Source of the DNA: Desulfobulbaceae bacterium | GTDB lineage: Bacteria; Desulfobacterota; Desulfobulbia; Desulfobulbales; Desulfocapsaceae | DNA: 49,294 bases | Direction of reading: 5' to 3' | Assembly: GCA_004796425.1 (NCBI GenBank) | Contig: QZLB01000075.1 | Location: forward strand, 1 to 49,294 | Shown here: positions 1 to 49,294 of the stretch, piece after piece | How positions within the stretch are numbered: the first letter of the stretch is position 1 | Layout: each line of letters begins with the position of its first letter | Notes under the pieces: generated by a model | What the model was told of the DNA's origin: nothing | What the model saw: the letters and a program-made list of their open reading frames with translations, nothing else | Databases searched by the model: none | Program-made: the position numbers and the translations under genes

Positions 1-45
1 GTTTTTAGCCCGTGCTTCCAGCCTAATATGGTGAGCCAGTTCTTG

Positions 46-513
46 TCAGTGAGCCACCTCGGGGATATTCATTAGTCGGACAACCTCCTGGGCAACATAA
101 AAGAGCTCGGTTGGTACCAGTTCAATCTGAAGTTCGCCGTCTTCATCCAGGTATTCAAACGTTTCTTCAATTACATCTGCGTTACCGGGACCATAACACT
201 GGTCGAATTGCCAATAGTCGTGATCTTTTTGGACTCCCAGTGTTGCCAGTCTCTCCCCTGAGCGGGTGCGGATTGAGAAGATACAATAATCAAGATCGGC
301 GCAGCGACTGGCAAATGTTCTACAACAATGTTGCATCCAAAAGCCCTCTGATTTAAGCATTTTCGAAGAGGTTAAGGGAATAATGAGGTATTCCCCGATC
401 AACATTTCTGGAAGCTGCGGGTTCCATGAACCTTTGAAATTCTTTTCCTTAAGACCCGTTTGTGGAATCAGCTTAGCTGATGAGTTCTGGTAATGGTGTG
501 TTTCCTTGATCAT
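46..513 (-). CDS. PcfJ-like domain protein
   Basis: A 155-residue soluble protein with no signal peptide or membrane segment. Residues about 55-110 carry the PcfJ-type pattern: M-x-HC (His62, Cys63), a second Cys at 71, then CIFSIR (77-82), an ATL strand and a W-x-x-x-Q-x-x-G-x-x-N stretch (101-111). PcfJ was named from a conjugative plasmid of Enterococcus, and related domains are common on bacterial chromosomes and phages; their biochemical role is not established. The tail (120-155) is acidic. The ATG at 513 follows a good ribosome site (GGGAGGT, complement of 522-528). No plasmid transfer gene lies nearby, so nothing here ties it to conjugation. The family call is moderately sure; the function is unknown. 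Confidence 0.6.
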   Translation of the reverse strand: MIKETHHYQNSSAKLIPQTGLKEKNFKGSWNPQLPEMLIGEYLIIPLTSSKMLKSEGFWMQHCCRTFASRCADLDYCIFSIRTRSGERLATLGVQKDHDYWQFDQCYGPGNADVIEETFEYLDEDGELQIELVPTELFYVAQEVVRLMNIPEVAH

Positions 514-784
514 CTGATGATACCTCCCGTAGGATTGTGTTTGTCAGGCGATGTTGCTCAGGTGCTAAATATGTTCTTCTTTGACTCCATTATTGCGCAC
601 CGGGGGTATCATATATGGATGCCCCCTCAGTTTTTTTTGATCGCAATGGTGTTGTGTCTGAAAGAAGTGAAATCATCCCCTGTTAATTCACCCCCTTGAC
701 GCTCGACTCCCGGTGTGGTAGTTAAACCGACTGCCTTCCTCGTAGACCAAGAATGAAATTCACAGCGTGCGGAGTAAAAGTAAG
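514..784. other. Intergenic region between divergent pcfJ-like and aminotransferase genes
   Basis: This stretch separates two divergently read genes. It holds the ribosome site of the PcfJ-like gene at its left end, a stem-loop with a T tract at 602-638 (listed separately), and a GGAG at 771-774 ten bases before the ATG at 785. I see no convincing sigma-70 promoter. A TTGACT at 581-586 has no -10 at a normal distance, and the short open frame at 493-699 lacks protein-like character. Confidence 0.5.
602..638 (+). terminator. Stem-loop with T tract upstream of the aminotransferase gene
   Basis: GGGGGTATC (602-610) pairs with GATGCCCCC (618-626) over nine base pairs, one a G-T wobble, with a seven-base AT loop. 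Four bases later comes a run of eight Ts (631-638). This is intrinsic-terminator architecture on the plus strand. No plus-strand gene ends upstream of it, so it may stop a short leader or antisense transcript, or act as an attenuator in the aminotransferase leader. Confidence 0.5.
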
Positions 785-2089
785 ATGCGAACGAATATTG
801 TGCACATAGGTGCAGGGGAACTCACCTATGAAATCAGGAAAATTGTCACCGTTGGAAACAAGCTCGAAGCCCTGGGGTTAAAAACCAGTTGGGAGAATAT
901 TGGTGATCCCATCGCCAAAGGTGAAATGGTACCCGGCTGGATGAAAGAGATTGTCGCCAAAGCCGCCATGGATGATGCCAGCTATGGGTATTGCCCGACC
1001 AAAGGTGTTCTCTCCACCAGGCAGTTCATCGCCAACCAGGTGAACAGCAGGAATAAAGCGGTCATCGATTCTGAGGACATTCTCTTTTTCAATGGGTTGG
1101 GGGATGCGATTTCAAAGATATTCGGTTTTTTAAAACGTACGGCCCGAGTATTGGTGCCGACTCCCAGTTATTCCACCCACTCATCGGCAGAAGCAGCCCA
1201 TGCGGGCACCAGGCCACTGACTTATATTCTTGATCCTAACAACAAGTGGTATCCCGATCTTGACGACATAGAAAAATCCGTCAAATATAACCCTGCAGTG
1301 GCCGGTATTCTCATTATCAATCCAGACAATCCCACCGGTGCGGTTTATCCGGTAGAAATCCTCGAGGCAATTGTGGAAATTGCCAAGCGCTATGATTTAT
1401 TTCTGATCAGTGATGAAATCTACCAGAACATAGTATACAACGGGATTAATACTGCTCCGCTCTCGGATATTATCGGTGATGTCCCGGCAATCACCATGCA
1501 TGGCATGTCAAAAGAAATGCCCTGGCCGGGGGCACGTTGCGGCTGGATTGAGGTTTACAACCGCGATAAGGATCCGATGTTTTCACAATACGTGGATTCG
1601 ATACTCAACGCCAAGATGGTAGAGGTCTGCTCCACCACCTTGCCACAGATGGTCTATCCTGAAATTGTTAGTCATCCTCTATACCAGGAGTATCTTCAGG
1701 AGCGCATCGAGCGCTATAATAGATTTTCGCACATTGCCTATGATTGTCTCAAGGGGGTAAAGGGTGTCCTGGTAAACCGGCCGACCGGGTCTTTTTATAT
1801 GAGTGTCTGTTTTGAAGATGGTGCACTTAATCATCGCCAGCGTTTGCCCATCGATAACCCGGAAATTCGGGAGATGATCGAAAAGCTGGTAGGCGTTCCC
1901 GGAACCGAAAAAGATAAACGCTTTGTTTATTATCTGCTTGGTTCGACCGGTGTGTGCGTGGTACCATTGACCTCGTTTGCGTCGGGCTTGAACGGTTTTC
2001 GGGTAACCCTGCTTGAGCGTGACGAAAATGAATTCATCAAGATAATGAATACCATCGCAGAGTCGATCAGGCGCTATCTGAAAAGCTGA
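785..2089 (+). CDS. PLP-dependent class I/II aminotransferase
   Basis: A fold-type I aminotransferase of 434 residues from the ATG at 785. It should move an amino group between an amino acid and a 2-oxoacid through pyridoxal phosphate in the cytoplasm. Numbered from that ATG, visible features are the NPDNPTGA cofactor and substrate loop (Asn near 182), SDEIY with the pyridine-binding Asp near 210, and the Schiff-base Lys near 243 inside SKEMPWPGARCGW, whose Arg near 252 is the usual phosphate ligand. The frame is open back to a GTG at 767, but GGAG at 771-774 favours the ATG at 785. Substrate cannot be told from sequence. It stands alone: the next gene, grpE, is about 240 bases away and has its own promoter candidate. 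Confidence 0.85.
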   Translation: MRTNIVHIGAGELTYEIRKIVTVGNKLEALGLKTSWENIGDPIAKGEMVPGWMKEIVAKAAMDDASYGYCPTKGVLSTRQFIANQVNSRNKAVIDSEDILFFNGLGDAISKIFGFLKRTARVLVPTPSYSTHSSAEAAHAGTRPLTYILDPNNKWYPDLDDIEKSVKYNPAVAGILIINPDNPTGAVYPVEILEAIVEIAKRYDLFLISDEIYQNIVYNGINTAPLSDIIGDVPAITMHGMSKEMPWPGARCGWIEVYNRDKDPMFSQYVDSILNAKMVEVCSTTLPQMVYPEIVSHPLYQEYLQERIERYNRFSHIAYDCLKGVKGVLVNRPTGSFYMSVCFEDGALNHRQRLPIDNPEIREMIEKLVGVPGTEKDKRFVYYLLGSTGVCVVPLTSFASGLNGFRVTLLERDENEFIKIMNTIAESIRRYLKS

Positions 2090-2192
2090 TGGAACCCATT
2101 CAAAAATCCTCTGTAACTTACCATCAACTTCATCATTGAATTGGTGTGGTACCCCGCAAATTCTGCAGAGTACCCTATTTTTAGAACCTGGC

Positions 2193-2221
2193 TTGACAAT
2201 AAAAATCGGGCTACTTATTGT
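2193..2221 (+). promoter_or_regulatory. Candidate sigma-70 promoter for grpE-dnaK
   Basis: A perfect -35 TTGACA (2193-2198) is followed after 17 bases by TATTGT (2216-2221), four of six matches to the -10 consensus. It lies about 108 bases before the grpE start. No CIRCE inverted repeat is visible between 2090 and 2328, and no CCCCAT-type heat-shock -10, so HrcA or sigma-32 control is not evident from sequence. Confidence 0.4.
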
Positions 2222-2328
2222 TCGCACAGGTTTTTGGGATGCGTTGTAACAGGAAGGTTCCTGTATGACGCGCTCTTGCGTTCAGATAACTGATAAACCG
2301 AGTAAATTGAATTTTCCAGGAGGTTGGG

Positions 2329-2928
2329 GTGAGCAGCGAAGAAAAAGGAAAAGTCGCTCAGGACACGGTCGATGATGGAGCCGAAGGGCAGGAGGCAGTT
2401 GAGGCCCGGGAAGTGGAAATCGAAGAAGAGAAAAGTGTCGAAGAGCAACTGGTTGATGCGGAAAAAGCAAATCTTGATCTCCAGGATCAATTCCTGCGTG
2501 TTGCTGCTGAATTCGAGAACTACAAGAAACGGATGGAGCGCGAGCGTTCAACCATGCTCAAGTATGCAGGGGAAAATATCTTCCGCGAATTGCTCTCCGT
2601 TGTCGACAATCTCGAACGGGCAACCGACCAGGCGACCGTGACCAACGGCGAGAGTGAGTCAAGCCTTGCAGCATTACTTGAAGGTGTCCAGTTGACGTTA
2701 AAAAGTCTGCTGAGCACGCTGGAAAAATTCGAAGTGAAACCGATCGAGACCGTTGGGCAGCCATTTGATCCGAATACCCAGGAAGCGATGGTAATGGAAC
2801 CAAGTGATGCGGTGCCGGCTAATCATGTCTTGAATGAGTTCGAGAAGGGATATTTCTATAAAGACCGACTCCTGCGAGCAGCGCGTGTTGTTGTTTCCTC
2901 AGGTGTTGGAGAAGGCGAGAAGAAATAA
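2329..2928 (+). CDS. grpE: Nucleotide exchange factor GrpE
   Basis: GrpE, the DnaK co-chaperone that speeds ADP release. The 199-residue length is typical. The N-terminus (1-45) is strongly acidic, followed by a long helical coiled-coil segment (about 45-90) where AAEFENYKKR is the family hallmark. The C-terminal half forms the beta domain that contacts DnaK; FDPNTQEAM and the end of the protein (GYFYKDRLLRAARVVVS) are characteristic. The start is GTG at 2329, set by AGGAGG at 2318-2323. dnaK follows 146 bases later in the same direction. The usual hrcA partner upstream and dnaJ downstream are missing here. Confidence 0.96.
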   Translation: MSSEEKGKVAQDTVDDGAEGQEAVEAREVEIEEEKSVEEQLVDAEKANLDLQDQFLRVAAEFENYKKRMERERSTMLKYAGENIFRELLSVVDNLERATDQATVTNGESESSLAALLEGVQLTLKSLLSTLEKFEVKPIETVGQPFDPNTQEAMVMEPSDAVPANHVLNEFEKGYFYKDRLLRAARVVVSSGVGEGEKK

Positions 2929-3074
2929 CTCAAGAACGTTCGGAATACTTGACATTTGCATATAAATGACAACCTTACAATGTGTTGCAGCCGCCCTGCG
3001 GTAGACAATGAAAATGGGATGGAATACGGAGATAAAACTGTTGATCCGGTTAAATGATATAAGGAGATAAAAAG

Positions 3075-4994
3075 ATGGGTAAAATTATTGGAATTGATCT
3101 TGGAACCACCAACTCTTGTGTTGCGATTATGGAAGGTGGCGATCCAAAGGTTATTGCCAACGCAGAAGGAAACAGGACAACACCATCCGTCGTCGCATTC
3201 GCTGATAACAATGAGCGTTTGGTAGGGCAGGTTGCCAAGCGGCAGGCTGTAACGAATCCGGAAAGAACTCTTTACGCGGTAAAACGACTGATTGGTCGGA
3301 AATTCGAAGATGCTGAGGTTAAGAAGTCCATCAACATCAGTCCTTTCAAGATTGTCGAAGGTACGAACAAGAGTGTCTCGGTCGAAGTTGAAGGGAAGGT
3401 ATACCGCCCGGCTGAGATCTCGGCGATGGTTCTGGGCAAAATGAAACAGACTGCTGAAGAGTATCTTGGTGAGGAAGTAACCGACGCGGTAATCACCGTT
3501 CCTGCCTACTTTAATGATTCCCAGCGTCAGGCGACCAAGGACGCCGGTAAAATTGCCGGACTCAATGTTCAGCGAATTATCAATGAGCCGACAGCAGCCT
3601 CGCTTGCTTATGGCCTGGACAAGAAAAACGAAGAAAAGATTGCGGTATTTGACCTTGGCGGCGGTACCTTTGACGTCTCTATCCTGGAGATCGGTGATGG
3701 TGTTTTTGAGGTAAAATCGACTAACGGAGATACCTTTCTTGGTGGTGAAGACTTCGACATGAGGATTGTTACCTGGCTGGCTGACGAGTTCAAGCGCGAT
3801 CAGGGTGTGGATCTGCGAAATGACAAAATGGCACTGCAGCGCCTTAAAGAGGAAGCTGAGAAGGCCAAAATGGAACTTTCCACCACTGTTGAAACCGACA
3901 TCAATCTGCCGTTTATTACTGCAGATGCCTCGGGACCAAAGCATCTGAACATCAAACTGAGCCGGGCCAAGTATGAGACTCTGGTGGAAGATCTAGTAGA
4001 GCGAACCGTTGGACCATGTATGACCGCCATCAAAGATGCCGGCCTACAGCCATCCGATATCGATGAGGTTATTCTAGTCGGTGGTATGACAAGGATGCCC
4101 AAAGTCCAGGAGAAGGTTCAGGAGATTTTTGGCAAGGCACCCAATAAAGGTGTTAACCCCGATGAGGTCGTGGCAGTTGGTGCCGCAATTCAGGGTGGGG
4201 TATTGCAGGGCGATGTAAAAGATGTTCTGCTGCTTGATGTTACCCCGCTTTCTCTTGGTATCGAAACCCTTGGTTCGGTTACCACCAAGCTGATTGAGAA
4301 AAACACCACGGTTCCCACCAAAAAGAGCCAGGTTTTCTCCACGGCGGCAGACAACCAACCGGCGGTATCGATTCACGTGCTCCAGGGTGAGCGTGAAATG
4401 GCCCAGGATAATAAAACCATCGGTCGCTTTGAGCTGACCGATATTCCACCAGCGCCGCGCGGAGTGCCGCAGATTGAGGTTACTTTTGACCTTGATGCAA
4501 ACGGTATTCTCCATGTATCGGCAAAAGACCTTGGCACGGGCAAGGAACAGTCCATTCGCATAACCGCATCTTCAGGTTTGACCGAGGAAGAAATCGAGCG
4601 GATGAAGAAGGATGCCGAGATTCATGCCGAAGAAGATAAGCGTCGTAAAGAACTGGTTGAAACAAAGAATCAGGCAGATGCACTGGTTCACGCAACCGAG
4701 AAGAGCCTCAAGGAGCTTGAGGACAAGGTAGATGCTGAAACCAAAGAGAACGTTGAAAAAGAGATTGCCAACGTCAAGAGTGTCATGGAAAGCGATGATG
4801 TTGAGGAAATCAAGAAAGCCGTCGAGGCGTTGACCCAGGCATCCCATAAGCTGGCAGAGTTGATGTATGCCCAGGCAGCCAAGGATAATCCGGATGCAGG
4901 TGGTGATGATCAGGCCGGCGGCGGACAATCGGCCAACAAAAAAGGTGGCGATGATGACGATGTCGTTGACGCTGATTTTGAAGAAGTGAAATAG
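3075..4994 (+). CDS. dnaK: Molecular chaperone DnaK (Hsp70)
   Basis: DnaK, the ATP-driven Hsp70 that binds exposed hydrophobic peptides. At 639 residues it is full length. The nucleotide-binding domain starts with [10 protein letters not shown] and includes [25 protein letters not shown] and VGGMTRMP. The interdomain linker reads DVLLLDV, the peptide-binding domain follows (ETLGSV through the helical lid), and the acidic tail ends in DADFEEVK, matching the EEVD-like end of bacterial DnaK. AAGGAG lies just before the ATG. Together with grpE it forms the nucleotide-exchange half of the Hsp70 machine; the J-protein must be encoded elsewhere. A strong terminator follows at 5028-5065. The 146-base gap after grpE may hold its own promoter (TTGACA near 2950), but no -10 fits well. 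Confidence 0.98.
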
Positions 4995-5027
4995 CGCGGT
5001 TCATACGCTGATCCCGCATTTTTGGCA

Positions 5028-5065
5028 GGGGAGAGAGAATGAAATTCTCTCTCCCCTTTTTTTTT
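5028..5065 (+). terminator. Strong intrinsic terminator after dnaK
   Basis: GGGGAGAGAGAAT (5028-5040) pairs perfectly with ATTCTCTCTCCCC (5044-5056) around a GAA loop, followed directly by nine Ts (5057-5065). The 13-bp stem and uninterrupted T run make this the clearest terminator in the window. It isolates grpE-dnaK from trpS. Confidence 0.95.
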
Positions 5066-5137
5066 GTTTTGCGCTATGGTGTTGCTCTTACAAAAGAGGC
5101 AGGCTGTTAAGGGATAACTCATTCAAGAACCAGGACC

Positions 5138-6103
5138 ATGAAAATATTATCAGGTATCCAACCTTCCGGTAAACTTCATATCGGAAACTATTTTGGCATG
5201 ATGAAAACGATGATCTCCCAGATGGAAAATTCTGAGTTATACGTTTTTATCGTTGATCTTCACGCACTCACCTCGGTCCATGACCGGAACAGGCTCTCCC
5301 AGGGAACCCTGGAAGCGGCAGCAGATTTTCTCGCATTGGGGCTGGATCCCGAGAAGTGTACGTTCTGGGTGCAGTCAGACGTACCGGAGGTATGCGAGCT
5401 GACCTGGATACTCTCTACCCTGACACCCATGGGTCTTCTGGAGCGGTGCCACTCCTATAAGGACAAAGTGGCCAAAGGACTGCATGCCAGCCATGGATTG
5501 TTCAGTTATCCAGTTCTGATGGCCGCCGACATCCTGCTCTATCAGGCTGAGCAGGTACCGGTGGGCAAGGATCAGAAACAGCACCTCGAGGTGGCCAGGG
5601 ATATCGCCCAGAAATTCAATAATGAGTTTGGTGAGACCTTTGTACTTCCGGAACCGGCAATCAGTGAGAAAACTGCGATTGTGCCCGGTATAGACGGTCA
5701 GAAAATGTCTAAATCCTATGATAATACCATCCCGATTTTTCTTGAGGGAAAACCACTTAAAAAGCGGGTGATGGCTATTCAGACCGATGCAACGCCGGTT
5801 GAGGAACCCAAGGATCCGGATTCCTGTAGCCTCTATCAGATGCTGAGCCTTTTCGCCTCTGCTGATCGGCTGGCTGAGATACATGAGCTGTATGTAAAAG
5901 GGGGTGCTGCTTATGGTTACCTGAAATTGGAATTGCTCGAGTTGATTAGTGAGCGCTTTGCCGAGGCGCGTAGTAAAAAACAGTTACTTCTAGATGACCC
6001 CCATGAGCTGCGAGCCATCCTGGCAAAAGGTGCAGAGAAGGCCCGTGAAAAGGCCATGGTTACCCTTGATCTGGTACGTGACCGGGTCGGTATCAAATAT
6101 TGA
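5138..6103 (+). CDS. trpS: Tryptophanyl-tRNA synthetase
   Basis: Class I aminoacyl-tRNA synthetase that charges tRNA-Trp. At 321 residues it matches the usual bacterial TrpRS length. The ATP-binding HIGH signature appears as HIGN (14-17) after GIQPSGKL, and the second signature is KMSKS in the stretch GIDGQKMSKSYDN. The segment YPVLMAADILLYQ, lining the tryptophan pocket, is also typical. The stop codon overlaps the possible TTG start of the next gene, so trpS and the HD-domain gene are likely co-transcribed. The dnaK terminator upstream implies a separate promoter in 5066-5137. Confidence 0.97.
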   Translation: MKILSGIQPSGKLHIGNYFGMMKTMISQMENSELYVFIVDLHALTSVHDRNRLSQGTLEAAADFLALGLDPEKCTFWVQSDVPEVCELTWILSTLTPMGLLERCHSYKDKVAKGLHASHGLFSYPVLMAADILLYQAEQVPVGKDQKQHLEVARDIAQKFNNEFGETFVLPEPAISEKTAIVPGIDGQKMSKSYDNTIPIFLEGKPLKKRVMAIQTDATPVEEPKDPDSCSLYQMLSLFASADRLAEIHELYVKGGAAYGYLKLELLELISERFAEARSKKQLLLDDPHELRAILAKGAEKAREKAMVTLDLVRDRVGIKY

Positions 6104-6678
6104 GAAACGTGATGAACTACGGAATATCAAGAGATGAGGCACTTGTCCTGGTAAGGTCCCACATTGCCAATAACAATCTGGTAAACCATTGTCTGGCTGC
6201 TGAAGCGGTGCTGGGTGCCCTGGCCAAAAAACTTGGTGAAGATGAACAGAAGTGGCGCCTGGCCGGACTCCTCCATGATCTGGATGCTGAGCGCCAGCCA
6301 GACTTGAGCAATCACACGAAGGAAACCGTTGAAATCCTCCAGCAGAAAGGGGTTGATGAAGAGATTGTCGAAGCTATCCGACTGCATAATCTTGAGGCTT
6401 ACCCTGGTGAGCAGCGACAGACCAGATTACAGCATGGGCTTGCGGCCGGAGAAACTGTTACCGGTCTGGTTATTGCTGCTGCTCTGGTGAATCCTGCGAA
6501 AAAACTCTCGGCGGTCAAACCAAAGTCGGTAAAGAAGCGGTTCAAGGAAAAAGCATTTGCCCGGGGTGCAAATCGGGAGATTATCGCAGAATGCGAAAAA
6601 CTGGAGATCAGTGTGCCCGATTTTTGTGAGCTGAGTCTGCTGGCAATGCAGGAAATTGCTGAAGAAATCGGGCTTTGA
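6100..6678 (+). CDS. HD-domain (HDIG-type) protein
   Basis: A protein of about 190 residues built around an HD metal-dependent phosphohydrolase domain. The His of NNNLVNHC, the HD pair in GLLHDLDAE and a later His in RLHNLEAY are the expected metal ligands. HD proteins of this size hydrolyse nucleotides or phosphoesters, but the substrate is not predictable here. The C-terminal third (from about residue 125) is Lys-rich (KKLSAVKPKSVKKRF). The start is uncertain: TTG at 6100 overlaps the trpS stop, while GTG 6109 and ATG 6112 are in frame a few codons on; I favour ATG 6112. Translational coupling to trpS is likely. It converges on the next gene with an 8-base gap. Confidence 0.8.
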   Translation: MRNVMNYGISRDEALVLVRSHIANNNLVNHCLAAEAVLGALAKKLGEDEQKWRLAGLLHDLDAERQPDLSNHTKETVEILQQKGVDEEIVEAIRLHNLEAYPGEQRQTRLQHGLAAGETVTGLVIAAALVNPAKKLSAVKPKSVKKRFKEKAFARGANREIIAECEKLEISVPDFCELSLLAMQEIAEEIGL

Positions 6679-6686
6679 TTTGTTAG

Positions 6687-7214
6687 CTAGCTGGGGACAA
6701 AACCGCTGTTTTCGATACGAACGAACCCCTCGAGCAGCAAGTGGTCAATTCGCTCGTTCAACACAATATCCTCATCCGGTGCGTTCATGTCCGATATGAA
6801 GGCAAATGACCCATCTTTCCAGTGCAAGGCATCAAAGAAGGCATCTTTGGCCTGTTGTCTGAGCAGCGAGTTGAGGGTTGATCTCTGCAGATAGCCTTTC
6901 TCGATCATGATCGAGCCAACCCGTTTCTGGTTGCGCATTGCCTCCCACTCCTTCAGACATTCCTTCAACTGCTCATCGGTAATTTGCTGTGAATCCAGCA
7001 GCATCTGACCAATCTGTTTCTGCTGGGTATGCAGTGTCCCCCAAAGCAGCTTTCCATTGGAAAAGTAGAATGATGCCTTATCCGGGGGTCTGAGAAGGAT
7101 TAGTTTGCCGCTGAGGCTGGTGAGATAGAGGAGCTGAAATACACCTTCGATTCCGACAACTTCGATTGCTCCCTGGAAGTCGACGCTTTTACGTTTTGCG
7201 ATATTTTGAGTCAT
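6687..7214 (-). CDS. DUF4388 domain protein
   Basis: A 175-residue soluble protein whose first 80 residues fit DUF4388, the domain found at the N-terminus of PatA-like regulators: FQGAIEVVGIEGVFQLL, then a LSGKLIL strand and FYFSNGKLLWG. Residues 85-140 form a helical region with paired IGQMLLD...ITDEQLKECL and VGSIMIEKGYL units. These resemble the short helical repeats of type II secretion ATPase N-domains (GspE/PilB-like) that follow DUF4388 in many delta-proteobacterial proteins. The final strand region (FFDALHWKDGSFAF) matches the closing part of such proteins. Its role is unknown; related proteins occur in motility and signalling clusters, but no such gene adjoins it here. Confidence 0.75.
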   Translation of the reverse strand: MTQNIAKRKSVDFQGAIEVVGIEGVFQLLYLTSLSGKLILLRPPDKASFYFSNGKLLWGTLHTQQKQIGQMLLDSQQITDEQLKECLKEWEAMRNQKRVGSIMIEKGYLQRSTLNSLLRQQAKDAFFDALHWKDGSFAFISDMNAPDEDIVLNERIDHLLLEGFVRIENSGFVPS

Positions 7215-7522
7215 ATTCTACGGTGGATAAGAGATGCAACAGAGCGACAAATTCCAACGTGCGCTCATACCCTGATTTTTTGCTGCCTGGTCGTATTCCT
7301 TATGCTGGGCAGCATTCTATTGTATGCGGAAAAAAAGGGCAATAATTATTAAGGGGTAGAGTGTGATAGGTAAATATACCTAATTTTGACTCGAATTCTT
7401 TTTATTTCAGATGTGTTAGATATCGCGAAACAAAAAGTGGGCAATTAAATTATTTTTGAACACAATTGAAATATATCGTGGATTCGGTGCCGGCGGAGCG
7501 GTGAGGCGGCTTGAATAGGGAA
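7215..7522. other. Intergenic region with an AT-rich palindrome
   Basis: This lies upstream of the DUF4388 gene and downstream of the immunophilin gene. It includes an imperfect 16-base palindrome (TAGGTA/TACCTA arms, 7367-7382) in AT-rich DNA, which could be an operator. I found no open frame worth calling and no convincing paired -35/-10 hexamers. The last part (about 7483-7520) is GC-rich without a clear fold. Confidence 0.3.
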
Positions 7523-7550
7523 GGGAACGAAGGACTAGTCCTTCGTTCCC
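7523..7550. terminator. Perfect 28-base palindrome after the immunophilin gene
   Basis: Bases 7523-7550 are self-complementary without mismatch (14-base arms, centre CTAG). It begins 25 bases past the stop codon of the minus-strand immunophilin gene and is placed like a terminator. Neither strand shows a T tract after it, so it may be a transcript-end stabiliser or a protein site instead. Confidence 0.5.
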
Positions 7551-7575
7551 TGAGGTGGTATCAAATAAGAAAAGA

Positions 7576-8607
7576 CTAAAAGTCGACCAACTCTACATCA
7601 AATACCATGGTCGCGTTTGGTGGAATCGGTCCCCTACCGGAAGGACCGTACCCAAGTTTTGCAGGGATAATCAGGATTCGTTTTTCTCCTTTAGTCATTG
7701 ACAAGAAGGCTTCATCCCATCCTTTGATCACCCGTCCGGCACCGACCGGAAATGCAATTGGTTCACCGCGGTCATAGGAGGAATCAAATTTAGTGCCATC
7801 AAGCAGTTTTCCGGTGTAGTGTGCTTTTACCATCGCTCCTTTTGCCGGCGTGGCGCCACCAGATCCTTCCTCGACAACAACATATTTCAAGCCGGATGGA
7901 GTGGTGATGGCATCGGGATACTTTTCATCGATCAGTGAATTCTGAGCAGCCTCGGCGGCTCGCTCTTGCTCGGCTTTTCGCTCGTCAATGGATTTGAGCA
8001 AACGGTCAAAAGCAGCCTGGTCAGCCTCAAATGCCTCTGCCTTCGAGCCGACTCTGATGATTTCAATTGTTTCAAGTTTATCGCCCTGCTTGATTGCATT
8101 CACTACGTCCTGGCCGGAAATGACATGACCAAAAACGGTATGCTTGCCATCGAGCCAGGGTGTTGGTACGTGGGTGATGAAAAACTGGCTGCCGTTGGTC
8201 CCGGGACCGGCGTTGGCCATCGATAAAATTCCAGGACCGGTGTGTTTGAGGCTCGGGTCGATTTCATCGGGGAAGGTGTAGCCCGGTCCACCTGTTCCGG
8301 TACCCAACGGGCAGCCGCCCTGAATCATGAAATCGGGGATGACCCGGTGAAAATTCAAACCATCATAGAACTTGGTACCCTGGGTTCCACCACCGCCGCC
8401 CAGTTCCTTAGTCCCTTCTGCGAGCCCGACAAAGTTGGCTACTGTCAGAGGAGTTTTTTCAAATTCGAGAATGGTAAGGATTTCTCCTTTTTCGGTATGA
8501 AACTTTGCGTAAAGGCCGTCTTTTAAATTTGCTTCTGCCATTGTCATTTCTCCAGTAATAATGAAGCATAGAACAATCAATCCAAGGATTGCGCCTAATC
8601 TTTTCAT
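7576..8607 (-). CDS. Exported cyclophilin-FKBP dual peptidyl-prolyl isomerase
   Basis: Two unrelated prolyl-isomerase folds in one 343-residue chain. Residues 1-24 are a signal peptide (Lys-Arg, hydrophobic core, A-E-A), so it should act in the periplasm. Residues about 30-187 are cyclophilin: [13 protein letters not shown] with the catalytic Arg near 88, then NGSQFFIT and [10 protein letters not shown] charged, Ala-rich helical linker spans about 188-225. Residues 236-343 are [30 protein letters not shown] with the pocket Trp near 297, and the closing FDVELVDF. The frame is open to 8643, but AGGAGG (complement of 8612-8617) four bases before the ATG at 8607 fixes the start. Both active sites look complete. 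Dual-family immunophilins are known but uncommon, and the domain order differs between lineages. Confidence 0.9.
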
Positions 8608-8788
8608 GATTCCTCCTTTTATGCTGATGTTTTGTTGTTTCAAGAACTGTCTGACTACTAGATCAGGCGTTCGTTGTCAAGTGATAGCACACCGAAGGAA
8701 ATTGCGTATTGCAGTTGACGCAAGCACAACGAAAAGGTTAATTGGGTGACTGCATGGGTGTTGTGAGATACTATTTCCAAAAAAACGC

Positions 8789-10114
8789 ATGGCTATGAAG
8801 CGGTCACGAAAAAGCGCAAACGTCTATTATATTTACCAACTCCTTGCAGGAGTCGTGTTCTGGAGCCTATTTCCACTCTTGTTGATCATTGTTCTGGTTA
8901 CGGGAAAACATCGGCGTGGCCTTGCGCAACGACTTGGCCTCAGTGGTGTACCTCTCAGACGTTCGGACAGCAGGCCCCGAATCTGGATACATGCAGCCTC
9001 AATCGGTGAAGTGCGTGTCGCGGCGGTTTTAATCGACTACCTGAAGCAGAAGCGGCCGGACACGGTTATTGTGATCTCAACCATGACATTGCATGGGCGA
9101 GATTTTGCTCGCACACTTTTTGAGGATCTGGAGTGCTTTCTTGCTCCGCTTGATGTGCCATTTATCGTTGATTGGGTGCTCAATCGGGTCGATCCGAATC
9201 TTTATATCTGTATGGAGACCGAATTGTGGCCCCTGCTCATCCAGAAAATCCATCGATCCGGCCGGAGGAACCTTCTGCTGAATGGGAGAATTTCTGATCG
9301 CACGGTTGCGAGTTATCAGCGCTTGAAAATTGTATTTGATCCGGTCATTGACAGTTTCGATTTTATTGGCGCCATTAGTGATAAAGATCGTGATCGGTTT
9401 ATACGTTTAGGTGCGCTGTCCGAACGTGTCGAGGTGACCGGCAATCTCAAGTACGACCCACTCCTCAAAAAACCTGCCAAGACGACTCCCCAAAAGTGGC
9501 GTGAGTTATTGGACATAGACCTTGTAGATACGGTCGTTGTAGGGGGCTCGACCCATGATCCTGAAGAGCAGATTCTCATCGAGATGATTGAACTATTTAG
9601 ACGGGATGGAAAATCATTCGTGTGGCTGATTGCGCCCCGGCATCTTAATCGATTGCCTGAAATAGAAGCGCTGTTTACAGCGGTCTCTATCCCGTATCAG
9701 CATCTGAGCTCCTGCCTAGAATCAGGCAGGAAAGAGGAAGTGATTATAGTGGATACGATCGGAGAGCTGGTGGAGCTCTATTCGATTGCAACCCTGGCCT
9801 TTATCGGGGGCAGCCTCTGCAATTATGGTGGCCATAATATGTATGAGGCAGCGGTCTGGAGCATACCGGTTCTTTTTGGTCCGCACACCCAGAATTTTCA
9901 TATGGAGACCGAGGCGTTGGTGACGGCCGGTGGTGGCTTTAGAGTAGCGGATCCCAGCGGACTCAAATCGATGATTGGGCTACTCACCAGTGATCAGGAT
10001 TCCCACCAGCGTGCATCGGCAGCCGCGCAGGCGGTCGTTGCCAGCCAGCAGGGAGCGGGGGAGCACCAGGTCGAGTTGGTAACGCGTCTATTGGATGCAA
10101 GGTTTGCAGCGTAA
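8789..10114 (+). CDS. waaA: 3-deoxy-D-manno-octulosonic acid (Kdo) transferase
   Basis: WaaA/KdtA, a GT-B glycosyltransferase (family GT30) that adds Kdo from CMP-Kdo to the lipid A precursor on the inner face of the cytoplasmic membrane. The 441-residue length is normal. An N-terminal hydrophobic anchor (about 13-38) is followed by RPRIWIHAASIGEV, with the catalytic-base Glu in SIGE. Further family marks are METELWP, LLNGRISDR and, in the C-terminal nucleotide-binding half, VGGSTHDPEE and FIGGSLCNYGGHNMYEA. It implies a Gram-negative cell with LPS. Start ATG 8789 (M-A-M-K) has no clear ribosome site; the ATG two codons later is an alternative. Exonuclease III follows 33 bases on. Confidence 0.95.
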   Translation: MAMKRSRKSANVYYIYQLLAGVVFWSLFPLLLIIVLVTGKHRRGLAQRLGLSGVPLRRSDSRPRIWIHAASIGEVRVAAVLIDYLKQKRPDTVIVISTMTLHGRDFARTLFEDLECFLAPLDVPFIVDWVLNRVDPNLYICMETELWPLLIQKIHRSGRRNLLLNGRISDRTVASYQRLKIVFDPVIDSFDFIGAISDKDRDRFIRLGALSERVEVTGNLKYDPLLKKPAKTTPQKWRELLDIDLVDTVVVGGSTHDPEEQILIEMIELFRRDGKSFVWLIAPRHLNRLPEIEALFTAVSIPYQHLSSCLESGRKEEVIIVDTIGELVELYSIATLAFIGGSLCNYGGHNMYEAAVWSIPVLFGPHTQNFHMETEALVTAGGGFRVADPSGLKSMIGLLTSDQDSHQRASAAAQAVVASQQGAGEHQVELVTRLLDARFAA

Positions 10115-10147
10115 CAGACGAACTGAAAAGGAGGGCTGAAGAGTGGT

Positions 10148-10921
10148 ATGAAACTGATATCTTGGAATGTTAATGGATTACGGGCAGTGATGAAAAAAGG
10201 CTTTACCGAGATTTTGACGGGTTTTGATGCGGATATTGTCGGCCTTCAGGAGACCAAACTTCAGGAACACCAGCGAACCGAAGAGATGATCAATGTTCCC
10301 GGTTACCAATCGTATTGGGATTATTCGCGGGTCAAAAAAGGGTATAGTGGTGTTGCTGTTTATGCCCGACCAGAAACGGGGAGTTGGCAGGGAGGATTCG
10401 GTTCAGAACGGTTCGATGCGGAGGGACGGGTGTTAGAGCTTGATCTGGGTCCCTTTATCTATTTCAATGTCTATTTCCCCAATGGGCAACGTGATGAAGA
10501 GCGGCTTCAATATAAGCTTGATTTCTATGAAAAGTTTTTTGAATACACCGATCGTTTGCGGGCCAGTGGCAGAAGTCTGGTCATTTGTGGTGACTTTAAT
10601 ACCGCCCACAATGAAATTGACCTGAAAAACCCACAATCCAATAAAGATCGCTCCGGTTTCCTGCGTATTGAGCGTGATGTAATTGATGACATCATTGCGC
10701 GCGGCTATGTTGACACCTTCCGATCCCTTTATCCCGATACGGTAAAATATTCGTGGTGGAGTTATCGGTTCAATGCGCGAAAAAACAACGCCGGCTGGCG
10801 GATTGACTATTTTTTTGTAACGCAGGATTTATGGGAGAAAGGGGCGATTAAGGATGCCTTCATTCTCAACGATGTGTTCGGTTCAGATCACTGTCCGGTG
10901 GGACTTGAAATATCAGTCTAA
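10148..10921 (+). CDS. xth: Exodeoxyribonuclease III / AP endonuclease
   Basis: An ExoIII-type exonuclease-endonuclease-phosphatase enzyme that cuts DNA 5' to abasic sites and trims 3' ends in base excision repair. Its 257 residues match the family. It opens with KLISWNVNGLRA (metal-binding Asn), followed by GLQETKL (catalytic Glu), NVYFPNG, CGDFNTAHNEIDL (Asp and Asn), WWSYRF, RIDYFF, and ends GSDHCPVGLEI with the catalytic Asp-His pair. GGAGG lies about 14 bases upstream, rather far. It ends inside the last codons of the convergent nhaA (9-base overlap). It could be co-transcribed with waaA. Confidence 0.96.
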   Translation: MKLISWNVNGLRAVMKKGFTEILTGFDADIVGLQETKLQEHQRTEEMINVPGYQSYWDYSRVKKGYSGVAVYARPETGSWQGGFGSERFDAEGRVLELDLGPFIYFNVYFPNGQRDEERLQYKLDFYEKFFEYTDRLRASGRSLVICGDFNTAHNEIDLKNPQSNKDRSGFLRIERDVIDDIIARGYVDTFRSLYPDTVKYSWWSYRFNARKNNAGWRIDYFFVTQDLWEKGAIKDAFILNDVFGSDHCPVGLEISV

Positions 10922-12301
10922 AGGGGCGACCTGTCTGCTGGCAAAACGCAGCACAAGATACCCGCAAACGGCACCACCCAGAGAGCCGAGGATGATTCCC
11001 ATTTTGGCATACTCCTGGTAAATCGGCGTGGTAAAGGAAAGCGCACCGATAAAAAGTGACATCGTGAAACCGATACCGCCGAGGAACCCAACACCCAATA
11101 CCATTAACCAGGTAACCCCACCCAACAGATTGACTTTGAGAATTTTGGTGGCCAACCAGGTGCACAGCGTTATGCCAATTGGTTTGCCGAGAAACAGCCC
11201 CAGGGCAACTCCGAGGGTAACCGGGTGAAGCAGTGCCACAGAGAGCTCCAATTCTTTCATGACCACGCCCGCATTGGCCAGGGCAAAAAGCGGCAAAACC
11301 AGATAAGCGATCCAGGGTTGCAACCCGTGTTCCATCTTCTGGAGCGGTGTTTCGACTTCTTTACAGGCGGTGTGTATAGCGTGTACCGATTCAAGGTGCG
11401 AGCGGTTAACCATGATTGTATAGCCACAATCACCGTCGTCACAATGGATCTGGTCAAGACGTTCTCGCACCAGCCTCATGAATACATCGGTGTTGTACCT
11501 GCTGCGGGCCGGGATAAACATGGCGACAATCACTCCTGTTATGGTCGCGTGAAGACCGGCATGGGCGATCATGAACCAGAGGATAAGGCCCACCGCGAGA
11601 TAGACCAGAGGACTCTTTACCCAGAGACGGTTCAAGAAAAAGAGTATCACGCAAACTCCACTGGCGATTGCCAGGTATTCGAGGTGGATTGATGGAGTAT
11701 AAAACAGGGCAATAACGAGTATGGCACCAAGGTCATCGGCAATGGCAAACGCCGTAAGAAAAAGCCTGATACCAAAAGGTATCCGTTTGCCAAGGGTTGA
11801 CAGAATTGCCAGAGAAAAGGCAATATCGGTGGCCATCGGGATACCCCAGCCTGAGCTGGAGTCGGAGGTTCCGTTGAAGATGAAATAGATGAGAGCCGGA
11901 ATCAGCATCCCACCAATCGCGGCAGCGACGGGGAGGGCTGCTTTTCTTGGATCTGAAAGACCACCAACCAGCATTTCTCTCTTGATTTCAAGGCCAACCG
12001 TAAAGAAGAAGAACGTCATCAGCGCATCGTTGACCCAGTGGGCAAGTGAATGTGTTAAGACTGCGCTTCCCAGAGTTAACGAGAAATCCTGATGCCAGAA
12101 GTGATTGTATCCTTCGGGGCTCAGATTGGACCAGATAAATGCCATAGTGGCCGCAGCAATAAGCAGGAAGCCACCATTGGAAATGGTGTTAAAGAAGCTC
12201 TGAAATGCCGATGTCGTAATAATCCTTTGAACCAGAGATTCCGGGCTTATATGTCCAAGTGGTTGTTCTGTCTCAACGCGCGGTAGGTCAAGCTTCTCCA
12301 T
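10913..12301 (-). CDS. nhaA: Na+/H+ antiporter NhaA
   Basis: An NhaA-type antiporter that exports Na+ in exchange for periplasmic protons across the inner membrane. At 462 residues with about 12 hydrophobic segments it is slightly longer than E. coli NhaA. Ion-binding Asp pair: AIADDLGAIL in segment V. Other family marks are TVGLEIKREMLVGGL, PMATDIAFSLAIL, and FVLPLFALANAG-type text in the second half (YLVLPLFALANAGV). A loop of about 55 residues (near 285-335, including CDDGDC) sits in the middle and is hydrophilic. GGAGTG lies just before the ATG at 12301. The gene has no obvious operon partner and converges on the exonuclease gene. Confidence 0.95.
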   Translation of the reverse strand: MEKLDLPRVETEQPLGHISPESLVQRIITTSAFQSFFNTISNGGFLLIAAATMAFIWSNLSPEGYNHFWHQDFSLTLGSAVLTHSLAHWVNDALMTFFFFTVGLEIKREMLVGGLSDPRKAALPVAAAIGGMLIPALIYFIFNGTSDSSSGWGIPMATDIAFSLAILSTLGKRIPFGIRLFLTAFAIADDLGAILVIALFYTPSIHLEYLAIASGVCVILFFLNRLWVKSPLVYLAVGLILWFMIAHAGLHATITGVIVAMFIPARSRYNTDVFMRLVRERLDQIHCDDGDCGYTIMVNRSHLESVHAIHTACKEVETPLQKMEHGLQPWIAYLVLPLFALANAGVVMKELELSVALLHPVTLGVALGLFLGKPIGITLCTWLATKILKVNLLGGVTWLMVLGVGFLGGIGFTMSLFIGALSFTTPIYQEYAKMGIILGSLGGAVCGYLVLRFASRQVAPLD

Positions 12302-12362
12302 GCATCACTCCGTTAACGATTTTATTCGCTCCACATTATTTAGCAAAAAATGTCACTGAAAA

Positions 12363-15300
12363 TCAAGGGTGCGGTTTGCGGGGTGCTGGTTGGTAGAGCA
12401 CAACCGTTACCTTTTGTGATGAGTACTCTCCTGCGCCTTCTCTCATTACGGTCATTTCAACTTCCTCTCCTGCAAGTCTTCCCACCATGGCAATGAATAC
12501 ATCATCCATCTCCCGGATTGCAAATCCCGCGATTTCAATCAGAATATCATTGACTTGGAGCCCTGCAGCGGCCGCTCGGGAGCCTTCCATGATTTCATTG
12601 ATTTTCATACCGGGAGGCAGATCATCTCTGGTCTGTTCCAGGACCACCCCAATCTTGCCCAGTGGTGTCAAATCACCACTATTGAGATAGAATCCATAAT
12701 CGATAGTCTGCACAAGTTCATCGCCGGACAGCGATGAACTTGCCAGGTTGAGTATTGATACCTGTTGGTAAGGGGCTCTTTTGGTAACTCGAGGTGGTAT
12801 GCCTGAATCGTTTCGGGTGTGTTGGGTACCGGCCAGGACAATCATCTTTTTCTCAGGATGTTCCTGGAGGTAGTGAACAATGGACTCTGCCATCGTTTCA
12901 TCCCAGAGTGACTGGGCCTGAATAAATCCTGCCGGGGTGCCTCCATTGCTTGACAAAGATAAACGGGTATGGCCCTGATACGATTCGAGAAGGCGCTCGG
13001 TATATCCAGGCAGGTCGAGGTGTCGATCGACGGGAACACGGTTTTTATCCGTTGGCTTGCGCTCTTCAATGATTCCCGTTTTAAAAACATCGCTGACGAC
13101 CGCACGCTCAATATTCAACCCTATTACCGGAATTTGATGCTTGCGGGCGAAGGCAAAAATTGGCCTGAAGAGTCTGTAATCATAACGCCATACCTCAAAA
13201 TATCGGGACTCCTTGAGGAAGTCTGTTTCCAGGACCTGCGGGTCATTGATATAACGATCAAGCGCATCCTGGCTGGTGGAGGGAAACATCTCCATACCGA
13301 TCACAATATTGTTGTCCCTCTGATAAATAGCTTCGATCAGCATCTGCTGGAGGAGATGATCGGCCTTTGAAGTGTGGTTTTCACCGATGTAAATCACCTG
13401 GGCCTGGGAAACGGCGTCTACGAGCGTGCTGAAGTTGTCGATGGTTGAAACATTAACACCATCGGGAACGTTATCGATGGGAGTGTGCAGTCCCTCCATT
13501 GCAGCCGTTTTTCGTTTCTGCTCCAGTCGGCCGCTGATAAAATGCAGAAACGAGTAATTACCGTAATGGCGCAATTTCCTAAGGGCGGTTGCACTTTCTT
13601 GTGCGGATGAGGAGGCTACCAGTACCATCAGATGATGCAGGGCCAGCGGATTCTTTCTGATGTCGATGGTAAAACCGGTATCGGGATGAACCACCAGGCC
13701 AAATATTCCACGGGCAAGATTGCTCGTACCGAGAAATACCACTTCTTTTTCTATCAGGTCCACCTGGGTAATGGAATCTGCAGAAACAATTTCCCAACCC
13801 AGTTGTGTGGCGAAATCGACAAAGGGTTGGTGAGGGCCCAAATTATCGGGGTCATTTACAACCACCAATACTGCAGGTGAGCCGAGCAGTTGAGAAAGAA
13901 CAGGCGGTTTTTCCTCAATTGTCAGATTGCGCATGGTATCATATTCCGGGTCGACGACCAGTTGTAATGGATGGCTGTCCAGAGGCAGGGTTACAGCGGT
14001 ACGCTGATCCTTGATCAACCGAGTAAACGAGCGGTCTCCTGCGAGTGTCTTGACGATCAATGGCAGCAGCAGCTCATACGGCTGTTCGTTCTGCTGAACG
14101 ATGGTAAAGGAGAGCTCGGTATGGTCTGTTTGGGGGTTGACATTGAGTTCTTCAATACTGATTACAGGCAGGTCTGTTCTCTCTAGATGTTGGGTGAATA
14201 ATTGGTCCAGAGATGTTGAGGATTCCACTTCAAAGAGATGCTGCAGATCACGCCAGCCTGCCAGCTGAGAACCGAATTGTTTATAGAGCTGCTGTAGTGA
14301 TAGCCTAAAGGCTTGTTCTCCAATACGTTTTCTTACCTCGTGAAAAAGCATGGAACTACGTCCATAGCCAACCGCGCGCAGATCCTTGTCAGCGATTGAG
14401 TGCTGGCCCGGAGCGTAAAAGGATCCAAGCGGCGGGGTGTCCTCTTTCACATAATTGAGATAATTCTGGATGACTTCCTTGCGTGCCATTGTGCCGTCCC
14501 CGGCATCCTGGCGGTAGGCCATGTCGGCTAGATAGGAGGTGAGTCCTTCGACCCAGTTTCCCGAATCTTCAGCAATACCGATATGGTGGCCGAACCAGGA
14601 GTGGAGGATCTCATGGCCTAATGATGTTGTTTTGATAAATGGTAATCGTAAAATCTGTTGTCCCAGCAGGGTAAAACCGGGCATACCAAAGCCAGTGGGC
14701 ATCAGGTTTTCAACGATGACATAATGATGGTACGGGTACGGACCAATCAACGCTTCGTACCTTTTGATAAAGCGGGCCGCTGACTCAAGGTAATCCTGGG
14801 CGAGTTGGTCGTCCTGTTCAAAGAATAAGGTGTGGAGCGTAAGATTGTCACGAATTTTCAGACTTCTTTTTACCCAGGGGGCAGCAGCAAGGTTGAGGGA
14901 ATTCTGTGGCCTGGAAAATGAAAAGCGTACCGGTTCGCCAGCCTGTCTTTCTTCAATCCGGTCTGTTTCGCTGATGGCCAAAAAGTCATCAGGTATATCG
15001 ACACTCAGTGAAAACAGTACCGGCACATCGGGAACAGGGTGCCAGCCGGAGGTCAGAACAATGGCATCTTCAGATATTGAATTATAAAACGAGTCGCTGA
15101 TTCTTTTCTTGAAGTGGAGCCGGAGTGAGCGGTGATAGTTCTGGACTCCGAAATCAATCCGCTGAGCCGTTTCATCGATCTGGTCCGTCTCACTGGCCGG
15201 GGTCGTTTCCAATGATCTGGTTTCCAGATGCTTCACGAAGAGCGTAAGTGGCGTGTCAGGTGGAATCAGGAGTTTCATTTCTCCGTTGATTTGCTGATTC

Positions 15301-15440
15301 GCAATATCAAATGACGCGTGCAGGTGTGCTTTAATCAGCGTATCGGCTCGGGATTTATTGGTTTGCATTATGGTAATGAGGGCGGTTGTCATGCATAAAA
15401 TTGCAACTCGTCTGGTAATTGTGTTAAAAAAAGCCAGCAT
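12363..15440 (-). CDS. M1-peptidase-like, ChaN-like and PDZ multidomain exported protein
   Basis: A 1025-residue protein joining three modules. Residues 1-33 form a signal peptide or anchor, so the rest is probably periplasmic. Residues about 35-500 look like an M1 metallopeptidase: a beta-rich start, then HEILH (276-280) with a possible third ligand Glu298 in NWVEGLTSYLAD. The spacing is 17 residues rather than the usual 18. Residues about 655-905 match ChaN-like proteins (Tiki/TraB-like fold): YIGENHT (684-690), GMEMFP (715-720) and AGTQHTR (870-876). Residues about 928-1016 are a PDZ domain. ChaN-type proteins are linked to haem or iron binding in some species; the catalytic role of the fold is debated. 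The start ATG at 15440 has GAGGA upstream. A single reading frame spans all of it. The domain calls are good; the function is unknown. Confidence 0.8.
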   Translation of the reverse strand: MLAFFNTITRRVAILCMTTALITIMQTNKSRADTLIKAHLHASFDIANQQINGEMKLLIPPDTPLTLFVKHLETRSLETTPASETDQIDETAQRIDFGVQNYHRSLRLHFKKRISDSFYNSISEDAIVLTSGWHPVPDVPVLFSLSVDIPDDFLAISETDRIEERQAGEPVRFSFSRPQNSLNLAAAPWVKRSLKIRDNLTLHTLFFEQDDQLAQDYLESAARFIKRYEALIGPYPYHHYVIVENLMPTGFGMPGFTLLGQQILRLPFIKTTSLGHEILHSWFGHHIGIAEDSGNWVEGLTSYLADMAYRQDAGDGTMARKEVIQNYLNYVKEDTPPLGSFYAPGQHSIADKDLRAVGYGRSSMLFHEVRKRIGEQAFRLSLQQLYKQFGSQLAGWRDLQHLFEVESSTSLDQLFTQHLERTDLPVISIEELNVNPQTDHTELSFTIVQQNEQPYELLLPLIVKTLAGDRSFTRLIKDQRTAVTLPLDSHPLQLVVDPEYDTMRNLTIEEKPPVLSQLLGSPAVLVVVNDPDNLGPHQPFVDFATQLGWEIVSADSITQVDLIEKEVVFLGTSNLARGIFGLVVHPDTGFTIDIRKNPLALHHLMVLVASSSAQESATALRKLRHYGNYSFLHFISGRLEQKRKTAAMEGLHTPIDNVPDGVNVSTIDNFSTLVDAVSQAQVIYIGENHTSKADHLLQQMLIEAIYQRDNNIVIGMEMFPSTSQDALDRYINDPQVLETDFLKESRYFEVWRYDYRLFRPIFAFARKHQIPVIGLNIERAVVSDVFKTGIIEERKPTDKNRVPVDRHLDLPGYTERLLESYQGHTRLSLSSNGGTPAGFIQAQSLWDETMAESIVHYLQEHPEKKMIVLAGTQHTRNDSGIPPRVTKRAPYQQVSILNLASSSLSGDELVQTIDYGFYLNSGDLTPLGKIGVVLEQTRDDLPPGMKINEIMEGSRAAAAGLQVNDILIEIAGFAIREMDDVFIAMVGRLAGEEVEMTVMREGAGEYSSQKVTVVLYQPAPRKPHP

Positions 15441-15526
15441 AAGAAATCCTCTGGTGTCTGATTCGAGTGGCGGTAATCACTGCAGAGGCAGATAAAAGAT
15501 CCACGGCGCTATGGTCAGAAAAAAAT

Positions 15527-17212
15527 ATGTCGATAAAAATTAAAGTCATTGCACTCAATGCGAGATACTCCCATTCATGTCTTGCGCTGTTTTATCTGCG
15601 TAATGAGCTGGAAAAAAACCTGGAAAGTTGCCAGGTGGAAATCTGCCAGTATACAATCAACGATCCCTATTACACCCTGCTCCAGAGAATATCGGAGGGT
15701 GAGACCGACTTCTATTTTTTCTCTGCTCTGATATGGAACAGTAATCTGGTTGAACGGATTATCAAGGATCTGATCACCGCTTCATGTCAAACACCAATCG
15801 TTATCGGTGGCCCACAGGGCCCTGTTGTTACCAAAAATCTTGGTTTTCCGGCCAATCTCACCTTATTTACCGGGGCTATTGAGGGTGCGGACAACCAATT
15901 TTACGCCGATCTTGCACGCAAAGATTTGAAATCTCAGTATAATGCGTCAACTAGTGGAGGTACAGGTCTGCACTATCCCTATAGAAGCTCGGATTTTGAC
16001 GATCACCTTAAGGCGCGGTCGGTTTACTATGAGTCATCCAGAGGCTGCCCGTTTTCCTGCTCATATTGTCTTTCTTCTGCCAACATCACTGTTTTCCACA
16101 AAGACCTCGATCAGGTTTTTGCAGAACTTGACGATATTCTGCAACACCGTCCACCGGTTGTCAGGTTTTTAGACCGGACCTTTAATGATAAACCCGAGCG
16201 TTGTGTCCGAATCTGGGAGTATCTTCGCGAAAGAGGCGGAGATACCCTGTTTCATTTTGAGATAGCCCCCGATCGATTCACCGAAGAAATGTTTGAGACA
16301 CTGGGAACAATACCCACCGGTCGGTTTCAGTTTGAGATGGGTGTTCAATCAACGAATCCAGAAACACTCAAGGCGATCAGAAGGCCCATGAACAGCGAAC
16401 GTGCCGGTGAAGTAATCCGCAGGTTGCGGAAAATGGAAACGATCCATCTGCATGCCGATCTGATTCTGGGGTTGCCTTTTGAAACGGTTGACAGTTTTCA
16501 CCAATCGCTCAACGATATCTTTATGATGCAGCCCCACTATATCCAGATGGGCTTACTCAAACTTCTGCCCTCGACCAGGATCGAGAAGGAGCGCGTACAG
16601 CATCGTTACCGAGCGGAACGATCACCACCCTATGGCGTGCTGGCCAACCAGTGGCTTAATGAAAATCAACTCCGAACACTCTACTGGCTTGGAGAATGCG
16701 TGGAAAAGTGTGTGAACAATCGTTATTTCCCTTCACTTTGGCTCTACCTAATTAATATTGAGGAAGATGCAGCACAATTTTTCAGCAAGTTGGCCGAATT
16801 GTTTTACGAGCACGGCTATTTCTGGCAGGCGATCACCCAGGAACCCCTGAGCTCCCTCATCAAACAACGGGTCAAAAAACGCGAAGATGCACCCCTGATT
16901 ACGGAATTACTGCGGTTTGACTGGCTTCGTTGTGGCCACCGGTTCCTGCCGGCACACCTTCAGGATGGGGTAGAGCCATTGGATGAGCAACGCAGGACCC
17001 TCTTCACGCAGCTTCCTGAGACCTTGTCCGGCGTTTATGACATTCGCTCACGGAAGCACTTTTTCAAAAAGTCTGTTTTTTGTTCATTTTCCCGTGAAAC
17101 CTTGGCTTATATCGGTTATGAGGTGAAGGCGAAAAAAGGCATCGTCCGTTTCAGACCAGAACGAGAGCAAACGGTTTTGAGTCTGCACACCTGCGATGTG
17201 CTTGAGTGGTAA
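15527..17212 (+). CDS. B12-binding-type radical SAM protein (DUF4080-like)
   Basis: A 561-residue radical SAM enzyme. Residues 5-130 resemble the cobalamin-binding Rossmann domain that precedes many radical SAM domains (IKVIALNARYSHS...IVIGGPQGP), though no DxHxxG cobalamin motif is visible, so B12 binding is doubtful. The 4Fe-4S motif is CxxxCxxC at Cys174, 178 and 181 (GCPFSCSYCLSS). FQFEMGVQSTNPETL and LHADLILGLP are standard TIM-barrel strands. The last 180 residues fit a DUF4080-type C-terminus. The frame is open to a GTG at 15467, but homology begins at the ATG at 15527; no strong ribosome site supports either. It is divergent from the M1/ChaN gene. The reaction is unknown. Confidence 0.8.
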   Translation: MSIKIKVIALNARYSHSCLALFYLRNELEKNLESCQVEICQYTINDPYYTLLQRISEGETDFYFFSALIWNSNLVERIIKDLITASCQTPIVIGGPQGPVVTKNLGFPANLTLFTGAIEGADNQFYADLARKDLKSQYNASTSGGTGLHYPYRSSDFDDHLKARSVYYESSRGCPFSCSYCLSSANITVFHKDLDQVFAELDDILQHRPPVVRFLDRTFNDKPERCVRIWEYLRERGGDTLFHFEIAPDRFTEEMFETLGTIPTGRFQFEMGVQSTNPETLKAIRRPMNSERAGEVIRRLRKMETIHLHADLILGLPFETVDSFHQSLNDIFMMQPHYIQMGLLKLLPSTRIEKERVQHRYRAERSPPYGVLANQWLNENQLRTLYWLGECVEKCVNNRYFPSLWLYLINIEEDAAQFFSKLAELFYEHGYFWQAITQEPLSSLIKQRVKKREDAPLITELLRFDWLRCGHRFLPAHLQDGVEPLDEQRRTLFTQLPETLSGVYDIRSRKHFFKKSVFCSFSRETLAYIGYEVKAKKGIVRFRPEREQTVLSLHTCDVLEW

Positions 17213-17292
17213 AAAATGAATATGATTGCAGGGTGAACTGTTGGGGACCAACTGAATCGCCTGCATATATGCCAAAGATAAAGGAGTGAACC

Positions 17293-18477
17293 GTGTCTGA
17301 TTATCGTTTGAAAAAAATGAATGCCATCGCCCAGGTGGGACTGGACCTGCTCGGTCCTCAACTACAGGTAGCAGAGGATGAAACCGACCCGCATGGTATC
17401 CTGGTTCGCAGTTCGCCTGTTAATACGGATGATTATCCTTCCCTGCTTGCGGTGGCGCGTGCCGGAGCCGGGGTAAATAACATTACGGTGGATAAGGCGA
17501 CAGAGCGGGGCATTTGTGTGTTCAACACACCCGGTGCAAATGCCAATGCAGTGGTTGATCTGGTGTTTCCGATGATTGGTGTCTGGCAGCGTAATATTTG
17601 GAGGGGTATAGAGTTTTGCAGTTCACTGGTCGATATCGATCCCTCAAAAGTTTCAGCCGAGGTAGAAAAACGTAAGGCGGCATTTCGAGGCAATGAAATT
17701 GCAGGGAAAACACTGGGTGTTATTGGCCTTGGTCAAATTGGGGTGAGACTTGCCAACGGCGGTGTGCATCGCTATATGAAGGTGAAAGGATTTGATCCGA
17801 AACCGGTGCTTGGTAATATTCACATGCTGCTACCTGAGGTCCAGGTTTGCCAGTCGCTTGATGAAACCATTGGCGATGCAGACATAATCAGCTTGCATAT
17901 ACCCCTGATTGATAAAACCAGAGGGCTCGTTAATACAGAGTTTATATCGCGTATGAAAAAGGGTGCCGTCCTGGTTAACTATGCACGAGGTCCCATTGTC
18001 GATGAGCAGGCGGTTATCGAGGGACTGAACAGTGGACACCTGGGAGGATATATTGCAGATTTTCCGACCGAGTTGCTGATTGGCCATGAGAAAATACTCC
18101 TTACTCCGCACCTGGGTGCTTCTACCTCTGAATCAGAGGACAATTGTTCGGTGATGGCAGCCCGGGAAATATCGAATTACCTGCGATTTGGTAACATTAC
18201 CCATAGTGTCAACTTCCCCAATATTGAAACCATCCCATCTGACCTGGTTAAGGATCGTCTGATTGTGATCAATCGCGATGTACCTGGTATGATTGCTTTT
18301 ATTACCAATATACTAGGAGACTCCAAGATCAATATCGACTCATTCAAAAACGAATCAAACGGGAAAATTGGCTACAATATCATCGATATTGAGTCCGGGG
18401 TGCCGGATTCTGTGTATCAGCAGATAAAAGAGAATAAGGATGTAATTCGCACCCGGCTGATATCGTTTGATAAGTAA
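17293..18477 (+). CDS. serA: D-3-phosphoglycerate dehydrogenase (short, ACT-containing)
   Basis: An NAD-dependent D-2-hydroxyacid dehydrogenase that probably oxidises 3-phosphoglycerate, the first step of serine synthesis. It has 394 residues: a substrate domain split around an NAD-binding Rossmann fold (GVIGLGQIGVRLA), the catalytic Arg in NYARGPIVDE, the Glu in the region DFPTE, and the catalytic His in LTPHLGAST. Residues about 322-394 (RLIVINRDVPGMIAFIT onward) form an ACT domain, which in relatives binds serine. It lacks the extra intervening domain of the long (about 525-residue) SerA type. The GTG start at 17293 is set by AAGGAG at 17281-17286. It appears to be a single-gene unit; a terminator lies at 18752-18779. 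Confidence 0.9.
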   Translation: MSDYRLKKMNAIAQVGLDLLGPQLQVAEDETDPHGILVRSSPVNTDDYPSLLAVARAGAGVNNITVDKATERGICVFNTPGANANAVVDLVFPMIGVWQRNIWRGIEFCSSLVDIDPSKVSAEVEKRKAAFRGNEIAGKTLGVIGLGQIGVRLANGGVHRYMKVKGFDPKPVLGNIHMLLPEVQVCQSLDETIGDADIISLHIPLIDKTRGLVNTEFISRMKKGAVLVNYARGPIVDEQAVIEGLNSGHLGGYIADFPTELLIGHEKILLTPHLGASTSESEDNCSVMAAREISNYLRFGNITHSVNFPNIETIPSDLVKDRLIVINRDVPGMIAFITNILGDSKINIDSFKNESNGKIGYNIIDIESGVPDSVYQQIKENKDVIRTRLISFDK

Positions 18478-18810
18478 GAGTTTCAGCAGAGTATTAATAT
18501 TCTTATTCAACTAGTAAAAATTATTAAATAGAGCAAGTAACTGGTATTCCGTTGAATCATCTGGTGCTGTATAATGCAGGCGTAAGATTGTCCAAAAAAT
18601 TGTACTTTCGAGGTTTGAGAGGAGTTGTTTGGTTCTTCTTTGGTTCGCTGTTAAGATCACGTAATTGTTTGCTAAAAAGTAATTTGTGTTTTTTTGGCAT
18701 ACTACCTGCATTATTAATAGTGCTTTTTATCTCTTCTCTCCTTTCTCCCGGAAAAGCCGACTCACGCTAGTCGGCTTTTCTACGTTAGGTCTCGAGTAAA
18801 TTCAGGAATT
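18478..18810. other. Intergenic region with possible short transcript
   Basis: This holds a consensus TATAAT at 18570-18575 (its -35, TTCCGT at 18547-18552 with a 17-base spacer, is weak) and ends in a terminator hairpin at 18752-18779. A transcript between them would be about 200 bases and non-coding or nearly so. The open frame at 18552-18770 runs into the hairpin and does not look like a real protein. I do not recognise an RNA family. Confidence 0.3.
18752..18779 (+). terminator. Intrinsic terminator between serA and the DUF362 gene
   Basis: AAAAGCCGACT (18752-18762) pairs perfectly with AGTCGGCTTTT (18769-18779) around a six-base loop. The four Ts end the stem, giving a short U tract. 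It lies 275 bases beyond the serA stop, so it either ends a long serA 3' UTR or belongs to a separate short transcript. Confidence 0.8.
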
Positions 18811-19737
18811 ATGCGCACCTCAGTATATCTCGATTTTCATACCGGTTACGATCATGGCTGGATAAAAACGTTTGTTGATCGTTTTTTTCAACAACATGGG
18901 CCGAACAATTTTAATGGTAATCATGTGTTGCTCAAACCGAATTTGATCAGCTCCCGGGGGCCACGACTTGCCTGCACTGATCATCAGGTAATACGAGCGA
19001 CTGCTGAGTGGTTCATTGATCATGGCGCCCAGGTTGCAATTGGTGACTCCCCAGCCTTTGGCTCTACTCGCAGTGTGTTAAAAAATCAACACATACTGGA
19101 ACATCTTGCTGATTTACCAATCGAGATTGTTGAGTTTAAAACACCGATCATCAAAACCCTCTCTCATGGGATTCAAATTGGGGTGTCCGAGGAAGCGTTG
19201 GCGTGTGATTTTCTGGTTAACCTGCCACGGGTAAAAGCCCATAATCAGATGTATATGACCCTGGCCGTCAAGAACGCATTTGGTATTGTCTGCGGTATAC
19301 GTAAAGCGGTGGCACATATGAAAAACGGTCTTTCCCACAACCGGTTTGGTGATCTGATGCTTGATCTGGTAGCGTTACTGCCACCGTCAATTGGGATATT
19401 GGACGGTATCGAGGGGATGCACCGGGAGGGTCCACTAAAAGGTGACCTGATTAAACTCGGATTTTTCGCCGCTTCGGAAAGCCACCTCGGGTTAGATTGC
19501 ATGACCCATCAACTCCTTCACCTTGACCCGTTACGTTCACCTGTCATCAGGGCGGCCAGGCAACGCGGGCTTCATGGTGCTTACCCTGATGAACTTGAGT
19601 ATTCTCTGAAAAATCCGGAGGATTTTTCTCCACCAGAATTCATCACCCCGATTTTACTGAATCCGGTGCCATTTAATCCTTTCAGATTCTTAGCAAGCTC
19701 TTTCAAGCGCGCGTTGATGAGATTGCAAAAAACGTGA
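18811..19737 (+). CDS. DUF362 domain protein
   Basis: A 308-residue protein of the DUF362 family. Typical text includes VLLKPNLIS (about 41-49), ATAEWFIDHGAQVAIGDSPAFGST, LVNLPRVKAHNQMYMTLAVKNAFGIV, and ILDGIEGMHREGP. Some DUF362 proteins carry a C-terminal ferredoxin and are annotated as iron-sulfur proteins; this one ends in a basic helical tail with no cysteine clusters, so no cluster is expected. No experimental function is assigned to this subtype. Start ATG 18811 follows CAGGA. The neighbouring fabL-like gene is 158 bases downstream in the same direction, with a possible promoter or hairpin between, so joint transcription is uncertain. Confidence 0.8.
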   Translation: MRTSVYLDFHTGYDHGWIKTFVDRFFQQHGPNNFNGNHVLLKPNLISSRGPRLACTDHQVIRATAEWFIDHGAQVAIGDSPAFGSTRSVLKNQHILEHLADLPIEIVEFKTPIIKTLSHGIQIGVSEEALACDFLVNLPRVKAHNQMYMTLAVKNAFGIVCGIRKAVAHMKNGLSHNRFGDLMLDLVALLPPSIGILDGIEGMHREGPLKGDLIKLGFFAASESHLGLDCMTHQLLHLDPLRSPVIRAARQRGLHGAYPDELEYSLKNPEDFSPPEFITPILLNPVPFNPFRFLASSFKRALMRLQKT

Positions 19738-19895
19738 TCAAATTGATACCTCCCACCCGGAAAGATAATAGATTGATATAAGAATTATTTACTATTATAT
19801 TCTGTCGCGCTTATAGTATGGCGTATGACTAACGGCCGGTTTGTGAAATTCCATAAACAGAGCAGCCGGCTTATCATTTAGAATAAGGATCAATT

Positions 19896-20648
19896 ATGTT
19901 TAATTTAAATGGGCGGGTTGCCCTTATAACAGGAGGCTCGCGTGGTATTGGCCGGGCGATAGCCTTGCGTCTTGCTGAGCATGGTATGGATGTCGTGGTC
20001 AATTACGTTCGACACAAAAAGGACGCGCAATTTACTGCTACTGAGGTTGAAAAACTCGGGCAAAAGTGTTTGACGGTCAAAGCAAATGTTGCCAAAGAAC
20101 AGGATGTCGTCCACATGTTTGAGACTATCCAGCAGGAATTTGGCCGGGTTGATGTACTGGTAAGTAATGCCGCATCTGGTGTCTTGAAGCCGGCGCTGGA
20201 GCTGACGGAGCGTCATTGGAACTGGGCAATGGATATAAATGCCCGGGCATTGCTCAGCCTCGTGCAACTTGGTCTGCCACTGATGCGCGAAGGTTCCCGG
20301 GTGATTGCAGTTTCGAGCCTCGGTTCAATTCGGGCGATTCAAAATTATACGACGGTTGGTGCCTCCAAAGCAGCGTTGGAATCTCTCGTGAGGCACCTGG
20401 CGGTTGAGCTTGGACCAAAAGGTATACGGGTAAACACGGTCAGTGCAGGAGCCGTAGATACCGATGCCCTGAAAAAATTTCCCAATCGAGATGAGATTCT
20501 TGAGGGTGCGATGTCTCGGACTCCTTTGGGCAGGCTCACTACTCCCGATGATGTGGCGGATGTGGCACTCTTTCTCTGCAGTAATCTTGCGGACATGATC
20601 CAGGGTCAAGTCGTGACCGTGGATGGCGGCTATGCCATAATGGGCTAA
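19896..20648 (+). CDS. fabL: Enoyl-ACP reductase, FabL type (SDR family)
   Basis: A short-chain dehydrogenase fold of 250 residues. The NADP site is TGGSRGIG (12-19). Three points favour an enoyl-ACP reductase of the FabL type over FabG. The active-site pair is Tyr151-x6-Lys158 (NYTTVGASK), the Y-x6-K spacing of enoyl reductases rather than Y-x3-K of ketoreductases. The surrounding SSLGSIRAIQNYTTVG and VDTDALKKFPNRDEIL closely resemble what I know of Bacillus FabL, and Tyr151/Lys158 are the same numbers. It would reduce trans-2-enoyl-ACP with NADPH in the last step of fatty acid elongation. AAGGAT precedes the ATG. It is not inside a fab cluster. A regular SDR of other specificity remains possible. 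Confidence 0.75.
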   Translation: MFNLNGRVALITGGSRGIGRAIALRLAEHGMDVVVNYVRHKKDAQFTATEVEKLGQKCLTVKANVAKEQDVVHMFETIQQEFGRVDVLVSNAASGVLKPALELTERHWNWAMDINARALLSLVQLGLPLMREGSRVIAVSSLGSIRAIQNYTTVGASKAALESLVRHLAVELGPKGIRVNTVSAGAVDTDALKKFPNRDEILEGAMSRTPLGRLTTPDDVADVALFLCSNLADMIQGQVVTVDGGYAIMG

Positions 20649-20670
20649 CCAGCATTTATGCAGAGCACTA

Positions 20671-22323
20671 CTAACGGGGTTTCAGCGCAGCTGAGGCCCT
20701 GCGGTAAATGACATAAACAGTCAACAGCGACAAAACAATCATCCCAACTCCCCAGGCGAGGATAATCAACGCGTCAAACAGGGGAAGACCTTTATGTTGC
20801 CAGAGCCAGCTTCGCATCAAACGATACGTTGGTGAAAAGCCAAGCAATAAAATGGTGAGTGTGTAAGTGATGGCGCAGAAAAGGTACATTACCGCCCCGG
20901 GGCCCATTGAGGCCGCTCGGTTTTCGGCGTTATAGTCGGCAAAGATGGTGCCAAACCCAAGTGCAAGTGCGACGACGGTCCAACAGATAATGAGAGCCGT
21001 AACCAGAGAAATCCACCACATGGGACCGTCGATTTGCAGAAAATGGTTTGATACACCGATTAGGATGATGGTCAGGATCGTAAACGGGATCAAGTAGAAG
21101 ATATATTTGTAGCAGAGAAACCGTTTCATGCTCATGGGTGAGTTCCTGATTAGGTAGAACGCACCTCCCTCTGCACCGATCGAAGGATAGACAAAGCGTG
21201 CGGCCAGTGACGCTGCCAAAAAGCCGGTAAGGCCAATATTGCCAAAGGCAATGAGGTTAGCGACATAGGTGGTCCCGAACGTTCGCTCTAAAGGTAAGAC
21301 TTTGAAATTATAGAGGTATACCACCACCAGGGCACCGATCATAAAGAATTGAGACCACTCTTTTGAATCTCGGAGAAAAGAGATTGTTTCCTTTTTGAAA
21401 ACCCATTGCCAGCCCCGATACTGTTTGGGTTGGGGTCTTCGGAAGCTCCGGTGTCCGCCAAAGGATTCTTGGGATTTGGAAAAACCAGGTAAAAACAGCC
21501 GCATCATGGCCAACTCACCCAGAAAGTAGATGATCAGTGGTGTTAGGATGATCAAGGCCAGTAGCAACCAATCGATCCGCTGATCCAACAGGTAGGTTGA
21601 TAGCAGATTTGCAGTCCAGCCGGCTGGCAGCCAGGGGCCTGCCGGGTTCGACACCGCTGAAAGGTACTCAATGAACTGACCGTACTTCTCGGGGTTTACC
21701 AGGTCTTCGGGACGCAATAACCTGAAAATGAGGTAGAGAAAGATACCGAAGCAGAGGGTCAGGTAAAAGATGATATCTTTGGTTCGTCTGGCAGGAAAAA
21801 GGTATACCAGGATAATAATGATTACCACAGCAATTGCCGAGGCGGTAAATGAGGTCGCGGGTATTGCCGCCAGGAGCAATGGCCAGTAGAGAATACCGGA
21901 ATCAAAAACGACCCCGAACGCAGCAAATATAGGAATTGAGAATAACAGTACCATCCATGAGGTATTGAAGAAAGTGGTAATCAACCGCATGTTGAAGAGC
22001 TCATCAATACCGGCTGGTGAGGCCACCATCAGCTCATTGTCTTTCGACAGGTAGAGGGTCGAGACACTGGTGATCATCGAGGAGAAGATGAGCATGGCAA
22101 AAATGGTGATCCAGGCCATTTGAAAGATTTTCATACTGAGGATAATTCCCAGCTCGTTTTGGGCATGGAAATAGGCCACCGTTCTCCAGGTAACCAGGTA
22201 GAGTACCACGCAGATTGCCAGGCCAAGCAGGGAAATCAGGCTGGTCTTCAGATTAAAAACTGAGCCACTGAACAGTTTGTTTTTCAGTATTCGGGTGTAG
22301 GGGAAAAAGAGCCGGGGGATCAT
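20671..22323 (-). CDS. ABC exporter membrane subunit
   Basis: A 550-residue integral membrane protein with many hydrophobic segments (roughly a dozen) in two halves separated by a basic cytoplasmic loop near 270-310 (SKSQESFGGHRSFRRPQPK). It belongs with putative ABC-type exporters whose permease is not a classical ABC-2 six-helix protein. Its start overlaps the stop of the ATPase gene upstream by four bases (ATGA), a sign of translational coupling and of a two-gene transporter. The substrate is unknown. The ATG at 22323 is the only sensible start. Confidence 0.8.
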   Translation of the reverse strand: MIPRLFFPYTRILKNKLFSGSVFNLKTSLISLLGLAICVVLYLVTWRTVAYFHAQNELGIILSMKIFQMAWITIFAMLIFSSMITSVSTLYLSKDNELMVASPAGIDELFNMRLITTFFNTSWMVLLFSIPIFAAFGVVFDSGILYWPLLLAAIPATSFTASAIAVVIIIILVYLFPARRTKDIIFYLTLCFGIFLYLIFRLLRPEDLVNPEKYGQFIEYLSAVSNPAGPWLPAGWTANLLSTYLLDQRIDWLLLALIILTPLIIYFLGELAMMRLFLPGFSKSQESFGGHRSFRRPQPKQYRGWQWVFKKETISFLRDSKEWSQFFMIGALVVVYLYNFKVLPLERTFGTTYVANLIAFGNIGLTGFLAASLAARFVYPSIGAEGGAFYLIRNSPMSMKRFLCYKYIFYLIPFTILTIILIGVSNHFLQIDGPMWWISLVTALIICWTVVALALGFGTIFADYNAENRAASMGPGAVMYLFCAITYTLTILLLGFSPTYRLMRSWLWQHKGLPLFDALIILAWGVGMIVLSLLTVYVIYRRASAALKPR

Positions 22324-23129
22324 AGGGTACGGTTTAGCACATTATCATTTTGGTTGTTTCTCAGCGCGGCAATGACCTCCTGGAGTTCAAACGCTCCGGT
22401 CAGTTGCAGAAAAAGATCCTCTAAATTCTCTGAAGCATGCTTTTGCTCCTGCTTCAGCTCACTTACGGTCCCCGATGCGACAATAGAGCCATGGGCGATA
22501 ATTGAGATTCGATCGCACAATTCTTCAGCAATCTCCATTGAGTGGGTTGAAAGGAACACTGTCTTACCTTCAGAGGCTTTGGATTTAAAAAGTTCCTTGA
22601 CGATTCTGGCACTTTTGGGGTCAAGACCTACCATTGGCTCATCAACAACGATAAGCGGTTGCTCCAGCATAAAAATTGAAGTCATGATCAGCTTCTGCCG
22701 CATGCCATGCGAGTAACTCTCAATCAGGTTGTCCTGCCATTCCTCAATATCAAAATAGTTGAGATACTCCTGTGATCGGCCCAGAAAATCCGTCCCGTTT
22801 GCCGATTGTGGGTAAAGGCTGGCAATAAAGCTTAAGTACTCCGAGCCGGTAAGCTTTTCATAAAGGTAGGGTCGATCAGGGATATACCCGGTCAACTCGC
22901 GGCAGCGTGAGGGATCTTTGCTCATGGGATGACCGTGAATACTTAAATCTCCTGCTGTGGGCTGGAGCAGACCAGCGATCATCTTTATAGTGGTGGTTTT
23001 TCCCGCTCCGTTGGGACCGAGAAAACCAAATATCTCACCCTGTCCGACCTCTATATCTATCTGGTTGACTGCGGTAAATTTATCAAAGGTTTTAGAGAGT
23101 TTCTCTAATTTGAGAATCGATGGTTTCAT
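22320..23129 (-). CDS. ABC transporter ATP-binding protein
   Basis: A 269-residue ABC ATPase that powers the membrane subunit encoded directly after it. Walker A is GPNGAGKTT (about 38-46), the signature is degenerate (SYSHGMRQKL in place of LSGGQ), Walker B reads LIVVDEPMVGLDP, and the switch His is in LSTHSM. The C-terminal 45 residues after SGTVSELKQEQ are typical of ABC-2-like exporters. The transglutaminase-like gene lies 17 bases upstream on the same strand, so 25439 to 20671 may form one transcript. Confidence 0.93.
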   Translation of the reverse strand: MKPSILKLEKLSKTFDKFTAVNQIDIEVGQGEIFGFLGPNGAGKTTTIKMIAGLLQPTAGDLSIHGHPMSKDPSRCRELTGYIPDRPYLYEKLTGSEYLSFIASLYPQSANGTDFLGRSQEYLNYFDIEEWQDNLIESYSHGMRQKLIMTSIFMLEQPLIVVDEPMVGLDPKSARIVKELFKSKASEGKTVFLSTHSMEIAEELCDRISIIAHGSIVASGTVSELKQEQKHASENLEDLFLQLTGAFELQEVIAALRNNQNDNVLNRTL

Positions 23130-23146
23130 AGATCTGATTATTACCT

Positions 23147-24616
23147 TTACTGTTTATTCGGCAGTGGCTCAATTTTCAACGAACCGAGCAGGCTGCCGAT
23201 AAGTGCTTGTTCCTGGAGTCCGCCCCCGGTAAAGCGCAGATGCGAAAGGTCTGCGGGGAACTGGTTGGTGGTCGTATCGAGGCTCACCCACTGACCCGCG
23301 AGATAGACTTCATTCCAGGCGTGATAATAAAATGCTTCTTTATGATACACAACGCCTACGGCAATCTGGGTGGGAACGCCAGCGGCACGAGACAGGGCGG
23401 CAAATAAAGAGGCGTGTTCGTTGCAATCTCCCCGCAGGTTGTTCAGGGTGGTAACAGCATCGGGTATGCCAATTACCGGTCTTTTCTCGAGTGCGTTATG
23501 GACCCAGTCGGCAAGCATTTTTACTTTCTCCAGAGATGTGGTTGCACCGCTCGTCAACTCCGTGCTTTTCGCGATGATATTCTCGGCATCAGCTTGAATA
23601 TAAGGGGTTGCTGCAAGGTATTTTTCGAAACCGAGAGGAACCTGCTCATCGGTTGATGTCTCAGGAATCGTCTCAAGGGTTACTATCAATAACCCGTCAG
23701 TAAACTGCTGGCGCCCATGGTTGAGTATAAACTGGTGGTCATCAGGCAAGCTCAGTCTATAGTGAGCGACGGTGGTCGAACCAAGGTCAATCATCTCTCC
23801 AACAATCTGGACTGCCACAGAACTCAGTAACTCTGTTGATTCGGAATCAATCTGTTTGGCTTTGAATTCAGGTTCTTTGAGGAAGACAAAGCCAGCCGGA
23901 GATTCTTCTTTTACAACATTGCCCTCATCGTCGAGCCAGGAACTGACCCGGGCGCCGGAAAAATTTTCATTAAATCGGTGCAGGTTAAAAATTCGCCCAT
24001 GTATCAATACCTGTTCTTTACCTCGATATTCCAGGATAGATTCTTTCGCGGTGAGAGAAATTGGGTCAAACCAGGGTATACGTCTTTTCTCACCAGACTC
24101 GATGCCCTGGATCAGGAGGTAGGCACGACGAGTGGTTGCCAGGAGTGGCGGCTTTGCAAGAACCATCGAGTCTTGAATGGTAGAACTGCCGGTTTCAAGC
24201 GTATAAGAGACTGTGTTTCCATCTACCTGCCCTGCGGCTGCCATTCGGTAGAAGGGCGATGAAAACGTGAAAGTGAATGTTTGTAGCCGATTACCGCTAT
24301 CAAGGGTGGCTTCCATATCGAGATCAATGACATGGGTCTGGGCTGAGATATTCAGCTGCATATGCGCCTTCTGGCGCAGTACAATCTGCTCTCCCTCAGG
24401 CAGAAACTGGTTTTCGACGTAACCAATTTTATTATCCTTGAAATAGATTCCTTGAAAGACGGTGCGTTCTGCACGTTCAAGAGCGGCAGCCTCTCTGGTG
24501 TCGATGGTCTCGATAAAATAATCTCGCCCCAGAAGCATACTGAACAGGGTCATCCAAAGTATGAAAAGGCCAATCTTGATCAGTGGAAATCCGGGTCGGT
24601 CATGTCGTTCAGTCAT
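23147..24616 (-). CDS. Membrane-anchored transglutaminase-like protein
   Basis: A 489-residue protein with one N-terminal membrane helix (about 12-30) and the rest outside the cytoplasm. The C-terminal 130 residues contain a transglutaminase-like papain fold with the full triad: Cys398 in RGDCNEHASLF, His432 in YYHAWNEVY and Asp447 in WVSLDTT. The region between (40-340) is beta-rich and unrecognised. Such bacterial proteins may act as cysteine proteases or crosslinkers; no substrate can be named. It precedes the ABC exporter genes by 17 bases and overlaps the end of the diguanylate cyclase gene by 8 bases, so the four genes are likely co-transcribed. The ATG at 24616 fits the overlap. Confidence 0.85.
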   Translation of the reverse strand: MTERHDRPGFPLIKIGLFILWMTLFSMLLGRDYFIETIDTREAAALERAERTVFQGIYFKDNKIGYVENQFLPEGEQIVLRQKAHMQLNISAQTHVIDLDMEATLDSGNRLQTFTFTFSSPFYRMAAAGQVDGNTVSYTLETGSSTIQDSMVLAKPPLLATTRRAYLLIQGIESGEKRRIPWFDPISLTAKESILEYRGKEQVLIHGRIFNLHRFNENFSGARVSSWLDDEGNVVKEESPAGFVFLKEPEFKAKQIDSESTELLSSVAVQIVGEMIDLGSTTVAHYRLSLPDDHQFILNHGRQQFTDGLLIVTLETIPETSTDEQVPLGFEKYLAATPYIQADAENIIAKSTELTSGATTSLEKVKMLADWVHNALEKRPVIGIPDAVTTLNNLRGDCNEHASLFAALSRAAGVPTQIAVGVVYHKEAFYYHAWNEVYLAGQWVSLDTTTNQFPADLSHLRFTGGGLQEQALIGSLLGSLKIEPLPNKQ

Positions 24617-25439
24617 TGTTCTTGAGACTCGAATGTTTCGGTGGCCAGCTTACAACGCAATTTCTACCACTTTCCTTGGCAGTGTAGAGTGCCTTGTCAG
24701 CACGATCTGCAAGGGTTTCAAGGGTATCGTTTTCCTGATATTTACTGATGCCAATAGATATCGTAATAGGAACATTAACCGACATTCCTTCACCTGCCGC
24801 AATTTTCTCTCTGATTCGTTCGGCGAAAATGGCAGCCGCTTCCGGCTGTTCTGTTCTGAATAGAATCAGAAACTCCTCGCCACCCCATCGTACGGGTATA
24901 TCATAAGGACGACACTGGCGTTTGAGTAGGGTCGCAACATCTTTTAATACAATGTCACCAGTATTGTGACCATGCTGGTCATTGACTCGTTTAAAATGAT
25001 CAAGATCCAGAAATAATAAAAAGAGCAATTCGTTACGCCTGCCACTTCGTTCGCATTCACTGCGAAAATTTTCGGTGAAGTACCGTCTGTTTTTCAGTCC
25101 GGTCAGAGAATCGAGAGAAGAGAGTTTACTTAACTGGTTAATGACTCCTTCAAGTTGTTTATCCTTCTCTAATCGGATAGTCCCGAGGACCCCAAAAACG
25201 ATGCCAAAGATGATCGGATGGGCAATAAAAAACCACTGGATTGGTGATTGCAGCGCAGTGTTGACGGGGGCTGGCATACCGAGTTGACTGAGGTGATGAA
25301 CTTCAATAAAGAGCGTAACAAACGGGATCGGGAGTCCCCAGCAGATTCCGAACCAGATATAAATGTTATCCCTGATCCGGTAGCTGAATCGGTTGCTGAC
25401 GGCGCGAAAGAACTCCTTGATTATGTTTCGACGACCCAT
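24609..25439 (-). CDS. Membrane diguanylate cyclase (GGDEF)
   Basis: A 276-residue enzyme predicted to make cyclic di-GMP from two GTP. Two membrane helices (about 27-45 and 68-90) carry a short loop, then a GGDEF domain from about 108. SLTGLKNRRYF opens it, FLDLDHFKRVND holds the metal Asp, and the active-site motif is GGEEF (186-190), a functional variant. The RxxD inhibitory site is present (RPYD, 177-180) exactly five residues before GGEEF, so product inhibition is likely. The small sensor part has no recognised ligand domain. AAGGT precedes the ATG at 25439. It lies next to a cNMP-binding protein and 1.4 kb from a PilZ protein that may read its product. Confidence 0.93.
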   Translation of the reverse strand: MGRRNIIKEFFRAVSNRFSYRIRDNIYIWFGICWGLPIPFVTLFIEVHHLSQLGMPAPVNTALQSPIQWFFIAHPIIFGIVFGVLGTIRLEKDKQLEGVINQLSKLSSLDSLTGLKNRRYFTENFRSECERSGRRNELLFLLFLDLDHFKRVNDQHGHNTGDIVLKDVATLLKRQCRPYDIPVRWGGEEFLILFRTEQPEAAAIFAERIREKIAAGEGMSVNVPITISIGISKYQENDTLETLADRADKALYTAKESGRNCVVSWPPKHSSLKNND

Positions 25440-25478
25440 GTTTTACCTTCGGCTATGCGGAAAGTACGATCGTGGGTT

Positions 25479-25922
25479 TTATGGTTTCAATTCATATTCA
25501 AGCAGTTTCTTGCGGGCGTATGAAAGCTCATTTTCCAGATGAGCAATTCGTTTGAGATTCTCCTGGTTTTGCAGTTCAACTTCCCGGAAGCGGCTGGCAA
25601 GCTGTTTTGTGAGTGGTTTGATGATCGGCAGCTTGTCATTGAGCAGAGCTGCCTGAAACGCCTTATCATGGACCACAATCAAGCGGGATTCTTCTGCGGA
25701 GATAACGGTGGCATATCGTGGTTCATTGGTGAGAATTCCCATCTCGCCAAAAATCTCGCCACTTCCAAGGGTATTCAGTAATTGACGATTGCCTCCGGTG
25801 GCTTTATATATCTCTACCGAGCCGCTGATAATGAGATATACATGTTTACCTGAATCTCCTTCGGTCAGGATTGTCTCTCCCGCTTGGAAGGTTTTTGTGA
25901 CAATTTTCTCAGTTTCGCTCAT
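25479..25922 (-). CDS. Stand-alone cyclic nucleotide-binding domain protein
   Basis: A 147-residue protein: a CRP-like cyclic nucleotide-binding beta barrel (about 10-120) and a C-terminal helix with coiled-coil character (LQNQENLKRIAHLENELSYARKKLLEYE). The phosphate-binding cassette region reads GEIFGEMGILTNEPRYATV, close to the FGExxLL...RxAT consensus, so cNMP binding is plausible. There is no helix-turn-helix, so it is not a CRP-type repressor or activator by itself. The frame is open to 26102, but the ATG at 25922 has a strong ribosome site (cacctcct at 25927-25934 on the plus strand). It starts the run of minus-strand genes that includes the diguanylate cyclase 39 bases on. Confidence 0.85.
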   Translation of the reverse strand: MSETEKIVTKTFQAGETILTEGDSGKHVYLIISGSVEIYKATGGNRQLLNTLGSGEIFGEMGILTNEPRYATVISAEESRLIVVHDKAFQAALLNDKLPIIKPLTKQLASRFREVELQNQENLKRIAHLENELSYARKKLLEYELKP

Positions 25923-26056
25923 AGGGCACCTCCTGTAAGGGGCAGGTATTGTCTGGTTATTGTACCATAGTATCTGAGTGTTTTTAAGCATTCTTTGTAA
26001 GGTCAACATGTTAACGGTGTAAGTAATGGAGTCTGTGCTGCCGAGTACGATAAAAA

Positions 26057-26656
26057 ATGTATAAAACCGAAAAAAAATTGATCCTCGCTTCAGCATCTCC
26101 ACGCAGAAAGAGCATGCTGGAAAATCTGGGTATTCGTTTTTCTATCTGCTCAGCTGAGATCGATGAAGAGCCTCGTCCCGGTGAAATGCCGGAAAACCTT
26201 GTGGTCCGACTTGCCACTGAAAAGGTCCAGTCGGTGGCGCAGCGGTATCCTGAGAGCTGGGTTCTTGGAGCTGACACCATCGTCTGCATTAATGATGAGA
26301 TTCTGGGCAAACCTACTGATCAGGATGAGGCTGTCGAGATGCTTATGAGACTATCGGGTACTACCCATGATGTATTCACCGGCTACTCTCTCTTGCACCG
26401 TGTTTATGCGATAGAACGGAGCGGGTATCGGCGCAGCGGAGTGAGCTTTGGAGCCTTTGACCTGGCCACTGCACAAGCATATGTTGCAACTGGTGAACCA
26501 CTGGATAAAGCGGGTGCATATGGAATCCAGGGTCTGGGTAGTGGACTGGTCAGGGAGATTACCGGTTCTTACACCTCGATTGTCGGAATACCACTGGATT
26601 CAGTGATTTCACTGCTGACTGAATATGGAGTCATATCTTCTGTAATCGCTGGATAA
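26057..26656 (+). CDS. maf: Maf-type nucleoside triphosphate pyrophosphatase
   Basis: Maf/YhdE-family enzyme that hydrolyses non-canonical or excess nucleotides (often dTTP/UTP) to monophosphates. Its 199 residues match the family. The phosphate site is LASASPRRKSML (10-21), followed by EIDEEPRPGE, LGADTIV with the catalytic Asp, LGKPTDQDEAVEML and the late GAYGIQGLGS. The upstream space contains no strong ribosome site (ATAAAAA before the ATG). It is divergent from the cNMP-binding gene. The wide 228-base gap downstream suggests it is not co-transcribed with the HEAT/CNBD/PilZ gene. Confidence 0.93.
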   Translation: MYKTEKKLILASASPRRKSMLENLGIRFSICSAEIDEEPRPGEMPENLVVRLATEKVQSVAQRYPESWVLGADTIVCINDEILGKPTDQDEAVEMLMRLSGTTHDVFTGYSLLHRVYAIERSGYRRSGVSFGAFDLATAQAYVATGEPLDKAGAYGIQGLGSGLVREITGSYTSIVGIPLDSVISLLTEYGVISSVIAG

Positions 26657-26884
26657 TACGGTAGATACATAAATTTTTCTCCCATGGTGTAGGCTTTTCC
26701 ATAACCAGTTGTTGGATCGTGTTCTGTATTTTAACCATCTGTATTTCTTGACTTTTAGAGCATCAGCATGGTATTGAAAAGGATGCGGTCATGTGTTTAT
26801 GGCAAAGTATCCCGGGTTGTTTATTCCTTCCTTTGAGCAAGATCAGCCGGATACGGTCATACCTATCAGAAAATCAAGGCAAGA

Positions 26885-29800
26885 ATGTCGAGAGCGAAAC
26901 ACTTTGAGAAAGCATTGGAGGCCCTGCGGCTTCTTAATCAAGCGGTAACCACTTCCCGGTTGTATCCTGCGGTTTCACCCCAGGTTACCAATGCCGTAGA
27001 AAAGGCGTTCAAGTCTGCCCAGGAGCTTGGTGCTGAGTATGGTGACCTGGCATTCGGTCGGGTAGACGGAAAGCCTCATCTCTGGGGAGAAGAACCTGCA
27101 AGCGAAGAGAAACAGGCGCTTTTTGAATTGGTTATCTATCGGCATCTCGACCTGCTTGGAGTAGATCATTTCACGTTGAAGCCTGATTTTGACCGGATCC
27201 TCTTTAAAAAAATCTTAATTGTCTTTGTTTCCAGAAAGGAAAAGATAAACAGGGAAGGTGGCGGCCGTCAATTCATTACCAATCTCGAACTGCAGGACTA
27301 TTTTCCTGAAACGTATGAACCTCCGACTGAACCGAGTAAGACTCGACCAGCAGTAGTACCCTCGTCGGCTGAGAAACCGGTCGATCCGGCAGGCAAGCTG
27401 GTAGATTTCCTTTCCACAGACCAACCCGGGGAACAGCCTCCAGATGAGATTGTCAGTAAATTAGCCGAGGATCAATTCGCCATAGAGACGCTCGTTTCAG
27501 GTATCAAACGCCTGACCACGAGATTTACGAATGAAAAGAATGAACGGACAGGAAGCTCACTGGTTCTTTCATCCTCCTATACTCGATTTGTCAATGGGTT
27601 TGGTGACTATCTCGCCTCGGATAAACACGAACCGCTAACCAATAGTGCACTACAGACCATTTTCCCCAAAGCAGATGCCTTCACGTTGTGCCTGTTGCTC
27701 GTTCAGCGGTATGGCAGTGGATTCGGTACGACCCTTTTCAAGGGATTGTGCGATGGGTGTCCGGTAGAGCTTTTTGGCGATACGATCAAACTATTCAGGG
27801 AATTTGCAGCAGCATTCAAAGCGGACGGAAAAGAAAACCAGCCTCAGGCGAAGCTTATATCTAACACCCTGACCACATTGCTTAAGACCAAAGCGGGTAA
27901 GCAGATCGTCGGGAGGGAGCGTGCCCAGGCTTTGCTGGAGACTTCTGAAGAGGATCGCAAGAGTAAGCGACTGCAGGCAGGTGTCAAAGCCCTGCTGGAA
28001 GGTGATACCAGCAGCTTGAGAAGTGAAGAGATTGTCTTTAAATTACCTTCTACCATCGAGGAACTAATCCAGGAAGGAGATCAGGCCAATGCCCTTCGAA
28101 TTATAGAACGGGCTTCGGCCGAGATGCTCGGCGGGGACGATGAGCTTCGGAGCCGGCTGATCCAATCACTGATCTTGATCGGTGAAAATTTGTTGCGGTT
28201 GAAGCATTGGTTATTGCTCGATAAACTCAGTGGTGCGTTGATATCTTGGGTTCGAGAGTCTGATGAAGGCGACTTTGTCTATGAGAAGAGTGCTTCGCTT
28301 CTGCAGGAAATGATGAAGCACGCCTGGCAAAATAACGACTATCAGCGCGGAGACCAGATTCTTTCAGTATTTCACAAGATCAGGACGACTCAATTACCAA
28401 AATCACCCCCGGTTGTTGCCTTAATCGGCAGAATACAGGACCGTTCATCTGATCAGACCCAGCTTGAGTCTTTATTGGCTACCTACCTGAAGGGTGAAGG
28501 AAAGGGAAAATCCGGTGAGCGGCTCAGTATGCTCGGTAGGCCTGCCGGTAATTTTCTCATAGACAGGTTGGTTGAAAATGAAGAGTCAGAAGAGCGGATG
28601 AAAATCATCGATCTGCTGGTAAAGATGGGTCCGGTGGTCTCACCCGTTCTTCTCCAAAGGCTGCAGGAATCGATGCCCTGGTACGGCACCCGCAACCTGA
28701 TAAAATTAATTACCGGGCTGGTTGAGCCGAAGCACATTGATGCAGTCATGCCATTTTTGAAACACCAGGACCTCAGGGTCCAACGTGAGGCATTTATCTG
28801 CATTCATACCATCGGGAAAGCACAGCGAAGGGAAGTAATGCTCAGGTGTTTGGACGAAGTGAGCGAAACGTTATTGCCACAGATGTTAAAAGCGCTGCAA
28901 CCGTTCAATGATGCTGAAGTTGCGGAACGGGTTGGAGCGTTGTTGGTACGGCAGGAGCAATTAGCGGATCGGGTACGCGAAGATCTGGTAACACAGGTGT
29001 TGATATTGTTGCAACGCAGTGAATCTGCTAGTGCACGCGAAGCGTTAAAGACTTTTCTCGAGCATAAAAACCGTCCGGCCAATGCGATATTTGGTGAACA
29101 TGTCTGGCAAAAAGTTACTCATATTTTGGGACAATTTCAGGATACGGAACCAGAAATCGAGGGTGGTATTGAGTTGGTAGTAAACCCCGAAGCAGCATTA
29201 TCGCCCATCGCTCCTGACCCAGTCACCCCCAAAGCAATCACACCTGAGCCGGTCGCCCCAAAAGTTGTCACACCGCCTAAGAAAGAGGAGAAAAAGCAAG
29301 ACTATTCCCGTTTACCGGGGTCATCAACGGTTATTGAACTGCTGGATAAGGGCGAATTAGAGCTGGCTAAAGAGCAGATCATGGCAATTATTGCCCGAGC
29401 CGCCAGACAACGGCAATTTCCCATTGCAGAGATGTACCGGGAGTGGTTGATGGACATCGATTCCATGGCGCTCTCCCAGATCATCAGAGCCGCAGAGATT
29501 ATTGAGGAAGAGAAGGTTGCCTCTATTGACTCCTATGATGCCGAGACCTGGTCAGAATTATATGATGAATTAAGTACCGAGGAGTTTGCCACACTCTATC
29601 ACTCAATGCTGCGAAAAACCTACAAAAATGAAGAACTCATTGTGAAACAGGGTTCTATGCAGTCGAGGCTCTATTTCATTTCAAGCGGTAAGGTCAAACT
29701 CTTCTATGAGGATGAGAATGGGGGTAATGTACTGGTCAAAATCGTCAATGCCGGTGAAATTATTGGGGCCGAGACGATGTTCGATGCCTCCGTCTGGACG

Positions 29801-30322
29801 GTCAGTGCCGGTTGTATCTCTCAGGCAGAAATCATGATGCTTGATCTGAAAATGTTGACCAAATGGCGTGAGGATATGCCGTCACTGGAGTCAAAGCTCA
29901 GTGTTTTCTGCATGTCGCGTCAGTCCCTTGAACAATTTTTCAAACAAACGGGAAAAGATCGACGGGCCTCAAAACGTCACAAAGTAAGTGGCCGAGTCAA
30001 TAATGTACTTCTGAGCAGTGAAGGCGAAGAGACTGGCATTACCTCCCGGGGTGATTTATTTGATATTTCGCTTGGGGGCGTTTCCTTCTATTTACGCATC
30101 TCCCAAAAAAGTAATGCACGACTGCTGCTTGGTAGAAATACCAAAATTGTTATTGCCACCGAGGGTGGCGTAACCAAGCAAACTGCCATTAGAGGTCGAA
30201 TCATTGCAGTCAGAGGGCATCAGATCATGGAGAACGAATATTCAGTCCACGTGAAGTTTGACCAGGATCTTGAGGCCTCTGAACTAAAATCAATCATCAA
30301 GGCCTGTTCTAACTCGAAATAA
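26885..30322 (+). CDS. HEAT-like, cyclic nucleotide-binding and PilZ domain receptor
   Basis: An 1145-residue soluble protein with several modules. Residues 1-500 are helical and unrecognised. Residues about 535-750 consist of HEAT-like helical pairs (VMPFLKHQDLRVQREAFICIHTIG is typical). A Pro-rich linker (about 770-800) contains imperfect repeats of the PxxVTPK kind. Residues about 895-1010 form a cyclic nucleotide-binding barrel (GSMQSRLYFISSGKVKLF, then GEIIGAETMF), lacking a clear RxA phosphate-binding Arg. Residues about 1025-1145 are a PilZ domain: RRASKR (1026-1031) and DISLGGVSF (1060-1068), the two c-di-GMP-binding motifs. So c-di-GMP binding is likely and cNMP binding uncertain. 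The neighbouring GGDEF enzyme could supply ligand. No enzymatic domain is seen; it may be a scaffold or effector. Start ATG 26885. Confidence 0.8.
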   Translation: MSRAKHFEKALEALRLLNQAVTTSRLYPAVSPQVTNAVEKAFKSAQELGAEYGDLAFGRVDGKPHLWGEEPASEEKQALFELVIYRHLDLLGVDHFTLKPDFDRILFKKILIVFVSRKEKINREGGGRQFITNLELQDYFPETYEPPTEPSKTRPAVVPSSAEKPVDPAGKLVDFLSTDQPGEQPPDEIVSKLAEDQFAIETLVSGIKRLTTRFTNEKNERTGSSLVLSSSYTRFVNGFGDYLASDKHEPLTNSALQTIFPKADAFTLCLLLVQRYGSGFGTTLFKGLCDGCPVELFGDTIKLFREFAAAFKADGKENQPQAKLISNTLTTLLKTKAGKQIVGRERAQALLETSEEDRKSKRLQAGVKALLEGDTSSLRSEEIVFKLPSTIEELIQEGDQANALRIIERASAEMLGGDDELRSRLIQSLILIGENLLRLKHWLLLDKLSGALISWVRESDEGDFVYEKSASLLQEMMKHAWQNNDYQRGDQILSVFHKIRTTQLPKSPPVVALIGRIQDRSSDQTQLESLLATYLKGEGKGKSGERLSMLGRPAGNFLIDRLVENEESEERMKIIDLLVKMGPVVSPVLLQRLQESMPWYGTRNLIKLITGLVEPKHIDAVMPFLKHQDLRVQREAFICIHTIGKAQRREVMLRCLDEVSETLLPQMLKALQPFNDAEVAERVGALLVRQEQLADRVREDLVTQVLILLQRSESASAREALKTFLEHKNRPANAIFGEHVWQKVTHILGQFQDTEPEIEGGIELVVNPEAALSPIAPDPVTPKAITPEPVAPKVVTPPKKEEKKQDYSRLPGSSTVIELLDKGELELAKEQIMAIIARAARQRQFPIAEMYREWLMDIDSMALSQIIRAAEIIEEEKVASIDSYDAETWSELYDELSTEEFATLYHSMLRKTYKNEELIVKQGSMQSRLYFISSGKVKLFYEDENGGNVLVKIVNAGEIIGAETMFDASVWTVSAGCISQAEIMMLDLKMLTKWREDMPSLESKLSVFCMSRQSLEQFFKQTGKDRRASKRHKVSGRVNNVLLSSEGEETGITSRGDLFDISLGGVSFYLRISQKSNARLLLGRNTKIVIATEGGVTKQTAIRGRIIAVRGHQIMENEYSVHVKFDQDLEASELKSIIKACSNSK

Positions 30323-30391
30323 TCGAATAATATGTTCGTCGCAGAAGGGCGGATCACGCTTTTGAACTGATTTCTCACCCAGGTGAATTTT

Positions 30392-32179
30392 ATGACTGAT
30401 TACGCAGAAAGGGTTTTCAACTATTACCAGAACCATCTGCAAAACGGTTTACTGGAAAAAACGATTTACACCGCAGATTGTCCATTCTGTCCCGATAAAA
30501 GTCTGGATGGCACCAAGCGGTTGGTAGTCTTTATCAATCCGGAGGGTTTTTTTCATGGCTATTTCAGGTGCTTGAACCGCTGCGTTCCCGGTGGTTTTCC
30601 ACTCTGGTTTGCGAGCCTGTTAAAAGTCGAGCGGGAGACCGTGCCAGGTTATGATTCGGAGCGTGAACCGCTGCTTCAACAGAATGGCTTTTCAGGAGAT
30701 TCGATTAATAAAGAGATAAAGAACTACCACGACTCCATGACCGATGCGATTATCCAGCGCTTCAGTGAAGCGGGTATTGGTGGTGGTGTCCTGAAGGAGA
30801 TGTCGATCGGATTTAATGGGCGATACATCGTGTACCCCTATTTTCAGGTCGATGGCAATTGTTACTCGGCCCGATGTGTCTTTCCTGATCGACCTGAAGA
30901 TTCATTCTGGCATGGTAATGAAGCAGTCGTCAAGGACGAGTATCAGATTTTCAATGTCCAGGACATTGCCCGGTGTGAAAATGGAACCCTGGCAATCTGT
31001 GAAGGAGAAGACAATCTGCTGACATTGAAACAGCTTGGTTTGCCAGGAGTTGCAGTACCTGACAGTCACGTGTTTGAAACGATTGATCCGGAAATTTTCA
31101 GTCATCTCAAAACGATCTTCATCTCGGCTTCAAATAATGGCGAATCAGAGGTGCGGGCCCGCGCACTTGCCTCAAGGATCGGTTATAAAGTACGTTTGCT
31201 GCGCTGGTCTTCAGGTCAGGACCGAAATTACAACCTGTGGCAACTTGCCAAAGACAAAGGCAAAGAGTTTAGCGTCGCCGTGACCGGTATGGCACGTGAT
31301 TCAAAAGCATTTTCGCCATTCAGTTCACCACGTTTTGAACATGACCAATATTTCAGCAGATTGAAAAAGCAGTCGAGCACGGCGTACGCCGATCTCTTTT
31401 CCGGTTTCACGGCACTCGACAACGCTATTGAGGGAGTGCATGGCATCAATGTTTTCGGTGGGGCACCAAAGGTCGGCAAGTCCTGCTTCATGATCCAGAT
31501 CGGTACTGAGATGGCGCTCCGGTCCATTCCGGTAATTTATTATGACTTTGAAAATGGTAAGCAGAAAATCTATCAGCGAACCATGGTTCGGCTCTCAAGT
31601 GTCACATCCAACAGGATTCTTGGCGAGGAACTTAGTCTTGAGGAACAGCAACGATATGATACTGCCACCAAAAAATTTAAAAAAATGTTGAATTGGTTCC
31701 GGGTTGTTAATGATCGCAGAGTAACACCTGAAATCATGCGCAGACACATCGATTTCATCCGGCATGAAACCGGTAGTGATTACACCGTCGTCATTATCGA
31801 TAGTCTGCATAAACTGCCCTTCAAGGACTTTAGTGAACGAAGAACCGGTATCGATGCCTGGCTCAGACAACTGGAATCGATCCGGGATGAGATGCAGGTG
31901 TCTTTTCTGGTCATTTCCGAACTCTCCCGCGGTGAAAAAGGTTCCTATCGGGAAACGCCGCACATGGGGGTTTTTAAAGGGTCGGGAGATATAGAATACA
32001 GCGCTGACAATGCATTAGTCATGTTCCCCAACTGGGACCAGCAAACGGTAGCTGAAGGGGATCAGCGGACCTCAAACCTCTGGTTGGTAGCAAGCCGGGA
32101 GCATAGTCCCGGGTTGGTGGCAACCTATCAACTCAATTATCCTTACTGGGGGTTTCGTGAACTCCTGAAGAAGTCTTGA
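30392..32179 (+). CDS. Phage-type primase-helicase-like protein (TOPRIM + RecA-like)
   Basis: A 595-residue protein arranged like T7 gp4 or Twinkle. Residues 25-65 have a CPFC...CLNRC zinc-ribbon pattern (Cys30, 33, 60, 64). Residues about 140-290 look TOPRIM-like: the first acidic motif survives as CEGEDN (203-208), but the second motif, normally DxDxxG, reads SASNNG, so primase metal binding is probably lost. Residues about 335-595 form a RecA/DnaB-type ATPase: Walker A GGAPKVGKS (356-364), Walker B VVIIDSLHK (Asp470) and a later ISELSRGE. The ATG at 30392 follows AGGTG at 30381-30385; a GTG at 30383 is also in frame. No phage genes flank it. It ends 3 bases from the convergent trmFO. Its role is unknown. 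Confidence 0.75.
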   Translation: MTDYAERVFNYYQNHLQNGLLEKTIYTADCPFCPDKSLDGTKRLVVFINPEGFFHGYFRCLNRCVPGGFPLWFASLLKVERETVPGYDSEREPLLQQNGFSGDSINKEIKNYHDSMTDAIIQRFSEAGIGGGVLKEMSIGFNGRYIVYPYFQVDGNCYSARCVFPDRPEDSFWHGNEAVVKDEYQIFNVQDIARCENGTLAICEGEDNLLTLKQLGLPGVAVPDSHVFETIDPEIFSHLKTIFISASNNGESEVRARALASRIGYKVRLLRWSSGQDRNYNLWQLAKDKGKEFSVAVTGMARDSKAFSPFSSPRFEHDQYFSRLKKQSSTAYADLFSGFTALDNAIEGVHGINVFGGAPKVGKSCFMIQIGTEMALRSIPVIYYDFENGKQKIYQRTMVRLSSVTSNRILGEELSLEEQQRYDTATKKFKKMLNWFRVVNDRRVTPEIMRRHIDFIRHETGSDYTVVIIDSLHKLPFKDFSERRTGIDAWLRQLESIRDEMQVSFLVISELSRGEKGSYRETPHMGVFKGSGDIEYSADNALVMFPNWDQQTVAEGDQRTSNLWLVASREHSPGLVATYQLNYPYWGFRELLKKS

Positions 32180-32182
32180 AGC

Positions 32183-33511
32183 TTAGGCTTGAGAAAAATT
32201 CTTGTACCAACTGGCAAGTGAAGGCAGGGCCTGTTCGGCTCGAAGCTTGCCGCGCAATTTCTTGGGTACTTTCTTCTGCCATGGTGGGAACAGACCAAAA
32301 TTGATGTTTGATGGCTGAAATTGTTTTGATTCCGTTTGGGTCAGGTGGGCAACCAGTGCACCCATTGCGGTATCGGCAGGTGGGGGAACTGGACCTGACC
32401 CGGTAAGCGCATGCGCAACATTGAGCCCGGCCAAAAGCCCCATCGCCGCTGATTCCACATACCCCTCAACACCACTGAGCTGACCTGAAATATAAATATC
32501 AGGACGAACTTTTAACTGCAGGGTAGGGGTGAGTATCTGGGGAGCGCAGATAAAGGTATTCCGGTGAATGGAACCGAGGCGGGCAAATTCACATCCTTCC
32601 AGTCCCGGGATTTGCCTGAATATTCGCTTCTGTTCCGGATAGGTAAGTTTCGTTTGAAAACCAACCATATTGTAAAGCGTACCGTGCTGATTTTCTTTGC
32701 GAAGCTGGACCACCGCATAGGGTGTCTCGCCTGTGGCCGGGTTCTCCAGGCCAACAGGTTTCATCGGGCCGAACCGAAGGGTGTCGTCTCCCCTGCTTCT
32801 GATTACTTCGATGGGCAGACAGCCCTCAAAATATTTCTCGTTTTCAAATGAGTGCAGAGGCGTGTATTCGGCACGGGCCAGCTCATCTATGAAATTCTGG
32901 TATTGAGAACGATCCATTGGACAATTCAGGTAATCACCAGGACCATCATCGTATCGTGACTTCTGATAAACAATGGTGCTATCAAGCGAATCAGCATAAA
33001 TGATCGGAGCGATTGCATCGTAGAAAAAGAGCCGGTCTGCACCGGTAATTTCCGCCAGTGAGTCTGCCAGCGCGTCGGAAGTTAATGGACCGGTCGCAAG
33101 GATGATGGGTGCCTCTGAAGGTGGTGGCAGCTGGCTTATTTCCTCCTTAAATACGGTGATCAACGGATGATTTGTAATTTTTTTAGTAATTTCGGAGGCA
33201 AATTGATCACGATCAACGGCAAGTGCCTTGCCGGCCGGAACAGAACACTGGTCTGCAGTCTGGATGATCAGTGATGCCATATGTCGCATTTCATCTTTTA
33301 AGAGCCCAACTGCCGAAAAAGAATCATTTGATCTGAAAGAGTTCGAACAGACAAGTTCTGCCATCTCGGCAGACTTGTGGGCCGGACTGAACCGCATTGG
33401 TTTCATTTCATAGAGAGAAATGTTGATGCCTCTGGTGGCAAGTTGCCAGGCTGCTTCACATCCTGCCAATCCACCACCGATAATTGTTACTGTTTGGTTG
33501 GTTGAATCCAT
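32183..33511 (-). CDS. trmFO: tRNA m5U54 methyltransferase, folate/FAD-dependent
   Basis: TrmFO, which methylates U54 of the tRNA T-loop using methylenetetrahydrofolate as carbon donor and FADH2 as reductant. Its 442 residues match the family. The FAD-binding motif is IIGGGLAGCEAAWQ (10-23), then YEMKP, LVCSNSFRSND, the strongly conserved MNCPMDRSQY-like segment (LNCPMDRSQYQNFIDEL), FEGCLPIEV and RFGPMKPVGL. In TrmFO the catalytic Cys residues lie in such segments (the CSNSFRS and later Cys). It is the last gene of an apparent operon with mutL and the 3D lipoprotein, 21 bases after the latter. Confidence 0.96.
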   Translation of the reverse strand: MDSTNQTVTIIGGGLAGCEAAWQLATRGINISLYEMKPMRFSPAHKSAEMAELVCSNSFRSNDSFSAVGLLKDEMRHMASLIIQTADQCSVPAGKALAVDRDQFASEITKKITNHPLITVFKEEISQLPPPSEAPIILATGPLTSDALADSLAEITGADRLFFYDAIAPIIYADSLDSTIVYQKSRYDDGPGDYLNCPMDRSQYQNFIDELARAEYTPLHSFENEKYFEGCLPIEVIRSRGDDTLRFGPMKPVGLENPATGETPYAVVQLRKENQHGTLYNMVGFQTKLTYPEQKRIFRQIPGLEGCEFARLGSIHRNTFICAPQILTPTLQLKVRPDIYISGQLSGVEGYVESAAMGLLAGLNVAHALTGSGPVPPPADTAMGALVAHLTQTESKQFQPSNINFGLFPPWQKKVPKKLRGKLRAEQALPSLASWYKNFSQA

Positions 33512-33532
33512 AAAAGCGTTTCTTTCGGAAAA

Positions 33533-34078
33533 TCAGGGATAAATAATTTGTACCGGTACCCGCTGGCGCCCCCACTGGAGTGCTTCGTTATGCGAATCAT
33601 AGTAGATATCGATACGGTTGGGACCCTTGATCGCACTTCCTCTGTCTTGTACTTCCCCCCATCCATAGCCTGGTACATGCATTCTCGTACCGAAAGGGTA
33701 GTACGTAGTGTCAGCGGCAATGGTACCATCAGCTGGCAGCAGTAACCAGGGAAAGAAGATAATTCGGACCGGGATCATCCAGGGTCTTATTAAACTGTCG
33801 GTGGAAAAGAGACCGGGTTGTGGTTCACGTGGACTGGTGCCACTGGCGGTAAGGCCGCTATAGGACTGTCCCTCCTGGGGGCCTGAGCTGACATAACGAT
33901 TCCAAAAGTCAAGTTTGAGATATGTCCAACTCCCCCGTTCCCAGCTGCAACAGGATGCGCAGCCGCAATAGGCTGTCACTTCCATGGTTTTGCCAACCGG
34001 TTTCGATGCGCAGCCCGAAAGCACGCCAATACATATCCCGCAGAGAAAAAGATAGCTCAATTTGGCGAGGTACTTCAT
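33533..34078 (-). CDS. 3D-domain lipoprotein
   Basis: A 181-residue predicted lipoprotein. The signal peptide ends in the lipobox LSGC (about 20-23), giving a lipidated Cys23. The mature part carries a 3D (Asp-Asp-Asp) domain like that of MltA and YabE/YocH-type wall enzymes: MEVTAYCGC near the start, ASGTSP, GTRMHVPGYGWGEVQDRG and the closing NRIDIYYDSHNEALQWG. The three Asp are in EVQDRG, RIDIY and YDSH. Members act on peptidoglycan or bind it; the full lytic transglycosylase domain is absent. It begins 4 bases after mutL ends and precedes trmFO, so these three genes are likely co-transcribed. Confidence 0.88.
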   Translation of the reverse strand: MKYLAKLSYLFLCGICIGVLSGCASKPVGKTMEVTAYCGCASCCSWERGSWTYLKLDFWNRYVSSGPQEGQSYSGLTASGTSPREPQPGLFSTDSLIRPWMIPVRIIFFPWLLLPADGTIAADTTYYPFGTRMHVPGYGWGEVQDRGSAIKGPNRIDIYYDSHNEALQWGRQRVPVQIIYP

Positions 34079-34082
34079 TTCA

Positions 34083-35939
34083 TTAAGTCCGGTGAAACCA
34101 TTTTTTAATATCTGTGGTACTAAATGTTTTCAATACCGGCCTGCCATGGGGACAATGAGAAAAGAGATCTGCACGAGCCATGCGCTCCAGGAGGCCTTCT
34201 ATTTCCGGATTGGTCAGCTGATCACCGGATTTTATCGCGGCCTTGCAGGCCATTGTAGCGATAATGTCGTCGATAATCGAATCACGTTTTCTGCCTTTTT
34301 CACTACCGAAACGATCGATCACATCCAGCAGGAGTTCTTGCGGGTCATGGTTTGCGGCCAGGGCGGGAATGCCGGCAATAATCCAGGTATTGCCACCAAA
34401 ATCTCGAAGCGAAAACCCCATTTTCTCAATTTCCTCGCGATGACGCTCAATGATTTCGGTCTGGGTAATGGTTAATTCAATGGTTATCGGAAAAAGCAAT
34501 GTCTGGCAAGACACCTTCCCTCCTTGATATTGAATCCTGAATTCCTCGAATAATAAGCGTTCATGGGCGGCGTGCTGATCGATGATCACCATGTTGTCAC
34601 CATTTCTGCACAGAATATAAAGATCTTTAAAGGTTCCGATTACTAATAAATCATTAACCCGTATGAGCTGCTCTTGTGGGTTTGGAGGCAGAGTGATTTC
34701 ATCTTTATGTCGCTCGACCGGCTCAGGACGGCTCTGATATCTTTTTCTTTGCTGGTCGATTTGGTTGGTCGATGTTGCGGGTTCGTTCCGTTCAAAGGGC
34801 AAACGCTCAGGTTCTACAGGGCCAGTGGTCTGGTATGAGTGGGAATAGTTGTTGCCGGGGGCTGGCTCAAGAACGGGTGGTGGTTCTTCGGTGTGGTTGG
34901 CTGGAAGTACATTCTGTTTCGAGAACACCTCATAGCGCAAATGTTGTTGCTGGTTGAGCATTGCTTCGCGCACACACTCACTGAGGACCTGGTGTACCAG
35001 CTGGGAGTCTCTGAAACGGATTTCATGTTTTGCCGGATGCACATTGATATCAACCAGGGAAGGATCGATGTTCAGGAAGATGACACCGGCCGGATTTTTG
35101 CCCTTGAGAATAAAGGACCTCAAGCCTTCATGAACTGCGTGGCTGACCATGCGATCCTTCACGGCTCGGCCATTGACAAAGAGCCTGAGTCGTGCAGCCA
35201 CCGGGATGGCTGCTTCGGGCGGCACGATAAGCCCTGATATCTCGATCCCATGATCTGGGGTGCGAGTCGGTGTGATATCAATGAATGAGCCGTGGTAATT
35301 AATAAGTTGTGAGAGCCGCTCCTCACGTGTCATGGGTGCTTCAACCCGGATTACCTCTCGATTATCTATCCGGAGCAGAAAGGAGATTTCCGGGCGGGCG
35401 AGCGCATAATTCCGGACGACCTCTTCAATGTGGCTCAGCTCTGTTCGCTTGGTACGCAGGAACTTTTTGCGGGCGGGTGTATTGCCAAATAGATTGTGTA
35501 CCTCCATGGTCGTGCCGATTGGGGCTCCACACGTTTCAACTTTTTTCACGATACCAAAATTACATACAACTTCGGTACCGAGACTGGCGTCCGCCTGCCT
35601 GGATTTAATACTCATACGTGAAACGGAACTAATTGAGGGTATTGCCTCACCTCGAAAGCCAAGTGAGGTGATCGCATGCAGGTCATCATTTTCGGCAATT
35701 TTTGATGTACCGTGACGTTCAAGGCAGAGCAGAATGTCATCTTCATCCATACCTTCGCCGTTATCAACCACCCTGATCGTCCGCGTTCCTCCACCCTCAA
35801 TCTCAATTTCGATACGAGTGGCTGTCGCATCAAGGCTGTTTTCCAGGAGTTCCTTGACCACCGAAGCGGGGCGTTCAACCACTTCTCCGGCGGCTATCTG
35901 GTTGGCAAGTTGTTCGGGGAGGATTCTGATTTTGGGCAT
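34083..35939 (-). CDS. mutL: DNA mismatch repair protein MutL
   Basis: MutL, the ATPase that links mismatch recognition to strand incision. The N-terminal GHKL ATPase shows IAAGEVVERPASVVKELLENSLDA, DNGEGM and TSLGFRGEA. A Pro/Gln-rich linker of about 90 residues follows (near 345-430). The C-terminal domain has the endonuclease motif DQHAAHE-x4-E, plus ACKAAIKSGD and CPHGRP, so this is a latent nicking MutL as in bacteria lacking MutH. The frame is open to a TTG at 35960, but MPKIRIL at ATG 35939 is the normal start (618 residues). It is the first gene of the mutL / 3D lipoprotein / trmFO set. mutS is not in this window. Confidence 0.96.
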   Translation of the reverse strand: MPKIRILPEQLANQIAAGEVVERPASVVKELLENSLDATATRIEIEIEGGGTRTIRVVDNGEGMDEDDILLCLERHGTSKIAENDDLHAITSLGFRGEAIPSISSVSRMSIKSRQADASLGTEVVCNFGIVKKVETCGAPIGTTMEVHNLFGNTPARKKFLRTKRTELSHIEEVVRNYALARPEISFLLRIDNREVIRVEAPMTREERLSQLINYHGSFIDITPTRTPDHGIEISGLIVPPEAAIPVAARLRLFVNGRAVKDRMVSHAVHEGLRSFILKGKNPAGVIFLNIDPSLVDINVHPAKHEIRFRDSQLVHQVLSECVREAMLNQQQHLRYEVFSKQNVLPANHTEEPPPVLEPAPGNNYSHSYQTTGPVEPERLPFERNEPATSTNQIDQQRKRYQSRPEPVERHKDEITLPPNPQEQLIRVNDLLVIGTFKDLYILCRNGDNMVIIDQHAAHERLLFEEFRIQYQGGKVSCQTLLFPITIELTITQTEIIERHREEIEKMGFSLRDFGGNTWIIAGIPALAANHDPQELLLDVIDRFGSEKGRKRDSIIDDIIATMACKAAIKSGDQLTNPEIEGLLERMARADLFSHCPHGRPVLKTFSTTDIKKWFHRT

Positions 35940-35962
35940 CGGATGTCGTTTCTCAGGCAAAA

Positions 35963-36160
35963 GTGATCGTGAGCAGCCCTGACACTATAGATATTCATCC
36001 TGCAGCATTCAAGTGCTATCTGCAGTTGCCGAGTCTGAGCGATACCAAGGAGCGCTTGTTTCGTGCTATGAGAAGATTCCTGATGAATCGATGGGATCTT
36101 GTCTGGCTTTTAGAAGACACTCCGGATATACTGTCAGCAGTCGAGAATAAATTGAAATAA
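35963..36160 (+). CDS. Small hypothetical protein between mutL and the PBP gene
   Basis: A 65-residue open frame starting with GTG at 35963 (or GTG 35969). The codons look coding (mixed third positions, no rare run), and the product is a compact soluble helical sequence (ERLFRAMRRFLMNRWDLVWLLED). It has no membrane helix, Cys motif or recognised domain. It sits 37 bases before the penicillin-binding protein gene on the same strand, and 23 bases from the mutL start on the other strand, a tight space for divergent promoters. It could be a real small protein co-expressed with the PBP, or chance. Confidence 0.4.
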   Translation: MIVSSPDTIDIHPAAFKCYLQLPSLSDTKERLFRAMRRFLMNRWDLVWLLEDTPDILSAVENKLK

Positions 36161-36197
36161 CAATAAATTAAATCCGATTGATTCGATATCTCAAATC

Positions 36198-38063
36198 GTG
36201 GCAACAGGTCCGAAACGAAAAACAAAAACTCAGAAGCGGCCAAGAAAAAAACCTCTGGATGAAAAGCACATTATTGGCTTTTTATTTGTGACTTGTCTCT
36301 TGCTTACTGCTTTTCTCGCTGGAACGCTGTTCTTTTTTGAATGGCTCAATATCCCCGATCTGCGTAATGTCTCACACTATAATCCTCCCCAGGCAACCCT
36401 GATTTACGATCGGCATAGTCGTATAGTTGGCAAAATTTATAAAGAAAACAGGACAGTGGTCACGCTTGACCAGATGCACCCATTACTGCCAAAAGCGTTT
36501 GTTGCTGCAGAAGATGGCAGGTTTTTTGAACATCCGGGGCTGGATTCTTTTTCAGTGTTGCGAGCGGTAATCAATAATTTCAAATCCGGCAGTAAACGCC
36601 AGGGTGGATCAACGATTACCCAGCAGGTAGCCAAGGGTTTATTACTCACTCCAGAGAAAACCTACCTGCGAAAGCTGAAGGAAGCCATTCTGGCATGGCG
36701 CATTGACAGCATGTTGAGCAAAGAGGAAATCATCTTCATTTACCTCAACCATATTTATCTGGGTGAAGGAACCTACGGCGTGGAAGCAGCGTCCCAATTC
36801 TATTTTGATAAGCATTCTGAAGATTTATCGCTTGGTGAGGCGGCGCTTCTTGCTGGTTTACCTCAGGCCCCAAGCCGCTATTCTCCCCTTGATCATTGGG
36901 ATCGGGCACGTGCTCGCCAGCGTTATGTGCTCAATAGAATGGCAGCAGATGGCTATATCACCACAAAGCAGGCAAAACAGGCATATGAAAAGAAGGTTCG
37001 TCTGACCGGGAATTTGCCGAGTAAAGCGCATCAGAACGGTTATTATATTGAGGAGGTGAGGAAACGGGTCGGACTCATGGTTCCCGTGCGGCTTGACACG
37101 GCAGGTCTGAAAATATACACCAACCTGGATCAGCGCATTCAGACCGCTGCCCAAAAGGCGGTGGTGAAGGCGATTACAGATCTCTCATCGCGCTCCGGAA
37201 AAGCAAAAAAAACAGGAAAGAAACCCCAGGCAGCATTTGTCTGCATCGAAGGGTGCAGTGGGAAAGTTCGAGCACTCAGTGGTGGGAGCAATTATAAAGT
37301 AACACCGTTTAACCGAGCAACTCAAGCGAAACGGCCTGCAGGCTCAGTATTTAAGCCATTGGTTTATACAACTGCGTTTGAAAAGGGATATCGCCCTGAT
37401 TCAACTATTCTGGACACGCCGTTCTCAATAGCGGGCAGGGATGGAGAGGTCTGGGCTCCTAAAAATTTTTCCGGGAGGTATCACGGCACCACTACCTTGG
37501 CACAATCCTTGATTCACTCCTACAACATACCGGCAGTGAAGTTGATGCAGCAAATCGGCATCACTCCAGTGGTAAATATGGCGAGGGATCTCGAGATAAA
37601 TGCCGAGTTCCCTCCCGATCTCTCGCTTGCCTTAGGTGCTGTTGATCTGTCTCTTCTTGAGATCAGTAATGCGTATCAACCGTTTATCTGTAATGGTGTA
37701 TTCCATCCCAACACATTGATCAGTCGTATTGTTTCAGCACGAGGGGAGACAATCTACCGGGCAAAAGAGCAGAAAAAACGGGTTATGAGTGTGCAGACGG
37801 CCGACCAGCTCAATCGTTTACTGAGCAGAGTGGTGAGGGAGGGGACAGGGCGGCGGATTAAGGGGCTTGATTATCGTAAAACCGGCGGCAAAACCGGTAC
37901 CTCGGATAATAATCGCGATGCCTGGTTCATCGGTTTTCATGGGAGTTATATCGGAGGAGTCTGGATTGGTTATGATAAGAACCAGAGTCTGGGCAAACAT
38001 GAAAACGGCGGTAGAACCGCCGCCCCGATCTGGGCCTCATTCATGAAGCAGATTGCGCAATAA
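36198..38063 (+). CDS. Class A penicillin-binding protein (PBP1 type)
   Basis: A bifunctional peptidoglycan synthase of 621 residues: cytoplasmic basic tail, one membrane helix (about 25-47), then a GT51 glycosyltransferase and a transpeptidase facing the periplasm. The glycosyltransferase carries EDGRFFEHPG (catalytic Glu105) and GGSTITQQVAK. The transpeptidase shows SxxK as SVFK (383-386), SYN (441-443) and KTGT (565-568), so both activities look intact. It is shorter than E. coli PBP1A/1B because it lacks the extra OB or UB2H inserts. The start codon is GTG at 36198, without a clear ribosome site. A stem-loop lies just after the stop. Confidence 0.95.
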   Translation: MATGPKRKTKTQKRPRKKPLDEKHIIGFLFVTCLLLTAFLAGTLFFFEWLNIPDLRNVSHYNPPQATLIYDRHSRIVGKIYKENRTVVTLDQMHPLLPKAFVAAEDGRFFEHPGLDSFSVLRAVINNFKSGSKRQGGSTITQQVAKGLLLTPEKTYLRKLKEAILAWRIDSMLSKEEIIFIYLNHIYLGEGTYGVEAASQFYFDKHSEDLSLGEAALLAGLPQAPSRYSPLDHWDRARARQRYVLNRMAADGYITTKQAKQAYEKKVRLTGNLPSKAHQNGYYIEEVRKRVGLMVPVRLDTAGLKIYTNLDQRIQTAAQKAVVKAITDLSSRSGKAKKTGKKPQAAFVCIEGCSGKVRALSGGSNYKVTPFNRATQAKRPAGSVFKPLVYTTAFEKGYRPDSTILDTPFSIAGRDGEVWAPKNFSGRYHGTTTLAQSLIHSYNIPAVKLMQQIGITPVVNMARDLEINAEFPPDLSLALGAVDLSLLEISNAYQPFICNGVFHPNTLISRIVSARGETIYRAKEQKKRVMSVQTADQLNRLLSRVVREGTGRRIKGLDYRKTGGKTGTSDNNRDAWFIGFHGSYIGGVWIGYDKNQSLGKHENGGRTAAPIWASFMKQIAQ

Positions 38064-38064
38064 G

Positions 38065-38096
38065 GGTTCGAGGAAACAAGTTTCCTTCCCCGAACC
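38065..38096. terminator. Two-part hairpin between convergent PBP and phosphate transporter genes
   Basis: GGTTCG (38065-38070) pairs with CGAACC (38091-38096), and AGGAAAC (38071-38077) with GTTTCCT (38080-38086), leaving a four-base bulge (TCCC). The 13-bp stem lies between two convergent genes and could end both transcripts. There is no T tract, so efficiency is uncertain. Confidence 0.55.
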
Positions 38097-38110
38097 GTGA
38101 AATGTTTCAC

Positions 38111-39376
38111 TTAACTGAAAATACCTTTCAGGGTGAAGAAGAATAACATGGCCATCACTGCCCCGGCAGGCAGGGTTACCAACCATGAAACAATGATCTT
38201 GAAAACGACTCGAAGATCAAGAGCACCAATTCCCCGGGCCAGACCGACACCAAGTACCGAGCCAACCAGTATATGAGTGGTTGATACCGGAAGCCCGGTT
38301 CTACTGGCAAGCACAACGGTGGTTGCCGCTGCAAGCTCAGCGCAGAATCCGCGGGATGGGGTGAGCTCGGTAATCTTCCTGCCCACCGTCAACATAACCC
38401 GGTAGCCAAGTGTTATCAGACCAAGTACAATACCCCCACCACCGAGCAGAAGGATCCAGATCGGCAGCTCTGATTTCTGCATAACCTCACCACCTGAGCT
38501 TACAATCGAGACGACTGCTGCAAGGGGACCAATTCCATTGGCGACATCATTGGAGCCATGCGCAAAGGCCATGGCGCAGGCGGTGAAAAGCATCATGGGG
38601 GCGAACACCTTTTCTACACTGGCGTAATGAAAGTCACGATCGGCAACCGGATCAACCTTGATTCTACTGATAAAATACCAACCAACAGCAGCGGTAAACA
38701 ATCCGAAACAGACCGCGACGCCAAAGGACTGGGGAATACTCAGGTCGATCTTGAGGTGTTTGAGACCTTTGAACATGGTGACAAGGGAAATAATGAAACC
38801 AACCAGGAATACGTAAAAAGGGCCGTATTTTTTAGCATTCTGCAAGGGATTACTGGTGTCAAAGATTAACTTGCGGGTACTGATTACCAGCAGAAATGCA
38901 ATGGTCCCTCCGACAGCTGGACTGATTACCCAGCTTGCCACGACACTGCCCACCTTGTTCCATTTCACTGCCTCGGGGCTGATACCGACGATAGCAAAGC
39001 CGATCAAAGCACCAATAATGGAATGAGTGGTGGAGACAGGCCACCCCTTCCAGCTGGCGATCATCAACCAGAATGCCGCGGCCAGGAGTGCGGCAAGCAT
39101 ACCATAAACCAGGATTTCGGGATTGTTGACAATTCCAGATGGATCGATGATTCCCTTGCGGATAGTCTTGGTGACGTGCCCACCTGCCAGAACGGCGCCG
39201 GCAAACTCAAACACAATTGCGATGCAGATTGCCTGTCGAACAGTAATGGCACCCGCACCCACAGAAGTTCCCATGGCATTGGCAAGGTCGTTTGCCCCAA
39301 TTCCCCAGGTCATGTAAAGACCGAATATGACAGCCAATACCACGAAGACGGTGCCATATGCGACGATGATATCCAT
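38111..39376 (-). CDS. pit: Low-affinity inorganic phosphate transporter (PiT family)
   Basis: A PiT-family symporter that takes up phosphate (with H+ or Na+, often as a metal-phosphate complex) through the inner membrane. About 421 residues and ten or more helices. The two inverted family signatures are seen: GANDLANAMGTSVGAGAIT near the N-terminus and HGSNDVANGIGPLAAVV in the second half; the related GWPVSTTHSIIGA and GLPVSTTHILVGS repeats are also typical. ATG 39376 has AAGGGG eight bases upstream and is preferred over the ATG at 39382, which is too close to it. It follows the PhoU-like gene and the two are surely co-transcribed. No Pho box is visible upstream of the pair. Confidence 0.94.
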   Translation of the reverse strand: MDIIVAYGTVFVVLAVIFGLYMTWGIGANDLANAMGTSVGAGAITVRQAICIAIVFEFAGAVLAGGHVTKTIRKGIIDPSGIVNNPEILVYGMLAALLAAAFWLMIASWKGWPVSTTHSIIGALIGFAIVGISPEAVKWNKVGSVVASWVISPAVGGTIAFLLVISTRKLIFDTSNPLQNAKKYGPFYVFLVGFIISLVTMFKGLKHLKIDLSIPQSFGVAVCFGLFTAAVGWYFISRIKVDPVADRDFHYASVEKVFAPMMLFTACAMAFAHGSNDVANGIGPLAAVVSIVSSGGEVMQKSELPIWILLLGGGGIVLGLITLGYRVMLTVGRKITELTPSRGFCAELAAATTVVLASRTGLPVSTTHILVGSVLGVGLARGIGALDLRVVFKIIVSWLVTLPAGAVMAMLFFFTLKGIFS

Positions 39377-39388
39377 AATCATATCCCC

Positions 39389-40075
39389 TTATTTAGATAA
39401 AAAGAGCAGCAGTCTGTCTGCAACGTTTTCAGCTTGATCTGAGATACTGCCAAGCTGGTCGATAAGTGAATACCAGAACATCACTGAAACCGGATCTAGG
39501 CTTCCCTCGATCTCAAATAAGGTTCTTCGGGTACGATGCATGATACCGTCAATATTATGTTCCTTTCTTCTGACGCCAGCGATCATTTCTTCTACTTTTT
39601 TCTGCTCTCTTCCCCTGAAACCGAGTTGCAGGAGCTCATCGAGCTGCTCAACCATCGATTTAGCCGATCCGAGGATTTCCATAGTACCTTCAAGTAACTC
39701 ATCCAGTACCGCCTTTAGTTCCTTGGGTACCGTCATGTCTCGATAGCACAGAATTTTTGCTATCTCCTCGGCACGATCGGCAAGTTGATCCTGATCGCTA
39801 ATTAGTTTGAGCAGATCTTCACGATCCACTGGTAAGAGCAGCGTGTTGGGCATGCTCCGCCGGAATTCGTGCTTGATATCATCCGCCTTCGTTTCAAACT
39901 TGATGATTTCGTCCGCGATAGACCCGATCTGGTCTTGGTCTTTTCGATAGAGTGCATCAAAGAGCGAGGGAAGCAAACAGCTACAGGCGAATACAACCCT
40001 CATATGTTCCTGAAGTGGTTTAAAGGGAGAGGTCCTGAACAACCCGGACAATGGAGTCGTAGATTTAATTTCCAT
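39389..40075 (-). CDS. PhoU-like accessory protein (DUF47/TIGR00153)
   Basis: A 228-residue all-helical protein of the DUF47 family, distant relatives of PhoU. Typical features are repeated amphipathic helices with acidic metal-binding stretches (KADDIKHEFRRSMPNTLLLPVDREDLLKLISDQDQLADRAEEIAKIL). DUF47 genes almost always sit next to pit and are thought to regulate or assist phosphate transport. Here it is directly upstream of pit, six to twelve bases apart. No membrane segment. A 263-base region upstream separates it from the next gene. Confidence 0.9.
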   Translation of the reverse strand: MEIKSTTPLSGLFRTSPFKPLQEHMRVVFACSCLLPSLFDALYRKDQDQIGSIADEIIKFETKADDIKHEFRRSMPNTLLLPVDREDLLKLISDQDQLADRAEEIAKILCYRDMTVPKELKAVLDELLEGTMEILGSAKSMVEQLDELLQLGFRGREQKKVEEMIAGVRRKEHNIDGIMHRTRRTLFEIEGSLDPVSVMFWYSLIDQLGSISDQAENVADRLLLFLSK

Positions 40076-40338
40076 AACAACAGGCTCCTGCCGCAGCTCT
40101 ACAGATTGATCCGTCTTGAACTGGTCGGTTCTGAGGTTAATGTGCTGATTGAAATGTTAGAAAAATGTTAGAGGTTAGTTAGCAGAAAGAAGGGGGCAAA
40201 GACAAGAAGTATTTTCCATCGACAGTAAAATGTTTCACTTATTTTAACGCTGTCTGGTGATGCAATCAAAGGTAATACAGGATACCTGTTACCTAAGCAT
40301 ATGTTATGGCTATATGATATTGTGTTGGGACAACGAAC
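40076..40338. other. Upstream region of the PhoU-like/pit pair
   Basis: This lies before the PhoU-like gene and beyond the end of the P-loop/phosphatase gene, both on the minus strand. An imperfect inverted repeat is visible at 40270-40294 (AGGTAA...TTACCT, with an inner ACAGG/CCTGT), which could be an operator or a weak terminator of the gene at its right. A direct repeat AAATGTTAGA/AAATGTTAGA occurs at about 40153-40171. No gene or clear promoter is seen. Confidence 0.3.
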
Positions 40339-42429
40339 CTACTTCATTTTATTGATTAGTTTAAGAAGTGGTTCATAAGTGGAAGTGAGAGGAACCATGG
40401 CTCCTTTTATTCGGATGAAATAAGCCGGGCCATGTTGGTGTGAACTGCAGATGATGTGGTGATTTTTAATTGAGCTGACGTTCTGCCAGACACTGCCAAA
40501 GGGGTCAAGCGGTGTGTGACCGGCGATGAATGGTGTAGATTTCACTGCTTTCAGAACCTTGCGCAGCGCCTTGATCTCGGACTTACCGTAGCCGGATAGG
40601 TTATGAGGGAGTTTCGGTCTGGTTCGGGTTACTTCCTTTGCCGTTTGGGGATGATCTGTAATATTGATCAATTGTTCACGGGTCGTCCCTACCCTAGGTG
40701 GGCCTGCATGGCAGGCAATAAATGAGTCGGAACGAATCATGTAGGGAATTCGTTGGTAAAAGGTCTGCATTGCTTCTACATACCCACTTCCCCTGGTTTT
40801 CTGTAGGAATTGTTTCATGATCAGACCCTGCAGGACGCCATTTTTGGCAAGATCGTCACTGAAACTGTCATGATTTCCTTTGAGGTAAAACACATTTGCA
40901 GGAAATTTGCGTTTGAGTAGAAAGATCAGATCCATGATCAGAGCTGAATACTCCATATCCTCCATCTCTCCAGCGACCTCTGAATGTACCGCGTCGCCGA
41001 GGATACAGAGGTGGACCCTGTTTTTCACGAGGGCTTTTAAAATGCAGTTCTCGGTGATGATTTTGAGCAAATTATTGACCTGGCCGTGCAAATCTCCAAT
41101 AATGATCGGGATTTTGTCATCGGGTAATTCAACCAATCCCCCCGGTTCACCACGATGGTTTTGGGGACGATACGGTTCGTCTGCCAGAATCTCATTAACC
41201 TCAAGCAAAAGTGAAAGGGCGCTGCGTTGATTCAGTAACTCGATTTTTCCACCAAAGAGCGATCGTGCTTTTTTCATTGCAAGCATCCGATGGGTGGAGA
41301 GTTGTTCTCGGTTATCCTGATCATCCATGCGAATAATCTTAACGGAATATTCAGGTTCAAGTGGGGTGATAACCAGATCCCCTCGAATATTTGAGATTGA
41401 GAGGTGTCGTTTGGCGACGTGTTTTTTGAAATTAAATAAGGCGCTGTATGCTTTGTTAGCTCTGCCAATGACAACGGTCTCTCCCGGTTTGATTCGGGCA
41501 AAGGCGGTCATCGATTTCGAATTACAATTCTCAGGTGGTCGGATAATCCAGTTCTTATGCTGACGCAGGTATTTTTTTGATGCGCCTAAGGGAATTTCCG
41601 GAATCATGCGCAGGTGGGTGCGTCCGAAAATCAGGTCAAAGCTTTTACCATCATGGGATATCCTGGCAGCTTCGGCAATCTGCTGCAGCTCATCAGTAAT
41701 AGTGAACCAAGGTATGGTCTCATTCATGGTGAAGATCTGCTGCCACCGTTTTAAAGAGGTAAGTGAGCGGTTCGCAGTGGTTTTAGATACCGCCCAGAGT
41801 GGTAGGGCAATATCACCTTTTTCACTAATCAGCAGAGGAGGTTCGGTGATCGATCGTCTGATGTAGATATGCATGCCTCCACGATATAGATAAAGTGCAA
41901 GTTTGGCGTAGGCATCAATCTGCCGGGAGACCATTTCAACACTCAGATTTGCATCGACCGGGAAATACCCGGTTTTCTGGCGTTCCTGACGCCACTTGTA
42001 GACCAGCTTCGGGTCAGGGAGTAGAAATTCGAAAATATAGCGATCAATCCAGTTTGATTCTAAAAAAGCCAAACCACGGGGAGGGAATCTGATGCGATTA
42101 TACTCAATGGCAAGCTCTTCATCATTGGTGTCCAACCATTCCTGATCGAAAACGGTCAGGGCTTCAGAAAAACCCTTGTATGGTATCCCCAGGTGGATTT
42201 CTCGTGGCCGATAGATCAGATTTTGATTTTTCCACCATCTACGCTGGGTTAAATCAATATACCCCTCATTCGGCCACCCTTTAATCTGGTTGATGTAATA
42301 GGACTTACCCACCCCAGGCGGCCCGGTTACAATTAACTGGCGAAATTCCAGCCCAACCGGTAACTCTACCCCCCGAATATTTTGTGTTTCCCTGATCGGG
42401 ATGAGAATTTTATGCAGCGGGTCTTTCAT
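40339..42429 (-). CDS. P-loop, FHA-like and PPP-type phosphatase fusion protein
   Basis: A 696-residue soluble protein whose parts are separately clear. Residues 30-250 hold a P-loop NTPase or kinase-like domain with Walker A GPPGVGKS (36-43). Residues about 305-370 resemble a forkhead-associated fold (VVIGRANK, then KRHLSISN), the fold that reads phosphothreonine; this call is weaker. Residues about 438-690 form a calcineurin-like phosphatase with every metal ligand motif: GDLHG (445-449), GDAVH (478-482), GNHD (518-521), CHAGP with His574, and GHTPL (637-641). That set matches the PPP Ser/Thr phosphatase group. It may phosphorylate and dephosphorylate a shared target, or be an RNA/nucleotide repair enzyme. 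No partner gene adjoins. The function is unknown. Confidence 0.75.
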   Translation of the reverse strand: MKDPLHKILIPIRETQNIRGVELPVGLEFRQLIVTGPPGVGKSYYINQIKGWPNEGYIDLTQRRWWKNQNLIYRPREIHLGIPYKGFSEALTVFDQEWLDTNDEELAIEYNRIRFPPRGLAFLESNWIDRYIFEFLLPDPKLVYKWRQERQKTGYFPVDANLSVEMVSRQIDAYAKLALYLYRGGMHIYIRRSITEPPLLISEKGDIALPLWAVSKTTANRSLTSLKRWQQIFTMNETIPWFTITDELQQIAEAARISHDGKSFDLIFGRTHLRMIPEIPLGASKKYLRQHKNWIIRPPENCNSKSMTAFARIKPGETVVIGRANKAYSALFNFKKHVAKRHLSISNIRGDLVITPLEPEYSVKIIRMDDQDNREQLSTHRMLAMKKARSLFGGKIELLNQRSALSLLLEVNEILADEPYRPQNHRGEPGGLVELPDDKIPIIIGDLHGQVNNLLKIITENCILKALVKNRVHLCILGDAVHSEVAGEMEDMEYSALIMDLIFLLKRKFPANVFYLKGNHDSFSDDLAKNGVLQGLIMKQFLQKTRGSGYVEAMQTFYQRIPYMIRSDSFIACHAGPPRVGTTREQLINITDHPQTAKEVTRTRPKLPHNLSGYGKSEIKALRKVLKAVKSTPFIAGHTPLDPFGSVWQNVSSIKNHHIICSSHQHGPAYFIRIKGAMVPLTSTYEPLLKLINKMK

Positions 42430-42743
42430 AATAATGATTGGGTATGTGATGTGAAATCAGCACGATATCTATAGTCTAACATGAACCGGTCTTGTTACAC
42501 AAGATCAGCCACACATAGGGTAAACCATAACTGTTCATGCAGATCACACTTTATAAATCTTACAGAATTCATCCAAGGCTACGGATGCAAGATTCGTCTG
42601 GATGGGGTTTTGCGAACTATCGGGGGTAACGGTTATCATGCAATTTTGAGCGCTTAGCGCGATTTTGTATTTATTTTTTTAAAAAAAGGTGCTAGGTTGC
42701 TCGTTTAGTTAGAAGAATTCATCATGCAAGGACGCAGAGAATT
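42430..42743. other. Intergenic region between divergent genes
   Basis: A 314-base gap between the P-loop/phosphatase gene (minus) and a small plus-strand gene. It holds a short GCGCT-T-AGCGC palindrome at 42650-42660 followed by T-rich DNA (42662-42680) that ends in an A run. It is too small a stem to call a terminator. The rest is AT-rich, and I could not pair -35 and -10 sites convincingly for either gene. Confidence 0.3.
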
Positions 42744-43019
42744 ATGGAAATCATTATAGGCTCGATGCCGCCACTTACTCCAAAATATCCTGAACGGGTT
42801 AATGGATCGGAGAACGGAAACGTAGAAGCAAAAATCCTCAATGTCAGAGAAACCAGGCGCGGTATTGCCGGACCTTCTGGGATGGAACGGCGCGGTACCA
42901 AATCACAGGATCCTCTTCGAGGTCGGGTCTTGACCATAATGGTGCCTGATGTTGAGAAACTTCCCAGAGACATTGAAACCGGGGAGTATAAAGTAACACT
43001 TCGATTCAACAGAAAGTAG
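42744..43019 (+). CDS. Small basic hypothetical protein
   Basis: A 91-residue protein from ATG 42744. It is basic in the middle (VRETRRGIAGPSGMERRGTK) and ends in a beta-like segment (EYKVTLRFNRK). There are no membrane helix, Cys motifs or recognised domains. Supporting a real gene: it occupies the plus strand with its own 314-base upstream region, has an AAGGAC-like ribosome site, and ends 41 bases before a strong terminator. The neighbouring glutamate synthase operon converges on it. No function can be suggested. Confidence 0.55.
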   Translation: MEIIIGSMPPLTPKYPERVNGSENGNVEAKILNVRETRRGIAGPSGMERRGTKSQDPLRGRVLTIMVPDVEKLPRDIETGEYKVTLRFNRK

Positions 43020-43060
43020 ACTGGTTCCATCAGAGCTTCTCAGCTCATCCATAGAAATGC

Positions 43061-43101
43061 AAAAAGCCGGATTATCCGAGTGGGGTAATCCGGCTTTTTT
43101 T
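43061..43101. terminator. Bidirectional terminator between small gene and glutamate synthase operon
   Basis: AAAAAGCCGGATTA (43061-43074) pairs perfectly with TAATCCGGCTTTTT (43086-43099) around an 11-base loop. On the plus strand seven Ts finish the stem (43095-43101); on the minus strand five Ts do. It closes both the small plus-strand gene and the convergent glt operon. Confidence 0.92.
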
Positions 43102-43131
43102 ATATCGGAAAGAATCCTGAAGATGAGTGAT

Positions 43132-45468
43132 TTAGTATGGTGTCATCTGCCAGATTCCGCATGGGCAGGTGTCTGCACAAAAGCCACAACCAATACATTT
43201 TGAATCATCTGAAACATATTCAAACTCATCCAAGTCACTTCCCTGATATGCTTCTCTGGTAATTGCACCGGTGGGGCAAATGGTTTCACAGAGATGACAA
43301 TCCCTACAGGTTGCACAAGAGAGACAGCGATCCGCCTGTTGTGATTCGGTGCTGCCAATAGCATCAGGATTGTAGTGCGTGATGGTGAGTGCCTGCTGGG
43401 GAATCAGCGGTTTGCTGAACGGTTTCCATTCCTGGCCGTTGATTTCTGCAATAATAAATTCAGCGGCAGTTTTTCCTGAACCCAGCGCGTCAGTTGCCAG
43501 GCCAGGTCGTTCCACATCGCCAACTGCGAGAATTTTAGCATCTGAAGTCTTATGGGATTCATCTGTCCGTATCCATTTGGCACCACCGACATCTGCGGTT
43601 TCTATTGAATCGGGCAGGAATGGCAGGGCAGGGACATCACCAATGGAGATGAATACGGTTTGCGCAGGGATCAGCTCACCGTTATCGGTCACTAATCCCT
43701 CATCGGTTACCTCTTTGGTCACGACTGGCCAGCGGAATTTGGCGCCAAGCCTTTCAGCCGCCTCTTTCTCCTTACCAAACGCGAGCGGTTTCTGGATATC
43801 TACCAGCGTAACATTCTGGGCACCCAACCGGTAAGCTTCGCAGGCAACATCACAACCGACGTTTCCTGCCCCGATTACCACAACATCCTTGCCGATATCC
43901 ATCTGCTCCAGACCTTTTGCCTCTTTAAGAAAATCAAGGGCTGGGCGCACACGTTCGTGCCCGGGAAATGGTATTCTCCGAGGTTCATGGGTACCAACGG
44001 CAATAATTATATAGTCATAATCCTGTTGCAGAGAGGCGAACTTGTCTGAATCCATGTCATGGTTCAGATTGACCGTAATGTTGGAGAGGGAGGTGAAACG
44101 CTTTATTTCTTCATCCCAAATGGCTTGTGGCAGTCGTTCCCACGGAATAACCTGGGCCAGTTTACCGCCAAGCATCGAATCACGTTCAAAGATATGTGCC
44201 TCTACACCCTGCATCGCCAGTTGCCAGGCCGCATTCATGCCACCAGGACCACCGCCGATAATTGCCACTTTTTTACCGGTGGAGTCAGCCTGTTCCGGGG
44301 CGGGGAAGTTTGAAACCGCTCGACCGAGCACCTGCATTTCAATGGAGCCGTCGATGCCTACCCGTGTACAATTTTCCATACAGAGGTTTGGACACACCGC
44401 TCCGCATACTGAAGCCGGCAATGGGGTGTAACCGAGAATCATCTGGTACGCTTCTTCGATTTTTCCTTCCCTAATCAGACGAAGACGTTCAACGGTTGGG
44501 ATATGAATCGGACAATAGTAGGTGCAGGGTGCCGCTGATTCACTGTTGGCCCACCATGGTTTTCGTCTTCTAAGCTCTCCAGTCACGATGGTGCCAATCT
44601 CAGAACGGTCAAGCCCGGGTGAGAGGTCGCGAAGTGGGTCTCCACCGCCAAACGCTTTGTTCCAGAAGTTGTTTCTGAATTCAGCCATCGGCATAGGACC
44701 GGAGAAGAGCAGGGCACGCTCCTGTGGAGAGACCGAATTTAAAACCTGCCATTCATCACGTTTGGTCAGTTCATCTAAAAGCTCGGTGCGACCGATCTTA
44801 TCCAGGTAAGTGGGGATATTATCAATCAACCATTGCCATTGTTCATCGTCGGGCCTGTCAAGTTTTGCATTATTGCGGGAGTATGAATCATCTGTCTTGC
44901 CCCGGAAAAAGATCTGACCACCAACCATCCCAACACAGGGGCGGTAGCCCAGAATATTTTCAGGAGATTTGGGATCAACACCGCAGACCACGGCAATACC
45001 GCCGCAGTTAAATTCAGCAAAGGAATCACCCGTGGAGCCAAGAACCCAGAGTTCGGGCTTCTCGTAATCGGGATTCCATTTCGTCATGGTAAGCCCTCTG
45101 GCTCCGATGGATCCCTTTACATAGACCTTCCCGGCGGCCATGGCATTACAGGCACCGTTTGTCGCATCGCCGAGAACGGTGATTTCTGCACCGATATTGA
45201 GATAACCAACATCGTCAGAAACTGCTCCATTACAAGTAATGACGGTTCCGGGCATGCCCATTGAGCCAAGTCTCTGGCCGCATGGTCCGTTAATTTCAAG
45301 CTGCAACCCGTCTTCATGCTGGAGACGAATACCAATATTATGCTGACCGTAGGATTCGAGAACCAGTCGGGATGATTCAGCCGCTGCCTCACGAACCATC
45401 AGCTCATAATCCATCGAGCTGATACGCACGCCATTTTCATCAAGTCCTTTCACAACCTTTTTACTCAC
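43132..45468 (-). CDS. Glutamate synthase: GXGXG domain fused to GltD-like FAD subunit with ferredoxin tail
   Basis: A 778-residue fusion that supplies the third part and the electron-input part of a split glutamate synthase. Residues about 20-250 form the GXGXG beta-helix domain that normally ends GltB (LGSMGMPG, GYLNIGAEITVLGDATNGAC). From about 295 the chain is GltD-like: a Cys-rich Fe-S segment (CTYYCPIHIPT, CGAVCPNLCMENC), FAD motif IIGGGPGGMNAAW, and NAD(P)H motif VIGAGNVGCDVA. The C-terminus carries two 4Fe-4S ferredoxin motifs (CATCRDCHLCETICP and CIGCGFCADTCPCG). Start is GTG at 45468 with AGGAG upstream. In many organisms these parts are separate genes. Electron donor could be NADPH or ferredoxin. 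Confidence 0.88.
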   Translation of the reverse strand: MSKKVVKGLDENGVRISSMDYELMVREAAAESSRLVLESYGQHNIGIRLQHEDGLQLEINGPCGQRLGSMGMPGTVITCNGAVSDDVGYLNIGAEITVLGDATNGACNAMAAGKVYVKGSIGARGLTMTKWNPDYEKPELWVLGSTGDSFAEFNCGGIAVVCGVDPKSPENILGYRPCVGMVGGQIFFRGKTDDSYSRNNAKLDRPDDEQWQWLIDNIPTYLDKIGRTELLDELTKRDEWQVLNSVSPQERALLFSGPMPMAEFRNNFWNKAFGGGDPLRDLSPGLDRSEIGTIVTGELRRRKPWWANSESAAPCTYYCPIHIPTVERLRLIREGKIEEAYQMILGYTPLPASVCGAVCPNLCMENCTRVGIDGSIEMQVLGRAVSNFPAPEQADSTGKKVAIIGGGPGGMNAAWQLAMQGVEAHIFERDSMLGGKLAQVIPWERLPQAIWDEEIKRFTSLSNITVNLNHDMDSDKFASLQQDYDYIIIAVGTHEPRRIPFPGHERVRPALDFLKEAKGLEQMDIGKDVVVIGAGNVGCDVACEAYRLGAQNVTLVDIQKPLAFGKEKEAAERLGAKFRWPVVTKEVTDEGLVTDNGELIPAQTVFISIGDVPALPFLPDSIETADVGGAKWIRTDESHKTSDAKILAVGDVERPGLATDALGSGKTAAEFIIAEINGQEWKPFSKPLIPQQALTITHYNPDAIGSTESQQADRCLSCATCRDCHLCETICPTGAITREAYQGSDLDEFEYVSDDSKCIGCGFCADTCPCGIWQMTPY

Positions 45469-45529
45469 AGAAGAACTCCTTATAAAGAATCGTTGGATTC
45501 TGAATTACCTGTTACGCTGGTATGAATGA

Positions 45530-47170
45530 TCAGCATACATATTTAATATTGAGTCGGTCCGCTGCATCCTTGTCATTGATTCCGATCGCATCTGACATAC
45601 CGATGGGTAGGCTCTGCGAACGGCCCAGAGGAGCCATGATCTTTTTGACTTCAGTCTGGATAGACATGAACGATTCGGCAACCCTTTCGGCTACTTTGTC
45701 CGGGTCAAGCCTTCGATACAGTTTCGGGTTCTGACTGGTAATGCCTTTGGGGCAGATGCCGACGTTACAGACATTACAGCGATTCTGCTCGTTACCAAGG
45801 CAACCTGCGGTAGCCTGCATGATGTATTTGCCAATATGAACGGCACTGGCCCCCAGCATTACCAGGGCCATACCGTTCTGGGCTACATTGCCATTCTTAC
45901 CAATGCCGCCGGCTGCGTATATCGGGATCTCGTTCTGCTTGCCCTGGGCAGCCAGGTCGAGGTAACACTCTCTGACATTCGAGGCAACCGGGTGTCCTGT
46001 TGCATCCATCGACACATTATAGGCCGCCCCTGTTCCGCCATCGATTCCATCGATCAGGAGTCCTCCTGCATAGGGGTTTCTCACCAGGTTGTTCAATACG
46101 GCTTTAGCCGAAGTAGATGCAGAAATTTTGGGGTACACCGGAACCTTGTGATCAAATGCCATTGACAGGGTCTGAATCATCTTCATGACACTTTCTTCAA
46201 TGGAATAGAGGGTCTGGTGAACCGGTGGCGAAGGGAGATCCACGCCTTCAGGAACCCCGCGCAGACGGGCAATCAGTTTGGATACCTTGTACCACATGAG
46301 CAGACCACCGTCTCCGGGTTTTGCACCCTGGCCATATTTGATCTCTATGGCGGCAGGGTGGCACTGCATATCCGGAATAGCCCTGATAATCTCATCCCAG
46401 CCAAAGTAACCGGAAGCGATTTGCAGGATGATATATTTCAGGTAGGGGCTTTTCAGTACCCACGGTGGACAACCACCCTCACCGGTGCACATGACCACCG
46501 GTATACCAAGAACTTCATTGCAATAGGCGACTCCCTGCAGCAGTCCAAGCCACATGTTTGGCGACAAAGCCCCAAAAGACATCGAGCCGATCACGAAGGG
46601 GAAGATCTCTCTGGTTGGTGGTATCCAGCCGCCTTCGCTCGAACGCTTAAGGTAGTCCTCGGGTGAAAGGATACGTCCCAGGGTCGTGGTTACCGTGAAT
46701 TCATGTCTGCCGGCATCAAGGGCCGGATCGGTCAGCATTGAAATGCGGTCAAACATAATTCGGTCGAGTAAAGTCGGTCCGGTTGCATTACGCCGACCGC
46801 CACGCTTGGGAGCTTCGCCTTTTATATTGTCGAAGAACAGTGTGCGGTTTTCAATGGTGTTTGGCACGGGGGCAATCGCTTCATTGGGGCAGACCATTGC
46901 ACACATTCCACAGCCGATACAGGCATGTTTGGGATTCGGTTTCTGCCTGATACCGACAAAGGTGCGGTAATCGTTTCCTCTTTTTTTACTGAGGATTTCA
47001 AGCTTTGGCACCCGTTGCCTTCGGTAGGCAAGGTAGATGCTTTCTTTCGGACAGACCGTCGTGCAATGTCCGCACAGCGTACACCGATCCTCACGGTGCT
47101 GAATTACCCACGGGAGATCCGGATAGGTTAGGCTGCCTGGCTCAACGGGAATTGATCGTACTGGGACCAT
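45530..47170 (-). CDS. Glutamate synthase FMN/Fe-S catalytic subunit
   Basis: The 546-residue central synthase subunit. It binds FMN and an Fe-S cluster and aminates 2-oxoglutarate to glutamate. An N-terminal ferredoxin-like part has two cluster motifs (CTLCGHCTTVCP and CIGCGMCAMVCP). The TIM barrel follows: YNEVLGIPVVMCTGEGGCPP-type text, the FMN-phosphate region GLLIDGIDGGTGAA, AAGGIGKNGNVA, and the 3Fe-4S cysteines in CNVCNVGICPKG. The ATG at 47170 lies inside the end of the amidotransferase gene (43-base overlap) and has AAGGAAC upstream, so coupling is likely. The subunit arrangement resembles archaeal-type glutamate synthase. Confidence 0.92.
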   Translation of the reverse strand: MVPVRSIPVEPGSLTYPDLPWVIQHREDRCTLCGHCTTVCPKESIYLAYRRQRVPKLEILSKKRGNDYRTFVGIRQKPNPKHACIGCGMCAMVCPNEAIAPVPNTIENRTLFFDNIKGEAPKRGGRRNATGPTLLDRIMFDRISMLTDPALDAGRHEFTVTTTLGRILSPEDYLKRSSEGGWIPPTREIFPFVIGSMSFGALSPNMWLGLLQGVAYCNEVLGIPVVMCTGEGGCPPWVLKSPYLKYIILQIASGYFGWDEIIRAIPDMQCHPAAIEIKYGQGAKPGDGGLLMWYKVSKLIARLRGVPEGVDLPSPPVHQTLYSIEESVMKMIQTLSMAFDHKVPVYPKISASTSAKAVLNNLVRNPYAGGLLIDGIDGGTGAAYNVSMDATGHPVASNVRECYLDLAAQGKQNEIPIYAAGGIGKNGNVAQNGMALVMLGASAVHIGKYIMQATAGCLGNEQNRCNVCNVGICPKGITSQNPKLYRRLDPDKVAERVAESFMSIQTEVKKIMAPLGRSQSLPIGMSDAIGINDKDAADRLNIKYVC

Positions 47171-48270
47171 ATTGTAAGTTCCTTTCGTTCAGGTGGAATA
47201 ATGATTGTATGCTCTCTCATTGGCTGGAAATCGAATGATGGATCCCGGTCGGGGATCATTGCATCGACGCCGCACATCTCAGACGCAATTGCCCATGCCC
47301 CTTCACGCCCCCCCACGGTGGCCGGTCTAAGCTTTTTCTGATCCATGACCAGCATGCAGGTTTCATCGGGAAGGGTGCCAATCACGGCATTAGGGCCGTC
47401 GATTATCAATCGTCTGCACACCGATTTGAGCCCTTTAAGGAAATCGCCCTGGGGGTGGTTGTCGAGCTCTTTTGTACTAAGTGGTGTGATGATATGTTTG
47501 TAGGCCTGGAGTGGTAATTTGAGCTGCTTGATGGCGTAATGAAGAATATGGGTAAATACTTCCGAGTCACTTTGGTAGCCCATATAACCGGGGAAATCCC
47601 TGCCAAGCAGCCAGTCACGAATTGGCACAAAGGCAGTGTTCTCACCATTGGTCATAGTCGAAATACCCTGGACGAAGAACGGATGGCAGGCGTACAGGTT
47701 AATTCCATAATTGGTATTCTGTCTGCCCTGGGCCATACAGACCCGAGATTTGATCTGACCATCGTGCAGACCAAGCAGGTTGCCGATTTGCAGGGGCCAG
47801 CCCACTTCCTTGATCATGGCCACGTCCGGCCAGAAGGAAAATACTGAAAGGTCTCGACCGTTTTCTTCACCATTTTTTCGTAGCGCAAGTCGCGTGGCGA
47901 GCAGTTCCTGTTCTCGCTCTTCGGTCGTGGCATCAGCGAAACGGTCCGGCATGCGATAGGCTCGCACAAAATAGCGAAATCGGTCACGATCTTCGACGTA
48001 GCTTTTATCGACCCTGAATCGGTGATCATATTTTAGCTCATACCCAAGGTCCTCCATGAAGTCATCAAGTCTGCGCCATGCTTTATCCGTATTGGCAATT
48101 CCTGATAAGATCGGAAAACGCGGGTTGTACTTGAAATCTTCAAACTCCATGCCGCGCAATAAGAGTCCGAGTCCTGAACCGTCGTATCCTTCCTGCATAG
48201 CTTCCATTGCCTGCAGAACCTCATAGGGAGAGAATGGTTCAATTGCTGTTTTAAGCGCTAGTCGACACAT
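47128..48270 (-). CDS. Glutamate synthase amidotransferase (class II) subunit
   Basis: A 380-residue class II glutamine amidotransferase domain that releases ammonia from glutamine for the synthase subunit. The nucleophile is Cys2 (MCRLALKTA), exposed after Met removal, as in GltB and PurF. YDGSGLGLLLRG and the later NGENTAFVPIRDWLLGR and DSEVFTHIL text fit the Ntn-hydrolase fold, and RGM(E)F-type Arg segment lies near residue 40. It is the first gene of the three-gene operon (48270 to 43132). AGGAG lies before the ATG at 48270. Regulation is not visible: I found no clear sigma-54 site in the 363-base region upstream. Confidence 0.9.
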   Translation of the reverse strand: MCRLALKTAIEPFSPYEVLQAMEAMQEGYDGSGLGLLLRGMEFEDFKYNPRFPILSGIANTDKAWRRLDDFMEDLGYELKYDHRFRVDKSYVEDRDRFRYFVRAYRMPDRFADATTEEREQELLATRLALRKNGEENGRDLSVFSFWPDVAMIKEVGWPLQIGNLLGLHDGQIKSRVCMAQGRQNTNYGINLYACHPFFVQGISTMTNGENTAFVPIRDWLLGRDFPGYMGYQSDSEVFTHILHYAIKQLKLPLQAYKHIITPLSTKELDNHPQGDFLKGLKSVCRRLIIDGPNAVIGTLPDETCMLVMDQKKLRPATVGGREGAWAIASEMCGVDAMIPDRDPSFDFQPMREHTIIIPPERKELTIWSQYDQFPLSQAA

Positions 48271-48633
48271 CTAATAGGTCTCCTGGGTAGTAAGTTTGCC
48301 GCTTGATATCGTCTCGTGGTAGAAAGTGCACCGCAGGTGGGATACTTCTAGCCAGCTGATGTTCCAATGTTTCGGGAACCTGAAAAACTACACAAAATCA
48401 TCATATTCGTCAAGCTGACCAAAATAAAACAGAGACGTGAGGTACGCTTCGATTTGGTAGGTTTTGAAAAATAACGAAGCATGGAGGAAAGTTATCGGTG
48501 CATTCGGCAAAAAGGAACGCAACTTTTTATGTAATCGTAAAATAAAAAAAAGACCTAGGTGGGTATATACACATTACCCGGGGGAAGTACGGTTTTTCAG
48601 ACCGATTGAGAGGTGGTACAGTCGGGTGGGATG
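48271..48633. other. Intergenic region upstream of the glutamate synthase operon
   Basis: This is 363 bases before the glt operon and after the tatA genes, all read on the minus strand. A run of eight As at 48548-48555 next to a CCTAGG palindrome gives a poor U-tract terminator for the tat genes on the minus strand (stem too short to be sure). No sigma-54 TGGCAC-TTGC pair and no tRNA or RNA motif were found. The long plus-strand open frame here extends into the tatA genes and is antisense, not a gene. Confidence 0.3.
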
Positions 48634-48888
48634 CTACTTGATAATATTTTTGATATTCCCGAGGTTTTTTACCTCGTCAACTTTCTGTTTTACCTCGGCA
48701 ACTTCTTTGACACCGGGGAGATCATCAATGATCTTTTTCCCGTCATCTTCGACATCAGCGACGCCTTTTTTAAAAGATGAGATCGCTTTACCGAGACCAG
48801 AACCGATTTCCGGGAGTTTTTTACCACCAAAGACGAGAAAGGCAATGGCGAGAATGACTATTAATTCAGGGGTTCCGAGTCCAAACAT
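48634..48888 (-). CDS. tatA: Twin-arginine translocase subunit TatA/TatE
   Basis: An 84-residue TatA-type protein: N-terminal membrane helix preceded by FGLGTPELIVIL, the Glu in the helix (TPELI), the hinge [23 protein letters not shown] and a charged amphipathic helix. The tail (52-84) is longer than in its neighbour. TatA forms the pore of the twin-arginine pathway, exporting folded, often cofactor-bearing proteins. AGGAGG lies five bases before the ATG at 48888. It is the second of two tandem tatA genes; tatB and tatC are not in the window. Confidence 0.93.
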   Translation of the reverse strand: MFGLGTPELIVILAIAFLVFGGKKLPEIGSGLGKAISSFKKGVADVEDDGKKIIDDLPGVKEVAEVKQKVDEVKNLGNIKNIIK

Positions 48889-48924
48889 AGTGCCTCCTAA
48901 AACAGGCTGACAAACGGGTTGGCG

Positions 48925-49122
48925 CTAAGCTTTTGTTGCGTCGTCCTTATCATCTGTATCTTCGTTTATTTTTTTTGGTTCTTCTTCCTTGTTCGTTGCA
49001 TCTTTAAAATTCTTGATTCCTTTGCCAATGCCTGAGCCGATTTCAGGAAGTTTACCCGCGCCAAAAATAATAACTATAATTACAAGTATAACAATGAGTT
49101 CCGGCATTCCAAGTCCGAACAT
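48925..49122 (-). CDS. tatA: Twin-arginine translocase subunit TatA/TatE (second copy)
   Basis: A 65-residue TatA-type protein starting at ATG 49122 ([13 protein letters not shown]), with GAGGTT just upstream; a TTG at 49134 is in frame but overlaps that ribosome site. It has the hinge [21 protein letters not shown] and an acidic, Lys-rich tail. The first 40 residues closely match the neighbouring copy 36 bases downstream, so the two arose by tandem duplication and have diverged in the tail. Tandem tatA copies are common in delta-proteobacteria. Confidence 0.92.
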
Positions 49123-49254
49123 TTTTAACCTCAATATAAAACGTGATTATTCTTTTGCCCGAATAACGAATGGGCCTGGTTTTACCACCCGCTGAATTTA
49201 GAGTAGTCTGAACAGAAAGTCAAGTTGGACATGGGGCGATAGAGGACTGATCGT

Positions 49255-49294
49255 TTAATTCTTTTCTCCCTTATCACCGCTGGCACAACCCGCA
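49255..49294 (-). CDS. Possible small lipoprotein, C-terminal end only
   Basis: The last 40 bases carry the end of a minus-strand frame coding A-G-C-A-S-G-D-K-G-E-K-N and a stop (TAA at 49255-49257). The AGC-A pattern would be a lipobox only if the unseen upstream part is a short signal peptide, giving a tiny lipoprotein of the LptM/entericidin kind. The rest lies outside the window, so this is tentative. Confidence 0.25.
   Translation of the reverse strand, partial: AGCASGDKGEKN

Follow-up and report, generated by a model that had tools for sequence, protein, structure and literature searches.

The question raised by this locus is what role is played by a protein that joins, in a single chain, a predicted P-loop kinase and a PPP-type phosphatase. 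The respective gene (40339..42429, minus strand), for which, as for its product, we use the working name T, is located in a 49,294-nucleotide stretch of DNA from a Desulfobulbaceae bacterium (hereinafter, the window, always at its full length); coordinates of T, its parts and the two genes that follow it all refer to the minus strand. The open reading frame starts with ATG, has no internal stops and encodes 696 amino acids that comprise a P-loop kinase-fold domain, an FHA-like beta segment and a PPP-fold phosphatase, all three predicted. A sequence-only reading of this DNA had proposed a kinase-PPP fusion here, and the frame is indeed intact, with the motifs located where that reading placed them. 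Full-length orthologues of T are found at 49-64% identity, so that the join of the domains is conserved rather than accidental. In the main alignment (A3), 52 orthologues accompany the window protein, and every sequence comes from the family of the window (hereinafter f1); a 22-sequence alignment that includes the window protein (A1) is from the same family, and an orthologue cut by a contig end (L101) was excluded from alignments A2 and A3. The Walker A pattern GPPGxGK[ST] is invariant in A3 (53/53), as are D59, R147, R150, D446, H448, D479, N519, H520, H574 and H638.

No whole-length family model for T was found in Pfam, NCBIfam, PHROGs or PADLOC, with zero PADLOC matches of any kind. The sole Pfam domain above the cut-off in the window protein is calcineurin-like (residues 443-667, E = 1.8e-9), and the 53 members of A3 together match 15 NCBIfam families at E up to 1. 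Judged by titles in the open-licence literature, nothing on this architecture was found in print. AlphaFold2 models were obtained for the whole protein (mean pLDDT 79.5) and separately for residues 1-385 (mean pLDDT 78.2). T is best filed as a real, conserved and unnamed two-enzyme family of the kinase-plus-phosphatase kind; the label of an unrecognised kinase-phosphatase given by the sequence-only reading fits a protein that has predicted kinase and PP5/PP1-type folds and no family model of its own.

The phosphatase fold is, judging by the model, the best-supported part of T. Residues 384-691 (40357..41280) are predicted to form a PP5/PP1-type phosphatase with an N-terminal helix at 401-416; the best rows of the fold search have Z 26.9 and rmsd 2.8-3.1 over 267-268 residues at 16-18% identity. 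PP5, PP1, PP2A and calcineurin, which are among the fold matches listed (Z 25.2-26.9, 16-18% identity), share this fold with T, including the N-terminal helix, along with the metal ligands. The ten-residue blocks of the model mostly have pLDDT of at least 85, and residues 640-652 are below 50. The five PPP metal-ligand motifs that had been claimed at residues 445-641 are all present: GDLHG at 445-449, GDAVH at 478-482, GNHD at 518-521, H574, and GHTP at 637-640, a span of residues 445-640 (40510..41097) in which each ligand from D446 to H638 is among the residues invariant in A3. The window protein scores 38.7 bits against the Metallophos model (PF00149; cut-off 21.5), which is matched by 53/53 members at E up to 1. 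With a domain above the curated cut-off and the metal ligands intact, T can be assigned, at the sequence level, to the PPP/calcineurin-like superfamily.

Classical PPP phosphatases carry the signatures GDxHG, GDxxDRG and GNHE. T differs from them in all three: alanine replaces the final glycine of GDxHG in 42/53 members (mostly GDLHA), an invariant H482 (53/53) occupies the place of DRG in GDxxDRG (mostly GDAVHSE), and GNHD is found instead of GNHE in 53/53. Although the metal ligands are kept, T appears to lie outside the classical PPP protein phosphatases, and the changes make it less likely that this is a phosphoprotein phosphatase of the ordinary sort. Among other families, PHROGs gives a match to a NinI-like phosphatase (6e-6) that covers the phosphatase part only, and 37/53 members show likeness to PdeM (best E 4e-4), for which the window protein reaches 13 bits against a cut-off of 150 bits.

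For the N-terminal half, residues 28-215 (41785..42348) are likely to adopt a P-loop kinase fold, as indicated by the model. The top fold match is OdinAK (Z 8.4, rmsd 3.8, 136 aligned residues); adenylate kinases are the nearest, followed by YorR (7.9) and the kinase of bacterial Pnkp (4gp7, 7.5), with nucleoside kinases, thymidylate kinases and zeta toxin further down. These values are middling and, because just three chains reach Z 8 or more, we leave the kinase subfamily undecided: the fold search of this half, which the sequence-only reading had called for, brought out a P-loop kinase fold, and nowhere does a single family stand out. Foldseek returned zero matches for the kinase part at E <= 0.001, and a sequence profile compared with the PDB picked up a single chain, that of an adenylate kinase, with E = 1. 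The Walker A motif GPPGVGKS is present where it had been reported (residues 36-43; 42301..42324). Beyond it, D59, R147, R150, D159 and Q170 are invariant in A3; R147 and R150 (41980..41991; each 53/53) are candidate lid arginines, a role that we assume by analogy with P-loop kinases. When plasmids were searched with a consensus of the kinase part, the sole match was an ABC transporter (E 0.09), which was discarded.

The middle segment, described at residues 320-347 as FHA-like, is harder to place. The IGR (321-323) and KRHLSI (340-345) motifs are there, and profile comparison, motifs and model together delineate a partial and degenerate FHA-like segment at residues 309-366 (41332..41505). For a profile of true FHA domains, 18 sequences of related genomes were chosen by motif pattern from 30 loci (20 found, two discarded as cut short); residues 285-385 score 25.3 with it over 52 columns, against at most 21.9 in 60 column shuffles and at most 17.2 for other parts of T. 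The likeness is remote because the true FHA set, when split in two, gives a score of 237 between its halves, and the global alignment of residues 240-385 scores 14.4 only. These comparisons point weakly to a remote, partial match that is yet above the shuffled controls. At E up to 1, Pfam FHA (PF00498) gives no match to the window protein and is matched by 9/53 members (best 0.007).

In FHA domains, phosphothreonine is contacted by the arginine of GR, the serine of SRxH and the asparagine of NGT. The GR arginine (R323) is kept in 44/53 members, the serine place before RH is occupied by A in 38, S in 10, G in four and D in one, and no NGT follows residue 350 in the window protein. With the NGT part gone and the serine place mostly alanine, classical phosphothreonine binding by this segment seems unlikely. 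At residues 305-370, where a sandwich would be expected, both models contain five short strands (311-313, 318-321, 343-348, 351-356 and 363-366), but a helical chain follows. The fold matches listed for the N-terminal part are filled by kinases and other P-loop proteins, and no FHA structure is among the matches listed for either model. Of the FHA claim, then, the two motifs and a profile score above shuffles stand, whereas the NGT half and a Pfam match of the window protein are missing. A circularly permuted FHA domain was also considered; residues 240-300 score 17.2, which is equalled by one of 40 shuffles, and a doubled FHA template raises the score only from 25.1 to 27.8, so that permutation is unsupported.

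T is present in a single copy in the genome of the window and is found at 61% identity in Desulfofustis glycolicus DSM 9705 (Desulfobulbales, Desulfocapsaceae). Matches were detected in 63/93 genomes of the family, some by fragments only, and in 84/257 genomes of the order; the weak matches in two of the latter (G515 and G517) are ABC ATPases and were removed before T and PiT were tabulated, leaving 82 T-bearing genomes. These comprise 61 of f1 and 21 of a second family of the same order (f12), which appeared first in the order search; three of the 82 (G019, G459 and G477) are fragment cases. In the phylum sample, 7/395 genomes match, with full-length T in two genomes of the window's family alone (G000 and G006) and the phosphatase only in the other five. 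Other phyla were covered by plasmids, phages, viral contigs and one scan of close relatives; in phages, plasmids and viral contigs no homologues of T were found at the limits used. The same architecture, a search for which had been suggested from the sequence, thus exists in full-length relatives, which among the genomes searched are confined to the order of the window.

What distinguishes T most clearly is its genomic context, which the sequence-only reading overlooked: this kinase-phosphatase gene lies ahead of a PhoU_div-PiT pair. In the window, T is followed by a 263 bp gap (40076..40338) with no convincing promoter or terminator, a PhoU_div/DUF47 gene (39389..40075, 228 aa; PF01865, 9.6e-52; TIGR00153 above the cut-off) and a PiT (PHO4) transporter gene (38111..39382, 423 aa; PF01384, 3.1e-121). 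The surroundings of T were read in 73 loci (54 of f1, the window included, and 19 of f12), of which 71 are readable; L101 and L195 break off within T, at the end of their contigs. This set does not take in nine of the 82 T-bearing genomes, three with fragments only (G019, L105; G459, L102; G477, L103) and six whose flanks are not in the locus count (G016, G028, G465, G472, G546 and G566). A same-strand PhoU_div gene directly follows T in 67 of the 71 readable loci (49/53 in f1, 18/18 in f12; in L038 it was detected by tblastn), and PiT follows PhoU_div in 65/65 loci where the contig continues. There are four exceptions: in G014, G481 and G482, T is kept and neither PhoU_div nor PiT comes after it (G482 has a PhoU_div-PiT pair without T on another contig), and G444 has PiT but no PhoU_div that could be detected. 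The upstream genes vary: many f1 loci have glutamate synthase genes there, the g7 loci have a different set and the g4 loci have others again, and f12 shows at least five gene sets. That T, PhoU_div and PiT form a three-gene unit that stays whole amid these varying upstream genes is the best evidence that they share a role; a link of T to phosphate transport is well supported.

In f1, the distance from T to PhoU_div is 20-657 bp (T is nearer in the g7 loci, from 20 bp, than in most other loci of the family), whereas PhoU_div and PiT are separated by at most 16 bp in 33/49 loci and by 48-329 bp in the other 16, suggesting that T may in many cases be transcribed separately. The PiT protein of the window retains both aspartates of the repeat motif, D32 and D279, and its length (423 aa) fits group Bv. 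In a study of this family, the motif aspartates are tied to phosphate rather than sulfate transport, and the mean length of group Bv is given as 412 aa (PMC5840216). The alternative of a sulfate permease was rejected given a CysP-like NCBIfam score of 122 against a cut-off of 400 and the conserved aspartates; on sequence grounds, a phosphate carrier is the preferred assignment.

With a close PiT relative defined by E up to 1e-150 (76-100% identity among the matches listed), the 257 genomes of the order, kinship ignored, divide into 69 with T and close PiT, 13 with T alone, four with PiT alone and 171 with neither. Several of the T-alone genomes are cut by contig ends or have T fragmented. Of the PiT-alone genomes, G453 and G462 each have a partial T; in G514 the contig ends inside PhoU_div and T was not found elsewhere in the genome; and G632, from another family of the order (L193), has a T-type PhoU_div-PiT pair (57% and 81% identity) without T. 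Among T-bearing genomes, G036 (L158) has a second T-type pair (PhoU_div 72%, PiT 83%) and G025 (L165) a second PhoU_div gene (70%), neither with an adjoining T; no PiT gene is present in the stretch read in G025. In nine T-less genomes compared with the window, the PiT proteins encoded beside PhoU_div are 47-49% identical and the PhoU_div proteins 26-33%. A PhoU-like gene adjoining PiT is common to T loci and to other PhoU_div-PiT pairs, among them that of Staphylococcus aureus, where the PhoU homologue gene pitR is reported to adjoin pitA, and where PitA showed no significant two-hybrid interaction with the tested proteins, PitR included, a result on which the authors urge caution (PMC11705898). 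The T-linked pairs differ in that they are closer to one another than to those of the T-less genomes compared and have a kinase-phosphatase gene in front.

Given the position of T before PhoU_div-PiT, a hitherto unrecognised switch for phosphate uptake suggests itself. We tentatively favour, at slightly below even confidence, a two-enzyme regulator of this phosphate-uptake unit, with opposed kinase and phosphatase acting through PhoU_div. T would carry two opposed catalytic domains, with predicted activities of a P-loop kinase and a PP5/PP1-like metallophosphatase; the FHA-like beta module would link them and might help place the substrate; T would add phosphate to, and remove it from, a partner, either one of the transport proteins or a small signal in phosphorylated form, and might thereby adjust uptake by PiT through PhoU_div. 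The analysis shows active sites whose residues are conserved in the two halves, the folds as predictions and a conserved gene order; reversible phosphorylation as the mechanism, both activities, the substrate and the direction of control we infer. This reading is also favoured by the joint occurrence of T and close PiT relatives, the divergence of the pairs in T-less genomes, the aspartates retained by PiT and the pitR-pitA neighbourhood. Counting against it are the T-PhoU_div gap of 20-657 bp beside the often much closer PhoU_div and PiT, the exceptional loci, the T-type pairs without T, the altered PPP signatures, the middling Z values of the kinase fold with its lack of Foldseek matches at E <= 0.001, co-occurrence counts in which kinship is ignored, and the negative two-hybrid result for PitA. 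A further version, in which T has a rebuilt FHA module and sets the activity of PiT by phosphorylating, reversibly, PhoU_div or else a small phosphate signal, appears doubtful; that module might be circularly permuted, with strands at 264-277 replacing the missing last strands. If true, prokaryotes would have a switch for phosphate uptake that is distinct from PhoR-PhoB. PhoU-type control of transporters is still poorly understood, and the T unit offers a concrete candidate enzyme.

Unlikely, in our estimate, is that T is a metabolic pair of phosphate storage that makes and breaks a phosphorylated metabolite or polyphosphate from phosphate supplied by PiT. Such a role would agree with the resemblance of the kinase half to kinases of small molecules, above all those of adenylate and nucleosides, and with the non-classical PPP signatures, and has a precedent in yeast Ppn2, a PPP-family endopolyphosphatase. 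Yet at E up to 1 none of the 53 members matches a polyphosphate kinase or exopolyphosphatase family, and the neighbours kept in both f1 and f12 are PhoU_div and PiT only. In cable bacteria, Desulfobulbaceae of the same order, one study describes ppk1 and ppk2 in strain YB6 and polyphosphate in others, in line with storage, as well as PiT that varies between groups (PMC12093952).

It is rather improbable that T is a one-way protein phosphatase acting on PhoU_div, PiT or another protein, with a P-loop half that only senses or hydrolyses nucleotides: the strength of the phosphatase fold and its model and the weak sequence signal of the P-loop half, with its one PDB chain, are as expected from this, but the invariant D59, R147, R150, D159 and Q170 look like a substrate site, beyond nucleotide binding.

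The two systems that T calls to mind differ from it in several respects. In bacterial Pnkp (TIGR04075), too, a single chain has a P-loop kinase and, after it, a calcineurin-like phosphatase, whereas T is without the ligase end, has the FHA-like segment between the domains and is encoded next to phosphate-transport genes; mammalian PNKP, like T, brings a kinase and a phosphatase together in a single protein, along with an FHA domain where T has its FHA-like segment, but with another domain order and a phosphatase that is HAD-type rather than PPP-type. A repair enzyme for nucleic-acid ends, as suggested from the sequence, here an end-healing enzyme of the Pnkp or PNKP kind, is unsupported and, as the least likely reading, highly improbable: the shared combination of a P-loop kinase with a metallophosphatase, the Pnkp kinase among the fold matches and the likeness of 37/53 members to PdeM, a ligase-associated phosphoesterase, far under its cut-off, stand against the absence of TIGR04075 from the 15 NCBIfam families to which any of the 53 members has a match with E up to 1, zero matches to it in the window's genome at E <= 0.001, a phosphatase that reaches residue 691 of 696 and leaves no room for a ligase end, and the conserved PhoU_div and PiT neighbours.

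Several minor observations concern the loci themselves. In L102 and L103, T has lost large parts and survives as a remnant; in L102 the remnant is still followed by PhoU_div, so that T can decay while its neighbour stays. In L188 (G522) and L196 (G562), T occupies two frames that overlap, and PhoU_div and PiT come after it as usual; the split could reflect sequencing error or early decay. By the look of the sequence, L138 encodes a stand-alone PPP-like phosphatase (3845-4810) in the vicinity of an integrase-like gene and of a fragment resembling a restriction methylase. In the window, glutamate synthase is encoded in separate pieces (43132-47170), one open reading frame consisting of GXGXG, a pyridine-nucleotide oxidoreductase and a ferredoxin end, and the next piece resembling, by its sequence, the FMN domain with a ferredoxin part. 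Finally, in two genomes of genus g10 (L106 and L107), T is absent and a divergent PhoU_div-PiT pair (26% and 47% identity, respectively) follows the same glutamate synthase gene.
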